Origin: Clostridia bacterium | GTDB lineage: Bacteria; Bacillota; Clostridia; UBA1381; UBA9506 | Assembly: GCA_017935435.1 (NCBI GenBank) | Contig: JAGBHP010000028.1 | Location: 1-48,238, forward strand | Length of the DNA: 48,238 nucleotides | Direction of reading: 5' to 3' | Shown: one piece after another, positions 1 to 48,238 of the stretch | How the letters are laid out: the number at the start of each line of letters is the position of its first letter | How positions within the stretch are numbered: position 1 is the stretch's first letter | Made by a program: the position numbers and the translations under genes | Notes under the pieces: model-generated | What the model saw: the letters and a program-made list of their open reading frames with translations, nothing else | Told to the model about the DNA's origin: nothing | Database searches by the model: none

Positions 1-26
1 ATTGTTGTAGACAATTTCGTTCAGAT

Positions 27-116
27 AGTGTAAAATGTGTGTAGGACTTCATACTAACCTCCGTGTTTATGTTTGTTGTGGTAAACTACATTTTACACTA
101 GAGTTATTATGAAGTC
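27..116. other. Interleaved inverted repeats (pseudoknot-like topology)
   Basis: A 13-base arm at 27-39 (TAGTGTAAAATGT) has its exact reverse complement at 88-100. A second arm at 45-53 (GACTTCATA) has its reverse complement at 108-116. The two pairs are interleaved rather than nested, so an RNA copy could form an H-type pseudoknot. No ORF of note lies here. It could be a small structured RNA, the end of a mobile element or a recombination-site remnant; the left context is outside the window. Confidence 0.4.
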
Positions 117-159
117 TATTTATTTTTTTCATGTTGCACTTGATATTATAATCTGCCCT

Positions 160-220
160 GCTCCCCTTACACAGGGGAGCCTGTCGCTCTACCAAACGTT
201 ACTACGTTAAATCCCAATTT
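160..220 (-). repeat. Truncated copy of a dispersed palindromic repeat
   Basis: Read on the minus strand these 61 bases match 44399-44459 with about three differences. The copy includes the hairpin GCTCCCC/GGGGAGC (160-180) and the segment reading GAGCGACAGG on the minus strand. The copy at 44399 continues into a longer palindromic element, so this one looks truncated. REP- or MITE-like; no coding capacity. Confidence 0.75.
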
Positions 221-238
221 AGCGTAGTAACGTTTGGT
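191..238. other. Long perfect hairpin beside the repeat
   Basis: Sixteen bases at 191-206 are exactly complementary to 223-238, and the stem continues inward (one G-U pair) to about 21 bp around a 6-base loop. It overlaps the end of the repeat copy and lies downstream of the yolD-like gene. It may end that transcript, although no clear T tract follows on the minus strand. Confidence 0.6.
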
Positions 239-281
239 CAGGATATCAAACCTCAACCAAAAGGTAAATTACAATAAATCA

Positions 282-620
282 TCATTTCACAACTATATCT
301 GCAACATCAGAAAAATTTATTTTTTCGTCTTTAGTCACGATAATTTTTTCATTATTTAACACTTTATCAACTATTCCTGAATATTTATGGTATTTCCCGT
401 CTTTATAGTAAGTTATCACTGCACTATGTGTTTGGGAAAGCAAGGCGGTATTTACATTCAGCTCATTTTCCTTATCATCAGCTAAGATTTTCTTTTTAAC
501 CTTTTCTTTTTCCTTTTCTTTTTTTATGAGCGCCCTGCCAAGACCCGAAAGCGGAGAAAAAGGCATAAACTGTTTTGCTCTTTCTTCCACCGTCATTTTA
601 TACTTTGGTTTTTCAGCCAC
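282..620 (-). CDS. YolD-like protein
   Basis: A 112-residue protein resembling the YolD-like family: an N-terminal helical segment with RAKQFMPFSPLSGL, a lysine/glutamate-rich middle (about residues 33-52), and a C-terminal beta-rich part with TYYKDGKYHKYSG. Family members usually sit next to UvrX-type Y-family polymerases and are thought to act with them in the DNA-damage response; biochemical function is poorly defined. The GTG start overlaps the last 8 bases of the polymerase gene and has a good Shine-Dalgarno (AGGAGG) inside that gene, so the two are translationally coupled. The call rests on motif resemblance plus context. Confidence 0.8.
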   Translation of the reverse strand: MAEKPKYKMTVEERAKQFMPFSPLSGLGRALIKKEKEKEKVKKKILADDKENELNVNTALLSQTHSAVITYYKDGKYHKYSGIVDKVLNNEKIIVTKDEKINFSDVADIVVK

Positions 621-1872
621 TTTTATGCCCTCCTATCTGGCGGTTTCTTTCTATGGTTGTTGCACCTTCTTCGAGATTCATTCCTTTTATTACCGCATTT
701 TTTCCGAACCTTTCTTTTATTTTAAGCATAGTAGTCTGAATTTTTTTGTTCTTTTCAAGCTCTTTTGTATTATCAAACAGACCTATCTGCACACATTTTT
801 CTTCCTTTATATTATTAAAAGAGATATTTACCCGTCTTACGAGCAAATCGGGATTTACGATTTTTTTATAAAGTGAGCTTACGGCAGGAATTAAAATTTT
901 ATCAAGATTTGTTTCTGTTTCGAGCGAAAAGCTTCCGTATGCCGCAGGTGCATTTTCCCTGTTTGAATAACCAACTCTTAAGCTCACCGATTTTGTAACA
1001 AGATTTTTTTTAGTCATATCGAGGCACAAAAGCTCCGTCATTTCACGCACGATAAGCTCGCCTCCCGAAAAAGTGTAATCGTGCATAAGCACCTGTCCCG
1101 AGGTTAAACTGTTGGTTTTTGGCTTATATTTTTTTATTTCCGAAATTCCGACAGGCTCTCTTCCCCACGCATGGTCAATTAAAAGCTCAGCATCTATCCC
1201 GAATATTCGGTAAAGCAGGTCTTCATCTGCTTTTGCGATTTCTCCCATAGTATTAATCCCATACCTTTTTAGCCTGTTTGCCGTACCTGCGCCAATCCGC
1301 CAAAAATCCGTAATAGGAGTATAATCCCAAAGCGTTTTTCTATAAAGCTCCTCGTCAAGATATCCTATAAAATCATCAGAATGTTTTGCCGTTATATCAA
1401 GCGCAATCTTACAAAGATACATATTAGTGCCTATTCCGCAGGCGGCTCTTACGCCCGTTTTATCAAAAACTGCCTGCATAAGCATTTTGGCAATCTCTTT
1501 TTCCGTTTTTTTGTAAAAACGAATGTAATTTGTTATATCAATAAAAACCTCATCAATTGAGTAAACATAAATATCATCCTTTGAAACATAGTCAAGATAA
1601 ATTCCGTAAATTTCCGCAGCATAATCAATATATAGCTGCATTCTCGGCACAGCCATAACATATTTTATATTTTTGGGTATCTCAAAAACACGGCATCTGT
1701 TTTTTACGCCGAGTTTTTTCATCGCAGGAGATATGGCAAGGCAAATTGTTTTGTCACTTCTTTCAGGGTCAGCTACAACAAGATTTTCTGTCATAGGGTC
1801 AAGTCCTCGTTCTACGCACTCAACAGATGCATAAAAAGATTTTAAATCTATGCAAAGATACATCTTCTGCAT
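613..1872 (-). CDS. Y-family (UmuC/DinB/UvrX-like) DNA polymerase
   Basis: A 419-residue translesion DNA polymerase. The N-terminal palm begins CIDLKSFYASVE (metal-binding Asp), and the second catalytic motif YSIDEVFIDIT is near residue 104, with the acidic pair intact. A helix-hairpin-helix follows (FWRIGAGTANRLKRYGI, around 205), then a little-finger region. The ATG at 1872 is chosen because AAGGAGG precedes it by about 8 bases and the promoter would start transcription near 1907; the longer frame to 1905 has no ribosome site. It forms a two-gene operon with the yolD-like gene and has a LexA-like box over its promoter, so SOS induction is likely. The repeat next to the operon hints at acquisition, but nothing else shows transfer. 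Confidence 0.93.
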   Translation of the reverse strand: MQKMYLCIDLKSFYASVECVERGLDPMTENLVVADPERSDKTICLAISPAMKKLGVKNRCRVFEIPKNIKYVMAVPRMQLYIDYAAEIYGIYLDYVSKDDIYVYSIDEVFIDITNYIRFYKKTEKEIAKMLMQAVFDKTGVRAACGIGTNMYLCKIALDITAKHSDDFIGYLDEELYRKTLWDYTPITDFWRIGAGTANRLKRYGINTMGEIAKADEDLLYRIFGIDAELLIDHAWGREPVGISEIKKYKPKTNSLTSGQVLMHDYTFSGGELIVREMTELLCLDMTKKNLVTKSVSLRVGYSNRENAPAAYGSFSLETETNLDKILIPAVSSLYKKIVNPDLLVRRVNISFNNIKEEKCVQIGLFDNTKELEKNKKIQTTMLKIKERFGKNAVIKGMNLEEGATTIERNRQIGGHKSG

Positions 1873-1913
1873 ATTGCAGCCTCCTTTTTTAAAATCATCC
1901 ACCACCGCTCATT

Positions 1914-1954
1914 ATTATACTCCCATTTTAACATTTTTTCAAGTACATTTGTTC
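1914..1954 (-). promoter_or_regulatory. Polymerase promoter with LexA-like SOS box
   Basis: On the minus strand TTGAAA (1942-1937) and TATAAT (1919-1914) are 17 bases apart. Directly abutting the -35 at 1943-1954 the minus strand reads CGAACAAATGTAC (with 1955), close to the Gram-positive LexA consensus GAAC-N4-GTTC with one mismatch. Repressor binding there would block the polymerase/yolD operon. The promoter call is strong; the LexA assignment is inferred from the motif and the gene. Confidence 0.65.
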
Positions 1955-2065
1955 GGTTTTGAAATATTTTTCTTAGAAAATACACTTTTTTGCATTAGTT
2001 TCTTCTAATATATAGTATTATTTTTTGTCTTTTGAAACTTTCCGTTGTATATTAAGTTTATGTTA

Positions 2066-2081
2066 CTACAATATATTGTGT
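2066..2081. promoter_or_regulatory. NrdR-box-like palindrome upstream of mraZ
   Basis: The core ACAATATATTGT (2068-2079) is perfectly palindromic and matches 14 of 16 positions of the box in the nrdD promoter of this window. It stands in the divergent gap between the polymerase and mraZ, which otherwise holds only A/T runs. It may be coincidental in AT-rich DNA; no second box at a typical spacing was seen. Confidence 0.35.
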
Positions 2082-2136
2082 ATGTTACAATTAGGTTAAA
2101 TTTTTTTTATTTTTTTTGCAAAAAACTATTGCAATA

Positions 2137-2199
2137 TTGACAAAAATGGGTTAAAATTAAATAAAAGTGGTGAAAAGTGGAGCAAAATGGTTTAAATGG
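2137..2199 (+). promoter_or_regulatory. dcw cluster promoter region with MraZ-binding repeats
   Basis: A TTGACA lies at 2137-2142, with only a weak -10 (around 2158-2163). Immediately downstream are AAAGTGG (2164-2170), AAAGTGG (2174-2180) and AAAATGG (2184-2190) with an exact 10-base period, plus a degenerate TAAATGG at 2193. This is the repeat pattern bound by MraZ ahead of its own gene, so autoregulation of the cluster is likely. Another AAAATGG is at 2143-2149. Confidence 0.75.
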
Positions 2200-2210
2200 A
2201 GGTGAGTTTA

Positions 2211-2642
2211 TTGTTTATCGGCGAATATCAGCACACATTGGATGCCAAAGGCAGAATGTTTATCCCTGCCAAATTCCGTGATGAGCTTGGTGAAAAGTTT
2301 ATAGTAACCTTAGGTCTTGACAACTGTCTTTTTGTCTTTTCCTCCGATGAATTTAATAAACTCAAAGAAAAACAGGATTCACTTTCCATTGCAAATAAAG
2401 ACGCCCGTAATTTTGCACGTTTCTTCTTTGCAGGTGCGTGCGAGTGCGAGCCTGATAAGCAGGGAAGAATAAACCTCCCTCAAAGACTGCTTTCTTATGC
2501 ACACTTAGAAAAGGACGTAACCGTTGTCGGTGTTTCAAACAGAATAGAACTCTGGAGCACAGACAAGTGGAACGAACAGTTTAATTTTGATAATTTCAGT
2601 CCCGATGAGTTTTCTGAAAAAATGGAAGCTTTAGGACTATAA
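2211..2642 (+). CDS. mraZ: Transcriptional regulator MraZ
   Basis: A 143-residue DNA-binding protein of the AbrB/SpoVT fold; two MraZ repeats, with the DxxxR-type signatures DAKGRMFIPAKFR (repeat 1) and DKQGRINLPQRL (repeat 2). MraZ proteins form ring-shaped oligomers and regulate the dcw cluster by binding the repeated boxes upstream. The TTG at 2211 is preferred over the in-frame ATG at 2196, because the ATG overlaps the strong ribosome site GGAGGTGAG (2198-2206) and because family members start with MFxGEYxHTxDxKGR, as the TTG start does. First gene of the division and wall cluster. An extra AAAGTGG copy lies over the stop codon at 2642-2648. Confidence 0.95.
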   Translation: MFIGEYQHTLDAKGRMFIPAKFRDELGEKFIVTLGLDNCLFVFSSDEFNKLKEKQDSLSIANKDARNFARFFFAGACECEPDKQGRINLPQRLLSYAHLEKDVTVVGVSNRIELWSTDKWNEQFNFDNFSPDEFSEKMEALGL

Positions 2643-2657
2643 AAGTGGGGCAACATT

Positions 2658-3590
2658 ATGGATTTTCACCACGTATCCGTCTTAAAGGATGAGAGTATAG
2701 AATATTTAAATATTGTCCCCGACGGCATTTTTGCGGATGCTACTTTAGGCGGCGGCGGTCACAGTCTTGAAATTTTAAAAAGGCTAAGCAGTGGCAGATT
2801 AATCGGATTTGACCGTGATATTGACGCAATAAATGCCGCAAGCGCACGCCTATCTGATTTTAAAGACAAAACAAGCTTTGTAAACCGAAATTTTAAAGAC
2901 GTAAAGGATGCTCTTTTTTCGCTCGGCATAAGCGAAATAAACGGTGCTGTAATGGATTTGGGCGTTTCATCTTATCAGCTTGATAACGCAGAGCGTGGTT
3001 TTTCATATATGCACGACGCTCCCTTAGATATGAGAATGGACAGGCGAGAAGAACTATCTGCATTCGATGTTGTAAACGGCTACTCAAAAGAAAGCCTTAA
3101 AAAAATCATTTTAGATTACGGCGAAGACCGCTGGGCAGACAGAATTGCAGAATTTATCGTAAAAGAAAGAGAAATAAAACAAATAAAAACAACCTCAGAG
3201 CTTGTTGAGGTAATAAAAAAAGCAGTTCCCAAGGGTGCACGAAAAGACGGCCCCCACCCTGCCAAAAGAACCTTTCAGGCGATAAGAATTGAGGTAAACG
3301 GCGAGCTTAAAATCTTAGAGCAGGCAGTTCGTGATTTTATAGACGTTTTAGCTCCAAAGGGAAGGCTTTGCATAATAACATTCCATTCTTTAGAAGACAG
3401 AATTATAAAAAATGTTTTCGCAGAGTGTGCAATCGGCTGCACCTGTCCTAAAGAATTTCCCGTTTGCGTTTGCGGAAAAACTCCGCTGGGAAAAGTAATA
3501 ACAAAAAAACCAATTCTTCCCTCAGGCGAAGAATTAAACGATAATCCAAGAGCGCGAAGCGCAAAATTAAGAGTATTTGAAAAAAAATGA
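2658..3590 (+). CDS. rsmH: 16S rRNA (cytosine(1402)-N4)-methyltransferase
   Basis: A 310-residue SAM-dependent methyltransferase that modifies C1402 of 16S rRNA in the decoding centre. It begins [14 protein letters not shown], with the SAM-binding [10 protein letters not shown] near residue 27, the family motif [10 protein letters not shown] near residue 100, and a C-terminal [13 protein letters not shown]. Length is normal for RsmH. It follows mraZ by 15 bases, the usual order in bacterial dcw clusters, and ends 21 bases before ftsL. Confidence 0.97.
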
Positions 3591-3611
3591 TGAAAGAAGG
3601 GGTATTTACAT

Positions 3612-4094
3612 ATGGCACGCAGATATGATAACTTAGCTTATGACTACCAGACAAGCGCTATACCTGCATACAAACCGTACGAAAACCCTAATATTCACAT
3701 CAAAAAAGGCACTCCAAAGCCTGCGGTGAGAAAAAAACACAAAATTTCTCCTGCACTCAAAGCCGTGCTTTTATCACTCTTTGCTTTTTCTGTGCTTTGC
3801 CGTGGTGTAATCATTACCGATAAAGCAAACCAAATCAGCGAAACAAAAAAAGAGCTTGCAAAAATAGAGGCTCAAAATCAGGAAATGCAGGTAGAAATTG
3901 AAAAAGCACTCGACCTTTCGCGCATAGAACAGCTTGCATCGGATAAACTGAATATGAGAAGACCCGAAAAATATCAGATTTGCTACATTAACCTTGACAG
4001 AGTTGACTATGTTGAAAAAGCAGAAGGCACATCAAACGCTCCGATTGAGCGTGCAGCTAAGCTTTTTAATAACATAAAGTCATATTTGGATTAG
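3612..4094 (+). CDS. ftsL: FtsL-like septum protein
   Basis: A 160-residue bitopic membrane protein. A basic cytoplasmic tail (about 1-47) is followed by one membrane span (about 48-68) and a heptad-like coiled coil (about 72-105, KKELAKIEAQNQEMQVEIEKAL). The stretch LASDKLNMRRPEKYQICYI is typical of FtsL/DivIC-type proteins. It is expected to link FtsQ/DivIB to the FtsW-PBP septal synthase. Sequence conservation in this family is low, so identification rests on topology and on position between rsmH and the transpeptidase gene. The start is supported by AAGAAGGGG upstream. Confidence 0.85.
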   Translation: MARRYDNLAYDYQTSAIPAYKPYENPNIHIKKGTPKPAVRKKHKISPALKAVLLSLFAFSVLCRGVIITDKANQISETKKELAKIEAQNQEMQVEIEKALDLSRIEQLASDKLNMRRPEKYQICYINLDRVDYVEKAEGTSNAPIERAAKLFNNIKSYLD

Positions 4095-4142
4095 CTGCAA
4101 ACTATACATATTATTACGATTATGTTTTAAGAGGTAACGGCC

Positions 4143-6341
4143 ATGAACATAAATTCACCGAAACGCAAAATGAGAATCAGGATACTTGTGTCCTTTATAA
4201 CTTTTACAGCTTTACTCGCACTTTTAGGGGTAAGGCTTGTTTTTTTACAGATAGTTGACGGAGATACTTTAAGCCGTGAGGCACTCCAGCAGCAAACACG
4301 TGACAGCGAGGTTGCCTCAAACCGAGGTGTAATTTATGACCGCAACTTAAAAAAGCTTGCCCAAAGCGCTGCCGTTGAAACGGTTACTGCAAATCCAAAC
4401 GAAATTCAGAAAGCAAAAAAAGATATAAACGAAATAAGTCTAAGGCTTTCAGATGTTTTAGGCGTAGAAAAGGAAACGATTTCAGAACAGCTTTCAAAAA
4501 AGGTTAACCACGTTGTTTTAAAAAGAAAGGTGGACTCTGATACCGCAGCTAAAGTAAGAGAATTAAATCTTACAGGCATCTATCTTCAGGAAGACGCAAA
4601 AAGGGTATATCCTTTCGGCAAATTTGCATCTCACGTAATCGGCTTTACAGGCTTTGATAATCAAGGTCTTGGCGGAATTGAGATGGTCTACGATAATCAG
4701 CTAAAAGGCGTTCCCGGAAGAGTTATTTCTTTAAAAAATGCGCTCGACTCTGATATGCCGTTTAAAGAAGAAAAGCACATCGACCCCGAAAACGGAACAA
4801 ACGTCGTGCTTACCATAGACGAAACCATTCAGCACTTTGTTGAAAAGCACTTAGAAAATGCGTACTATAACGAAAAGGTGCAAAAAGGTGCGGCAGGCAT
4901 CGTAATGGACGTTAAAACAGGCGGTATTCTTGCTATGGCAACAATGCCCGACTATGACTTAAATGCCCCGTTTGAGCTTATTGACGAAACAGAGGCAAAC
5001 AGAATAAAGCAAATTGCAAATCAGGAAGAAAAAATTTCTGAACAAAACAAGGCTCTTCAAAAAATGTGGCGAAACAAAGCCGTTGTTGATACATACGAGC
5101 CGGGTTCGTGTTTTAAAATCATAACCGCTTGTATGGCATTAGAAGAAGGTCTTGTTAATATGAACACTCCCTTCTTTTGTTCGGGTGCAAAGGTTGTAGG
5201 TCCTACCAAAATTAGATGTGCAAACGTAAACGGACACGGCGCACAAACCTTTGTCGAAGCTGTAAAAAATTCGTGTAACCCCGCTTTTATCGAAATCGGT
5301 CAGAAGGTTGGGCACGATTTATTCTATAAATATTACAAAGCCTTCGGTTTTACCGAAACAACAGGCTTTGACCTTCCGGGTGAAGCAAGCGGAATTTTTC
5401 ACGCAATGGAAAACTTTAACGAAGTAGAGCTTGCAACAAGTGCTTTCGGTCAGAGCTTTCAGATTACCCCACTTCAGCTGATTTCTGCAGTTTCCTCAGT
5501 TGCAAATGGCGGAAAGCTTATGAAGCCTTACTTAGTTCAGGAATTAATTGATGACGATGGAAACATTATAAAAAGCACAGAGCCGACAGTAGTTCGTCAG
5601 GTAATATCAAAACAGACCTCCGATACTATGTGCTCACTACTTGAAAACGTAGTAGCAAACGGAACGGGTCAAAATGCTTACATTAAAGGCTACCGCTTAG
5701 CAGGAAAAACAGGAACGAGTGAAAAACGTCCCAGAGGTAACGGAAAATATATCGCATCATTTATCGGCTTTGCACCTGCAAACGACCCTAAGGTGTGCTG
5801 CCTGATACTTTTAGACGAACCTTCAAACGGCGAATATTACGGCGGTAGAATTGCAGCCCCCGTAGTTGGAAAAATCATGGAAGATATCATGCGCTACTTA
5901 AACGTAGAGCAACAGTTTACCGAAGAAGAAAAAGAAAGTATGGATTCATTTGTGCCTGATGTTAAGGGCTTAAATGTACAAAATGCCGCAAAACGCTTAG
6001 CGGCAGAAAGCTTAAAATACAAGGTTATCGGCAGCGGCGATACTGTTAAAGACCAGATGCCTAAAGTCGGCGCAAACCTTACTGCAAACTCTGTTGTTAT
6101 TCTTTATATGGATGACGGCGCAGCTCAGGAGGTTACAGTTCCCAATGTTTACGGAATGCCGCTTAGCGACGTACAGGCAACACTCGGCGCACACACACTT
6201 AATATGAGCATAGTTTCTGCCGGTGCTACGGGTTCAACCTCTGCACGAACCATTGCAATAGTTCAAGACCCTGCACCGGGAACAGTAGTTCCTGCCGGAA
6301 CCGTTGTACGTGTTGAATTCAGATTCTTAGACGTTGACTAA
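4143..6341 (+). CDS. Division transpeptidase (FtsI/SpoVD-type class B PBP) with two PASTA domains
   Basis: A 732-residue class B penicillin-binding protein that cross-links septal peptidoglycan. One N-terminal membrane anchor (about 12-34), then the dimerisation domain beginning ASNRGVIYDRN, then the transpeptidase domain. Catalytic motifs are SCFK (Ser about 322), SCN (about 375) and KTGT (about 521). Two PASTA domains end the protein (about 600-660 and 661-732), each with VPxVxGxxxxxA-like openings. The first motif is SCFK, where STFK or SVFK is commoner; the nucleophile and lysine are intact. Only one such gene is present where many Clostridia carry pbpB and spoVD side by side, so I cannot say which it replaces. 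Confidence 0.93.
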   Translation: MNINSPKRKMRIRILVSFITFTALLALLGVRLVFLQIVDGDTLSREALQQQTRDSEVASNRGVIYDRNLKKLAQSAAVETVTANPNEIQKAKKDINEISLRLSDVLGVEKETISEQLSKKVNHVVLKRKVDSDTAAKVRELNLTGIYLQEDAKRVYPFGKFASHVIGFTGFDNQGLGGIEMVYDNQLKGVPGRVISLKNALDSDMPFKEEKHIDPENGTNVVLTIDETIQHFVEKHLENAYYNEKVQKGAAGIVMDVKTGGILAMATMPDYDLNAPFELIDETEANRIKQIANQEEKISEQNKALQKMWRNKAVVDTYEPGSCFKIITACMALEEGLVNMNTPFFCSGAKVVGPTKIRCANVNGHGAQTFVEAVKNSCNPAFIEIGQKVGHDLFYKYYKAFGFTETTGFDLPGEASGIFHAMENFNEVELATSAFGQSFQITPLQLISAVSSVANGGKLMKPYLVQELIDDDGNIIKSTEPTVVRQVISKQTSDTMCSLLENVVANGTGQNAYIKGYRLAGKTGTSEKRPRGNGKYIASFIGFAPANDPKVCCLILLDEPSNGEYYGGRIAAPVVGKIMEDIMRYLNVEQQFTEEEKESMDSFVPDVKGLNVQNAAKRLAAESLKYKVIGSGDTVKDQMPKVGANLTANSVVILYMDDGAAQEVTVPNVYGMPLSDVQATLGAHTLNMSIVSAGATGSTSARTIAIVQDPAPGTVVPAGTVVRVEFRFLDVD

Positions 6342-6417
6342 TTGCTAAAAAGGCGTATCGCTTTGGCTTGCGTGGTGCGCTATTTATGAAAAAGCCTGAA
6401 AGGTAATGGGTAAAATT

Positions 6418-7854
6418 ATGAAGCTTAGCAAATTACTTACAAATATTCCTCATCCCGAAATTTCAGATATAATAGAAATTTCTTCCGTCTGCTATGACTC
6501 AAGAAAGGCACAAAAAGACAGTCTTTTCGTATGCATAAAGGGTTATGCAACAGACGGACACAAATATATAGAAAGCGCAGTTAAAAACGGCGCAGTTGCC
6601 GTAGTTGTAGAAGATGATTGCGACACCTTCGGTGCAATAAAAATTAAAGTTTCCGATTCAAGAAAGGCACTTGCTGAAATTGGCGCAAGATTTTATAATA
6701 ATCCTGCCGATTCGCTTAAAATAATCGGCGTAACAGGCACAAACGGCAAAACAACAACTACAACTTTAATTAAACATCTCTTAGAATATGACGGCAAAAA
6801 AGTTGGTCTTATCGGAACAAACGGAAATATGATTGGCGACCGTTTTCTTCCTACCGAGCGCACAACGCCCGAATCATTAGAGCTTCACGAGCTTTTTGCG
6901 CAAATGGCAGACGAGGGCATAGAATACGTTGTTATGGAGGTTTCATCGCACTCACTTTATCTTAAAAGGGTGCATGGCATCACATTTGAAGCCGCTGTAT
7001 TTACAAACCTCACGCAAGACCACCTTGATTTCCACGAAACAATGGAAAATTATAAAAATGCAAAAAAAATTCTCTTTAAAAACTGCAAAAACGCAGTTGT
7101 AAATGTTGACGATAGCGCTGGCGCTGAAATTGCAGAAGAAAATAAGTGTTTTACGTATTCAATCGATGCGCCGTCTGACCTTAAGGCTGAAAACATAAAA
7201 ATTTCTCCTCGTGGTGTAATTTTCGATGCGAAAACGCAGAGTGATACCATCTCTGCCCGTTTTTCAACCCCCGGAAGATTTTCTGTATATAACGCACTCG
7301 CATCCCTCGGTGCGGCTCACGTTTTAGGCATATCCGCCAAAAAAGCAACCGATGCTCTTTTGCTTGCAAAGGGTGTTTCGGGAAGATGCGAAACTCTTTT
7401 TACAAACACAGATTATACCGTAATTATAGACTATGCGCACACGCCCGACGGACTTCAAAACATACTTTCTACCGCACGTGAATTTGCAAAAGCAAGAATA
7501 ATTACGCTCTTTGGCTGCGGCGGTGACCGAGATAACACCAAGCGTCCCATAATGGGCGAAATTGCAGGTAAGCTTTCGGATTTCTTAATTGTTACATCGG
7601 ATAATCCGAGAACAGAAAATCCGCTTGCAATAATAAAGGAAATTGAGCCGGGCGTTATAAAAAGCGGTTGCGACTATAAAATCGTTGAAAATCGCCGAGA
7701 GGCTATTTTCTACGGTCTATCAATCGCACAAAAAGACGATATTTTGATTTTGGCAGGCAAGGGTCACGAAACCTATCAGATACTTGGAACAGAAAAAATT
7801 CACTTCGACGAACGAGAAGTTATAAATGAAATTTTAAACGAAAAAGAAAACTAA
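6418..7854 (+). CDS. murE: UDP-MurNAc-L-Ala-D-Glu:meso-DAP ligase
   Basis: An ATP-dependent Mur ligase (478 residues) adding the third stem-peptide residue. Visible are the P-loop GVTGTNGKTTTTTL (about 102-115), the central VMEVSSHSL, and the C-terminal DNPRTENP (about 394). DNPR is the known signature for meso-diaminopimelate rather than lysine. The ATG at 6418 gives the usual MKLSKLL start; an ATG at 6406 is only 2 bases from its putative GAAAGG ribosome site. Directly followed by mraY without murF. Confidence 0.96.
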   Translation: MKLSKLLTNIPHPEISDIIEISSVCYDSRKAQKDSLFVCIKGYATDGHKYIESAVKNGAVAVVVEDDCDTFGAIKIKVSDSRKALAEIGARFYNNPADSLKIIGVTGTNGKTTTTTLIKHLLEYDGKKVGLIGTNGNMIGDRFLPTERTTPESLELHELFAQMADEGIEYVVMEVSSHSLYLKRVHGITFEAAVFTNLTQDHLDFHETMENYKNAKKILFKNCKNAVVNVDDSAGAEIAEENKCFTYSIDAPSDLKAENIKISPRGVIFDAKTQSDTISARFSTPGRFSVYNALASLGAAHVLGISAKKATDALLLAKGVSGRCETLFTNTDYTVIIDYAHTPDGLQNILSTAREFAKARIITLFGCGGDRDNTKRPIMGEIAGKLSDFLIVTSDNPRTENPLAIIKEIEPGVIKSGCDYKIVENRREAIFYGLSIAQKDDILILAGKGHETYQILGTEKIHFDEREVINEILNEKEN

Positions 7855-7873
7855 CGGCAAGGAGCGGTAAATT

Positions 7874-8848
7874 TTGAACGCAATTTTATCATCAACGGCA
7901 CTCTCAGCATTAATTGCAATAATTCTTGGCCCAATTTTTATACCTATTCTTCATAAATTAAAATTCGGTCAAAGCATAAGGGATGAAGGCCCTGCGTGGC
8001 ACGCTAAAAAAAGCGGAACACCCACCATGGGCGGCATAATCTTTATAATAAGCGCATGCGCTTCAACCGAGCTTATTATGCTATTTTCAGGGAAAACCGA
8101 CCCCGAAATACAGATTATAGTAATTACATCGCTTTTATTTGGCGTAATCGGCTTTATAGACGACTTTATAAAGGTAGTTTTAAAGAGAAATTTAGGACTT
8201 ACGTCTTCGCAGAAATTTCTTGCTCAAATTTTAGCCGCAGTTTTGGGAGTCTATGCGCTTTCACGCTTCGGCTCACTCGGAAGCCTTATCAAGCTGCCGT
8301 TTTACCCCAAGCTCGTTGACATCGGTTTGTTTGTTTTTCCGCTTGCGGTTTTGGTGCATTTATCTGTTGTAAACAGCGTAAATTTAACCGACGGTTTAGA
8401 CGGCTTAGCCGCAACTGTAACCTTAATTGTGGGAATTTTCCTTACTGTATGCGCCTTTTTTATGGAAGAATACCTGATTGCAATATTTATAGGAAGCGTT
8501 TCGGGCGGTTGCCTCGGCTTTTTGGCATTTAACCGCTATCCTGCAAAAGTATTTATGGGAGATACAGGCTCGCTCTTTTTGGGCGGTGCGATAGGCGCAA
8601 CCGCAATTGCGCTCGGTATGCCCGTTGTTTTAATTATTGCAGGCGGCGTATACCTTTTAGAAACTCTTTCGGTTATTCTTCAGGTAGCGTCATTTAAGCT
8701 TACAGGAAAACGTATATTTAAAATGAGCCCCATTCATCATCATTTTGAAATGTGTGGCTTTTCCGAAAAGAAAATCGTTTTCATCTTCAGCGTTGCTACG
8801 ATTATTCTTTGCGCAATTTCATTTTTTAGCGTTATGAATTTCTTCTAA
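7874..8848 (+). CDS. mraY: Phospho-N-acetylmuramoyl-pentapeptide transferase
   Basis: An integral membrane enzyme of 324 residues that transfers phospho-MurNAc-pentapeptide to undecaprenyl phosphate, making lipid I. Family motifs: GPAWHAKKSGTPTMGG near residue 36, the catalytic IDDFIKV near 97, NLTDGLDGLA near 170, FMGDTGSLFLGG near 230, and the MSPIHHHFE histidine motif near 286. About ten hydrophobic spans. The start is TTG at 7874 with AAGGAGCGG upstream. murD, which usually follows, is absent. Confidence 0.97.
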   Translation: MNAILSSTALSALIAIILGPIFIPILHKLKFGQSIRDEGPAWHAKKSGTPTMGGIIFIISACASTELIMLFSGKTDPEIQIIVITSLLFGVIGFIDDFIKVVLKRNLGLTSSQKFLAQILAAVLGVYALSRFGSLGSLIKLPFYPKLVDIGLFVFPLAVLVHLSVVNSVNLTDGLDGLAATVTLIVGIFLTVCAFFMEEYLIAIFIGSVSGGCLGFLAFNRYPAKVFMGDTGSLFLGGAIGATAIALGMPVVLIIAGGVYLLETLSVILQVASFKLTGKRIFKMSPIHHHFEMCGFSEKKIVFIFSVATIILCAISFFSVMNFF

Positions 8849-8884
8849 AATTAATTTTAAAAATATTATCAGGTGGTGAATTGT

Positions 8885-10060
8885 ATGGCAGTAAAGAGTG
8901 TGGCAGTAAAGAGTGCGGCAAAAAGAGCAGATACTAAAAAAAGTCCTCCAAAAAAAGCCCGTCTTAAGAAAAAAACCTGCGATTTGGGTTTTTTAACAAC
9001 CGTTATAATTTTACTTGTACTCGGTCTTATGATGGTTTTCAGCGCAAGCTACCCCTCTGCCTACTACACTTTCGGAAGCGGCTACTATTTCATTAAAAGA
9101 CAGCTTATCTGGGCAATTTTTGGCGTCATAGCTATGGTAATTACATCAAATATAAGCTTTAGAAAATATAAACAGATTGCGCCTACTCTTTTTATAATAA
9201 GTCTTTTGCTTCTTGTGGTTGTACTTATCCCGGGAATCGGTAAAAACATAAAAGGTGCAAGGCGTTGGCTCGGTTTCGGTCCGCTTACAATTCAGCCCTC
9301 CGAAATAGCAAAAATCACTTTGATTTTGTTTTATGCCTACCTTTTGGAAAAGGACGGCGCAAATATTAAAAAATTCAAGGTTTTGGCAAAATATGCGCTT
9401 ATTGCGGCAATACCTATGGGTTTTATGCTCCTTCAGCCGCATTTCAGCGTTTGTATAATCACGGCAATACCGCTTGTTATAATGCTCCTTGTTGCAGGTG
9501 CAAGAGTTCGCTATTTTGCGCTTGCTGCCGCTCCCGTTGCGGCAATCGGAACGTTTATTGCGATAGCAGAGCCATATCGTTTAGCACGTCTTACAACATT
9601 TTTAAATCCGTTTGCTGACCGTTTAGGAGCAGGCTGGCAGATAATTCAGTCACTTTATGCAATCGGTTCGGGCGGAATTTTCGGTCTTGGTTTTGGTAAC
9701 TCAAGGCAAAAGTTTATGTACGTATCAGAGCCTCAAAATGACTTTATCTTCGCCATAATCTGCGAAGAGCTCGGCTTTATCGGTGCAATAGCAATCCTTG
9801 CCGTTTTCGCAGTTTTGTTCTGGCGTGGTATGAAGATTGCAGTATCCAGCCCCGATACGTTTTCATCACTTGCCGTTACGGGAATTATTTCGCTCGTTGC
9901 GTGTCAGGTGATATTAAACATCGCAGTTGTTACCTCATCTATTCCCACAACGGGTATTCCGCTTCCGTTTTTTAGCGCAGGCGGCTCGTCACTTATCTTT
10001 TTACTTGCGGCAATGGGAATAGTTTTAAACATTTCAAAATATGAAACGCAGAAAATTTGA
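8885..10060 (+). CDS. ftsW: Septal peptidoglycan polymerase FtsW (SEDS family)
   Basis: A 391-residue SEDS glycosyltransferase with about ten membrane spans after a strongly basic N-terminus (about 1-35). Family signatures include ARRWLGFGPLTIQPSEIAK, the periplasmic GFGNSRQKFMYVSEPQNDFIFA, and the C-terminal TTGIPLPFFSAGGSS. It would work with the class B PBP encoded upstream to build septal wall. The ATG at 8885 has AGGTGG eight bases ahead; the frame can be read from a GTG at 8873, but that codon is part of the ribosome site. FtsW is favoured over RodA because of its place in the division cluster. Confidence 0.94.
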   Translation: MAVKSVAVKSAAKRADTKKSPPKKARLKKKTCDLGFLTTVIILLVLGLMMVFSASYPSAYYTFGSGYYFIKRQLIWAIFGVIAMVITSNISFRKYKQIAPTLFIISLLLLVVVLIPGIGKNIKGARRWLGFGPLTIQPSEIAKITLILFYAYLLEKDGANIKKFKVLAKYALIAAIPMGFMLLQPHFSVCIITAIPLVIMLLVAGARVRYFALAAAPVAAIGTFIAIAEPYRLARLTTFLNPFADRLGAGWQIIQSLYAIGSGGIFGLGFGNSRQKFMYVSEPQNDFIFAIICEELGFIGAIAILAVFAVLFWRGMKIAVSSPDTFSSLAVTGIISLVACQVILNIAVVTSSIPTTGIPLPFFSAGGSSLIFLLAAMGIVLNISKYETQKI

Positions 10061-10077
10061 TGAAAGGAAGGCTCGCT

Positions 10078-11175
10078 ATGAAGGTCTTAATTTCAGGCGG
10101 CGGAACGGCAGGTCATATAAATCCCGCTCTTGCCATCGCTCAAAAGCTTCAAAATGAATATAATGCAGAAATTCTGTTTATCGGCACAGAAAAAGGCTTG
10201 GAAAACGAGCTTGTTCCAAAGGCAGGCTTTAAAATAGAATATATCGAGGTTTCAGGACTTATAAGAAAGCTTACTTTAAAAAATGTTACTGTTGTAAAAA
10301 AATATCTTGCTGCAATAAGTAAGTCCAAAAAAATTATAAAGGATTTTGCGCCCGATGTTTGCATCGGTACGGGCGGATATGTGTGCGCACCTGTTATGAG
10401 TGCGGCGCATAGTCTTAAAATCCCCACCCTCATTCACGAGCAAAACGTAATCCCGGGTGTAACAGTAAAGCTTGCGGCACGCTTTTGCGATGTGCTTGCA
10501 ATCAGCTTTTCAGACACCTTAAAACATATGAAGCCTGATGTGCGCAAAAAATGCGTGCTTACAGGAAATCCCATAAGGGAAAAAATGCTCTCTGTTTCAA
10601 AAGAAGATGCTCGCATTTCTCTTGGCTTAGATGAGCGTCCGCTCGTTGTAATTTTCGGTGGAAGCCTTGGTGCTGCCATTATCTCAAACACAACGGCTGA
10701 GCTTATTAATTCCTTTGATTTGTCAAAAATTCAGCTCATCTTTGGAACCGGCAAACGCTACTACGCAAGCGTGCTTGATAAAATATCGTCAAAGCCACTT
10801 GGTTACAGTATAAAGGTTGTTCCTTATATAAATAATATGGAAGAGGTTTTGCCTGCTGCCGACCTTTGTATTTCGCGCGCAGGCGCACTTACCGTTTCTG
10901 AGCTTACGGCTTTGGGTGTTCCGTCGGTTTTAATCCCGTCACCTAACGTTGCGCACAATCATCAGACTTTTAATGCACGTGCTCTTGAATCGGAGGGTGC
11001 ATCTAAAATGCTCCCCGAAAGTGAGCTTACAAAAGAAACTCTTTATGAAACAATTTTTAAAATTTTAGATGATAAAAACAATTTAAGCAAAATGTCTGAA
11101 AACTCAAAAAGAATAGGTATTTCAGACGGCACACAAAAAATCTGTGAACAAATACTATCGTTAATAAAGAAATAA
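10078..11175 (+). CDS. murG: UDP-GlcNAc:lipid I N-acetylglucosaminyltransferase
   Basis: A 365-residue GT-B glycosyltransferase converting lipid I to lipid II at the inner membrane face. N-terminal GGGTAGHINPALAIA is the glycine-rich loop. The C-terminal half has VIFGGSLGA and the UDP-GlcNAc-binding stretch ADLCISRAGALTVSELTALGVPSVLIPSP. The ATG at 10078 gives the standard MKVLISGGGTAGH start with AAAGGAAGG upstream; upstream in-frame codons overlap the end of ftsW. Order ftsW-murG is conserved. Confidence 0.97.
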   Translation: MKVLISGGGTAGHINPALAIAQKLQNEYNAEILFIGTEKGLENELVPKAGFKIEYIEVSGLIRKLTLKNVTVVKKYLAAISKSKKIIKDFAPDVCIGTGGYVCAPVMSAAHSLKIPTLIHEQNVIPGVTVKLAARFCDVLAISFSDTLKHMKPDVRKKCVLTGNPIREKMLSVSKEDARISLGLDERPLVVIFGGSLGAAIISNTTAELINSFDLSKIQLIFGTGKRYYASVLDKISSKPLGYSIKVVPYINNMEEVLPAADLCISRAGALTVSELTALGVPSVLIPSPNVAHNHQTFNARALESEGASKMLPESELTKETLYETIFKILDDKNNLSKMSENSKRIGISDGTQKICEQILSLIKK

Positions 11176-11270
11176 GCTTTGTAACAAGATTTTTTCTCCT
11201 GCATAATATGTATTGTAATTTTAAAAGCAAAAATGGCCTTTTTTGTAAGCTTTAGTGCAGGAGGTTTAGT

Positions 11271-12524
11271 ATGAGCAGTATGATAATTTCGGGCGGCAGG
11301 CGTCTTTCGGGAAGCGTTTGTGTGCACGGCGCAAAAAACGCAGTTTTGCCGATTTTAGCCGCCACCCTGCTTACAAAAAATATAAGCGTGATAAAAAATT
11401 GCCCCAACCTTTCTGATGTAAGGCACACTATTGAAATTTTAGAATTTTTAGGTGCTAAGGTCAGCCGCAAGGGCGACACTCTTACGATAGATACCCAAAA
11501 TGCCGACGGCACGCATATCCCCGATTCACTTATGCTGAAAATGCGTTCTTCCGTAATTTTTATGGGCGCAATACTTGCGCGAAACGGATGCGCAAAAATT
11601 TCAGCCCCCGGCGGATGTGAGCTTGGCCCAAGGCCTATTGATTTACATATTAAAGCTTTAAAAGAGCTTGGCGCAAGCATAAAGGAAAAACACGGATATA
11701 TTATGTGCAGCGCAAAAAAGCTTACGGGAAATACAATTTACTTAAAATTTCCAAGCGTTGGTGCTACTGAAAATGTAATGCTTGCTGCAAGTTTAGCAAG
11801 TGGCGAAACCATAATTTCAAATGCCGCAAAAGAGCCTGAAATATGCGATTTAGCTGAGTTTTTAAATGCTATGGGAGCGAATGTTTCAGGTGCAGGGTCA
11901 TCTGAAATACGCATCATCGGAAAAAATGAGCTTTCGGGCAGCACGCACAGCGTTCTCCCCGACAGAATAGTTGCCGCAACCTATCTTTGCTGCGCTGCAA
12001 GCACGGGAAGCGAAATTTTAGTAAACGGCATTATCCCCGAACAGATTTCTTCAGCGGTTTCTATCTTGCGTGATATGGGATGCGATATAAAAGCCGAAAA
12101 AAACTCTGTCTATATCAGTGCGCCAAAGGTACTTATTGCGCCTGAAGAAATTAAAACTATGCCCTACCCCGGCTTTCCTACCGATGTTCAATCACAGTTT
12201 TTATCGGTTCTTGCCAAAGCCAAAGGCACATCAATTATAACTGAAAATATCTTTGAAAGCCGTTTCCGTCACACCGAAGAACTCAACAAAATGGGCGCAA
12301 ACATTACACTGGCAGGCAGAAGTGCCATAGTTAAAGGTGTTCCTGCGCTTTGGGGCGCAAAAGTTTCAGCACACGACCTAAGAGGTGCTGCGTCCCTCAT
12401 TATAGCAGCACTGTCGGCAGAGGGCGAAACCGAAATTAAAAATATCGACTACTTAGACCGTGGCTACGAGGATTTTATGGAAAATCTAAATAACCTAGGG
12501 GCTTGCATAAAAAGAATTTACTGA
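11271..12524 (+). CDS. murA: UDP-N-acetylglucosamine 1-carboxyvinyltransferase
   Basis: A 417-residue EPSP-synthase-fold enzyme that transfers enolpyruvate to UDP-GlcNAc, the first committed step of peptidoglycan precursor synthesis. GAKNAVLPILAATLL is the N-terminal substrate loop, and APGGCELGPRPIDLH contains the catalytic cysteine (about residue 116), so the active site is the fosfomycin-sensitive Cys type. RGAASLIIAAL lies near the C-terminus. Its place between murG and ftsQ, where many Clostridia have murB or murA, makes it the only early-pathway enzyme in this cluster. Preceded by a 95-base gap with the ribosome site GCAGGAGG. Confidence 0.96.
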   Translation: MSSMIISGGRRLSGSVCVHGAKNAVLPILAATLLTKNISVIKNCPNLSDVRHTIEILEFLGAKVSRKGDTLTIDTQNADGTHIPDSLMLKMRSSVIFMGAILARNGCAKISAPGGCELGPRPIDLHIKALKELGASIKEKHGYIMCSAKKLTGNTIYLKFPSVGATENVMLAASLASGETIISNAAKEPEICDLAEFLNAMGANVSGAGSSEIRIIGKNELSGSTHSVLPDRIVAATYLCCAASTGSEILVNGIIPEQISSAVSILRDMGCDIKAEKNSVYISAPKVLIAPEEIKTMPYPGFPTDVQSQFLSVLAKAKGTSIITENIFESRFRHTEELNKMGANITLAGRSAIVKGVPALWGAKVSAHDLRGAASLIIAALSAEGETEIKNIDYLDRGYEDFMENLNNLGACIKRIY

Positions 12525-12546
12525 TTAACCGAAAGGCAGAATACCA

Positions 12547-13371
12547 ATGAAGAAAAACAAACGCAGAAAGAAAAGGTCAAAAAAACTCGTAAAATTTTTT
12601 GTGATTTTAATATTGCTTTTTTCAGGCATTATATCTTTCTGCCTTTTTACGCCCTTTTTTAATCTCACAGAGGTTATAGTAACAGGTGCAGAGCAGATAA
12701 GCGAGGAACAAATCATCGCCACATCAAACCTTATTTACGGCGAAAACATCTTTAAAATTAATAAAACCGAGATTGCAAAATCAATAAAAGGCTTTCCCGA
12801 GATAGAAAGCGTAAAAATCTCACGCAAGCCTTTTTCAAAAATTCAAATTTCTGTAACCGAAACATATCCGCATTACATATTTAAAAGCACAGACGGTTAC
12901 GTGGTTACAAACGAAAATGCAAAGGTTATGCGCATTTTAGAAAGTACCGAAGGTGTAGAACTTCCGCTTATTTTAGGAATTGAAGCAGAAAATGCAAAAA
13001 TTTCTGAAAAAATGTCTGTACAAGACACCATAAAGTTTGATATAATAGTAGAAAACCTTAATTTACTTATGGAAAAGGGTATAATAAATGAGCTTTCTGC
13101 AATCGACTTTACCGACCTTTCAAGCACGGAGGGGTATTTAAAAGGCGGCGCAAAGGTAATTTTCGGAAAGCTTACAGATTTAGACTACAAGCTTTCGGTG
13201 CTTCTTGCGGTTCTGCCGCAGATTGATGCTTCCCCCGGGGCATATATTGACCTTACAACACCGTCAAATGCCTTTTACGGCAGAGAAGAGGAAACTGCGC
13301 AGGCTGAATCTACCGAAACAGAAGATTCTCAGGGCGAAACGTCTGAAGAAACGCAAAATAGCGACGCATAA
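12547..13371 (+). CDS. ftsQ: Cell division protein FtsQ/DivIB
   Basis: A 274-residue bitopic membrane protein. A very basic cytoplasmic tail (1-15) precedes one span (about 17-40) and a POTRA domain (FNLTEVIVTGAEQISEEQI... through about residue 110), then a beta domain and an acidic, low-complexity tail (about 248-274, rich in E, T, S). DivIB/FtsQ stabilises the FtsL-DivIC complex at the septum. Low sequence conservation is normal; topology and position support the call. Confidence 0.87.
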   Translation: MKKNKRRKKRSKKLVKFFVILILLFSGIISFCLFTPFFNLTEVIVTGAEQISEEQIIATSNLIYGENIFKINKTEIAKSIKGFPEIESVKISRKPFSKIQISVTETYPHYIFKSTDGYVVTNENAKVMRILESTEGVELPLILGIEAENAKISEKMSVQDTIKFDIIVENLNLLMEKGIINELSAIDFTDLSSTEGYLKGGAKVIFGKLTDLDYKLSVLLAVLPQIDASPGAYIDLTTPSNAFYGREEETAQAESTETEDSQGETSEETQNSDA

Positions 13372-13422
13372 ATAGCGCTACTAAAGTAACTTTTCCTTTT
13401 TAGGAGGATTGATTTTAAACCA

Positions 13423-14175
13423 ATGAAAAAACTTCGAGCACAGCTTGCACTTGGGTTTGTGTTTTTGCTCCTTGCTTTTTTAATTACAATACAGTTTCGC
13501 ACTGTAACGCAAAACAGTAAAACACAGCAGCAAACAAACCTTCGTGTTGATGAGCTTATGACTGACCTTAAAAAAGAACGAGAAAAAAACGAGGTGCTTC
13601 AAAAGCAGCTTTCAGCATATGAAAACGATATTGCGCAGTATCGTGAGGATATGGAGCAATCAAGCGGATATTCAAAATTTTTATCCGAGCAGTTAAAGCG
13701 TGCAGAAATTTCTGCCGGAATGTCTGAGCTTGTTGGTCCCGGCGTTATCGTTTCACTTTCTGATGTAAACAAAAGGAAGGCGGCTGAATTTCAAAACTCA
13801 GCCTCAACGCTTATACACGACGAGGACATCCGCAGAATTGTAAACGAACTTTGGTCTGCAGGGGCAGAAGCCATTTCAATTAACGGAAGCCGAATAATTA
13901 CGACAACTTCTATTCGCTGCGTTGGCCCGACTGTGCTTATAAACGATAAAAAAATGGCACCGCCATACGTAATTTCTGCAATAGGAAATGCCGAGCAGTT
14001 AGAAGCAGCACTCAATTTAAACGGCGGTGTAATTGACACTTTAAGAGTGTGGGAATTTGAAATTTCAATCAGCAAGTCTGAAAAAATTACACTTCCCAAA
14101 TATGACGGGGTTATCAGTCACAAATATGCACAGCCCGTGACAATCACCGATGAAAAAGGAGGTAACAAACAATGA
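13423..14175 (+). CDS. DUF881 family division-cluster protein
   Basis: A 250-residue membrane-anchored protein: one N-terminal span (about 7-24), a coiled coil (about 43-80), then the DUF881 domain with VGPGVIVSLSDV, ELWSAGAEAISINGSRI and a C-terminal LNGGVIDTLRVWEFEISISKSE. DUF881 proteins are common next to small basic protein and ftsZ in Clostridia and Actinobacteria; molecular function is not established. The stop overlaps the next start by four bases (ATGA), showing translational coupling. An AGGAGG is rather far (about 15 bases) from the ATG. Confidence 0.87.
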   Translation: MKKLRAQLALGFVFLLLAFLITIQFRTVTQNSKTQQQTNLRVDELMTDLKKEREKNEVLQKQLSAYENDIAQYREDMEQSSGYSKFLSEQLKRAEISAGMSELVGPGVIVSLSDVNKRKAAEFQNSASTLIHDEDIRRIVNELWSAGAEAISINGSRIITTTSIRCVGPTVLINDKKMAPPYVISAIGNAEQLEAALNLNGGVIDTLRVWEFEISISKSEKITLPKYDGVISHKYAQPVTITDEKGGNKQ

Positions 14176-14540
14176 TACTTGCTTTTTCAATCCTTTTCGG
14201 TATAGTTTTGGGTCTTGTTTTGCCCGTAAGCGTGCCAAGCGGATATTCACAATACGTCGCTATTATAATACTTGCATCCCTTGACTCGGTATTCGGTGCA
14301 ATGTCTGCGTGGTTTAACAAAAATTTTGACATAAAAATCTTCTTTTCGGGATTTTTTGGTAACACAATAATTGCAGTTATCCTTACTTTTATCGGAAAAA
14401 AACTTGATGTTGACCTTTATTTGGTCGCTCTCATAGTATTCGGTACGAGATTATTCACAAATTTTTCATCAATTAGACGTCTTCTTTTGTTGAAATTGCA
14501 AGAAAAGACAAAAAAACTTAAAAAAAATCCTTGTAATTGA
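14172..14540 (+). CDS. sbp: Small basic protein (Sbp, DUF1290)
   Basis: A 122-residue, mostly hydrophobic protein with three or four spans and a basic C-terminal tail (KLQEKTKKLKKNP). The motifs PVSVPSGYSQYVAIIILASLDSVFGAMSAW and FGTRLFTNFSSIRR are typical of the DUF1290 family first noted as sbp next to ftsA/ftsZ of Bacillus. Function is unknown. It is coupled to the DUF881 gene through an ATGA overlap and is the last gene before a separate ftsZ promoter. Confidence 0.88.
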   Translation: MILAFSILFGIVLGLVLPVSVPSGYSQYVAIIILASLDSVFGAMSAWFNKNFDIKIFFSGFFGNTIIAVILTFIGKKLDVDLYLVALIVFGTRLFTNFSSIRRLLLLKLQEKTKKLKKNPCN

Positions 14541-14549
14541 AAATTTACA

Positions 14550-14690
14550 CTTGTGTAATCACTTTGTAATATGTTATAATGTATTATGAAGGTGCGTTAG
14601 TACCGAATAGTACATTTCAATGTTCTCCAAAGTATAGAAATCTATGATTTCGTTATACTTTGTGAGGTTATTATAATATATTATAATAAC
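14550..14690 (+). promoter_or_regulatory. ftsZ promoter region with a 24-base perfect palindrome
   Basis: TTGTGT (14550-14555) and TATAAT (14574-14579) are 18 bases apart, giving ftsZ its own transcript and a leader of about 175 bases. The leader holds an imperfect hairpin around 14631-14662 (AAAGTAT/ATACTTT) and an exact palindrome at 14667-14690 made of GTTATTATAATA and its complement. The palindrome could be an operator or an RNA stem near the ribosome site (GAGGAGG, about 14749). Confidence 0.55.
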
Positions 14691-14762
14691 ATATACTTAG
14701 TAAAATAATATACCTTAAAAAAATAAAATCATTTCAGATAAACCAAAGAGGAGGAAAAATAA

Positions 14763-15860
14763 GTGTTTGAATTAAATCAGGACGGCTCAAAGCTCGCCAA
14801 AATTAAAGTTGTGGGTGTAGGCGGCGGCGGAAATAATGCCGTTAACAGAATGATTGACTATGGACTTCGCGGTGTTGATTTTATCTCTATAAATACAGAC
14901 AGTCAGGCTTTAATATCATCAAATGCCGCACAGAAAATTCAGATTGGTGAAAAGCTCACCAAAGGTCTTGGTGCAGGTGCAAATCCTGAAATCGGTCAGA
15001 AAGCGGCTGAAGAAAGCCGTGACGAAATCGCGCAAGCTCTCGCTGGTTGCGACATGGTATTCGTAACAGGCGGTATGGGCGGCGGAACAGGTACAGGTGC
15101 TGCTCCCGTTGTTGCATCAATTGCAAAGGAAATGGGTATCTTAACTGTTGGTATCGTAACAAAGCCTTTTGCTTTTGAAGGCAGACAAAGAATGATAAGA
15201 GCTGAAGAAGGTATCGCACGTTTAAAAGACGCAGTTGATTCTTTAGTTACAATTCCAAATGATAGACTACTTCAGGTTTCAAACCAGCACACAACATTTT
15301 TAGATGCTTTTAAAATGGCTGATGACGTTTTAAGACAGGGTGTACAGGGTATCTCTGACTTAGTATCAGGCGAAGGCTACATAAACCTTGACTTTGCTGA
15401 CGTTGTTGCTGTTATGAAAAATACAGGTATCGCTCACATGGGCGTTGGTCGTGCAACAGGCGAAAAACGTGCAGAAGATGCAGTTCGTATGGCTATCCAG
15501 AGTCCGCTTTTGGAAACTTCTATCGACGGCGCAAGAGGTGTTTTAATTAACATCACAGGCGGCATGGATTTAGGACTCTTTGAAATTAATAACGCATCTC
15601 AGCTCGTTATGGAGGCTGCTGACCCGAATGCAAACATCATCTTCGGTGCAGCTCTTAACCCCGACTTAAACGACGAAATCGTTATAACTGTTATTGCAAC
15701 AGGTTTTGAAGGCGGCGCACCTAAAGGCGCAGGTATTTTCTCATCTCCCGCTTTTAAATCAGAGCCTGCTACATCTTCATGGAGCTCAAATAACTCATCA
15801 AACAACGATAAAGAAATCGATATCCCTCTCTTTATCAAAAAAATGACTTACGATAAGTAA
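14763..15860 (+). CDS. ftsZ: Cell division GTPase FtsZ
   Basis: A 365-residue tubulin homologue that polymerises into the Z ring. [15 protein letters not shown] starts the nucleotide-binding domain, the tubulin signature [16 protein letters not shown] is near residue 100, and the synergy-loop motif NLDFADV is near 209. The C-terminus is a short linker and the conserved tail [10 protein letters not shown], the docking peptide for membrane tethers. The start is GTG with GAGGAGG upstream. ftsA does not precede it, so the membrane tether (FtsA or SepF) must be encoded elsewhere. Followed by a strong terminator. Confidence 0.98.
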
Positions 15861-15882
15861 TTACTTAAATATGCATAAAAAA

Positions 15883-15927
15883 GAGTGCGTTTAAAAAGTT
15901 CAGTTCGACTTTTTAAACGCACTCCTT
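15883..15927 (+). terminator. Intrinsic terminator of ftsZ
   Basis: A perfect 17-bp stem (15883-15899 with 15908-15924, GAGTGCG... / ...CGCACTC) encloses an 8-base loop and is followed by CTTTCTT. It ends the division cluster. Confidence 0.85.
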
Positions 15928-15955
15928 TCTTAGGGGATAGTAAAAAAGCTTTGGA

Positions 15956-16035
15956 ATTGACAAACTGAGCCAAAGCTTCAGCTTTGGGGTACCCGAAGTC
16001 GTACGATGGTACGACGAGAGGCGAAGTTTGTTAAT
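15956..16035. repeat. Three-way-junction palindromic element
   Basis: An outer 11-bp stem (15956-15966 with 16025-16035, one G-U pair) encloses two perfect hairpins: CCAAAGC-TTCA-GCTTTGG (15970-15987) and GTCGTAC-GATG-GTACGAC (15999-16016). There is no coding potential. It looks like a REP/MITE-type intergenic element or a small structured RNA. Together with the terminator on its left it fills the gap between ftsZ and the nuclease gene. Confidence 0.55.
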
Positions 16036-16056
16036 AGCAAGAAAAGATTTATTTTT

Positions 16057-16086
16057 AAGAAAAATCGAAAATATTCGATTTTTCTT
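16057..16086. terminator. Hairpin between ftsZ and the HNH gene
   Basis: A 13-bp perfect stem (16057-16069 with 16074-16086) has a 4-base loop. The arms carry A and T runs, so it could end transcription in either direction. It lies about 95 bases past the stop of the minus-strand HNH gene. Confidence 0.5.
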
Positions 16087-16180
16087 CATTGTTTTTTTAT
16101 GCTTTATAACAACCAATATTATTATTTCTCCATGGATTGTTTTCTTTTCTTGCGTTCCAGAGTTTTTTAGCATCCCCTTT

Positions 16181-17290
16181 TTATTTATTTGATTTTCTTC
16201 TATTATGCTCTTTGCAAAGCATCTGCCCGTTTTCAATAACAGTTTTACCGCCCTCACACCATGGTGTTATGTGGTCTGCTTCCATTTCACTAAGTTCCCA
16301 TTTTATTTTTTCACGTTTTTCACGTTTGCAGTGCGGACAAATACCTTGTTGTTTTTTATACATTCTTCGCTTTTCGTTGTCTGTAAAGCTGCGCAGATTC
16401 AAATATTTTTCATTGCGTGTTAAAATATACTCATAAATGCCTTTATGATTTTGCACCTCATCGTCTTGCAAAAGCAGGACAATTTCCTCCTCCACTCTTT
16501 TTGGGTCAAGTGGGATTTCGCTGTATTTATTATAAAGCAATCCCCATTCTACGCCCGACATTTCCTTGCGGTACTTTGTAAATATGGTTTTGACCCATGC
16601 AATAACTGCCTGAAAGTAAAGCCACAAAGGAGATGCGTTTGTATCTTTTTGGCGAATAGCCATATATTCCTCAATAGAAATGTCAATAATAGAAGAATGC
16701 CATCTGATAACTGTTTCTAAATAATCCTGACGAATAGGCGAGCCTTTCATATATTTACTTGCCAAGCTATAAGCAGGACAATTACTTTTACTGAAATATC
16801 TTTTTGCATCTGTAAGCCACGGACCTGTATATACAGCATTTCTCAGTTCTTGCTCTGTAAGTCTTTCACCGCCGATATTTATAATTTTAAACCAATCAAG
16901 CTTTTCAAGGTCATTACCCTTGCATACATACACCATAAGCTCGTAGTTTAGGATTTGCTCTTTTTCTGTTTCGGTCAAATTATGAAAAAATCTGTTATTT
17001 ACAGAAAAATCTCCGTTTACATACTGACAAATGCTCATCGTTCTTTGTTGTCCATCTAAAAGTTCCAAATCTCCGTAGTCTGTTGTCGCCCAGTACATAG
17101 TATTTAGCGGAAAATTCTTTAAAATTGATTTGATTACTGCCTCTCGTTGCTTTCCTGTATATACAAATTCACGCTGAAACGCAGGGCGGATATTGAGCAT
17201 ACCGCCGTAACCAATAACGCCGTTTTCCTCGTTATCCTTATAATCTTTAACCAAGTCTTGCACCTGAATTTTTACAAGATTTATTTCCAT
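16181..17290 (-). CDS. DUF262-HNH endonuclease (GmrSD-like, probable defence protein)
   Basis: A 369-residue protein with two recognisable parts. The N-terminal DUF262 (ParB-like/GmrS-type) domain shows RPAFQREFVYTGKQREAVIKSIL and the nucleotide-associated motif LLDGQQRTMSI (about 76-86). The C-terminal HNH module (about 318-369) has CPHC, EADHITPWCEGGKTVIENGQ and LCKEHNRRK, with zinc and metal ligands intact. DUF262 with an HNH or DUF1524 nuclease is the layout of modification-dependent (type IV) restriction enzymes such as GmrSD; this version is short. It sits alone between housekeeping genes, divergent from an XRE regulator, consistent with a small defence insertion. Target specificity cannot be read from sequence. 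Confidence 0.83.
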   Translation of the reverse strand: MEINLVKIQVQDLVKDYKDNEENGVIGYGGMLNIRPAFQREFVYTGKQREAVIKSILKNFPLNTMYWATTDYGDLELLDGQQRTMSICQYVNGDFSVNNRFFHNLTETEKEQILNYELMVYVCKGNDLEKLDWFKIINIGGERLTEQELRNAVYTGPWLTDAKRYFSKSNCPAYSLASKYMKGSPIRQDYLETVIRWHSSIIDISIEEYMAIRQKDTNASPLWLYFQAVIAWVKTIFTKYRKEMSGVEWGLLYNKYSEIPLDPKRVEEEIVLLLQDDEVQNHKGIYEYILTRNEKYLNLRSFTDNEKRRMYKKQQGICPHCKREKREKIKWELSEMEADHITPWCEGGKTVIENGQMLCKEHNRRKSNK

Positions 17291-17414
17291 TTTCTTACCT
17301 CTTCTTTATAAGTATTCTAAAATATGGACATTTTCCGTTAATTGATAAGTCTTTTCTCCCACCACTCACATTCTTTCGCATACATAAAATTTGTAATCTA
17401 AATACAGTTTAACA

Positions 17415-17474
17415 TAACGGTAAAGTAAATGCAATATTTAGGGTACAAAAAAATTAAAAATAGCGGTAAAATAA
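17415..17474. promoter_or_regulatory. Candidate operator repeats between HNH and XRE genes
   Basis: Two 14-base direct repeats, TAACGGTAAAGTAA (17415-17428) and TAGCGGTAAAATAA (17461-17474), agree at 12 positions. An inverted partial copy (TTAACGG on the minus strand) is near 17335-17341. They lie in the divergent gap just upstream of the XRE gene and are reasonable binding sites for its product. Binding is inferred only. Confidence 0.4.
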
Positions 17475-17495
17475 TTACAGAAGGGAGGTAGAGAT

Positions 17496-17801
17496 ATGGA
17501 TGTTCATACAAAATTAAAGCTGTTACTTAAAGAACGCGGTTGGTCACGTTATAGACTATCAAAAGAATGTGGCTTATCAGAAGAAACTTTGACAAATATT
17601 TTTAAAAGAGGTACTTCTCCTTCACTTCCTACATTACAGGCTATTTGTGACGGCTTTAAAATAACGTTATCACAATTTTTTGCAGAAAATGAAATGATTG
17701 AAATAAGCGAAGATTTTAAAGAATTTTTTGACGAATGGAAATATCTCACACCCGAACAGAAAGATGTTGTTTTACAAGTAATGAAGGTTATGAAACAATA
17801 A
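17496..17801 (+). CDS. XRE-family transcriptional regulator
   Basis: A 101-residue protein with an N-terminal Cro/C1 helix-turn-helix (about 4-62: LKLLLKERGWSRYRLSKECGLSEETLTNIFKRG, then PSLPTLQAICDGFKITLSQFF) and a short acidic C-terminal tail with WKYLTPEQKDVVLQVMKVMK. Such small regulators often control a neighbouring accessory gene. It is divergent from the DUF262-HNH gene with about 205 bases between the starts, so mutual regulation is plausible. AGGGAGGTAG precedes the ATG. A terminator follows. Confidence 0.9.
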   Translation: MDVHTKLKLLLKERGWSRYRLSKECGLSEETLTNIFKRGTSPSLPTLQAICDGFKITLSQFFAENEMIEISEDFKEFFDEWKYLTPEQKDVVLQVMKVMKQ

Positions 17802-17849
17802 CAAGTGGGGATATCTCAACAAGACAAATTCCATGAATAATTATCAATT

Positions 17850-17884
17850 TGTAGGGGTCGTACGTGTTTGACCCCTACATTTTT
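17850..17884 (+). terminator. Intrinsic terminator of the XRE gene
   Basis: The stem TGTAGGGGTC / GACCCCTACA (17850-17859 with 17870-17879) is perfect, has a 10-base loop, and is followed by TTTTT. Confidence 0.85.
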
Positions 17885-17900
17885 GGATAACTCCGACTAA

Positions 17901-17984
17901 AGTAAACGTGATTTAAAAATATATGATTTTGGTATTACTTTAAAGGAAAAACGTAAAAATAAGAAATTAACACAAACCACTTAA
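17901..17984 (+). pseudogene. Remnant of an XRE regulator N-terminus
   Basis: A stop-bounded frame without a start codon contains FGITLKEKRKNKKLTQT before a TAA at 17982. This resembles the opening helix of Cro/C1 domains (LKxLRxxKxLTQ). The rest of such a gene is missing. It is too short to be certain, but it fits a decayed accessory gene next to the intact XRE gene. Confidence 0.35.
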
Positions 17985-18023
17985 ATTATATTATTTCGTA
18001 TCTTTATTTACATTCAGATAGCT

Positions 18024-18053
18024 GAAGAGCCTGACGAAATCGTCAGGCTCTTC
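18024..18053. terminator. GC-rich hairpin downstream of nrdD
   Basis: A perfect 13-bp stem (GAAGAGCCTGACG / CGTCAGGCTCTTC) has a 4-base loop AAAT. It lies 27 bases past the nrdD stop. No clear T tract follows on the minus strand, so it may act as a weak or factor-assisted terminator or as an RNA 3' end stabiliser. Confidence 0.55.
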
Positions 18054-18079
18054 ATATTTAATTATTATAAAGAGGACAA

Positions 18080-20446
18080 TTAGAAATTATCCGTATAACC
18101 CTTAATATTTGAAGCATTAACGTATTTATTTACGGTTCCGTTCTTTACAACAACGAGTGTCGGTGCAGAATTTACGTTATACTTCTGTGCAAGAGTTGCA
18201 TTTTCTTCTGCATCAACAGTTTCAAAGCCGATGCCTGCATCATCTAAGAATACCTTAGCCATTTTGCAGTTAGGGCAGGTTTTAGTTGTAAAGAGGATTG
18301 TTTTTGATTCCTCACTCGGTACAAATGTACCGGGTTTTTCTGCTTTTTTCAGCACACCATCATGAGTGAGCTTTGAATTTTTGATGTCATAAACCTTACG
18401 CTCTTTAAATTCCTGAGTTTTACCATCATTCCAGTTCTGAACAGGACGATAATAACCCGTAATTCTCGAATATACCTCTGTTGTAGCACCGCATTTGGGG
18501 CATTTATAAACTTCGCCTGTGATATATCCGTGTTCCTTACAGATTGAATACGTAGGTGAAAGCGTGTAGTAAGGAAGCGTATAATTTTCAGCAATCTTTC
18601 TGACTAATTCTGCCGCAGATTTCCAATCAGGCATTTTTTCACCTAAGAATGCGTGGAATACTGTACCTGATGTGTAAAGTGTCTGAAGTCCGTCTTGGAT
18701 ATCAAGTGCTGAGAAGATATCTTCTGTGTAGCTAACAGGCAGATGTGAGCTGTTTGTATAGTAAGGTGTTCCGCCCGGCTCTGCTGCGGTAATAATATCA
18801 GGATAACGCTTGATGTCGTGTTTTGCAAAACGATATGTTGTAGATTCTGCAGGTGTAGCCTCTAAGTTATAAAGGTCACCATACATTTCCTGATAATCAG
18901 AAAGTCTTTCTCTCATATGGTTAAGCACATTCTTAGAAAATTCCTGAGTTTCTTCGTGAGTCATATCCTTTCTGAGCCACTTAGCATTAAGACCAACCTC
19001 GTTCATACCGATAAGACCGATTGTAGAAAAATGGTTGTTAAATGTGCCAAGGTAGCGTCTCGTGTAAGGATAAAGTCCCTCATCCATAAGCTTTGAAATT
19101 ACTGTACGCTTAGTTTTAAGTGAGCGTGCAGAAATATCCATCATTCTGTCAAGTCTTTTATAGAATTCTTCTTCTGTATTTGAAAGATAAGCAATTCTCG
19201 GCATATTAATTGTTACAACGCCGACAGAACCTGTTGATTCACCGCTTCCGAAGAATCCGCCTGATTTCTTTCTGAGTTCACGAAGGTCAAGGCGCAAGCG
19301 ACAGCACATACTACGAACGTCGCTCGGTTCCATTTCGCTATTGATATAGTTTGAAAAATATGGTGTACCATATTTTGCGGTCATTTCAAACAAGAGCTTG
19401 TTATTTTCGGTTTCCGACCAGTCAAAATCTCTTGTAATTGAATATGTCGGGATAGGATACTGGAATCCTCTGCCGTTAGCGTCACCCTCAATCATAATTT
19501 CGATGAACGCCTTATTTACCATATCCATTTCCTTCTGGCAGTCTTTATACTTAAAGTCCATCTCTTTTCCGCCTACAATAGCAGGAAGCTCTGCCATGTC
19601 GTTCGGAACAACCCAGTCAAGAGTAATATTTGAAAATGGAGCCTGTGTACCCCAACGTGAAGGTGTATTTACGCCGTAAATAAACGATTCGATGCACTTT
19701 TTAACCTCACGGTAAGAGAGGTTGTCCACCTTAACAAAAGGAGCTAAATATGTGTCAAACGATGAAAATGCCTGAGCACCTGCCCACTCGTTCTGCATAA
19801 TTCCCAAGAAGTTTACCATCTGATTGCAAAGTGTTGCTAAGTGGCTTGCAGGAGATGATGTAATTTTTCCGGGGATTCCGCCCAAGCCTTCCTGAATTAA
19901 CTGTTTTAAGGACCAACCTGCACAATATCCTGTAAGCATCGAAAGGTCGTGAATGTGGATATCTGCATTTCTGTGAGCATCTGCGATTTCATCATCATAG
20001 ATTTCAGATAACCAGTAGTTTGCAGTAATTGCGCCCGAGTTTGAAAGAATAAGACCGCCAACCGAATATGTAACGGTCGAATTTTCTTTTACACGCCAGT
20101 CCGTAACTTTAACGTAGCTGTCAACAAGCTCCTTATAGTCTAAAATTGTGGATTTCATGTTACGGATTTTTTCACGCTGTTTTCTATATAAAATATAAGC
20201 CTTGGCAACATCTGAATAGCCCGCCTGAACCAACACATCTTCTACGCTGTCCTGAATGTGCTCAACCTGAATAAATCCGTCTTTAATTTTCGACTCAAAA
20301 TCGGCAGTAACCTTAAGCGCAAGCATATCAATTATGCTTGGGTGATACTGTTTTTCCTGTGCCTCAAAGGCTTTTGTGATAGCTTCTGAAATTTTCGAAA
20401 TATTGAATTCTGCTTTTTTACCATCTCTTTTAATTACCTGATACAC
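18080..20446 (-). CDS. nrdD: Anaerobic (class III) ribonucleotide reductase with C-terminal redoxin domain
   Basis: A 788-residue glycyl-radical enzyme that makes deoxyribonucleotides without oxygen. An ATP-cone occupies about 1-95 (VIKRDGKKAEFNISKISEAI). The ten-stranded barrel follows, and the zinc site and glycyl-radical loop are SICKEHGYITGEVYKCPKCG and YSRITGYYRPVQNW (radical Gly about 663). Unusually, residues from about 710 form a thioredoxin/glutaredoxin-like domain with TTKTCPNCKMAK (CxxC about 724-727) and the cis-proline motif SAPTLVV. This suggests a built-in or tethered disulfide reductant for the thioredoxin-dependent subclass, rather than formate as in the E. coli enzyme. The GTG start has AGGAGGG upstream. 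nrdG lies upstream on the same strand. Confidence 0.96.
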   Translation of the reverse strand: MYQVIKRDGKKAEFNISKISEAITKAFEAQEKQYHPSIIDMLALKVTADFESKIKDGFIQVEHIQDSVEDVLVQAGYSDVAKAYILYRKQREKIRNMKSTILDYKELVDSYVKVTDWRVKENSTVTYSVGGLILSNSGAITANYWLSEIYDDEIADAHRNADIHIHDLSMLTGYCAGWSLKQLIQEGLGGIPGKITSSPASHLATLCNQMVNFLGIMQNEWAGAQAFSSFDTYLAPFVKVDNLSYREVKKCIESFIYGVNTPSRWGTQAPFSNITLDWVVPNDMAELPAIVGGKEMDFKYKDCQKEMDMVNKAFIEIMIEGDANGRGFQYPIPTYSITRDFDWSETENNKLLFEMTAKYGTPYFSNYINSEMEPSDVRSMCCRLRLDLRELRKKSGGFFGSGESTGSVGVVTINMPRIAYLSNTEEEFYKRLDRMMDISARSLKTKRTVISKLMDEGLYPYTRRYLGTFNNHFSTIGLIGMNEVGLNAKWLRKDMTHEETQEFSKNVLNHMRERLSDYQEMYGDLYNLEATPAESTTYRFAKHDIKRYPDIITAAEPGGTPYYTNSSHLPVSYTEDIFSALDIQDGLQTLYTSGTVFHAFLGEKMPDWKSAAELVRKIAENYTLPYYTLSPTYSICKEHGYITGEVYKCPKCGATTEVYSRITGYYRPVQNWNDGKTQEFKERKVYDIKNSKLTHDGVLKKAEKPGTFVPSEESKTILFTTKTCPNCKMAKVFLDDAGIGFETVDAEENATLAQKYNVNSAPTLVVVKNGTVNKYVNASNIKGYTDNF

Positions 20447-20511
20447 AATTATCCCTCCTGTATTATGCTAAAATTTTACGAATTTACCACCTTTAGCGGT
20501 GATGCTTCTCT

Positions 20512-20604
20512 ATTATAGCATACGATATATTGTATGTCAAGCAAAAAACACAAGATATTGTATTTTTTTTAAAAATATTTTTTTCACAAATACAATATCT
20601 TGTT
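20512..20604 (-). promoter_or_regulatory. nrdD promoter with three NrdR-like boxes
   Basis: On the minus strand TTGACA (20540-20535) and TATAAT (20517-20512) are exactly 17 bases apart, a full consensus promoter. A 16-base near-palindrome ATACGATATATTGTAT (20520-20535) fills the spacer. Two similar boxes follow at 20548-20563 (ACACAAGATATTGTAT) and 20589-20604 (AATACAATATCTTGTT). They resemble NrdR boxes (ACAC-W-ATATAT-W-GTGT type), so NrdR repression at high dATP/ATP is likely. Centre spacings are 28 and 41 bases rather than the usual 31-32. Confidence 0.8.
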
Positions 20605-20612
20605 GTATATTT

Positions 20613-21305
20613 TTATTCAATTCCTCTTAAAATTACCTTGCAAACGGCGCTCTCAAGCCTTTTTTTGAACATTTTAAGCTCATTTTCGTCAAAAGGCGAC
20701 AGGTTATCACTACACAATATATCGTCTGACTCACGGTAATTTTGTATATAGTATTGTTTAGCACCCGATATCCACTTCGCAATTTTTTCAAAATCCTCTT
20801 CCGTGTGTATGCCTTTTACTGCCGTTGTGCGAAATTCGTAGGGCACTTTATCTGAAAGCAAAAGCTCTACGCTTCTTTCTACATTTTGTGTGTTGTAGTT
20901 TTCTATGCCCACTGCTTTTTGATATCCCTCTTTTGAGCTTTTTATGTCCATCGCAACATAATCTATTAGTCCCTCATTTATTAATGAAGAAAGTCTATCG
21001 GGAAAGCTTCCGTTTGTATCGAGCTTTACCTTGTATCCAAGCGTCTTTATTTCCTTTATAAACTCGGCAATATCCGCATTTAAAAGCGGTTCACCGCCTG
21101 TTATACATACGCCGTCTAAAATTCCTGCCCTTTTTTTAAGGAAAGAAAAAATCTCACCGCTATCAAGTGGCTCAACACGATTAAAAACAAGCGAGCTGTT
21201 GTGGCAAAACGGGCATCTGAAATTGCAACCCGATGTAAAGAGCGTGCACGCCGTCTTTCCGGGATAGTCAAGCAGGGTAAGCTTTTGAAGTCCGTAAATT
21301 TCCAT
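20613..21305 (-). CDS. nrdG: Radical-SAM activase of anaerobic ribonucleotide reductase
   Basis: A 230-residue radical SAM protein. SGCNFRCPFCHN supplies the CX3CX2C cluster ligands (about residues 30-37), and GVCITGGEPLL is the SAM-binding GGEP motif. The start MEIYGLQKLTLLDYPGKTACTLF is typical of the NrdG2-type activases, longer than E. coli NrdG. It would generate the glycyl radical on the NrdD encoded just downstream. It follows prmA by 16 bases and probably shares its transcript. A NrdR-like sequence (20712-20727) lies within its 3' coding part. Confidence 0.93.
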   Translation of the reverse strand: MEIYGLQKLTLLDYPGKTACTLFTSGCNFRCPFCHNSSLVFNRVEPLDSGEIFSFLKKRAGILDGVCITGGEPLLNADIAEFIKEIKTLGYKVKLDTNGSFPDRLSSLINEGLIDYVAMDIKSSKEGYQKAVGIENYNTQNVERSVELLLSDKVPYEFRTTAVKGIHTEEDFEKIAKWISGAKQYYIQNYRESDDILCSDNLSPFDENELKMFKKRLESAVCKVILRGIE

Positions 21306-21321
21306 AACTAAATTTCCTTTT

Positions 21322-22296
21322 CTATTTATTAAGCTTTAAGGTAAGCGCCGCCCAATCGCCCCTTGTGCGAATTGTAACGGGATTAAAACCGCTTTCCTTT
21401 AAAGAATCGGTTACTTCGTCTAAACGCTCACAGATGATGCCCGAAACAATGAAAAGACCGTCGGGCTTTAAAAAGCGAGGTGCAATTTTGCCAAGTGGCA
21501 TAATAACATCTGCCACGATATTTGCAAAAACTGCATCATATTGCCTTTCGGCAAGAGTTTCTATTAAGCTGTCATCTAAAAGAACATTTCCCGATGTAAC
21601 GTGATAATTTTCTTTTCCGATGCCGTTCATTTTCGCATTGTCATAGGCAATATCCACGCAATTCGGGTCAATATCTACGGCATATGCCTTTTTAGCGCCC
21701 AACAGGCGAGCAATAATAGAGAGTATTCCGCTACCGCAACCAAGGTCTAAAATAGTTTCTCCGCCCTTGATATATTTTTCAATTTCTTCTATACAAAGCT
21801 GAGTCGAAAAATGTGTTCCCGTACCAAAGCTCATACCGGGGTTTACTTTAAAAACGGTTCTTCCCTCTATATTTTCAGCAGTTTCCCACTCTGGACAAAT
21901 GAGCATTTTTTCACCTACGCAAATCGGCTTAAAATACTTCTTCCAGTTGTTTGCCCAGTCTTCTTCCGAGATGTTTTCATAAGCAAATTCAAGTCTGCCG
22001 AAATTCTTTTCGGTGTCAAACTCCTTTAAAGCCTCAATTTCTGCGTGCGCCAAATCTAAAAGTTCTTTTCCCGCTTCGTTATCGCTTACATAAAACTTTA
22101 CTCTTGTTTCTGCCTTTTTCGCCTCTAAAAGCTCTTCGTCAACATAATCCCAAAACTGCTTATTCTCCTCTAAAAACGTAAGAAAATCCTCATTGTCTTC
22201 TATTTCAAATCCGTTAATCCCTGCGTTCATTAAACAACCGCAAACAGAATCTATACCCTCTGCCGTTGTAAAAACGCTTACCGTAATCCATTCCAT
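21322..22296 (-). CDS. prmA: Ribosomal protein L11 methyltransferase
   Basis: A 324-residue SAM-dependent methyltransferase of the PrmA family, which trimethylates ribosomal protein L11. The N-terminal recognition region ends near residue 130, followed by NPGMSFGTGTHFSTQLCIEEIE and the SAM site ILDLGCGSGILSIIARLLGAKKAYAVDIDP, then FANIVADVIMPL, a PrmA hallmark. AAGGAGG precedes the ATG. First gene of a likely prmA-nrdG transcription unit. Confidence 0.96.
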   Translation of the reverse strand: MEWITVSVFTTAEGIDSVCGCLMNAGINGFEIEDNEDFLTFLEENKQFWDYVDEELLEAKKAETRVKFYVSDNEAGKELLDLAHAEIEALKEFDTEKNFGRLEFAYENISEEDWANNWKKYFKPICVGEKMLICPEWETAENIEGRTVFKVNPGMSFGTGTHFSTQLCIEEIEKYIKGGETILDLGCGSGILSIIARLLGAKKAYAVDIDPNCVDIAYDNAKMNGIGKENYHVTSGNVLLDDSLIETLAERQYDAVFANIVADVIMPLGKIAPRFLKPDGLFIVSGIICERLDEVTDSLKESGFNPVTIRTRGDWAALTLKLNK

Positions 22297-22318
22297 TATA
22301 TTTCCTCCTTAAAAAATC

Positions 22319-22348
22319 TTTATACTGTTTTATTAAATCTTCTTGCAA
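22319..22348 (-). promoter_or_regulatory. Candidate prmA promoter
   Basis: Minus-strand TTGCAA (22348-22343) and TATAAA (22324-22319) are 18 bases apart, just ahead of the prmA ribosome site. A near-consensus match in AT-rich DNA, hence moderate confidence. Confidence 0.45.
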
Positions 22349-22427
22349 CTAAAATGCGCAAAAATTACTCTTTCAAAGTTTTTTAGTGATTGTAGCAAAA
22401 AACACAAGAAAACTACCATCAAACAGA

Positions 22428-23471
22428 TTATAGGTTATAGCAAGTTATAACCTCCGTCAAAGCTTTAGCCATAGAAGCAAAACCAAAATCTGTCGGATGG
22501 CAATTGTCTACCGTTCCCGAATCCTTGCAAAGCTCTGTCAGTGCCTCACCATCAATGAAATATACATTTTTATCGCCCGATAAAATCGCATTGCGATACG
22601 TTGTTTCAATTATACTTCTCCTTGTTTTTTCCTCCTCGGTTAAAAAATGTTTAGGACGGGACATCATTATCACAGGCAAAAGAGGATGCTTCTGCCTTAT
22701 TGCCTTAAACATTTTTTCGTGTGTTTTTTCAAGATGCTCAACCGTAGGAGCATTGTGGTCGTAATCATAAACAAAAATTGACATATCTAAATTTTTTATA
22801 TAATCAATCATCTCATCTTCTGCCTTTGCATTACCCGAAAAGCCAAGATTTATGTAATCGTAATTAAAAGCCCTCGAAACAATTGCCTGATAACTCATTC
22901 CGGGTCTTGACGCGCACCCTCCCTGCGTTATTGATGAGCCGTAATACACAATCGGTTTAGCGTTTTTGTATGGTTCGGCTTCTGATACACTTGCACTATC
23001 CTGCAAACCAATATATAACTTGCAAACATTGGAATACAGGGGAAAATTAATTGTTATTTCCCGACATTCTTTTTTCCCAATGTCAATTATGCTTTCATAT
23101 CCGTCTTCAACCTCAAACGGAGGAACAAACGTTTTTGCATAATAATTATCAACATACAAATCAAATCCCGCAGAACCTGTTAGTGCAAAATGAGGCATTT
23201 TTCCTAAACCATCCATTTTAGCATGAATTGCGATATATGGACTGTCTGTAACAAACTTTACTCTGCCTCCTGCAGTATTTGAATGAAGAACATATACCCC
23301 TTCGCTTACACTTTTGGCAATATCTTCAGGCATTCGCCTATATTTGCCGTTCTCTTTAAAAACTCCATAAACCTTAAATGGAGCCTCATCAATTTTATAA
23401 AACTTAATATCTTTTTTATCTATTTTTGTTTCAATTGTAAAATTTCCATCTACCTTTGAAATGTCAAGCAT
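22428..23471 (-). CDS. SGNH/GDSL hydrolase with N-terminal GxDLY domain
   Basis: A 347-residue esterase-type protein. The N-terminal beta domain contains GFDLYVDN (GxDLY family). The SGNH catalytic domain shows block I GSSITQGGCASRPG with the nucleophile Ser (about residue 182), block II NLGFSGNAK, and block V DNCHPTDFG with the catalytic Asp and His. No signal peptide is seen with this start. The ATG at 23471 is chosen because GAGGGGAA precedes it; the 21 extra upstream residues (frame to 23534) lack a ribosome site and overlap the neighbour. Substrate unknown; relatives act on acyl or acetyl esters of carbohydrates. It follows a serine hydrolase gene on the same strand. Confidence 0.85.
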   Translation of the reverse strand: MLDISKVDGNFTIETKIDKKDIKFYKIDEAPFKVYGVFKENGKYRRMPEDIAKSVSEGVYVLHSNTAGGRVKFVTDSPYIAIHAKMDGLGKMPHFALTGSAGFDLYVDNYYAKTFVPPFEVEDGYESIIDIGKKECREITINFPLYSNVCKLYIGLQDSASVSEAEPYKNAKPIVYYGSSITQGGCASRPGMSYQAIVSRAFNYDYINLGFSGNAKAEDEMIDYIKNLDMSIFVYDYDHNAPTVEHLEKTHEKMFKAIRQKHPLLPVIMMSRPKHFLTEEEKTRRSIIETTYRNAILSGDKNVYFIDGEALTELCKDSGTVDNCHPTDFGFASMAKALTEVITCYNL

Positions 23472-23524
23472 GTTAATTCCCCTCTTTTCCAACTGTTTAA
23501 CATAATTATTGCGATACATAAGAT

Positions 23525-24706
23525 TTAGATGCACGAATATAAAGCATTCTTTATCTCTGTTTGAATTTTAATATCCCAATTATGAATATGCTGAAAATAT
23601 GTAAGTGAAATTTTATTTTTAATATCAACCAGTGAAAATGCACCGGCAGCTCCATCCCATCCAAATTCTCCGATTGGGCTAAGGGAACCGCTTATTGTTT
23701 TATCTATATGTGTACGAACTCCTAATCCATAACCATATCCCGGCCTTAACTGATAAAAATCTTTACATTGTTTTCCTTTAAGATGGTTTGTTCCCATAAG
23801 TTCAACTGTTTTTGAAGATAAAATTCTTTTGCCATTCTTGCCTACTCCACCGCAAGAAAGTGCATCAAGAAATACTGCATAATCCTCTGTGCAAGATGTA
23901 AGACCCGCACCGCCGCTTTCATACTGTTCCGAAAGATTATATACACACTCCAAGGGCAGTCTTTTAGGCTTTCTTTTTTCGTCAAAAGTATATCTTGTAG
24001 CCATTTTAGAAAGCTTAGCTTCATCCTTTGTAACTCCAAAAAATGTATTCTTCATATTAAGTGGATCAAAAATGTTTTTCTTCATATATTCCCCAAGTTT
24101 TTCACCTGACCACACTTCTATTAGGGCACCCAAAACATCATGGCAAAGGCTATATCTGAATCTTGTCCCAGGCTCAAAACCCAAACTTTTTTCGGACATT
24201 GCACTCACAAGCTCCCTCGTGCTTGTTTTTCCTTCGTTAAGTGCATTAGTTATAGCATCATCATTTAGTGCATAGTCAAGACCTGCACCCATTGTAAATA
24301 AATCTTTAATTGTAATTTGGTTTTTTGCATATCTTTGTTGGTTAGTTTTAACACTTTCGCCCAAACTACCGCCAGTTGTAATTTTTGCAGATTCTTCAGC
24401 ATTAAGTTCACCGGCTGAAATCTTCATTTTCTCAAATTCAGGCAAATATTTTGATAAAGGATCGCTCATTAAATACTTTCCCTGCTCAAAAAGCTGCAAT
24501 GCCGCAGTGCATGTAAGCATCTTTGTCATCGAAAATATAAGGTAAAGCTCATTACCTTCCATCTTTTTATTGTTCTCAATATCACTCATACCCGTAAAGT
24601 ATCTGAAAACTATCTCATGGTCTTTATAAACCAGACAATCTACTCCGGGCGTATTATGCTTTTGTACAATTTCGTCCATACAGTTTTTAAGTTTTGTAAA
24701 ATCCAT
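23525..24706 (-). CDS. Serine hydrolase of the beta-lactamase/esterase (class C-like) family
   Basis: A 393-residue penicilloyl-serine-transferase-fold protein. Nucleophile motif SMTK (FSMTKMLTCTAALQLF, about residue 55), a second motif region with RYSLCHDVLGALIE (Tyr as general base), and a C-terminal GEFGWDGAAGAFS. No signal peptide or membrane span, so it is probably cytoplasmic; members include esterases and D-amino peptidases as well as beta-lactamases. The downstream GxDLY SGNH hydrolase on the same strand suggests a joint deacylation role. I would not call it a resistance enzyme. Confidence 0.85.
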   Translation of the reverse strand: MDFTKLKNCMDEIVQKHNTPGVDCLVYKDHEIVFRYFTGMSDIENNKKMEGNELYLIFSMTKMLTCTAALQLFEQGKYLMSDPLSKYLPEFEKMKISAGELNAEESAKITTGGSLGESVKTNQQRYAKNQITIKDLFTMGAGLDYALNDDAITNALNEGKTSTRELVSAMSEKSLGFEPGTRFRYSLCHDVLGALIEVWSGEKLGEYMKKNIFDPLNMKNTFFGVTKDEAKLSKMATRYTFDEKRKPKRLPLECVYNLSEQYESGGAGLTSCTEDYAVFLDALSCGGVGKNGKRILSSKTVELMGTNHLKGKQCKDFYQLRPGYGYGLGVRTHIDKTISGSLSPIGEFGWDGAAGAFSLVDIKNKISLTYFQHIHNWDIKIQTEIKNALYSCI

Positions 24707-24962
24707 TATATCACCTTTGGTTTTTATATTTTATAATTGCTCGTCTAAAACAGGATAAAAAACTTTATCTTCCCGAAGATTTCCTCTTGAGTAACCGATA
24801 ATTTAATCAGCGTTGGTTCAAAACGGCGACTCTTTTATTCCTTACATCTCAAGCTTTACTTGCAATTTATAATTTAGAAAAAACCCGCTATAAGCGAGTT
24901 TTTCCATAATATTTCTAATTTCACTTTTTAACGCACAATTTAAGCAATTTTTACCATTCTTT
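24707..24962. other. Gap between thrC and the serine hydrolase
   Basis: 256 bases without a credible ORF. It contains the thrC terminator (24878-24903) and two small hairpins near 24760-24780. No riboswitch or tRNA pattern was recognised, and no convincing promoter for the serine hydrolase was seen. Confidence 0.5.
24878..24903 (-). terminator. Intrinsic terminator of thrC
   Basis: On the minus strand a stem ACTCGCT / AGCGGGT (with one G-U pair and flanking A-T pairs) closes a UAU loop and runs into TTTTTT. Confidence 0.8.
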
Positions 24963-26465
24963 TTAGCCGAGGTTTAACATATGGCTGACTACATCATACA
25001 TTTCGTCTTTTTCGCAGGTGGTATTAAATATAACCGGCTTAGTTTTAAGTCCTGCAAGACCTGCAGGAATATTCATACCTGTTTTTTCAGAGAGCAATTC
25101 TAAAAGTTCAAACTCATTCTTTCCCTCTAAAATAGCATCACCGTAAATTGCAGAAAGCACGCTGTCATTAAACTTAAACGGACTTGCAGTAGACACGATA
25201 ACCGTTTTTGTTTTGTCGCCCGTTTTTAAAACGTACTTATCATAAACTCTCTTAGCAACGGCGGTATGAGTATCCATAACATAGCCGTAGCCGTCTGATG
25301 CATCCTTTATTGCAAGAGCGGTATCAACATCATCACAGCAATCGCCATAGAAAATTTCGCCGATTTTTGCCCTTACATCTTCGCCGACATCATATTTTCC
25401 TGTTTCCTTTAAGGATGCCATCCACTCATTTACCTTAGCTTCATTTTCGCCTGTAATGTGGAATAAAAATCTTTCAAGGTTACTTGAAATAAGTATATCC
25501 ATAGAGGGCGATGTAGTTGTTTTAAATTCACGGTTTTTATCGTAAACACCCGTGTTTATAAAATCAGTAAGTACATTGTTTTCATTAGATGCACAAATAA
25601 GCTTCTTAATAGGAAGACCCATTTCACGTGCATAAAAGCCTGCTAAGATATTACCGAAATTACCCGTAGGAACTACAACGTTGATTTCTTCGCCCGGTGC
25701 AATCTCTTCATTTTTAAGCATTGTAGCATAAGCTGAAAAATAGTAGATAATCTGCGGAACTAATCTTCCCCAGTTAATTGAGTTTGCACTCGAAAGTATA
25801 AAGTTGTTACGAGCAAGAATTTCAGCATACTCTGTGTCTGTAAAAATCTTCTTAACGCCGTTTTGAGCATCGTCAAAGTTACCCACTACCGCAGCAATAT
25901 CAACATTATTTCCTTCCTGGGTTATCATCTGACGCTTTTGAATGTCAGATACACCGCTTTCGGGATAGAAAACAATAATTCTTGTTCCGTCAACATCACG
26001 AAAGCCCTCAAGTGCGGCTTTACCTGTATCACCCGATGTTGCAACCAAGATTACAACCTCTCTCTTTTCGCCCGTTTTCTTAATCGCCTTTGTTAAAAGG
26101 TGGGGAAGAATCTGAAGCGCCATATCTTTAAATGCACAGGTCGGGCCGTGCCATAATTCCAAAAAGTATGCACTGTTGTTTAATTTATAAAGAGGCGCAA
26201 TCTCAACTGTTTCAAATTTTTCCTTGTTATATGCACGATTTACGCAGTCTGCAATTTCCTCACTCGTATAGTCGGTAAGAAAATAGCTCAGGATTTTATT
26301 CGCACGCTCATTGTAGCTCATAGTTGTCATAGAAGAAATGTCTTCTGCGCTGAGCTTTGGTATCTGACAGGGAACAAAAAGTCCACCCTCATTTGAAAGG
26401 CCTTTTTTTATAGCCTCGGCAGACGATACACAAACTGCCTTATTTCTTGTACTCTGATATTTCAT
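24963..26465 (-). CDS. thrC: Threonine synthase
   Basis: A 500-residue PLP enzyme converting O-phosphohomoserine to threonine. The long form starts MKYQSTRNKAVCVSSAEAIKKGL. The PLP lysine lies in ELWHGPTCAFKDMALQ (about residue 113), VILVATSGDTGKAALEG supplies phosphate-binding residues, and VVPTGNFGNILAGFYA is the glycine-rich cofactor loop. Length and start match the fungal/gamma-proteobacterial-type family found in Clostridia. Eleven bases separate it from the upstream pgi frame, so it likely shares that transcript. Confidence 0.95.
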   Translation of the reverse strand: MKYQSTRNKAVCVSSAEAIKKGLSNEGGLFVPCQIPKLSAEDISSMTTMSYNERANKILSYFLTDYTSEEIADCVNRAYNKEKFETVEIAPLYKLNNSAYFLELWHGPTCAFKDMALQILPHLLTKAIKKTGEKREVVILVATSGDTGKAALEGFRDVDGTRIIVFYPESGVSDIQKRQMITQEGNNVDIAAVVGNFDDAQNGVKKIFTDTEYAEILARNNFILSSANSINWGRLVPQIIYYFSAYATMLKNEEIAPGEEINVVVPTGNFGNILAGFYAREMGLPIKKLICASNENNVLTDFINTGVYDKNREFKTTTSPSMDILISSNLERFLFHITGENEAKVNEWMASLKETGKYDVGEDVRAKIGEIFYGDCCDDVDTALAIKDASDGYGYVMDTHTAVAKRVYDKYVLKTGDKTKTVIVSTASPFKFNDSVLSAIYGDAILEGKNEFELLELLSEKTGMNIPAGLAGLKTKPVIFNTTCEKDEMYDVVSHMLNLG

Positions 26466-26476
26466 TTATCTTTACC

Positions 26477-27829
26477 TCACTTTTTAAGACGCATCATTAG
26501 CTCGTTCTTTTCATTTTCATATCCGGGCTTGCCGAGAAGCGCAAACATATTCTTTTTATAAGCCTCAACACCCGGTTGATTAAAGGGATTTACCCCTAAA
26601 ATGTAACCTGAAATTCCGCATGCTTTTTCAAACATATAGAAAAGATATCCAAAATAATATTCATTCATCTCGGGAACGTTTATAACGAGGTTCGGAACAC
26701 CGCCGTCATTGTGCGCAAGTATCGTTCCCAAAAATGCCTGATGATTTACATAGTCCATAGTCTTGCCTGCTAAAAAGTTAAGACCGTCGATATTTTCCTT
26801 GTCTTCGGAAATGGTAACATCCGCTTTCGGCTTTTCAATATTAATTACAGTTTCAAAAAGGTTTCTTATGCCGTCCTGAATGTACTGACCCATTGAGTGA
26901 AGGTCGGTAGAAAAGTCAACTGCTGCCGGGAAAATACCCTTGCCGTCTTTACCTTCGCTTTCGCCGTAAAGCTGCTTCCACCATTCGCTGAAATAGTGAA
27001 GTCTTGGCTCGTAATTTACCATAATTTCGGTAGTTTTGCCTTTTCTGTACAACGCATTTCTTACTGCGGCGTACTGGTAGCAAATATTTTCAGATAATTT
27101 TTCGTTTAAAAATTCAGTATGTGCTGTCTTAGCACCCGTCATCAGCGCATCGATATCTGCACCGCAAACTGCAATCGGAAGAAGACCGACAGCAGAAAGC
27201 ACAGAATATCTTCCGCCTACATCATCTTCTATCACAAAGGTTTCGTAGCCTTATTTGTCAGCTAAGCCTTTAAGTGCACCACGAGCCTTATCGGTTGTTG
27301 CAAAAATTCTTTCTTTTGCGCCGTCTTTTCCGTATTTTTTCTCCAATAACTCTTTAAAAATCCTGAAAGCTATCGCAGGCTCGGTGGTTGTACCGCTTTT
27401 AGATATTACATTTACCGAGATTTCCTTATCTTTAACCATTTCATAAAGCTCATAAAGATAGCTTGAGCTTATCGAGTTTCCTGCAAAGAAAATCTGCGGA
27501 CCGCCACGCTTTTCGCTCGGGAGCGAGTTATAAAAGCTGTTTGTAAAAACATCAATTGCAGCTTTTGCTCCAAGATAAGAGCCGCCGATACCTATAACGA
27601 TTAAAACCTCAGAATTTTTGCGGATTTTATCTGCCGCCTTTTTTATTCTTTCAAACTCTTCCTTATCATAATTAAGGGGAAGGTCTACCCAACCTAAAAA
27701 GTCGCTTCCTGCGCCGCTTTTATTATGAATTTTATCGTGCGCATCCTTTACCTGACCTTCTAAATTAACAATCTCCTCTTCGGATAAAAAACCGAGTGCT
27801 TTTGTGTAATCAAGTGTTACTTTGTTCAT
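26477..27829 (-). pseudogene. pgi: Glucose-6-phosphate isomerase interrupted by an in-frame TAA
   Basis: The two parts together encode a normal 450-codon Pgi. The first part (27829-27251) ends ...[11 protein letters not shown] at a TAA (27253-27251). The same frame then continues [25 protein letters not shown], with the Pgi signature VGGRYS, to 26477. In homologues the stop position is usually Glu, so a single GAA-to-TAA change explains it. Everything else is intact, including [18 protein letters not shown] and the C-terminal [19 protein letters not shown] 18 bases past the stop could reinitiate a 252-residue fragment. Possibilities are a recent nonsense mutation, a sequencing or assembly error, or expression as two fragments. 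It lies between pyrD and thrC on one strand. Confidence 0.9.
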
Positions 27830-27869
27830 AAAATTGACCTCTTTCCGAAATTAGCTTTACCAAGCAATA

Positions 27870-28778
27870 TTATAACTGAACGGTATTAACGATAGAATTT
27901 ACGTCTTCTATATTATACTTATCCATATACGCCAAAATTCCTTTTTTAACATCGGGGCAAGCATAAGGATTCATAAAGTTTGCAGTACCAACCATAACGG
28001 CAGATGCGCCTGCTATCATAAATTCAACCGCATCATCGCCTGTTGTAATTCCGCCCATGCCTATTATCGGCACTTTTACCTTATTTTTCGCTTCATAAAC
28101 CATTCTTACCGCAACAGGCTTTACTGCAGGGCCTGAAAAACCGCCCTTTACATTTGCAAGAATAGGTTTTCTTGAATTTATATCAATTGCCATACCAAGC
28201 AAAGTATTTATCAGTGAAATAGCATCTGCTCCGCCCTGCTCTGCCGCAACCGCCATTTCGCCAATGTCGGTAACGTTAGGCGAAAGCTTGATGATTACAG
28301 GTTTTTTGGCGTACTTTTTAATTCCCTTTGTAATTTCATAAATCGTTGATGCATTTGTGCCGAATGCAACGCCGCCCGAGCGCACGTTAGGACACGAAAT
28401 GTTAACCTCAAGCATGTCAACGTCAGAATCAGAGAGTATTTCTGCCATTTCATAATAATCTTCAAAAGTTGAGCCTGCCATATTTGCAATAACCTTGCAG
28501 GAATGTTTTTTAAGCTCGGGAAGCTCATATGTGATAAACGCTTTAACACCAGGATTTTGAAGACCAACGCTGTTTAAAATTCCGCCGTAGGTTTCTGCAA
28601 TTCTCGGTGGAGGATTTCCCTCTCTCGGATTTAGCGTAAGACCTTTAACGCTTATTGCACCAAGCTCATCTAAATTATAAAACTCACCATATTCTCTTCC
28701 AAAACCAAAAGTACCTGATGCTGCAATTACGGGATTATTAAGCTCAACACCTGCTATATTTACCTTTAAATTTTTCAT
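27870..28778 (-). CDS. pyrD: Dihydroorotate dehydrogenase B, catalytic subunit
   Basis: A 302-residue FMN enzyme oxidising dihydroorotate to orotate in pyrimidine synthesis. NPVIAASGTFGFGREY near the N-terminus, the active-site cysteine in EVNISCPNVRSGGVAFG (about residue 130), and GMGGITTGDDAVEFMIAGASAVMVGTA for FMN phosphate binding. The cysteine and the adjacent pyrK mark it as the NAD-linked class 1B form. It starts 3 bases after the pyrK stop. Confidence 0.96.
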   Translation of the reverse strand: MKNLKVNIAGVELNNPVIAASGTFGFGREYGEFYNLDELGAISVKGLTLNPREGNPPPRIAETYGGILNSVGLQNPGVKAFITYELPELKKHSCKVIANMAGSTFEDYYEMAEILSDSDVDMLEVNISCPNVRSGGVAFGTNASTIYEITKGIKKYAKKPVIIKLSPNVTDIGEMAVAAEQGGADAISLINTLLGMAIDINSRKPILANVKGGFSGPAVKPVAVRMVYEAKNKVKVPIIGMGGITTGDDAVEFMIAGASAVMVGTANFMNPYACPDVKKGILAYMDKYNIEDVNSIVNTVQL

Positions 28779-28781
28779 TGA

Positions 28782-29549
28782 TTACAACACCACCTCGTCA
28801 GACCAGAAAACAGGTCCGTTTTTGCAAACTCTTTTATATTTCCATGTTCCTTCTGTTTTTGTTTCGCACGAGCAGGTAAGACATGCGCCGATTCCGCAGC
28901 CCATACGCTCTTCTAAGGATACCTGACATTTTACGTTATATTTTTCTGCCATATCTTTTACTGCTTTAAGCATCGGCTTTGGGCCGCAGCAATAGATGAT
29001 ATCTGCTTCCCCTGCCTTTAAAGTTTCCTCTAAAAGCTCAATTGAAAAGCCGTGGTAGCCATAGCTTCCGTCATCAGTTGCAATTTTTACTTCTTTTGCG
29101 CACATATTAAAATCTGTTTCTAAGGTTACAAGCTCTTTTGTTCTGAAGCCCATAAAAACTTTAGCGTTTTTAAGCTTCTGCGTAAGGTACAAAAGAGGAT
29201 ATGCGCCAATTCCACCGCCAATTACGGCAGGTTTTTTATAGGTTTCATTATCAATTACAAATCCATGACCGAGAGGCCCTAATATATCAAGCGAATCATT
29301 TTCTTTTGTTAAGCCTTCCGTTCCCTTTCCCTTTACCTGATAGATAAAGCGCACGCATCCGCTGCCTGCAGAACATATACTTATCGGACGGCGAAGAGGC
29401 ATTGCAATTTCGTCACCGCATTTAACGTGAAGAAATTGACCGGGCTGAGCCGCAGCTGCAATTTCGGGAGCTTTAACTGTTACATCGAAAACATTCGGTG
29501 CAATTTCCTTATGTGAAAGTATTTTACAAATATAGGTATCTAAACTCAT
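28782..29549 (-). CDS. pyrK: Dihydroorotate dehydrogenase B, electron transfer subunit
   Basis: A 255-residue FAD and 2Fe-2S protein passing electrons from PyrD to NAD. FAD motif MPLRRPISICSAG, the NAD region AVIGGGIGAYPLLYL, and the C-terminal cluster ligands in MGCGIGACLTCSC plus a later RVCKNGP. The ATG at 29549 has GGAGA upstream and leaves a leader of about 40 bases after the promoter. The longer frame to 29585 would begin at about the transcription start. First gene of the pyrK-pyrD-pgi-thrC run. Confidence 0.95.
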   Translation of the reverse strand: MSLDTYICKILSHKEIAPNVFDVTVKAPEIAAAAQPGQFLHVKCGDEIAMPLRRPISICSAGSGCVRFIYQVKGKGTEGLTKENDSLDILGPLGHGFVIDNETYKKPAVIGGGIGAYPLLYLTQKLKNAKVFMGFRTKELVTLETDFNMCAKEVKIATDDGSYGYHGFSIELLEETLKAGEADIIYCCGPKPMLKAVKDMAEKYNVKCQVSLEERMGCGIGACLTCSCETKTEGTWKYKRVCKNGPVFWSDEVVL

Positions 29550-29593
29550 TTTATCGTTCTCCGTTTCCAATTTGAATTTACACATACATAGAT

Positions 29594-29622
29594 ATTATAT
29601 CAATAAAAGCATGATTTTACAA
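29594..29622 (-). promoter_or_regulatory. pyrK promoter
   Basis: Minus-strand TTGTAA (29622-29617) and TATAAT (29599-29594) are separated by 17 bases, upstream of the pyrK-pyrD-pgi-thrC run. Confidence 0.7.
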
Positions 29623-29681
29623 GTTTTTTTAATATAACTTATTCGTATAACGGCTTCTTACAATTATTTGATTGTAAATTA

Positions 29682-29710
29682 TTGTAATTTAGCCAAGAAA
29701 AATATATAAT
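29682..29710 (+). promoter_or_regulatory. cysE promoter
   Basis: TTGTAA (29682-29687) and TATAAT (29705-29710) are separated by 17 bases, leaving a leader of about 20 bases before cysE. There is no room for a T-box ahead of cysE-cysS. Confidence 0.7.
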
Positions 29711-29733
29711 ATTAAAGATAGTGAGGTGAAGCA

Positions 29734-30396
29734 ATGTTTAAGTTTATACGCGAAGAAATTAATGCTATAAAGGAGCGTGACCCTGCGGCACGTTCAGGTT
29801 TTGAAATATTTTTTATGTATCAGGGCTTTCATGCTGTCTGCTGGTATAAGCTTTCGCATTGGCTTTACGTACATAAAAGATTTACTCTTGCACGTTACAT
29901 TTCTCAATGTGCAAGGTTTTGGACAGGTATAGAAATCCACCCCGGTGCAAAAATCGGAAGAGGTCTTTTTATTGATCACGGCATGGGCGTTGTAATAGGC
30001 GAAACCACAGAAATCGGCGATAACTGTACCATTTATCAGGGTGTGACCTTAGGCGGTACGGGAAAAGACGTCGGAAAACGTCACCCGACAATCGGAAACA
30101 ATGTTTTAATCGGCTCGGGCGCAAAGGTCTTAGGACCATTTAGAGTCGGCGACAATTCAAAAATTGCCGCAAATGCTGTGGTGCTTACCGAAATTCCCGA
30201 TAATTCCACCTGCGTAGGTGTGCCTGCAAGAGTTGTAAAAATAAATAATGAAAAAATAAAGCCGTGTCAGGATTTAGACCAGATTCACATTCCCGACCCT
30301 GTTTCGATGGAATTGTGCAGGCTTCGTGCACAGCTTGAAAGATTAGAAAAAAAGATAGACCAAGGAGAGGAGAAGAAAGAAAATGAAAATATATAA
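29734..30396 (+). CDS. cysE: Serine O-acetyltransferase
   Basis: A 220-residue left-handed beta-helix acetyltransferase making O-acetylserine, the cysteine precursor. An N-terminal helical part ([13 protein letters not shown]) is followed by hexapeptide repeats with [30 protein letters not shown] (catalytic His in DHG, about residue 85) and the substrate loop [16 protein letters not shown] charged, coiled C-terminal tail follows. GTGAGGTGA precedes the start. Its last 14 bases overlap cysS, so precursor supply and tRNA charging for cysteine are coupled. Confidence 0.96.
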
Positions 30397-31780
30397 TACT
30401 CTTACAAGAAAAAAAGAAGAATTTGTTCCGCTTACGCCCGGTGAGGTTAAAATGTACTCCTGCGGTCCTACTGTTTATAACTTTTTCCACTTGGGAAACG
30501 CAAGACCTTTTATAATTTTTGATACACTTCGCCGCTATCTCGAATACTTGGGATATAACGTAAAATTCGTGCAGAATTTTACGGATATCGATGACAAAAT
30601 GATAAATAACGCAAATGCGCAGGGGATAACAGTAAAAGACCTTGCAGATAAATTTATCGCAGAATATTTTACCGATGCTAAAGGTCTTTTAATTAAAGAG
30701 GCTACCTGCCACCCAAAGGCTACGGAAAATATTGATGCTATAATTGATGTTGTTAAAAAGCTTGTGGATAAAGGTCACGCATATGAGGTTGGCGGTGACG
30801 TTTACTTTGACGTTTCAAGCTTTCCTGAATACGGCAAGCTTTCTAAAATGCCGCTTGAGGACTTAAATGCAGGCGCACGAGTAGACGTAACCGACGTTAA
30901 AAGAAATCCTGCCGATTTTGCTCTCTGGAAAAGTCAGAAGCCGGGAGAACCCGCATGGGAAAGTCCTTGGGGCATGGGCAGACCCGGCTGGCATATTGAG
31001 TGCTCAGCTATGGTAAATAAATATTTAGGCGAAACAATCGACATTCATTCAGGCGGTCAGGATTTAATCTTCCCCCACCACGAAAATGAGATTGCGCAGA
31101 GCGAAGCCGCAAACGGCAAGCCTTTCGCAAGATATTGGATGCACAACGGCTATATTACAATCGATAACGAAAAAATGGCAAAATCAAAGGGTAATTTCTT
31201 TACCGTTCGTGAAATTGCCGAAAAATATGATTATGAGGTAATCCGCTTCTTTATGATGAGTGCGCATTACAGAAATGCAATAAACTACTCAGCAGAACTT
31301 TTAGAGCAGTCAAAGTCGGCACTCGAGCGCCTTTATAACTGCCTTTATAATTTGCGCTTTATTGCAAATTCCGCTAAAAAGAAGGAGCAGGAAAATAAAG
31401 AAGCAATGCTTTCTGAAATTGCGGCATTCGGCACGCAGTTTAAAAACGCAATGGACGATGACTTAAACACAGCAGATGCAATTTCGAGCTTGTTTGACCT
31501 CGTAAAATATGCAAACACAAACATTTCGGCAGATTCTTCTCTTGAAATTATAAATGCGGCAGAAAGCCTGCTTTCAGAGCTTGGCTCTGTGCTGGGACTT
31601 CTTGGAAAACCCGAAGAAGATTTGCTTTCAGATGAAGCTAAAGCTTTAATCGAAAAAAGAAATGCCGCAAGAAGCGAAAAGAACTGGACACTCGCCGATG
31701 AAATACGTGATGAGCTTAAAAAGCTCGGTGTTGAGCTTTCAGATACCCGTCAGGGCACAAAAGTTCACATTGTAAAGTAA
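30383..31780 (+). CDS. cysS: Cysteinyl-tRNA synthetase
   Basis: A 465-residue class I aminoacyl-tRNA synthetase. The zinc/cysteine site starts [10 protein letters not shown], the HIGH-equivalent motif is HLGN (about residue 37), GWHIECSAM and [11 protein letters not shown] carry further zinc ligands, and the KMSKS-equivalent is KMAKS (about 265). The C-terminal anticodon domain ends [15 protein letters not shown]. The start is set by GGAGAGGAG inside the end of cysE. Part of cysE-cysS-mrnC, an order common in Firmicutes. Confidence 0.98.
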
Positions 31781-31790
31781 GGCGGTCTAT

Positions 31791-32213
31791 ATGGACATAA
31801 ATAATATTTTATCAGAAGGCGAAAAGGTTTCACCACGAGAATATTCTCCGCTCGCCCTTGCATTTATGGGCGATGCAGTATATGAATCCTTTATACGAGC
31901 TAAGGTTTTAATTGAAGCAAACGCTTCTGCAAACTCTCTTCATAAGCGTGCGGTGCATTTTGTAAACTGCCATGCGCAGTGTAAGATTATGGAGGCTTTT
32001 TTAGGCAATCTCACCGACGAAGAAGAGGCGGTTTTTAAAAGAGGAAGAAACGCTAAAACCTTTACTGTGCCAAAAAATGCAGATGTTTATGAATATCATG
32101 CGGCAACAGGCTTTGAAGCACTCGTCGGCTGGCTTTACCTGATGGGAAAAACCGACCGACTGTGTGAAATTCTGGAATTTTCGTATAACTTTATAAAAAA
32201 CGAGGAACACTAA
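31791..32213 (+). CDS. mrnC: Mini-ribonuclease III
   Basis: A 140-residue RNase III catalytic domain without the double-stranded-RNA-binding domain; in Bacillus it matures 23S rRNA. The metal-binding signature is ALAFMGDAVYESFIR (about 22-36), with the second acidic motif in ATGFEALVGWLYLMG. Position directly after cysS is typical. The stop codon lies inside the terminator stem. Confidence 0.94.
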   Translation: MDINNILSEGEKVSPREYSPLALAFMGDAVYESFIRAKVLIEANASANSLHKRAVHFVNCHAQCKIMEAFLGNLTDEEEAVFKRGRNAKTFTVPKNADVYEYHAATGFEALVGWLYLMGKTDRLCEILEFSYNFIKNEEH

Positions 32214-32236
32214 GCGCAAGGCTTAGTGTTCTTTTT
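32205..32236 (+). terminator. Intrinsic terminator of cysE-cysS-mrnC
   Basis: A perfect 11-bp stem GAACACTAAGC / GCTTAGTGTTC (32205-32215 with 32221-32231) with loop GCAAG is followed by TTTTT. It overlaps the mrnC stop codon. Confidence 0.9.
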
Positions 32237-32378
32237 TGTAAAATTTGTAAAAAAAGAACATTTCCTTTGAAAAAATTAACATTTTTTACGAAAGGTTATG
32301 ACTTTTTTGAAAAAAGTGATTGAAAAAAACAAAAGATATGATATAATTAAAATGATAGGCAAAAAAGGAAGCGGCGGC

Positions 32379-33209
32379 GTGCGCAGCTATCTTTTGATTT
32401 TCGGCGGCACCTTTATTTGTGCGCTTGGAATAAACACCTTTTTTGTTCCTTCAAATATTGTCGCAGGCGGAGTATCAGGGCTTGGGATAATCGTGCAAAG
32501 TCTGTCGGGATTTCCTCTCGGTCTTTTTGTTCTGCTTGTAAATGTTCCGCTTATTTTTTCAGGCTTTAAGCTAATCGGCGGTTCATTTGGTGCAAAAACC
32601 ATAGTGGGCACTTTTGCGTTATCGCTTTTTTTAGAGCTTACGAAAAACACAATCCATATAACCGATAATTTAATCCTATGCTCGCTTTTTGGCGGTGCTT
32701 TATCGGGTCTGGGGCTTGGCATCTTGTTTTTATCAGGGGCAACCTCGGGCGGAACTGATGTTTTTGCAAAGCTTTTGGGCAAGTATTTTTCGTTTTTAGA
32801 TGTGCAAAAATGGCTTTTTGTAATCGATTTTATTATAATTGCGCTTGGTGGCTTTACGTTTAAAAATTACGAGCTTTCGCTTTATGGCGTGCTGGCTCTT
32901 TTTGCATGCGTCTATATGATAGATTTTATTTTGGCAGGCGCAAATTTTGCAAAAATCGTCTTTATTATTTCAAAAGAGCACGAAAAAATCGCTTGTGCTG
33001 TTATAAAAAATCTCAACCGTGGAGTTACAGGCATATATTCAAAGGGGATATATTCAGGAAACGACACTTTAATGCTTATGTGCATTGTAAAAAGGCTTGA
33101 GGTTTCAAGGCTTAAAAAAATAGCAAAGGAAATTGACCCAAAATCGTTTATTATTCTTACTCAGGCACGAGAAGTTGCAGGAGAAGGTTTTAAAAAATAC
33201 CCCGAATAA
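32379..33209 (+). CDS. YitT family membrane protein
   Basis: A 276-residue protein with five or six hydrophobic segments (DUF161 repeats: SYLLIFGGTFICALGINTFFVPSNIVAGGVSG; FLSGATSGGTDVFAKLLGKY) and a cytoplasmic DUF2179 domain (about 190-276: GVTGIYSKGIYSGNDTLMLMCIVKRLEV). Function is not established for the family. The frame is open from an ATG at 32298, but its AAAGG is only 2 bases away. The GTG at 32379 has AAGGAA at good distance and gives the usual family start. TTGAAA and TATAAT, 16 bases apart within 32319-32350, could be its promoter. Confidence 0.85.
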   Translation: MRSYLLIFGGTFICALGINTFFVPSNIVAGGVSGLGIIVQSLSGFPLGLFVLLVNVPLIFSGFKLIGGSFGAKTIVGTFALSLFLELTKNTIHITDNLILCSLFGGALSGLGLGILFLSGATSGGTDVFAKLLGKYFSFLDVQKWLFVIDFIIIALGGFTFKNYELSLYGVLALFACVYMIDFILAGANFAKIVFIISKEHEKIACAVIKNLNRGVTGIYSKGIYSGNDTLMLMCIVKRLEVSRLKKIAKEIDPKSFIILTQAREVAGEGFKKYPE

Positions 33210-33248
33210 GGGGAGAATAGATGTTCATATATGAAAGGAGAGAAAACA

Positions 33249-34097
33249 ATGGAAAAAAGCAGAGCACGTGAGCTTTCCATTATCGCAAACAAGGTAAGAA
33301 AGAATGCACTCACCGCTGTATATAGCGCGTCTTCCGGTCATCCGGGCGGTTCGCTTTCCATTGCAGATGTTTTATCTGTACTTTATTTTGAGGTAATGAA
33401 TGTAGATCCTAAAAACCCGCAGGATCCTGACCGTGACAGATTTGTTTTGTCAAAAGGTCACTGCGCACCCGCACTTTACGGTGTGCTTGCAGAAAAAGGA
33501 TTTTTCCCGGTAGAAGATTGTGCTACGTTTAGAAAAGCAGACAGCTATCTTCAGGGTCATCCCGATATGAAAGGTGTTCCCGGCGTTGATATGTCATCAG
33601 GTTCACTTGGTCAGGGAATTTGTGCGGCAAACGGTATGGCACTTGCTGCTAAAATCGACAAAAAGGATTACAGAGTATATACTGTTTTAGGTGACGGTGA
33701 GCTTGAAGAAGGTCAGGTTTGGGAGGCTGCTATGTATGCCGCTCACTACAAGCTTGATAACGTTACCGCTTTTGTTGACTTTAACGGTCTTCAGATTGAC
33801 GGTGATATTTCTAAAGTTATGTCGCCTCTTCCGATTGACAAAAAGTTTGAAGCTTTCGGCTGGAATGTAATCGTAGTTAACGCTCACGATATCGAAGCTT
33901 TACATAACGCTATTTTAGAGGCTCAAAGCGTAAAAGGCAAGCCTACTGTAATTATTATGGAAAGCATAAAAGGTAAAGGCGTTTCGTTTATGGAAAACGA
34001 AGCTGGCTGGCACGGAAAAGCTCCTAATAAAGAAGAGTACGAGCAGGCAATTGCAGAGCTCGACGCTCAGATTAAAGACCTGGAGGTGGCAAACTAA
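33249..34097 (+). CDS. Transketolase, N-terminal subunit
   Basis: A 282-residue subunit carrying the thiamine-diphosphate pyrophosphate-binding half of a split transketolase: SSGHPGGSLSIADVLSVLYF, LSKGHCAPALYGVLAEKGFF, and the GDG motif GDGELEEGQVWEAAMYA. Together with the next gene it interconverts pentose- and hexose-phosphate pools. The ATG at 33249 has AAAGGAGAG upstream; the in-frame ATG at 33231 overlaps that site. The stop shares one base with the start of the next gene (TAATG), so the subunits are coupled. Confidence 0.95.
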   Translation: MEKSRARELSIIANKVRKNALTAVYSASSGHPGGSLSIADVLSVLYFEVMNVDPKNPQDPDRDRFVLSKGHCAPALYGVLAEKGFFPVEDCATFRKADSYLQGHPDMKGVPGVDMSSGSLGQGICAANGMALAAKIDKKDYRVYTVLGDGELEEGQVWEAAMYAAHYKLDNVTAFVDFNGLQIDGDISKVMSPLPIDKKFEAFGWNVIVVNAHDIEALHNAILEAQSVKGKPTVIIMESIKGKGVSFMENEAGWHGKAPNKEEYEQAIAELDAQIKDLEVAN

Positions 34098-35038
34098 TGG
34101 GAAAAATGGCTACAAGAGAATCTTACGGCTTAGCGCTTGCTGAGTTTGGCGAAAAATATGACATTATCGTTTTTGATGCTGACCTTTCTAAGTCAACCAA
34201 AACCGATACTTTTAAAAAGAAATTCCCCGACAGATTTTTTAACACAGGTATTGCCGAAGCTAATATGATTTCAACAGCTGCAGGTATGGCTACTTGCGGT
34301 AAAATCGTTTTTGCAAGCTCATTTGCTATGTTTGCAGCAGGCAGAGCTTTCGAGCAGGTAAGAAACTCTGTTGGTTATCCGCACCTTAACGTAAAAATCG
34401 GTGCAACTCACGCAGGTATCTCTGTTGGTGAAGACGGTGCAACTCATCAGTGCTTAGAAGATATCGGTATTATGCGTACAATCCCCGGTATGGTAATTAT
34501 TAACCCCGCTGACGCTGCTGAATCAATCTTAGCAGTAGAAGCTGCAATCAAGCACGATGGTCCTGTTTACCTTAGATTTGGAAGACTTGCAGTTGAAGAT
34601 ATCTTTGACAGAGCTACATATAAATTTGAGCTTGGTAAAGGCGTGCTCTTAGCAGACGGCACTGACGTTACTTTAATTGCAACAGGTCTTATGGTGCCGG
34701 AAAGCTTAAAGGCTAAAGACATCTTAGCTTCAAAAGGCGTAAGCGCAAGAGTTATTAATATCCACACAATTAAGCCTATCGATAAGGATATTATTGCTAA
34801 AGCTGCGAAAGAGACCGGCGCAATCGTTACCGCTGAAGAGCATAACGTTATCGGCGGCTTAGGAAGCGCAGTTGCTGAAGTTCTCTGCGAAACCTGCCCT
34901 GTTCCGATGCTCAGAGTAGGTACTCAGGATAAGTTCGGTAAATCAGGTACACCTGCTGCTCTCTTAGAAGAGTACGGCTTAACCGCTGAAAATATCGCAG
35001 CAAATGCGTTAAAGGCAATCGAACTTAAAAAAGCGTAA
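34097..35038 (+). CDS. Transketolase, C-terminal subunit
   Basis: A 313-residue subunit with the pyrimidine-binding and C-terminal domains: FDADLSKSTKTDTFKKKFPDRFFNTGIAEANM, the Glu-containing segment of the cofactor site, then FASSFAMFAAGRAFEQVRNS and THAGISVGEDGATHQ. A C-terminal domain ends SGTPAALLEEYGLTAENIA. It forms a heteromeric enzyme with the preceding product. Followed by a strong terminator. Confidence 0.95.
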   Translation: MGKMATRESYGLALAEFGEKYDIIVFDADLSKSTKTDTFKKKFPDRFFNTGIAEANMISTAAGMATCGKIVFASSFAMFAAGRAFEQVRNSVGYPHLNVKIGATHAGISVGEDGATHQCLEDIGIMRTIPGMVIINPADAAESILAVEAAIKHDGPVYLRFGRLAVEDIFDRATYKFELGKGVLLADGTDVTLIATGLMVPESLKAKDILASKGVSARVINIHTIKPIDKDIIAKAAKETGAIVTAEEHNVIGGLGSAVAEVLCETCPVPMLRVGTQDKFGKSGTPAALLEEYGLTAENIAANALKAIELKKA

Positions 35039-35063
35039 TTATAAACATTAAATAAATAACACC

Positions 35064-35095
35064 AAAGGGGCTACCGCTAAGCGGCAGCCCCTTTT
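35064..35095 (+). terminator. Intrinsic terminator of the transketolase genes
   Basis: AAAGGGGCT and AGCCCCTTT arms with an inner CCGC-TAA-GCGG hairpin, ending in TTTT. Confidence 0.9.
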
Positions 35096-35171
35096 GAATT
35101 GAAAAGTATTTCTGATTGAAAAAACGATAACAAACTTCTATTTATTTTTCAGACTTTGCTATACCCTCATT

Positions 35172-38100
35172 TTATTTCCAATTTTCCCACTTGTGTTCAT
35201 AATCAGCACTGTCTAAGTAATAATCATGAGTAATGGTTGCCTCTAAAACAGTCACATAATACCATTTTTCGAGGTACAAATCGTTAAATGGGTTAAAATC
35301 AAGTGATTTCACATAAGATTCAAGCGGTTTTCTTCCTAAAATTTTATTAATAACTGTCATAACCTCTGCACGGGTTATATTATTATCCGCCTTATATGTG
35401 CCGTCTTCGTATCCTTCGACAAGACCTGCTTCAGCGAGTGCAAGAATTTCCTTGCACGCCCAATGGTCATCAGAAAGGTCAGGGAAGGGATTAGAGATTT
35501 TGGCAGGCTCTATACCGGTAAGTCTGTAAATAAGTGCTGAAAATTCAGAACGTTTTAAGTTGTTTGCCGGCTTAAATTCGCCGTCAGGATAGCCCAAAAC
35601 AACCTCTTTATCCGACATATATTCAACTTCCTTAACAGACCAACGATCTGACTTTACATCAGGGAAAACTTCACCTGTTACAACAAAGGGACTTTCGTAG
35701 TCATGATTTGTAATACGATAAAGTATTGCCGTAACCTCTTCCCTTGTGATTGCACCGTCAGGTCTTACGCTTCCGTCAGGATAGCCTTTTATGTAACCGA
35801 TATGCGTCGGATGCTCATACCCAAATATATCCTTTGTATATTTTCTCTTAGCAGGAGCGCTTCCGCCGCCGCCACCGCCGCCACGACCTGATGAGGTAAC
35901 TGTCGGCACGGTGTATTTAAAGGTTATAACCTCTCCATATACACCATCGGGGCACATATGCTTTTCGCCTGCTGCGCAAGCCTCACAATGAGCTTTATCG
36001 CCGCATGCGCTGTAATATACAGCCTTTACATTTACAGAATCGTCAAGTGTTTCAACCTCGCCCATATCTGTGCCTGTAAAGCACTTTCTTGACGGAGATT
36101 CTTTCGTCGGGTCATCGCCGTTTGTGGTGTAATAAACATAAATATTCGGGTCATCTTTATACTCACTTGTAATCTGATATTCTTCGCCGTCTTCATATTC
36201 TTCATCGTCAGGAAGAGTTGAACCGGGCACTCCTAAGTGAATAAAGTCAATTTCGTGAACCTTTTCTGTTGCAAGTCTGTCGCCGTCTATCCACGCAGTT
36301 ATGGTAAGATTATCCATTCTTTCTGTTGGAACAAAGGCATTCTTTTTATCAAAATATATGTTATCCGATTCAAAAGAGCCTCCGCCCGCTTCAGGCGTAA
36401 AGTTATACTCGTAATTATAATAAATAGCTTCACCGTTTGCACTTGTAAGGATTACACCCTTTGCATACTCACCCTTACCTAAGAGATGTGCACTTATTCT
36501 CTTTTTGGAGAAGGGATATTCTATTGTAACCGCATCGCCCGAAAGGTCTTTATCTTCAACCACGTAATTTTCAAAAACAACCTCGCTCACCTTGCCTGTT
36601 GTGAGATTTTCAACATAAGCACGAACAGTTTTGGTTGTGTCAATTACATAGTTTGAAAATTCTGCATCTGTTGTTCTTCCCCATCTTGCTTCATTACTCT
36701 GATAATAATACAATCTGTAATCAGTTCCCGACATTCCGCCGTTTCTTTTAATTGTAATCTTCTCGTTATCTTCCTTTACATACACACCCGACTCAGGCTC
36801 AATAATCGGTGCAGGCGGAACGAAGTTATAAACGTAGCCGTCAGCACTGCTTATATTTGTCGGGTCATTTGCATCCTTTGTGCGAACGAAAAGAATAGTA
36901 TCTTCCGTCACAAACTCAGGCTTTTTATCATTATAGTCAAACCATACACCCTCGTCTGCATCTGCTTCATCGCTATTCGGTGTTTTATACATCCATTCAA
37001 TTATAACATTTGGGTCATCGCCATAAAAAGTTTTAAGATTAACTTCAAAGGGCTCGTCGCTTTCTTCATAAGTTCCGCTTTCTTTATCAGCATACGGAGG
37101 TGAAAGTGGAGCGCTTGCTCCTTCGTTAGAATAAATGTATGGAACAGTTTCACTAGTTACGCCGTCAAGCGTTGCCGAAAGCTCTAAAATTACATAATCA
37201 GTAAACGCAGGAACTACTCCGCCCTCAGGTTCGCCCAAAAGCTCAGTCATATCCTTATCACGATAAGCTTTTCCGTTTTCTGTGTTAATATAAAACGTTT
37301 CAAAATCCTCAGGATTTTCGCCCTCAGAGTAGTCGTTTCCAAAGCTTACGGGATATTTATTGCCGTTTGAATCAGTCAGCGTGTAATTTACCGTAGTTCT
37401 TTTTCCATCTTCTGATTCTGCGGTAACCGCCTTAACCTCTACAAGCGGAAATCTATTCAGCGTTGCAGAAGGTGCAGCAATAGGCGCTTCAGGCGTTACA
37501 AGGTAGTTAAAAATACCTATTTCGCTCTGAACGTTTTTGCCACCAATGTTTCTTATCGCAATTGCCTTAATTAACATTGAGTCAATAACTTCTATATCAT
37601 GCGGATTTTCAGGGTCGTAAAGATATGTTCCCTTACCAACCTTTGTAGGATCAGGGTCTTCACCGAAGTCGTCATGATATGCAACCGTATAGTAAATCTT
37701 AGTACCCTCAGGCACTTCTTTAAATCTCGTTGTGATTGGCTCAGAGCCTATTTCCTTCACATAATATCCTGGAGAAAGTGTTGTAAGAGGTTTTGAAGGT
37801 TTTCCGTAAACAACACCGTAAACTGCGGTTACGGTATCTGAATAAGATTCCACGCCATCTGTTATTTTACAAACCTTAGCTTTTACAATCGTGTAGTCTG
37901 TAATTGTGATATTTGTAATGCTTGTTCCGACAGAATCCTCCTCCGTCGGCTCAGTTCCGTCAGTTGTCACCCACAAAACATATTCGCTGTTCGTGTCATA
38001 TTTTGCTTCGGGCGAAAATACAGTAACTGTATCTGCACTTGTAAACTGAACACTTTCAGGCAAGATGCTTTCAGGTGAAAATTCAGGTGCTTTCGGCTTT

Positions 38101-40121
38101 ATGATATATACAAACTTATCCGACAAGCTTCCTTCCTTTTTGAGTCTTGCGTCAAATTCAGTATTTTTTTCAATTGTCATAGGACCGCTGTAATCCTGCC
38201 ACGTAAGACCGTTATCATAAGAGATTTCAATCGCAGTTTCGCCGTCATCAGGCATAAGCGTAACATCTACACTGCCCTCATATGTGCCCGACGGATAGAA
38301 AGCAGTAATTCCGCTTCCGCCTGTTGTATAAAGATACCAATAAGCGCTTACGTCGCCCCACTCATTTTCATAAAGCGCAACTGCTTTTATAACAGAGTCG
38401 TCAGACAACGTAATCGGGCCTTCATATAAAACGCCAAAATCTCTCGGGTCACCGCCGTTTAGCGTATAATAAATTTCAGAATTTGGTGTGTCACACGTAA
38501 GTGCGATTTCTCTTCCCACGTTAAGACCCGAATCGGGTGTTGCCTTTACTTTATCAGGCTTAATTCCAAGGTGGTAAACCGCAATATTGCTTATTCCCCA
38601 CATATTAATGGTTGCCATGCGCACAATTGTCTTTTCACGGATGGGAGCATTAATTTTTTTCGTCTGAGGGTCAAGCTTTACCCACTGGCTGTACGGGTCT
38701 TCGCCAATATATGAATTATTTTCAAGTTCTTCTAAAAAGTCTTCGGAAAGGTCTTCCTTAAAAGTATAATAAACCGTGCTTCCGTCTGTTATATTTTCGC
38801 TGAAAATCTCTTTATCCGAGGCATATACATAATAGCCATCAGTTGACCAAACCTCGTTATAGATATTTGGCACAAGCTTTTCCTCAGAATTAAAAAGATA
38901 TGGCGTATGCGGCAAGAAATCATACACAAAGGTTGCAACGTTACTCCATTTTCCGTCGCTTCGCTTTGTTGCCGCAAGAATTGTCATTTTTGTTGGAACA
39001 GGAATATCATCATTATCTTCAATTCCATCGCCACCCTGATTGTAAAGGAAAGCACCTTCTTCTCTGGGGTCATCGCCGTTTAATGTGTAGTAAATTTCAC
39101 AAGGCTCGGAGTTATCATGCCAGAGCTTTACATTAATCGGCTCATTATATGTTCCGGGAAGATGGTCATCATCCGTCATAGGCGGTCTTGGTTTATCCTT
39201 ATCGTCAATTGTGATATAGAAAACACCATCATTTATAGCTAAATGATTAAAGCTCAAATCATCTTCAGGATTATTGTTTTTTGCAAAAAGCTCTAAGGTT
39301 CTGTCGTCCGCCGTATCAACCTCCATATAAACCTGAGTATAACCCTGCTGTTTTGCTTTAAGCTTTAAGCCGCAAAGATTATACCAGAAATCGATACTGT
39401 CGGCAGTTTCAGGGAAAAATCCGCTTTCCATAAGAAGAATTGTTGCGCCAACCCACTTTTTGCCGCTTTCGGTTTCGCCGCTTGCGGGGCTGTATTTTAA
39501 ATAGCCGGGCGTAGGCTTAACCTCCTGAATATCAGGACCCCAATTGACGTCCTCATCAGTTTCGTCTTTTACATCATCTTCGTCCCAGATACCAAAATCG
39601 TCGTCATCATCGCCTGAAATTAGCTTGTTTGGAATGGTATAATCAAGCGGTTCTGCCGTATTTACAATATCAAAATATTTTGGGTCATAATATATCTTAA
39701 CAGTATATCCCTGCATGTCAAACTGAGGCTCGGCGTGCCTTGTAAGCTCTCTTACCTTTGCTTGCTCATATTCTATGTATTTTGTAAGCTCTTCACCTTC
39801 TAAGCCGTTTGCTATGCCTCGTGCTTTTGCTAAATCATACTCAGCCTCAACGGCATCTTTAACTACCTGTTCCGTTGAATCTAAATATTCGCCCTTATTC
39901 GGGTCATCAACAGAAAGGTAAATGTTAGTTTCTTCGCCTACATAAACCACCCTTCTGTTAGCAGTATCATTAATGTCACGTTTTCCTTCAAAAGCGTGCA
40001 AATATACCTGCCTTTTAAGTTTTTCCTCTTTGATTTCTTCCTCGGTAAGTCCGAAAGATGTCGGAACTACCGAAAAAAGCATCAACATGCATAAAAAGAA
40101 GGATATAAGTTTTTTTGTCAT
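35172..40121 (-). CDS. SLH-anchored surface protein with chitobiase C-terminal-type repeats
   Basis: A 1649-residue secreted protein. Signal peptide MTKKLISFFLCMLMLFSVVPTSFG. From about residue 320 it has several CHB_HEX_C-like beta domains, each with a YYTxNGxDPR-type hallmark: YYTLNGDDPR (about 350), YYTLNGGDPR (about 556), WVTTDGTEPT (about 722), YYTTNGDDPT (about 1335) and looser copies between. A glycine run (about 1415) leads to three SLH domains (about 1430-1610; GYPDGSVRPDGAITREEV, GYPDGEFKPANNLKRSEF, GYEDGTYKADNNITRAEV) that bind secondary wall polymer. No catalytic domain recognised; likely a structural or adhesive wall protein. It has its own consensus promoter, so it need not depend on the switch upstream. 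Confidence 0.9.
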   Translation of the reverse strand: MTKKLISFFLCMLMLFSVVPTSFGLTEEEIKEEKLKRQVYLHAFEGKRDINDTANRRVVYVGEETNIYLSVDDPNKGEYLDSTEQVVKDAVEAEYDLAKARGIANGLEGEELTKYIEYEQAKVRELTRHAEPQFDMQGYTVKIYYDPKYFDIVNTAEPLDYTIPNKLISGDDDDDFGIWDEDDVKDETDEDVNWGPDIQEVKPTPGYLKYSPASGETESGKKWVGATILLMESGFFPETADSIDFWYNLCGLKLKAKQQGYTQVYMEVDTADDRTLELFAKNNNPEDDLSFNHLAINDGVFYITIDDKDKPRPPMTDDDHLPGTYNEPINVKLWHDNSEPCEIYYTLNGDDPREEGAFLYNQGGDGIEDNDDIPVPTKMTILAATKRSDGKWSNVATFVYDFLPHTPYLFNSEEKLVPNIYNEVWSTDGYYVYASDKEIFSENITDGSTVYYTFKEDLSEDFLEELENNSYIGEDPYSQWVKLDPQTKKINAPIREKTIVRMATINMWGISNIAVYHLGIKPDKVKATPDSGLNVGREIALTCDTPNSEIYYTLNGGDPRDFGVLYEGPITLSDDSVIKAVALYENEWGDVSAYWYLYTTGGSGITAFYPSGTYEGSVDVTLMPDDGETAIEISYDNGLTWQDYSGPMTIEKNTEFDARLKKEGSLSDKFVYIIKPKAPEFSPESILPESVQFTSADTVTVFSPEAKYDTNSEYVLWVTTDGTEPTEEDSVGTSITNITITDYTIVKAKVCKITDGVESYSDTVTAVYGVVYGKPSKPLTTLSPGYYVKEIGSEPITTRFKEVPEGTKIYYTVAYHDDFGEDPDPTKVGKGTYLYDPENPHDIEVIDSMLIKAIAIRNIGGKNVQSEIGIFNYLVTPEAPIAAPSATLNRFPLVEVKAVTAESEDGKRTTVNYTLTDSNGNKYPVSFGNDYSEGENPEDFETFYINTENGKAYRDKDMTELLGEPEGGVVPAFTDYVILELSATLDGVTSETVPYIYSNEGASAPLSPPYADKESGTYEESDEPFEVNLKTFYGDDPNVIIEWMYKTPNSDEADADEGVWFDYNDKKPEFVTEDTILFVRTKDANDPTNISSADGYVYNFVPPAPIIEPESGVYVKEDNEKITIKRNGGMSGTDYRLYYYQSNEARWGRTTDAEFSNYVIDTTKTVRAYVENLTTGKVSEVVFENYVVEDKDLSGDAVTIEYPFSKKRISAHLLGKGEYAKGVILTSANGEAIYYNYEYNFTPEAGGGSFESDNIYFDKKNAFVPTERMDNLTITAWIDGDRLATEKVHEIDFIHLGVPGSTLPDDEEYEDGEEYQITSEYKDDPNIYVYYTTNGDDPTKESPSRKCFTGTDMGEVETLDDSVNVKAVYYSACGDKAHCEACAAGEKHMCPDGVYGEVITFKYTVPTVTSSGRGGGGGGGSAPAKRKYTKDIFGYEHPTHIGYIKGYPDGSVRPDGAITREEVTAILYRITNHDYESPFVVTGEVFPDVKSDRWSVKEVEYMSDKEVVLGYPDGEFKPANNLKRSEFSALIYRLTGIEPAKISNPFPDLSDDHWACKEILALAEAGLVEGYEDGTYKADNNITRAEVMTVINKILGRKPLESYVKSLDFNPFNDLYLEKWYYVTVLEATITHDYYLDSADYEHKWENWK

Positions 40122-40215
40122 TTGTAAAATTCTCCTTTGCTAATGTGTATTTTAAGAATTTTGCAATCCTTACTTTACTTAAAATTTTTGTTTACAAATA
40201 TCGCATATATATCAT

Positions 40216-40244
40216 ATTATACGCCAAATTTCGCCCAATGTCAA
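40216..40244 (-). promoter_or_regulatory. Consensus promoter of the 1649-residue SLH protein gene
   Basis: Minus-strand TTGACA (40244-40239) and TATAAT (40221-40216) are exactly 17 bases apart, giving a leader of about 90 bases with AAGGAG before the ATG. Likely strong and constitutive. Confidence 0.85.
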
Positions 40245-40252
40245 CAAATAGG

Positions 40253-40314
40253 CATTCAAAGCAGGCGAATAATCGCAAGCTTTGAATGTGTGGAAAGCCC
40301 GAAGGCTTTCCACA
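40253..40314. terminator. Tandem hairpins between two surface-protein genes
   Basis: Two adjacent hairpins: CATTCAAAGC / GCTTTGAATG (40253-40262 with 40279-40288) and a perfect 11-bp stem TGTGGAAAGCC-CGAA-GGCTTTCCACA (40289-40314). They follow the stop of the 1281-residue protein gene and precede the next promoter, so they probably separate the two units. A long T tract is lacking. Confidence 0.6.
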
Positions 40315-40333
40315 ACCAAACTAAACTCTAAAA

Positions 40334-43300
40334 TCAGTTGCCCATGCCGTGAAGCACGTAAGCTACGTCTAAGATATCAATATCACCATCACGGTTTAAG
40401 TCGTATTTAACGAGCTTTTTGATGCCATCGTCATCTTGTGATTCAATATCATAAATTCCGTAGTAAGATGTTACAGCAGCTAAGTCATATTTATCAATGA
40501 TGTAGTCCATAGCAATGTCACCAACTAAGAAGTTGTGCATCATTTTGCTTCTGTTGTTGCCTGCTTCAATGTACCAATCACCTGTTCTCTTTACGCTGTT
40601 CCAGAAGTTAAGAACAAACTCAGCATCTATGTCTTCCATAGTTGTCTGATATGTGTATGTTCTAAATCCGGGAGCTTTAAGCGTTACTGTGATTACGCCG
40701 ATTGTAACATCATCAAAAATAACCTCTCCACTGTTTACACCTGTAATATTGATGTCTGCAAGCTCTTTTGTGAAGGTGTTGCCGATAGAATCTTTTAAGG
40801 TTACAGTCATAAACTTGTAAGCGTTATCAACCTGAGCGTTAATATCATGCTCAAACTCAATGTTTACCTTAACATCTCTTTTTGTTGTTGAAGCTGTGTT
40901 ATCGATAAAGCTATCAGGTTCTGTGGGGTCTGCTGCATTGTAATCAACAACGAGTTTATATGTTGCATCGCTAACTGTATAAATTCTTTCGTCGTTTGTT
41001 GCATCTTTAAGGTATTTTGTAGTAATAACCTTACTTGCATCGCCTACAACTTTAAGCTTCATTTTGCCTTTTCCGTCAAATACAACCTTACCGATAGGAA
41101 CTCTGTTGCCAGAAAGACGAACCTTTTCAACAGTATGAATTCTGTAAACCTGAACGTTATCTGTATTTGCAGCTGAACCTAAGTTGAGTCCTGCGGTTGT
41201 TTTACCGTCAATTCCGTAAACTGTGTAGTTCATGGTTTTGTTTTCGTATCCGCTTTCAACTAAGCTTCCAGATTTATCAAATGCAAGCTCTGCACCAACA
41301 AACTCAAAGATTTCAGCACCTTCAGATGCTTTTAATACGATATCGTATTCACCTTCAACTGTGGTAGGCTCAAACACTACTGTGATGTCGCCACATTCGT
41401 AAGCTTTGCTTTCAGCGTCTTTTTCAATTGTAATGTTTTGAGCGATATATTCCTCTGTAATTGTAGCATTTACTTCAAGATTATACCATACATTACCATT
41501 TTCTTTTCCATCGGCTGCTCCGCCTTCTGCAAATCCAACAGCAATCGACTTATTTACGTCTATATCATATTTAGGAGCATTAGACCGAGTTAAATCCATT
41601 TCAACAACAGCCTTAACATTATCTGTGCCTGATGCATAGAATTTTGAACCTGCGATGTCTAATTTACCGCCATCGACGCCATTTCCATGGCTATAAACCT
41701 TAATTGCTTTATTTACAGCGTTAAATACGCAATCTTTAAAGGTCACATCTTTTGACGCATACACATAAACTGAATAATCGTTGTTTACACCTGTAAATTC
41801 ACAACCGTCAAACTTAAACGTACCCTCGTAAAGAGTTAATACTTTGTTGAAATCACAGCTTTCAAAGGTCATATCAACATACTGTAAACCTCTTTCTATC
41901 GGCTGGTTACTTGCGGATCCTTGCCATGCTACCTGACCATCAACAACTACATCTTTAATTGTATATTTGTTGTTATTAAACACGTGAAGCTTATCCTCAA
42001 CATCCATTACAACCTCATCGTCACCGATAATTGTAACTTTTGCAATGTTTGAGATTATGTCACTTGCTTTAAAATCATCGTATGCGTAAATTGTAACTTC
42101 CGCTAAGCCTTGTTTTTCTGCATCTTTAACAGCTGCTGCAACAGAAGAATAATATGTATTTCCAATTTTTGCCTTTGGCGCAAAATTTGCATACTCAGGC
42201 TGATTGCCACTTGTTGTAATTGTATTGTTTTCTAAAGTTACTGAGCCTAAAGCACCGGAAAGGTTTACAACACCTTCATCAGCACCTGATGAAAGTATAT
42301 TATCCTTAATAATAACTTCAGAGCCTTCTTTTGCATTAATAACCTGAATTGCATTCCAGTTTACATTTGAAATTTCATTACCTGTAAAGGTTAAAGTGCC
42401 CTTTGAAGCATTAATGCCCACACCTGATTTTGGATAGGTATTAACATTTGATATTGTATTATTTGTAAATGTGAAGTTTTCCATTCTTTCGCTGTCAACA
42501 GCTGCACTAAGATTAAAGTATACAGCCGCAGCATCTGTTATATTATTAAACTTACAATTTGTAATTGTCCAGTCTTTGTACGTTGCGCTTGCTCTCCATC
42601 CCTGGAATAAAATGTATGAATTTTCAAACGCAATACCATCAAATGTTATATTCTCATAAGCAACCGTTGCAGCACCCGAATCACGGAATGAACTGTTTTT
42701 AATAACAGTTGCATAATCTGCAGCACCCTTTATAATTATATTTTTTACAGTTGACGGGAATAAAACGTGACCCAAATCAAACTCACCTGCTACAAACTGT
42801 ACAACAGCAGGAGCGGTTTCTGTTCCGATTACTGATGCCGCTTCAATCGCTGCCTTTATATCAGCATAAGGCACGCCATCAACTTTTGCAACACAAGCTG
42901 CTACGTTGTTTTCAACTACAACTCCCGATGCTGAGCCGTTTGAATATTCGCTTTTGCTTGCATAAGCTGTAATTTTTTCAATCGGAGTTGAAGAAACATT
43001 ATTCTTCACTGTAATATCTATATCGTCCGGTGTGGTATTACCGGGTTCTGTGCAGCATCCAACTATACCTGCTGCATTTTCGCCCGAAATACTCTCAGCA
43101 GTATTTTTGTTATCAGCTATATTAGCCAAGCTATAAACCAAACCAACGATACCACCTGAACCACCGCTAACATTAGCACCTGTTCCTGTGTATACAATAC
43201 TACCGCTGTTTGTATTATTGATTACATTGATTTTTTCGCTTCTTGCATAGCTTGTGCCTCCTTGGTAATGCAACCAACCTGCAATACCGCCGACATTAGT

Positions 43301-44179
43301 ATTTGCTGTAATAGTACCATAGTTTACATTATCTTTTACAGTACCAAAATCACTGAGGTCTGCAACTATACCACCTGCTTCGTATCCAGATGCAGTAATA
43401 TTTGCGTTATTGGTATTTCTAAGAAGATTTGCAGCCGCAAGACCTGCGATACCACCTGCTGCATAAATCGCTCTAACTTCACCATTATTTACACAGTCAG
43501 AAATTGTCATTTCTTTACCAACCGCTGTATAATAAGCTTTGCCAACAACACCACCTGCCGCTGTGTTTGCGGTCTCTGTTTTAACCGTAGCATTATTTAT
43601 ACAATTTGAAATTGTACCTTCAATAATCATTCTTCCGACAACACCGCCAACACCGTCAACGCCTGAAACAGTTCCACTTACAGTAATTCCGCTGATTTGA
43701 GAATTTTCAAAAGCTGCACCAACAGCTGCACCAACGTTGTCACCATTTGTAGGAGTGATTGCAACATTTTCTAAAGTAAAATCTTTAATCGTTGCACCAA
43801 CTACAACACCAAATAATCCTGCGGTTTCACCGCTTGATATGGTAAGGTTTGAAATGGTATTGCCTACGCCATCAAATGTGCCGCAAAAAGCATTTCCATT
43901 ATATGTTTTGCTGCTTCTTGAACCATTACCGATTGGCGTCCATTCCGTACCTGCAAGGTCAATAGATGTACCAAGTTTTACCGTTTGACCTGTCATTTTG
44001 TTTCCGCTATTTACATATTCTGCAAATGCAGTTAAATCTGCAGCACTTGACAAAACGATTTCATTTGCTGTCCAATCAGTAACTGCAGATGCTGTACCTT
44101 CTGCCGAAGCTACAATTCCCATTGTACTCATTATCATAGCTACGCTTAAGATAAGAGCCAAAATTTTTCTGATTTTCAT
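40334..44179 (-). CDS. Secreted beta-helix protein with C-terminal dockerin-like module
   Basis: A 1281-residue exported protein. Signal peptide MKIRKILALILSVAMIMSTMGIVASA. Residues about 50-400 hold GLUG-like repeats (GGVVGRMIIEGTISNCINNATV; GGIAGLAAANLLRNTNNANI). About 430-900 look like a right-handed beta-helix with short NxxTxNxI-type rungs (TFTNNTISNVN, TLENNTITTSGNQ). A carboxypeptidase-regulatory-like beta domain with LKAPGFRTYTYQTT precedes a dockerin type I-like end (about 1220-1281) whose second calcium loop is DLNRDGDIDILD; the first is degenerate (DYIIDKYDLAAV). No SLH domain. The ATG at 44179 has AAGGAA upstream; 31 further upstream residues have no signal-peptide logic. Expression is probably governed by the invertible segment upstream. 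Confidence 0.85.
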   Translation of the reverse strand: MKIRKILALILSVAMIMSTMGIVASAEGTASAVTDWTANEIVLSSAADLTAFAEYVNSGNKMTGQTVKLGTSIDLAGTEWTPIGNGSRSSKTYNGNAFCGTFDGVGNTISNLTISSGETAGLFGVVVGATIKDFTLENVAITPTNGDNVGAAVGAAFENSQISGITVSGTVSGVDGVGGVVGRMIIEGTISNCINNATVKTETANTAAGGVVGKAYYTAVGKEMTISDCVNNGEVRAIYAAGGIAGLAAANLLRNTNNANITASGYEAGGIVADLSDFGTVKDNVNYGTITANTNVGGIAGWLHYQGGTSYARSEKINVINNTNSGSIVYTGTGANVSGGSGGIVGLVYSLANIADNKNTAESISGENAAGIVGCCTEPGNTTPDDIDITVKNNVSSTPIEKITAYASKSEYSNGSASGVVVENNVAACVAKVDGVPYADIKAAIEAASVIGTETAPAVVQFVAGEFDLGHVLFPSTVKNIIIKGAADYATVIKNSSFRDSGAATVAYENITFDGIAFENSYILFQGWRASATYKDWTITNCKFNNITDAAAVYFNLSAAVDSERMENFTFTNNTISNVNTYPKSGVGINASKGTLTFTGNEISNVNWNAIQVINAKEGSEVIIKDNILSSGADEGVVNLSGALGSVTLENNTITTSGNQPEYANFAPKAKIGNTYYSSVAAAVKDAEKQGLAEVTIYAYDDFKASDIISNIAKVTIIGDDEVVMDVEDKLHVFNNNKYTIKDVVVDGQVAWQGSASNQPIERGLQYVDMTFESCDFNKVLTLYEGTFKFDGCEFTGVNNDYSVYVYASKDVTFKDCVFNAVNKAIKVYSHGNGVDGGKLDIAGSKFYASGTDNVKAVVEMDLTRSNAPKYDIDVNKSIAVGFAEGGAADGKENGNVWYNLEVNATITEEYIAQNITIEKDAESKAYECGDITVVFEPTTVEGEYDIVLKASEGAEIFEFVGAELAFDKSGSLVESGYENKTMNYTVYGIDGKTTAGLNLGSAANTDNVQVYRIHTVEKVRLSGNRVPIGKVVFDGKGKMKLKVVGDASKVITTKYLKDATNDERIYTVSDATYKLVVDYNAADPTEPDSFIDNTASTTKRDVKVNIEFEHDINAQVDNAYKFMTVTLKDSIGNTFTKELADINITGVNSGEVIFDDVTIGVITVTLKAPGFRTYTYQTTMEDIDAEFVLNFWNSVKRTGDWYIEAGNNRSKMMHNFLVGDIAMDYIIDKYDLAAVTSYYGIYDIESQDDDGIKKLVKYDLNRDGDIDILDVAYVLHGMGN

Positions 44180-44307
44180 TAAAAAAACCATTCCTTTCTT
44201 GTTTTTTGCGAATAAACGCTCGCCGTGCGCAGAGAAATAACCATTCCCGAACCAAGCTGCCGTCTCTGCCAAACCGCTCGGCTCGCCGTTTTCACCTCGC
44301 CTTTTGT
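44180..44307 (-). promoter_or_regulatory. GC-rich structured leader of the dockerin protein gene
   Basis: The predicted transcript leader (about 128 bases) is clearly more GC-rich than its surroundings. It contains a 7-bp stem GCAGAGA / TCTCTGC (44229-44235 with 44263-44269) bracketed by a 9-base direct repeat GCTCGCCGT (44218-44226 and 44281-44289). I do not recognise a known riboswitch class; it could be a structured leader or an inserted repeat fragment. Confidence 0.35.
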
Positions 44308-44313
44308 ATTTTT

Positions 44314-44343
44314 ATCATAAGGTATTTTCTACCCGATAAACAA
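44314..44343 (-). promoter_or_regulatory. Fixed promoter candidate for the dockerin protein gene
   Basis: Minus-strand TTGTTT (44343-44338) and TATGAT (44319-44314), 18 bases apart, lie just outside the left recombination site (44357). If real, the invertible segment would modulate read-through or upstream input rather than supply the only promoter. Confidence 0.45.
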
Positions 44344-44356
44344 TTGTGCTGATTTA

Positions 44357-44378
44357 CCACATAATATAAATTATGTAG
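44357..44378 (+). other. Inversion site 1 (left end of switch A)
   Basis: Left arm CCACATAAT, 4-base centre ATAA, right arm ATTATGTAG. The outer flank TTA extends the left arm to 12 bases shared with sites 3 and 4. The centre is the reverse complement of that in site 2, so the two are inverted relative to each other. Confidence 0.8.
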
Positions 44379-44398
44379 TAGTTTTTAATTGATATTTT

Positions 44399-44596
44399 AA
44401 ATTGGGATTTAGCGTAGTACCATTTGGTAGAGCGACAGGCTCCCCTGTGTAAGGGGAGCTGTCACCGAAAGGTGACTGAGGGGTTGTTTTTGTGTCAACG
44501 ACCGTATTTTAACAACCCCTCCGAGTTTCGCTTTGCGAAACCCACCTCCCCTTACACAGTGGAGGCTACGCCCAACCGACAGTTAAATTCCAATTT
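44399..44596. repeat. Palindromic dispersed element inside segment A
   Basis: Imperfect terminal inverted repeats of about 14 bases (AAATTGGGATTTA at 44399; TTAAATTCCAATTT ending 44596) enclose nested hairpins: GGCTCCCC.../GGGGAGC, GTCACC-GAAA-GGTGAC (44461-44476), AGGGGTTGTT/AACAACCCCT and TTTCGC/GCGAAA. The first 61 bases recur in inverse orientation at 160-220. Non-coding, MITE/REP-like. Its hairpins may also block read-through within the switch. Confidence 0.7.
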
Positions 44597-44620
44597 ACCT
44601 ATTTTTTACGCAAGTTTTTC

Positions 44621-44650
44621 TTGTTTTCATCTTGGGTAATGACATAATAT
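44621..44650 (+). promoter_or_regulatory. Rightward promoter candidate in segment A
   Basis: TTGTTT (44621-44626) and TAATAT (44645-44650), 18 bases apart, point out through site 2. After inversion they would face the dockerin protein gene. A weaker match than the promoters of segment B. Confidence 0.4.
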
Positions 44651-44688
44651 ATGAAATAACCTGTTTTAACACGCCTTGTGTTTTCAAT

Positions 44689-44710
44689 CTACATAATTTA
44701 TATTATGTAG
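44689..44710 (-). other. Inversion site 2 (right end of switch A)
   Basis: Left arm CTACATAAT, centre TTAT, right arm ATTATGTAG. On the minus strand it reads with centre ATAA and differs from site 1 at one arm position only. Confidence 0.8.
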
Positions 44711-44711
44711 C

Positions 44712-44747
44712 CTTGCTGCCGCGTCATGCGGCAGCAAGCTTTTCTTT
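44712..44747 (+). terminator. Terminator outside site 2
   Basis: A perfect 11-bp stem CTTGCTGCCGC / GCGGCAGCAAG (44712-44722 with 44728-44738) with loop GTCAT is followed by CTTTTCTTT on the plus strand. It would stop transcripts leaving segment A rightward before they run antisense into the 660-residue protein gene. The stem may also serve the converging minus-strand gene. Confidence 0.8.
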
Positions 44748-44752
44748 ACCAT

Positions 44753-46735
44753 TTATTTCATAAGACCTGTAAGTCTATCACACATTACAGCCACTTCTGC
44801 ACGAGTAGCGTTACCATTCGGATTTACATTTCCATCTGCGCCTTTAATAATTCCTGCGCTTACCATTGATGCCATAGGTGACTTAGCGTACTCAGCAATA
44901 CTGTCTTTATCGCCAAATTCATCAAGTACCGCCAAATCTGTAACCTCTTCAATATATCCGAGGTTTAAAAATGCACGATAGCTGAGCGTAATTAAATCCT
45001 GTCTTGTAATGGTATTTTCAGGCATAAAGTTAACGCCGTCGCCTGTTGCGATGCCTGCAGCCTTTGCCTTACCGATTGCATCATAATAATAACTTGTTTC
45101 GGGTACATCTGCAAAATTATCGCTATATTCATTATCTAAGCCCAACATTCTGACAAGAATGAGGATAAAGTCGCCACGCTTGATGTTGTTTTGCGGAGCA
45201 AATTCTGTTTCGCTCACACCGCTGATGATTCCTTTATCTTTTAAGCGATAAATAGCTTCCTCTGCCCACGCATAATTTGCGATATCGCCGAATTTACCTG
45301 GTTCTACGGGGGTTACGGTTGTGCCGCCGGTTGTACCTGTGCTGCCGCCTGCGCTACCGCCGGAAGAGGCACCGCCGCCTCCACCGCCTCCGCCACCGCC
45401 GCCGGAGCCACCTGAGCTGCCGCCCGACTCGCCTTCATCAGTAGTCGCACTTGCTACATCTGAAAAAGCGCCTGTGCCGAAAGCATTTTTAGCTGCAATC
45501 TTAACAAAATATTCTGTGTCTTCGTCGAGGTTATCAATTACATACTCTGTCTTGGTAGAATCATTAATTTCAATCTCTTCATTTATGCTGATTTCATTTT
45601 CGCCGTATTTAATTACATAACCTGTAATTGTGCCTGTGGGTTTTGACCACTTAACAGTGATTTTTTCTTCGCCGCCCGTAACTGTGGGTTTTGACATTTT
45701 AGCAGGTGCGTTTTCATTACTGTCACCTGCGCTATCTCCTGCCGAATCACCAGAGCCGCCGTTTTCGCCAAAGACTGCCAAATCAAGTGAATCAACATAT
45801 CCGTCACGGTTAAAGTCAGCAGCTTCGCTGTATTCTTTATCTGCAATAAGCTTTTCGCAAGCCGTTTTATCTGCTGCATCTACCTTTTCGTCCTTATTTA
45901 CATCACCGGGAATAAACTCTGCGTTTGTAATTTCAAGCTCGCCTTCAAAGCTTACGCCCGTTTTTTTGTAAGGAACGTAGCCGGGAGCCTCAAGCTCAAC
46001 CGTGTATGTATCATCCTTTAAAACCTCTTTTGAAACGATAAAGTTTGCAACAGTTCCGCTTCCGCGGTGTGAATTTTTCAAATTAACCTGAAGCTCAACG
46101 CCCGATTTTTCGCCTGTAAGCTTTAAGGTTACAACACTTGCAATTTTGTCACTTTCAGCCGCAAAGTCTGTAATTTTGTCCATTAAAATTTTTACAACAG
46201 CGGTTTTTGCTTCATTTGCATCATTTGTAGCGGTTGCAGAAATGCTTGCCGTACCACTTGTAAAATACTGATTATCCGCCGTTTTAGCAAAACTGCGCTC
46301 ATTAACAACCTCAACATCTACGCTTTTGCCAGCAGTTCCTTCAAACGTAACAATAAACATATCTGTTTTGTTGTCAAAGCTCATACCATTTGTGTTTGTG
46401 TTTGCAATTCCTGCAGTAAGCCTTTTCTCGCGGTTTGCCCCGTCGGCTTCCGTTGCAATCGTAAAGCCGTCTTCTACAATCCACTCAATAGTTTTATACT
46501 TTAAGTCGCCGCCGAATTTAAGCTCAACCTGAGCTGCTTCCACTGCGCCTTCTGCGCCAACTAAGCTCACCTTAACCTTCGCTTCGCCCTTTAATGTTGT
46601 TACATCGCTTTGAGTTACATCTGTAAGCTCTACTGTAACCGTGCGGTCTGTTTCGTCAGCAAAAACGCATACACTTGTAAAAAGCATAGCTAAAGCCAAA
46701 ACAAAACAACCTAATTTTTTGAAACCTACTTTCAT
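44753..46735 (-). CDS. Cohesin-like/dockerin/FN3/SLH surface protein
   Basis: A 660-residue wall-anchored protein. Signal peptide MKVGFKKLGCFVLALAMLFTSVCVFA. Residues about 30-180 form a beta domain resembling cohesins (VKVSLVGAEGAVEAAQVELKFGGDLKY). A carboxypeptidase-regulatory-like domain with LEAPGYVPYKKTG comes next, then a dockerin type I-like pair of calcium loops (about 277-325: DVNKDEKVDAAD and DFNRDGYVDSLD). A fibronectin type III domain spans about 345-430 (KPTVTGGEEKITVKWSKPTG), a glycine/serine linker (435-480) follows, and three SLH domains end it (about 482-658). The TetR regulator gene ends 18 bases upstream on the same strand, so the two are one unit. Cohesin assignment is tentative; dockerin, FN3 and SLH are clear. 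Confidence 0.87.
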   Translation of the reverse strand: MKVGFKKLGCFVLALAMLFTSVCVFADETDRTVTVELTDVTQSDVTTLKGEAKVKVSLVGAEGAVEAAQVELKFGGDLKYKTIEWIVEDGFTIATEADGANREKRLTAGIANTNTNGMSFDNKTDMFIVTFEGTAGKSVDVEVVNERSFAKTADNQYFTSGTASISATATNDANEAKTAVVKILMDKITDFAAESDKIASVVTLKLTGEKSGVELQVNLKNSHRGSGTVANFIVSKEVLKDDTYTVELEAPGYVPYKKTGVSFEGELEITNAEFIPGDVNKDEKVDAADKTACEKLIADKEYSEAADFNRDGYVDSLDLAVFGENGGSGDSAGDSAGDSNENAPAKMSKPTVTGGEEKITVKWSKPTGTITGYVIKYGENEISINEEIEINDSTKTEYVIDNLDEDTEYFVKIAAKNAFGTGAFSDVASATTDEGESGGSSGGSGGGGGGGGGGGASSGGSAGGSTGTTGGTTVTPVEPGKFGDIANYAWAEEAIYRLKDKGIISGVSETEFAPQNNIKRGDFILILVRMLGLDNEYSDNFADVPETSYYYDAIGKAKAAGIATGDGVNFMPENTITRQDLITLSYRAFLNLGYIEEVTDLAVLDEFGDKDSIAEYAKSPMASMVSAGIIKGADGNVNPNGNATRAEVAVMCDRLTGLMK

Positions 46736-46753
46736 TTTGTTTCCTCCTTGTTT

Positions 46754-47314
46754 TTAAATTGTGTTAACCAGACCCGTTATGAGCTTACACACATAATCGA
46801 GCTGCATTTTTGTCACTTTGTAATCGTCCCATACTACGTAATCAAGAATTATTGACAAGCATATAAAGATGATAGGCGCTAAATCTTCAGGCTTGCACTT
46901 TATACTGTCTGCAATCATAACAATATACTCTTCATAGTCGCCGTTTAAATTATCTGCACTTTCACGCATCGCTTCTCCATAAACAGGACTTGTCGCAACC
47001 TGATAAATAAGCCTTAATTCCTGTTTATATTTTGAAACCTCATTAATAAACGAAGAAAAAAACCTTTCAGGATTAGAAAGACCGCCTGATGCGTGCGCAA
47101 AAAGCTTTTGCGCAACCCTTGCCAAGCCATGCTTTGCCGCATTTATGTACAAATCATCCTTACCTGCAAACCAATAATAAAGACTCCCCGAGGAAATCCC
47201 TATATCCTTGCATAAATCGCGTATCGACGTGTTTTCAAGTCCATGTTTTACAAGATAATCAAAAGTTGTGTCTAAAAACTCACCTTTTATATCACGCACA
47301 ACCTGTTCCCTCAC
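46754..47314 (-). CDS. TetR/AcrR family regulator
   Basis: A 186-residue regulator. The N-terminal helix-turn-helix is LVKHGLENTSIRDLCKDIGISSGSLYYWFAGKDDLYINAAKHGL (about 20-63), followed by an all-helical ligand-binding and dimerisation part. The GTG start has AAGGAG upstream. It is the first gene after invertible segment B and is co-oriented with the SLH/cohesin-like protein gene, so both would respond to the switch. The regulator may in turn act on its own promoters in segment B; no ligand can be inferred. Confidence 0.92.
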   Translation of the reverse strand: MREQVVRDIKGEFLDTTFDYLVKHGLENTSIRDLCKDIGISSGSLYYWFAGKDDLYINAAKHGLARVAQKLFAHASGGLSNPERFFSSFINEVSKYKQELRLIYQVATSPVYGEAMRESADNLNGDYEEYIVMIADSIKCKPEDLAPIIFICLSIILDYVVWDDYKVTKMQLDYVCKLITGLVNTI

Positions 47315-47390
47315 TAAATCAACTCCTTAATATAACATTTGTAACATTTTCTTGAACACCTGTTATAATTTGCATTTAAAAAAATGCTTA

Positions 47391-47412
47391 CCACATAATC
47401 GGCATTATGTAG
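47391..47412 (+). other. Inversion site 3 (left end of switch B)
   Basis: Left arm CCACATAAT, centre CGGC, right arm ATTATGTAG. With flanks TTA and TAA the imperfect palindrome covers 47388-47415. The centre is the reverse complement of that in site 4 and unlike sites 1 and 2. A small hairpin (GCATTT/AAATGC, 47372-47387) abuts its left side. Confidence 0.85.
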
Positions 47413-47447
47413 TAAATCTATGATTAAAAGCATAGATACGCAAGGTT

Positions 47448-47477
47448 ATTATATCACCCGCTTGTAAGCCGTGTCAA
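47448..47477 (-). promoter_or_regulatory. Leftward promoter in segment B
   Basis: Minus-strand TTGACA (47477-47472) and TATAAT (47453-47448), 18 bases apart. The start site is about 47441, so the transcript crosses site 3 and enters tetR. Confidence 0.8.
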
Positions 47478-47578
47478 CAAATTCGACAAATACGTAATAT
47501 TATTTTAATATAAAAACGTGCAACTAAGCGGTTTTATGACCGATTAGTACCATTTCATGCCCGTTTTTAGATTTTTTT

Positions 47579-47608
47579 TTGACAATTTTCCCTTGCTAAT
47601 TTTAAAAT
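47579..47608 (+). promoter_or_regulatory. Second rightward promoter candidate in segment B
   Basis: TTGACA (47579-47584) and TAAAAT (47603-47608), 18 bases apart, with a T run just upstream. A short hairpin CGCTT-AACC-AAGCG followed by GTTTTT (47616-47636) could attenuate this transcript. Confidence 0.5.
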
Positions 47609-47653
47609 TGTGTTACAAATCGCTTAACCAAGCGGTTTTTAAATAAAAAATCA

Positions 47654-47682
47654 TTGACAAAGTATGTAGCAGGTGCTATAAT
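47654..47682 (+). promoter_or_regulatory. Rightward consensus promoter in segment B
   Basis: TTGACA (47654-47659) and TATAAT (47677-47682) are exactly 17 bases apart. It points out through site 4 towards the 3' end of the recombinase gene in the orientation shown; site 4 plus TTATTTTTTT would end the transcript after about 100 bases. After inversion it would drive tetR. Confidence 0.85.
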
Positions 47683-47769
47683 TGGCATATGCATAGCATT
47701 TTAATTATTAATTTTTGTTTAAAAATGTCATTTTCTGCATCGTTATTTTATTTTTTTCTAAAATTTTTA

Positions 47770-47791
47770 CCACATAATGCCGATTATGTGG
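47770..47791 (-). other. Inversion site 4 (right end of switch B), doubling as a terminator
   Basis: Left arm CCACATAAT, centre GCCG, right arm ATTATGTGG: a perfect 9-bp stem with a 4-base loop. On the plus strand TTATTTTTTT follows, so the RNA form resembles an intrinsic terminator. The recombinase stop codon is 8 bases away. Confidence 0.85.
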
Positions 47792-47799
47792 TTATTTTT

Positions 47800-48238
47800 T
47801 TAGCACATCAAAAGTCCGAGCTTTTGCAGTTGCAGGCAGTGTATTTCTCCCGTTTCTTTCGTATAAATGCGCGTGGTATTTATGCTGGAGTGTCCCAAAA
47901 TATCTGCTAATCGCACGATATCCTTTTGAACAGAATAAAATGTGCGTGCAAAAAGATGTCTTAAATTATGCGGAAAAACCTTTTCTTTCATCACGTTTGC
48001 GCTATCACATAGTTTTTTAAGCATCTTCCACACATTAGACCTGTCGAGCGGATTTCCGTTTTTGGTTACAAAAACAGGGCCTTTTTTTATTTTATTGGAT
48101 TTTATATAGCTCATAAGTGCTTTGCAAAGCCTTTTTGGCAAAAAAACCTGCCTTAGCTTTCCCTTGCAATTTATAATTGCTCTTTTTTCGTCTACCGCCT
48201 CCTTGGTTATAAATTTAAGCTCTGATACCCTTATTCCC
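47800..48238 (-). CDS. Tyrosine recombinase, partial (N-terminus beyond window)
   Basis: The C-terminal catalytic half of a phage-integrase-family recombinase, open to the window edge and truncated there. All catalytic residues are visible: the first Arg in GIRVSEL, Lys in CKGKLRQVFLP, HNLRH (His-x-x-Arg), the LGHSSINTT histidine, and the nucleophile in RIYTK. The protein ends soon after (CLQLQKLGLLMC), as compact XerC/D- or invertase-type enzymes do. Its frame continues left of the TTG at 48141, so that codon is not the start. Adjacency to site 4 makes it the obvious candidate to recombine sites 1-4. An integrative-element integrase is the alternative. Confidence 0.9.
   Translation of the reverse strand, partial: GIRVSELKFITKEAVDEKRAIINCKGKLRQVFLPKRLCKALMSYIKSNKIKKGPVFVTKNGNPLDRSNVWKMLKKLCDSANVMKEKVFPHNLRHLFARTFYSVQKDIVRLADILGHSSINTTRIYTKETGEIHCLQLQKLGLLMC

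Follow-up and report, generated by a model that had tools for sequence, protein, structure and literature searches.

The window analysed in this study, the whole stretch of 48,238 nucleotides from a Clostridia bacterium (assembly GCA_017935435.1, contig JAGBHP010000028.1), ends within a tyrosine recombinase gene. Beside this gene lie two palindromes, at 47391-47412 (CCACATAATCGGCATTATGTAG) and at 47770-47791 (CCACATAATGCCGATTATGTGG), exactly where a first-pass annotation had placed them. Their centres are reverse-complementary, as it had likewise stated: TCGGCA in the core ACATAA-TCGGCA-TTATGT of the far site, and TGCCGA in the recombinase-side site. The palindromes form part of a longer inverted repeat (47390-47416 and 47766-47792) with 26 of 27 matching positions, and the 357 bp between them (47413-47769) constitute the putative invertible interior. 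The recombinase-side site is followed on the plus strand by a T-rich tract, TTATTTTTTT. In the window, the general site pattern has eight strand matches where 0.24 are expected, a number that none of 100 shuffles reached. With inverted repeats, an identical crossover core and an enclosed promoter, the element has the anatomy of an inverton, and we refer to it as inverton 1.

The first gene downstream of inverton 1 encodes a TetR-family regulator (46754-47314, minus strand) and is followed after 18 bp by the gene for a surface protein (44753-46735, minus strand). The latter had been described as SLH/cohesin-like; its SLH character holds, but a domain scan gives three SLH, one fn3 and one dockerin domain, and no cohesin. 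On the other side, the recombinase gene adjoins the second palindrome as annotated, its stop codon lying 8 bp away at 47800. The contig ends before the gene does, and the window holds the C-terminal 145 residues (47800-48238, minus strand). This fragment includes all of the catalytic residues (R, K, HxxR, H and Y), so that the earlier claim of a complete catalytic set is correct, albeit for an incomplete gene; the same residues are invariant in 10 homologues. Another contig, C28, starts with the 28 bp that close the window and carries the first 143 residues (C28:1-429, minus strand). The joined protein, which rests on this 28-bp overlap, comprises 279 residues, in which a SAM-like domain at the N-terminus precedes a complete catalytic domain, and it matches Phage_integrase (PF00589, E 4.9e-22), which makes it a tyrosine site-specific recombinase. 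More specific models were missed: two homologues (L054, L053) and a paralogue from the same genome (L007) stay below the NCBIfam cut-offs for XerA (133-154 bits, cut-off 220), XerD (123-140, 329.6), XerC (108-116, 335) and XerS (55-70, 267), and homologues reach only 23-42 bits with the fim-type invertase models NF007370 and NF007371 (cut-off 221-222). Upstream of the recombinase, C28 also encodes a secreted protein with an SLH domain (L006 675-3266), which has no recognisable site linked to it.

To place this arrangement in context, we collected homologous recombinases from the family, the order, the class, IMG/VR and plasmid records; where measured, they are 45-64% identical to that of the window. 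A recombinase of this type is encoded in 63 of the 391 genomes of the class-level sample. Among viral contigs, a single-protein query returned no loci and an alignment query 80, about 16 of which belong to the same subfamily. An inverted pair of the form ACATAA-N6-TTATGT is found just 3' of the recombinase stop codon in 93 of the 104 loci whose 3' flank extends over 320 bp or more, while the same search gave none in 46 5' flanks and none in shuffled 3' flanks. No recognisable pair stands beside some other homologues, among them the paralogue L007, L231, L239, L243, L272, L275 and L276. Site and promoter thresholds in these searches were set by us. Within all 93 pairs the 6-bp centres are reverse-complementary, an agreement that is partly selected, since the search required a centre match of at least 5/6, although shuffles yield no pairs at all. 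The centres are mostly of the form T-NNNN-A and fall into 49 distinct types, and not one of the 93 is self-palindromic, compared to about 5.8 expected at a frequency of 1/16 (P ~0.002, or 0.04 if only distinct centres are counted). Furthermore, 103 inverted pairs stand against a single direct one. Inversion by a tyrosine recombinase needs identical, asymmetric crossover regions in inverted orientation, which would not be expected of operators, and the reverse-complementary, asymmetric and inverted centres therefore fit such a recombination system.

This bears directly on another interpretation of the locus, namely that the palindromes are operators of the neighbouring TetR repressor. Palindromes beside tetR genes are typical of TetR operators, yet the sites occur in all cassettes, and only 5 of 75 scanned first or second downstream proteins are TetR-like. 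Moreover, the sites are linked to the recombinase, and their centres differ between loci while remaining reverse-complementary inside each pair. As few cassettes have a tetR gene and the centres pair within rather than between loci, we rejected the operator interpretation, which we regard as extremely improbable. Equally remote is the idea that the sites are transcription terminators that merely resemble recombination sites. It has some basis on the recombinase side, where the site of inverton 1 folds well (-12.2 kcal/mol, z -4.7) with T-tracts 3' of it, and where the T-content outward of the site is 0.63 across the family, compared to 0.29 at the far site. The far sites, however, lack T-tracts, for which reason we rejected this explanation for them, and it accounts neither for centres matched in inverted orientation nor for interiors that occur both ways round among relatives. 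We thus return to recombination sites, of which the one next to the recombinase looks like it doubles as a candidate intrinsic terminator toward the recombinase; its T-rich counterparts across the family are likewise candidate terminators shielding the recombinase gene.

The first-pass annotation had proposed that the element is an inversion switch beside its own tyrosine recombinase, and homologous cassettes in dozens of genomes, together with assembly and orientation evidence in relatives, strongly support this. Comparison of related genomes, which it had suggested as a check, revealed both states. The interiors of L201 and L219 are mirror images relative to the recombinase (79% over 233 nt), and in two further comparisons (L112 with L125, and L200 with L217) the interiors are in opposite orientation while the downstream flanks are collinear. 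In one genome, contig G017:C7 consists of an inverton that has a flank on one side and, on the other, the reverse complement of this flank, identical at 98 of 98 bases, so that the junctions of both orientations are present in a single assembly. A site is also the point at which reads of two orientations diverge, and six contigs stop 0-4 bp from a site core or arm (G049:C1, G049:C5, G046:C25, G024:C4, G310:C4 and G439:C23). We consider these ends supportive only, because repeats elsewhere could likewise break contigs; in the window genome, many contig breaks are due to a MITE-like repeat. A separate case is the genome G014, in which the search detected no recombinase of this type: here, an inverton pair with one decayed arm (L076 576-825, on G014:C13) encloses the reverse complement of the G017:C7 interior. 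To read the other orientation in the window's own species, we probed IMG/VR with two 30-nt interior sequences, which matched no locus of this species. The exact core ACATAATCGGCATTATGT was found in two viral contigs, which we rejected as invertons, as each has a single site. All of the evidence for flipping thus comes from relatives, and by homology with them the window segment can very probably be flipped by the neighbouring recombinase.

The interior of inverton 1 harbours two outward consensus promoters, as the first-pass annotation had indicated, and both score 12/12 against the consensus. One of them (TTGACA-18-TATAAT; 47448-47477, minus strand) reads left toward tetR, with its -10 element 37 bp inside the far site core. 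Since this is the usual place for a promoter in the family, the assembled orientation looks ON for tetR and the SLH gene. The other (TTGACA-17-TATAAT; 47654-47682, plus strand) has a TG before its -10 element, which lies 89 bp inside the recombinase-side site core. In the assembled orientation this promoter would meet the putative site-terminator, and after inversion it would face tetR. Between the two promoters lies a hairpin with A/T tracts (47511-47569), which folding (z -3.0 and -2.3) and the family trend mark as a predicted bidirectional terminator or insulator. Across the family, outward sigma-70-type promoters are present in 48 of 56 interiors, compared to about 4 in shuffles; the distance between the -10 element and the site core has a median of 38 bp. 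The promoter points toward the recombinase in 42 of the 93 cassettes and away from it in 25; five cassettes have promoters in both directions, and 21 have none at the threshold used. A hairpin stands upstream of the promoter in 64 of the 67 single-promoter cassettes and exceeds shuffles in stability in 52 of 56, which makes it a likely insulator. On the far side, 50 of 52 first genes are oriented away from the inverton. By these features, most cassettes would be plain on/off switches with a single promoter about 38 bp inside one site.

It is against this background that the earlier proposal of a promoter exchange on the tetR-SLH operon has to be judged. It fits the anatomy of the window and of three other long cassettes with two outward promoters, L216 (37 and 82 bp from the core), L260 (35 and 81 bp) and L225 (37 and 33 bp), but it does not extend to the single-promoter majority. 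The window cassette belongs to this rare longer subtype. In L216 and L260 the interiors are imperfect inverted repeats, which suggests that the promoter half was duplicated, whereas the interior in the window is not clearly of this kind. As a separate feature, L216, L219, L218, L201 and L260 carry tandem extra site copies with the same centre (TGGAAA) at one inverton end. Given the second outward promoter, flipping would probably replace the promoter of tetR and the SLH gene rather than silence the operon. Such a two-state swap is plausible but unproven, resting as it does on matches to the consensus. In its fullest form, the tetR-surface operon would always be transcribed and inversion would exchange its promoter and leader, thereby setting level or regulation, while the recombination site would terminate transcription from one side and so protect the recombinase gene, and orthogonal 6-bp centres would let one enzyme run several independent switches; we put this forward tentatively, at somewhat less than even odds. 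The same standing, a little below an even chance, belongs to a plain on/off switch in which the promoter 37 bp from the far site is the only one that matters, the second being inactive or giving a short terminated RNA. The family argues for this simpler behaviour, with 67 single-promoter cassettes and five dual ones; the second promoter, at 89 bp, lies farther from the core than usual, and transcription from it would encounter the site-terminator. On the other hand, that promoter is a perfect TTGACA-17-TATAAT with a preceding TG, and the layout recurs in L216 and L260 (35-37 and 81-82 bp), while in L225 both promoters lie at 33-37 bp.

Inverton 1 is not the only such element in this genome. 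The first-pass annotation overlooked a second pair of inverted sites, which has the arms of inverton 1 but another centre and lies upstream of the next surface-protein gene, with its far site at 44357-44378 (core centre TATAAA) and its second site at 44689-44710 (TTTATA, the reverse complement). Its likely target encodes a large secreted protein (40334-44182, minus strand). The interior of this inverton 2 (44379-44688) contains a high-copy MITE-like insert (~44398-44600) and a single, weak promoter candidate (TTGTTT-16-CATAAT with an extended -10) that points right, away from the downstream gene; given this candidate and the insert, inverton 2 may be OFF or damaged. The MITE-like repeat is about 200 bp long and recurs, in part or in full, some 40 more times across the genome of 1.08 Mb; many contigs begin or stop in it. 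Contig C30, which opens inside a presumed invertible segment, carries a further site 95 bp into its sequence; a promoter (TTGACA-18-TATAAT) is directed across this site toward the gene for a secreted protein, which resembles the 40334-44182 protein in its signal region. Together, inverton 1, inverton 2 and the C30 site suggest that this genome, at 67% completeness, carries three or more invertons, one of them linked to a recombinase. A lone site at C13:20407 (L012 1501-1520) lies directly after a DeoR-like regulator gene and 133 bp from the contig end, and it may represent one half of a further inverton or no more than a terminator; as no partner site was seen, we rejected it as an inverton, along with weaker matches on C35, C40, C49 and C54. 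The sequence at C60:319 resembles the C30 promoter, with no site in the stretch read.

Flipping might also depend mainly on another enzyme than the neighbouring recombinase, namely on its paralogue or on the housekeeping XerC/XerD. A paralogue with 57% identity is indeed encoded on contig C24 (L007) with no sites beside it, and the site arms seem to resemble those of dif. This possibility nevertheless appears improbable, because the sites are physically linked to this recombinase type in 93 of 104 loci, and because XerC/D-like genes are found in most genomes of the family, even in those without paired exact sites.

The anatomy and conservation of the locus, and the orientation differences among its relatives, lead us to conclude, at a probability of roughly 0.9, that 47390-48238 together with C28:1-429 is one cassette of a Clostridia inversion family; catalysis by this enzyme, promoter and terminator activity and the two-state output are what we infer from it. 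The Xer-like tyrosine recombinase would act on the two inverted, dif-like sites right after its own stop codon, and strand exchange within the 6-bp centre, identical between both sites, would flip the promoter-bearing interior. As the centre is asymmetric, inversion rather than deletion would result, and invertons with differing centres should be kept from recombination among themselves. With the interior in one orientation, the promoter some 37 bp inward of the far site would read out into tetR and the SLH gene, while the recombinase-side site and the fixed T-tract would end transcripts from any promoter facing the recombinase, and the internal hairpin would insulate the two sides of the interior. 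The same recombinase, or the C24 paralogue, probably flips inverton 2 and the C30 element, too. For the final step of this explanation, the two-state output of flipping, we see close to even odds.

The cargo of the family consists mostly of secreted or surface proteins (SLH, Glug, LRR_5, cohesin or dockerin), next to TetR regulators, helicase and sugar-aminotransferase genes, ParB and others. A tetR gene lies directly or nearly 3' of the inverton in the window, L053, L055, L194 and L196. In one of these loci (L053 4825-8975, genome G007), the inverton is followed by tetR and by genes for a secreted protein, a signal-peptidase-like protein and, by sequence resemblance, a TasA-like protein, making a phase-variable biofilm matrix operon possible. 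Genes for Helicase-associated/ResIII helicases stand directly behind the invertons of L198, L214 and L230, followed in at least two cases by DegT-type aminotransferases, which suggests switched polysaccharide loci. Behind the inverton of L115 (7160-12288), on a virus-classified contig, lie genes that by eye look like methyltransferase or restriction-type genes. Among commensals, Monoglobus pectinilyticus has a record that contains a cassette of the family (L268).

Invertible promoters with tyrosine recombinases are a well-known kind of switch. By class, linkage and span, the family is probably the same as inverton group 139 / invertase group 35 of hCom2, as portrayed in the part of that account considered here (PMC11892184). 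There, 32 of 33 invertons are from Clostridia, with a tyrosine-type recombinase near almost every one; two named examples span ~255-257 bp, and reads prove orientation changes in Clostridium sp. D5 and Intestinimonas butyriciproducens. The same part makes no mention of two outward promoters, centre rules, sites as terminators or tetR. As in Escherichia coli fimE-fimS, the tyrosine recombinase is immediately beside a short invertible promoter, and termination of the fimE transcript depends on switch orientation (PMC2784873). Unlike the window cassette, fim has a single invertible promoter and lacks tetR cargo, and our homologues score far below the cut-off of the fim-type models. Likewise, the RecV switches of Clostridioides difficile (cwpV, flg and others) combine an Xer-family tyrosine recombinase with short inverted repeats and surface-protein targets, and one enzyme serves several switches, as may be the case here (PMC2784873; PMC5903667). 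By contrast, recV is not beside the cwpV switch, and the cwpV promoter lies outside the inverted region, its control being proposed to act via a terminator in the OFF transcript (PMC2784873; PMC5903667). Lastly, inversion of the UU172 element of Ureaplasma parvum shares candidate tyrosine recombinases (RipX, XerC, CodV), short inverted repeats and a surface-antigen locus, but concerns another organism and target, and the part of the report considered here describes no linked recombinase-promoter cassette (PMC3599477). A literature search with the site letters gave nothing relevant among the 30 matches listed.

Seen as a whole, these cassettes constitute a large, widespread and mostly uncharacterised family of self-contained flip switches in Clostridia, in which inversion would control surface proteins, likely capsule genes, a TasA/SipW-like operon, restriction-type genes and genes of phages or plasmids. 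Their simple sequence rules (arms, centre, promoter offset and terminator side) should allow such switches to be found in assemblies without reads. Finally, the copies with two promoters make it testable whether inversion can serve as a dial between two expression programs, rather than just as an on/off switch.
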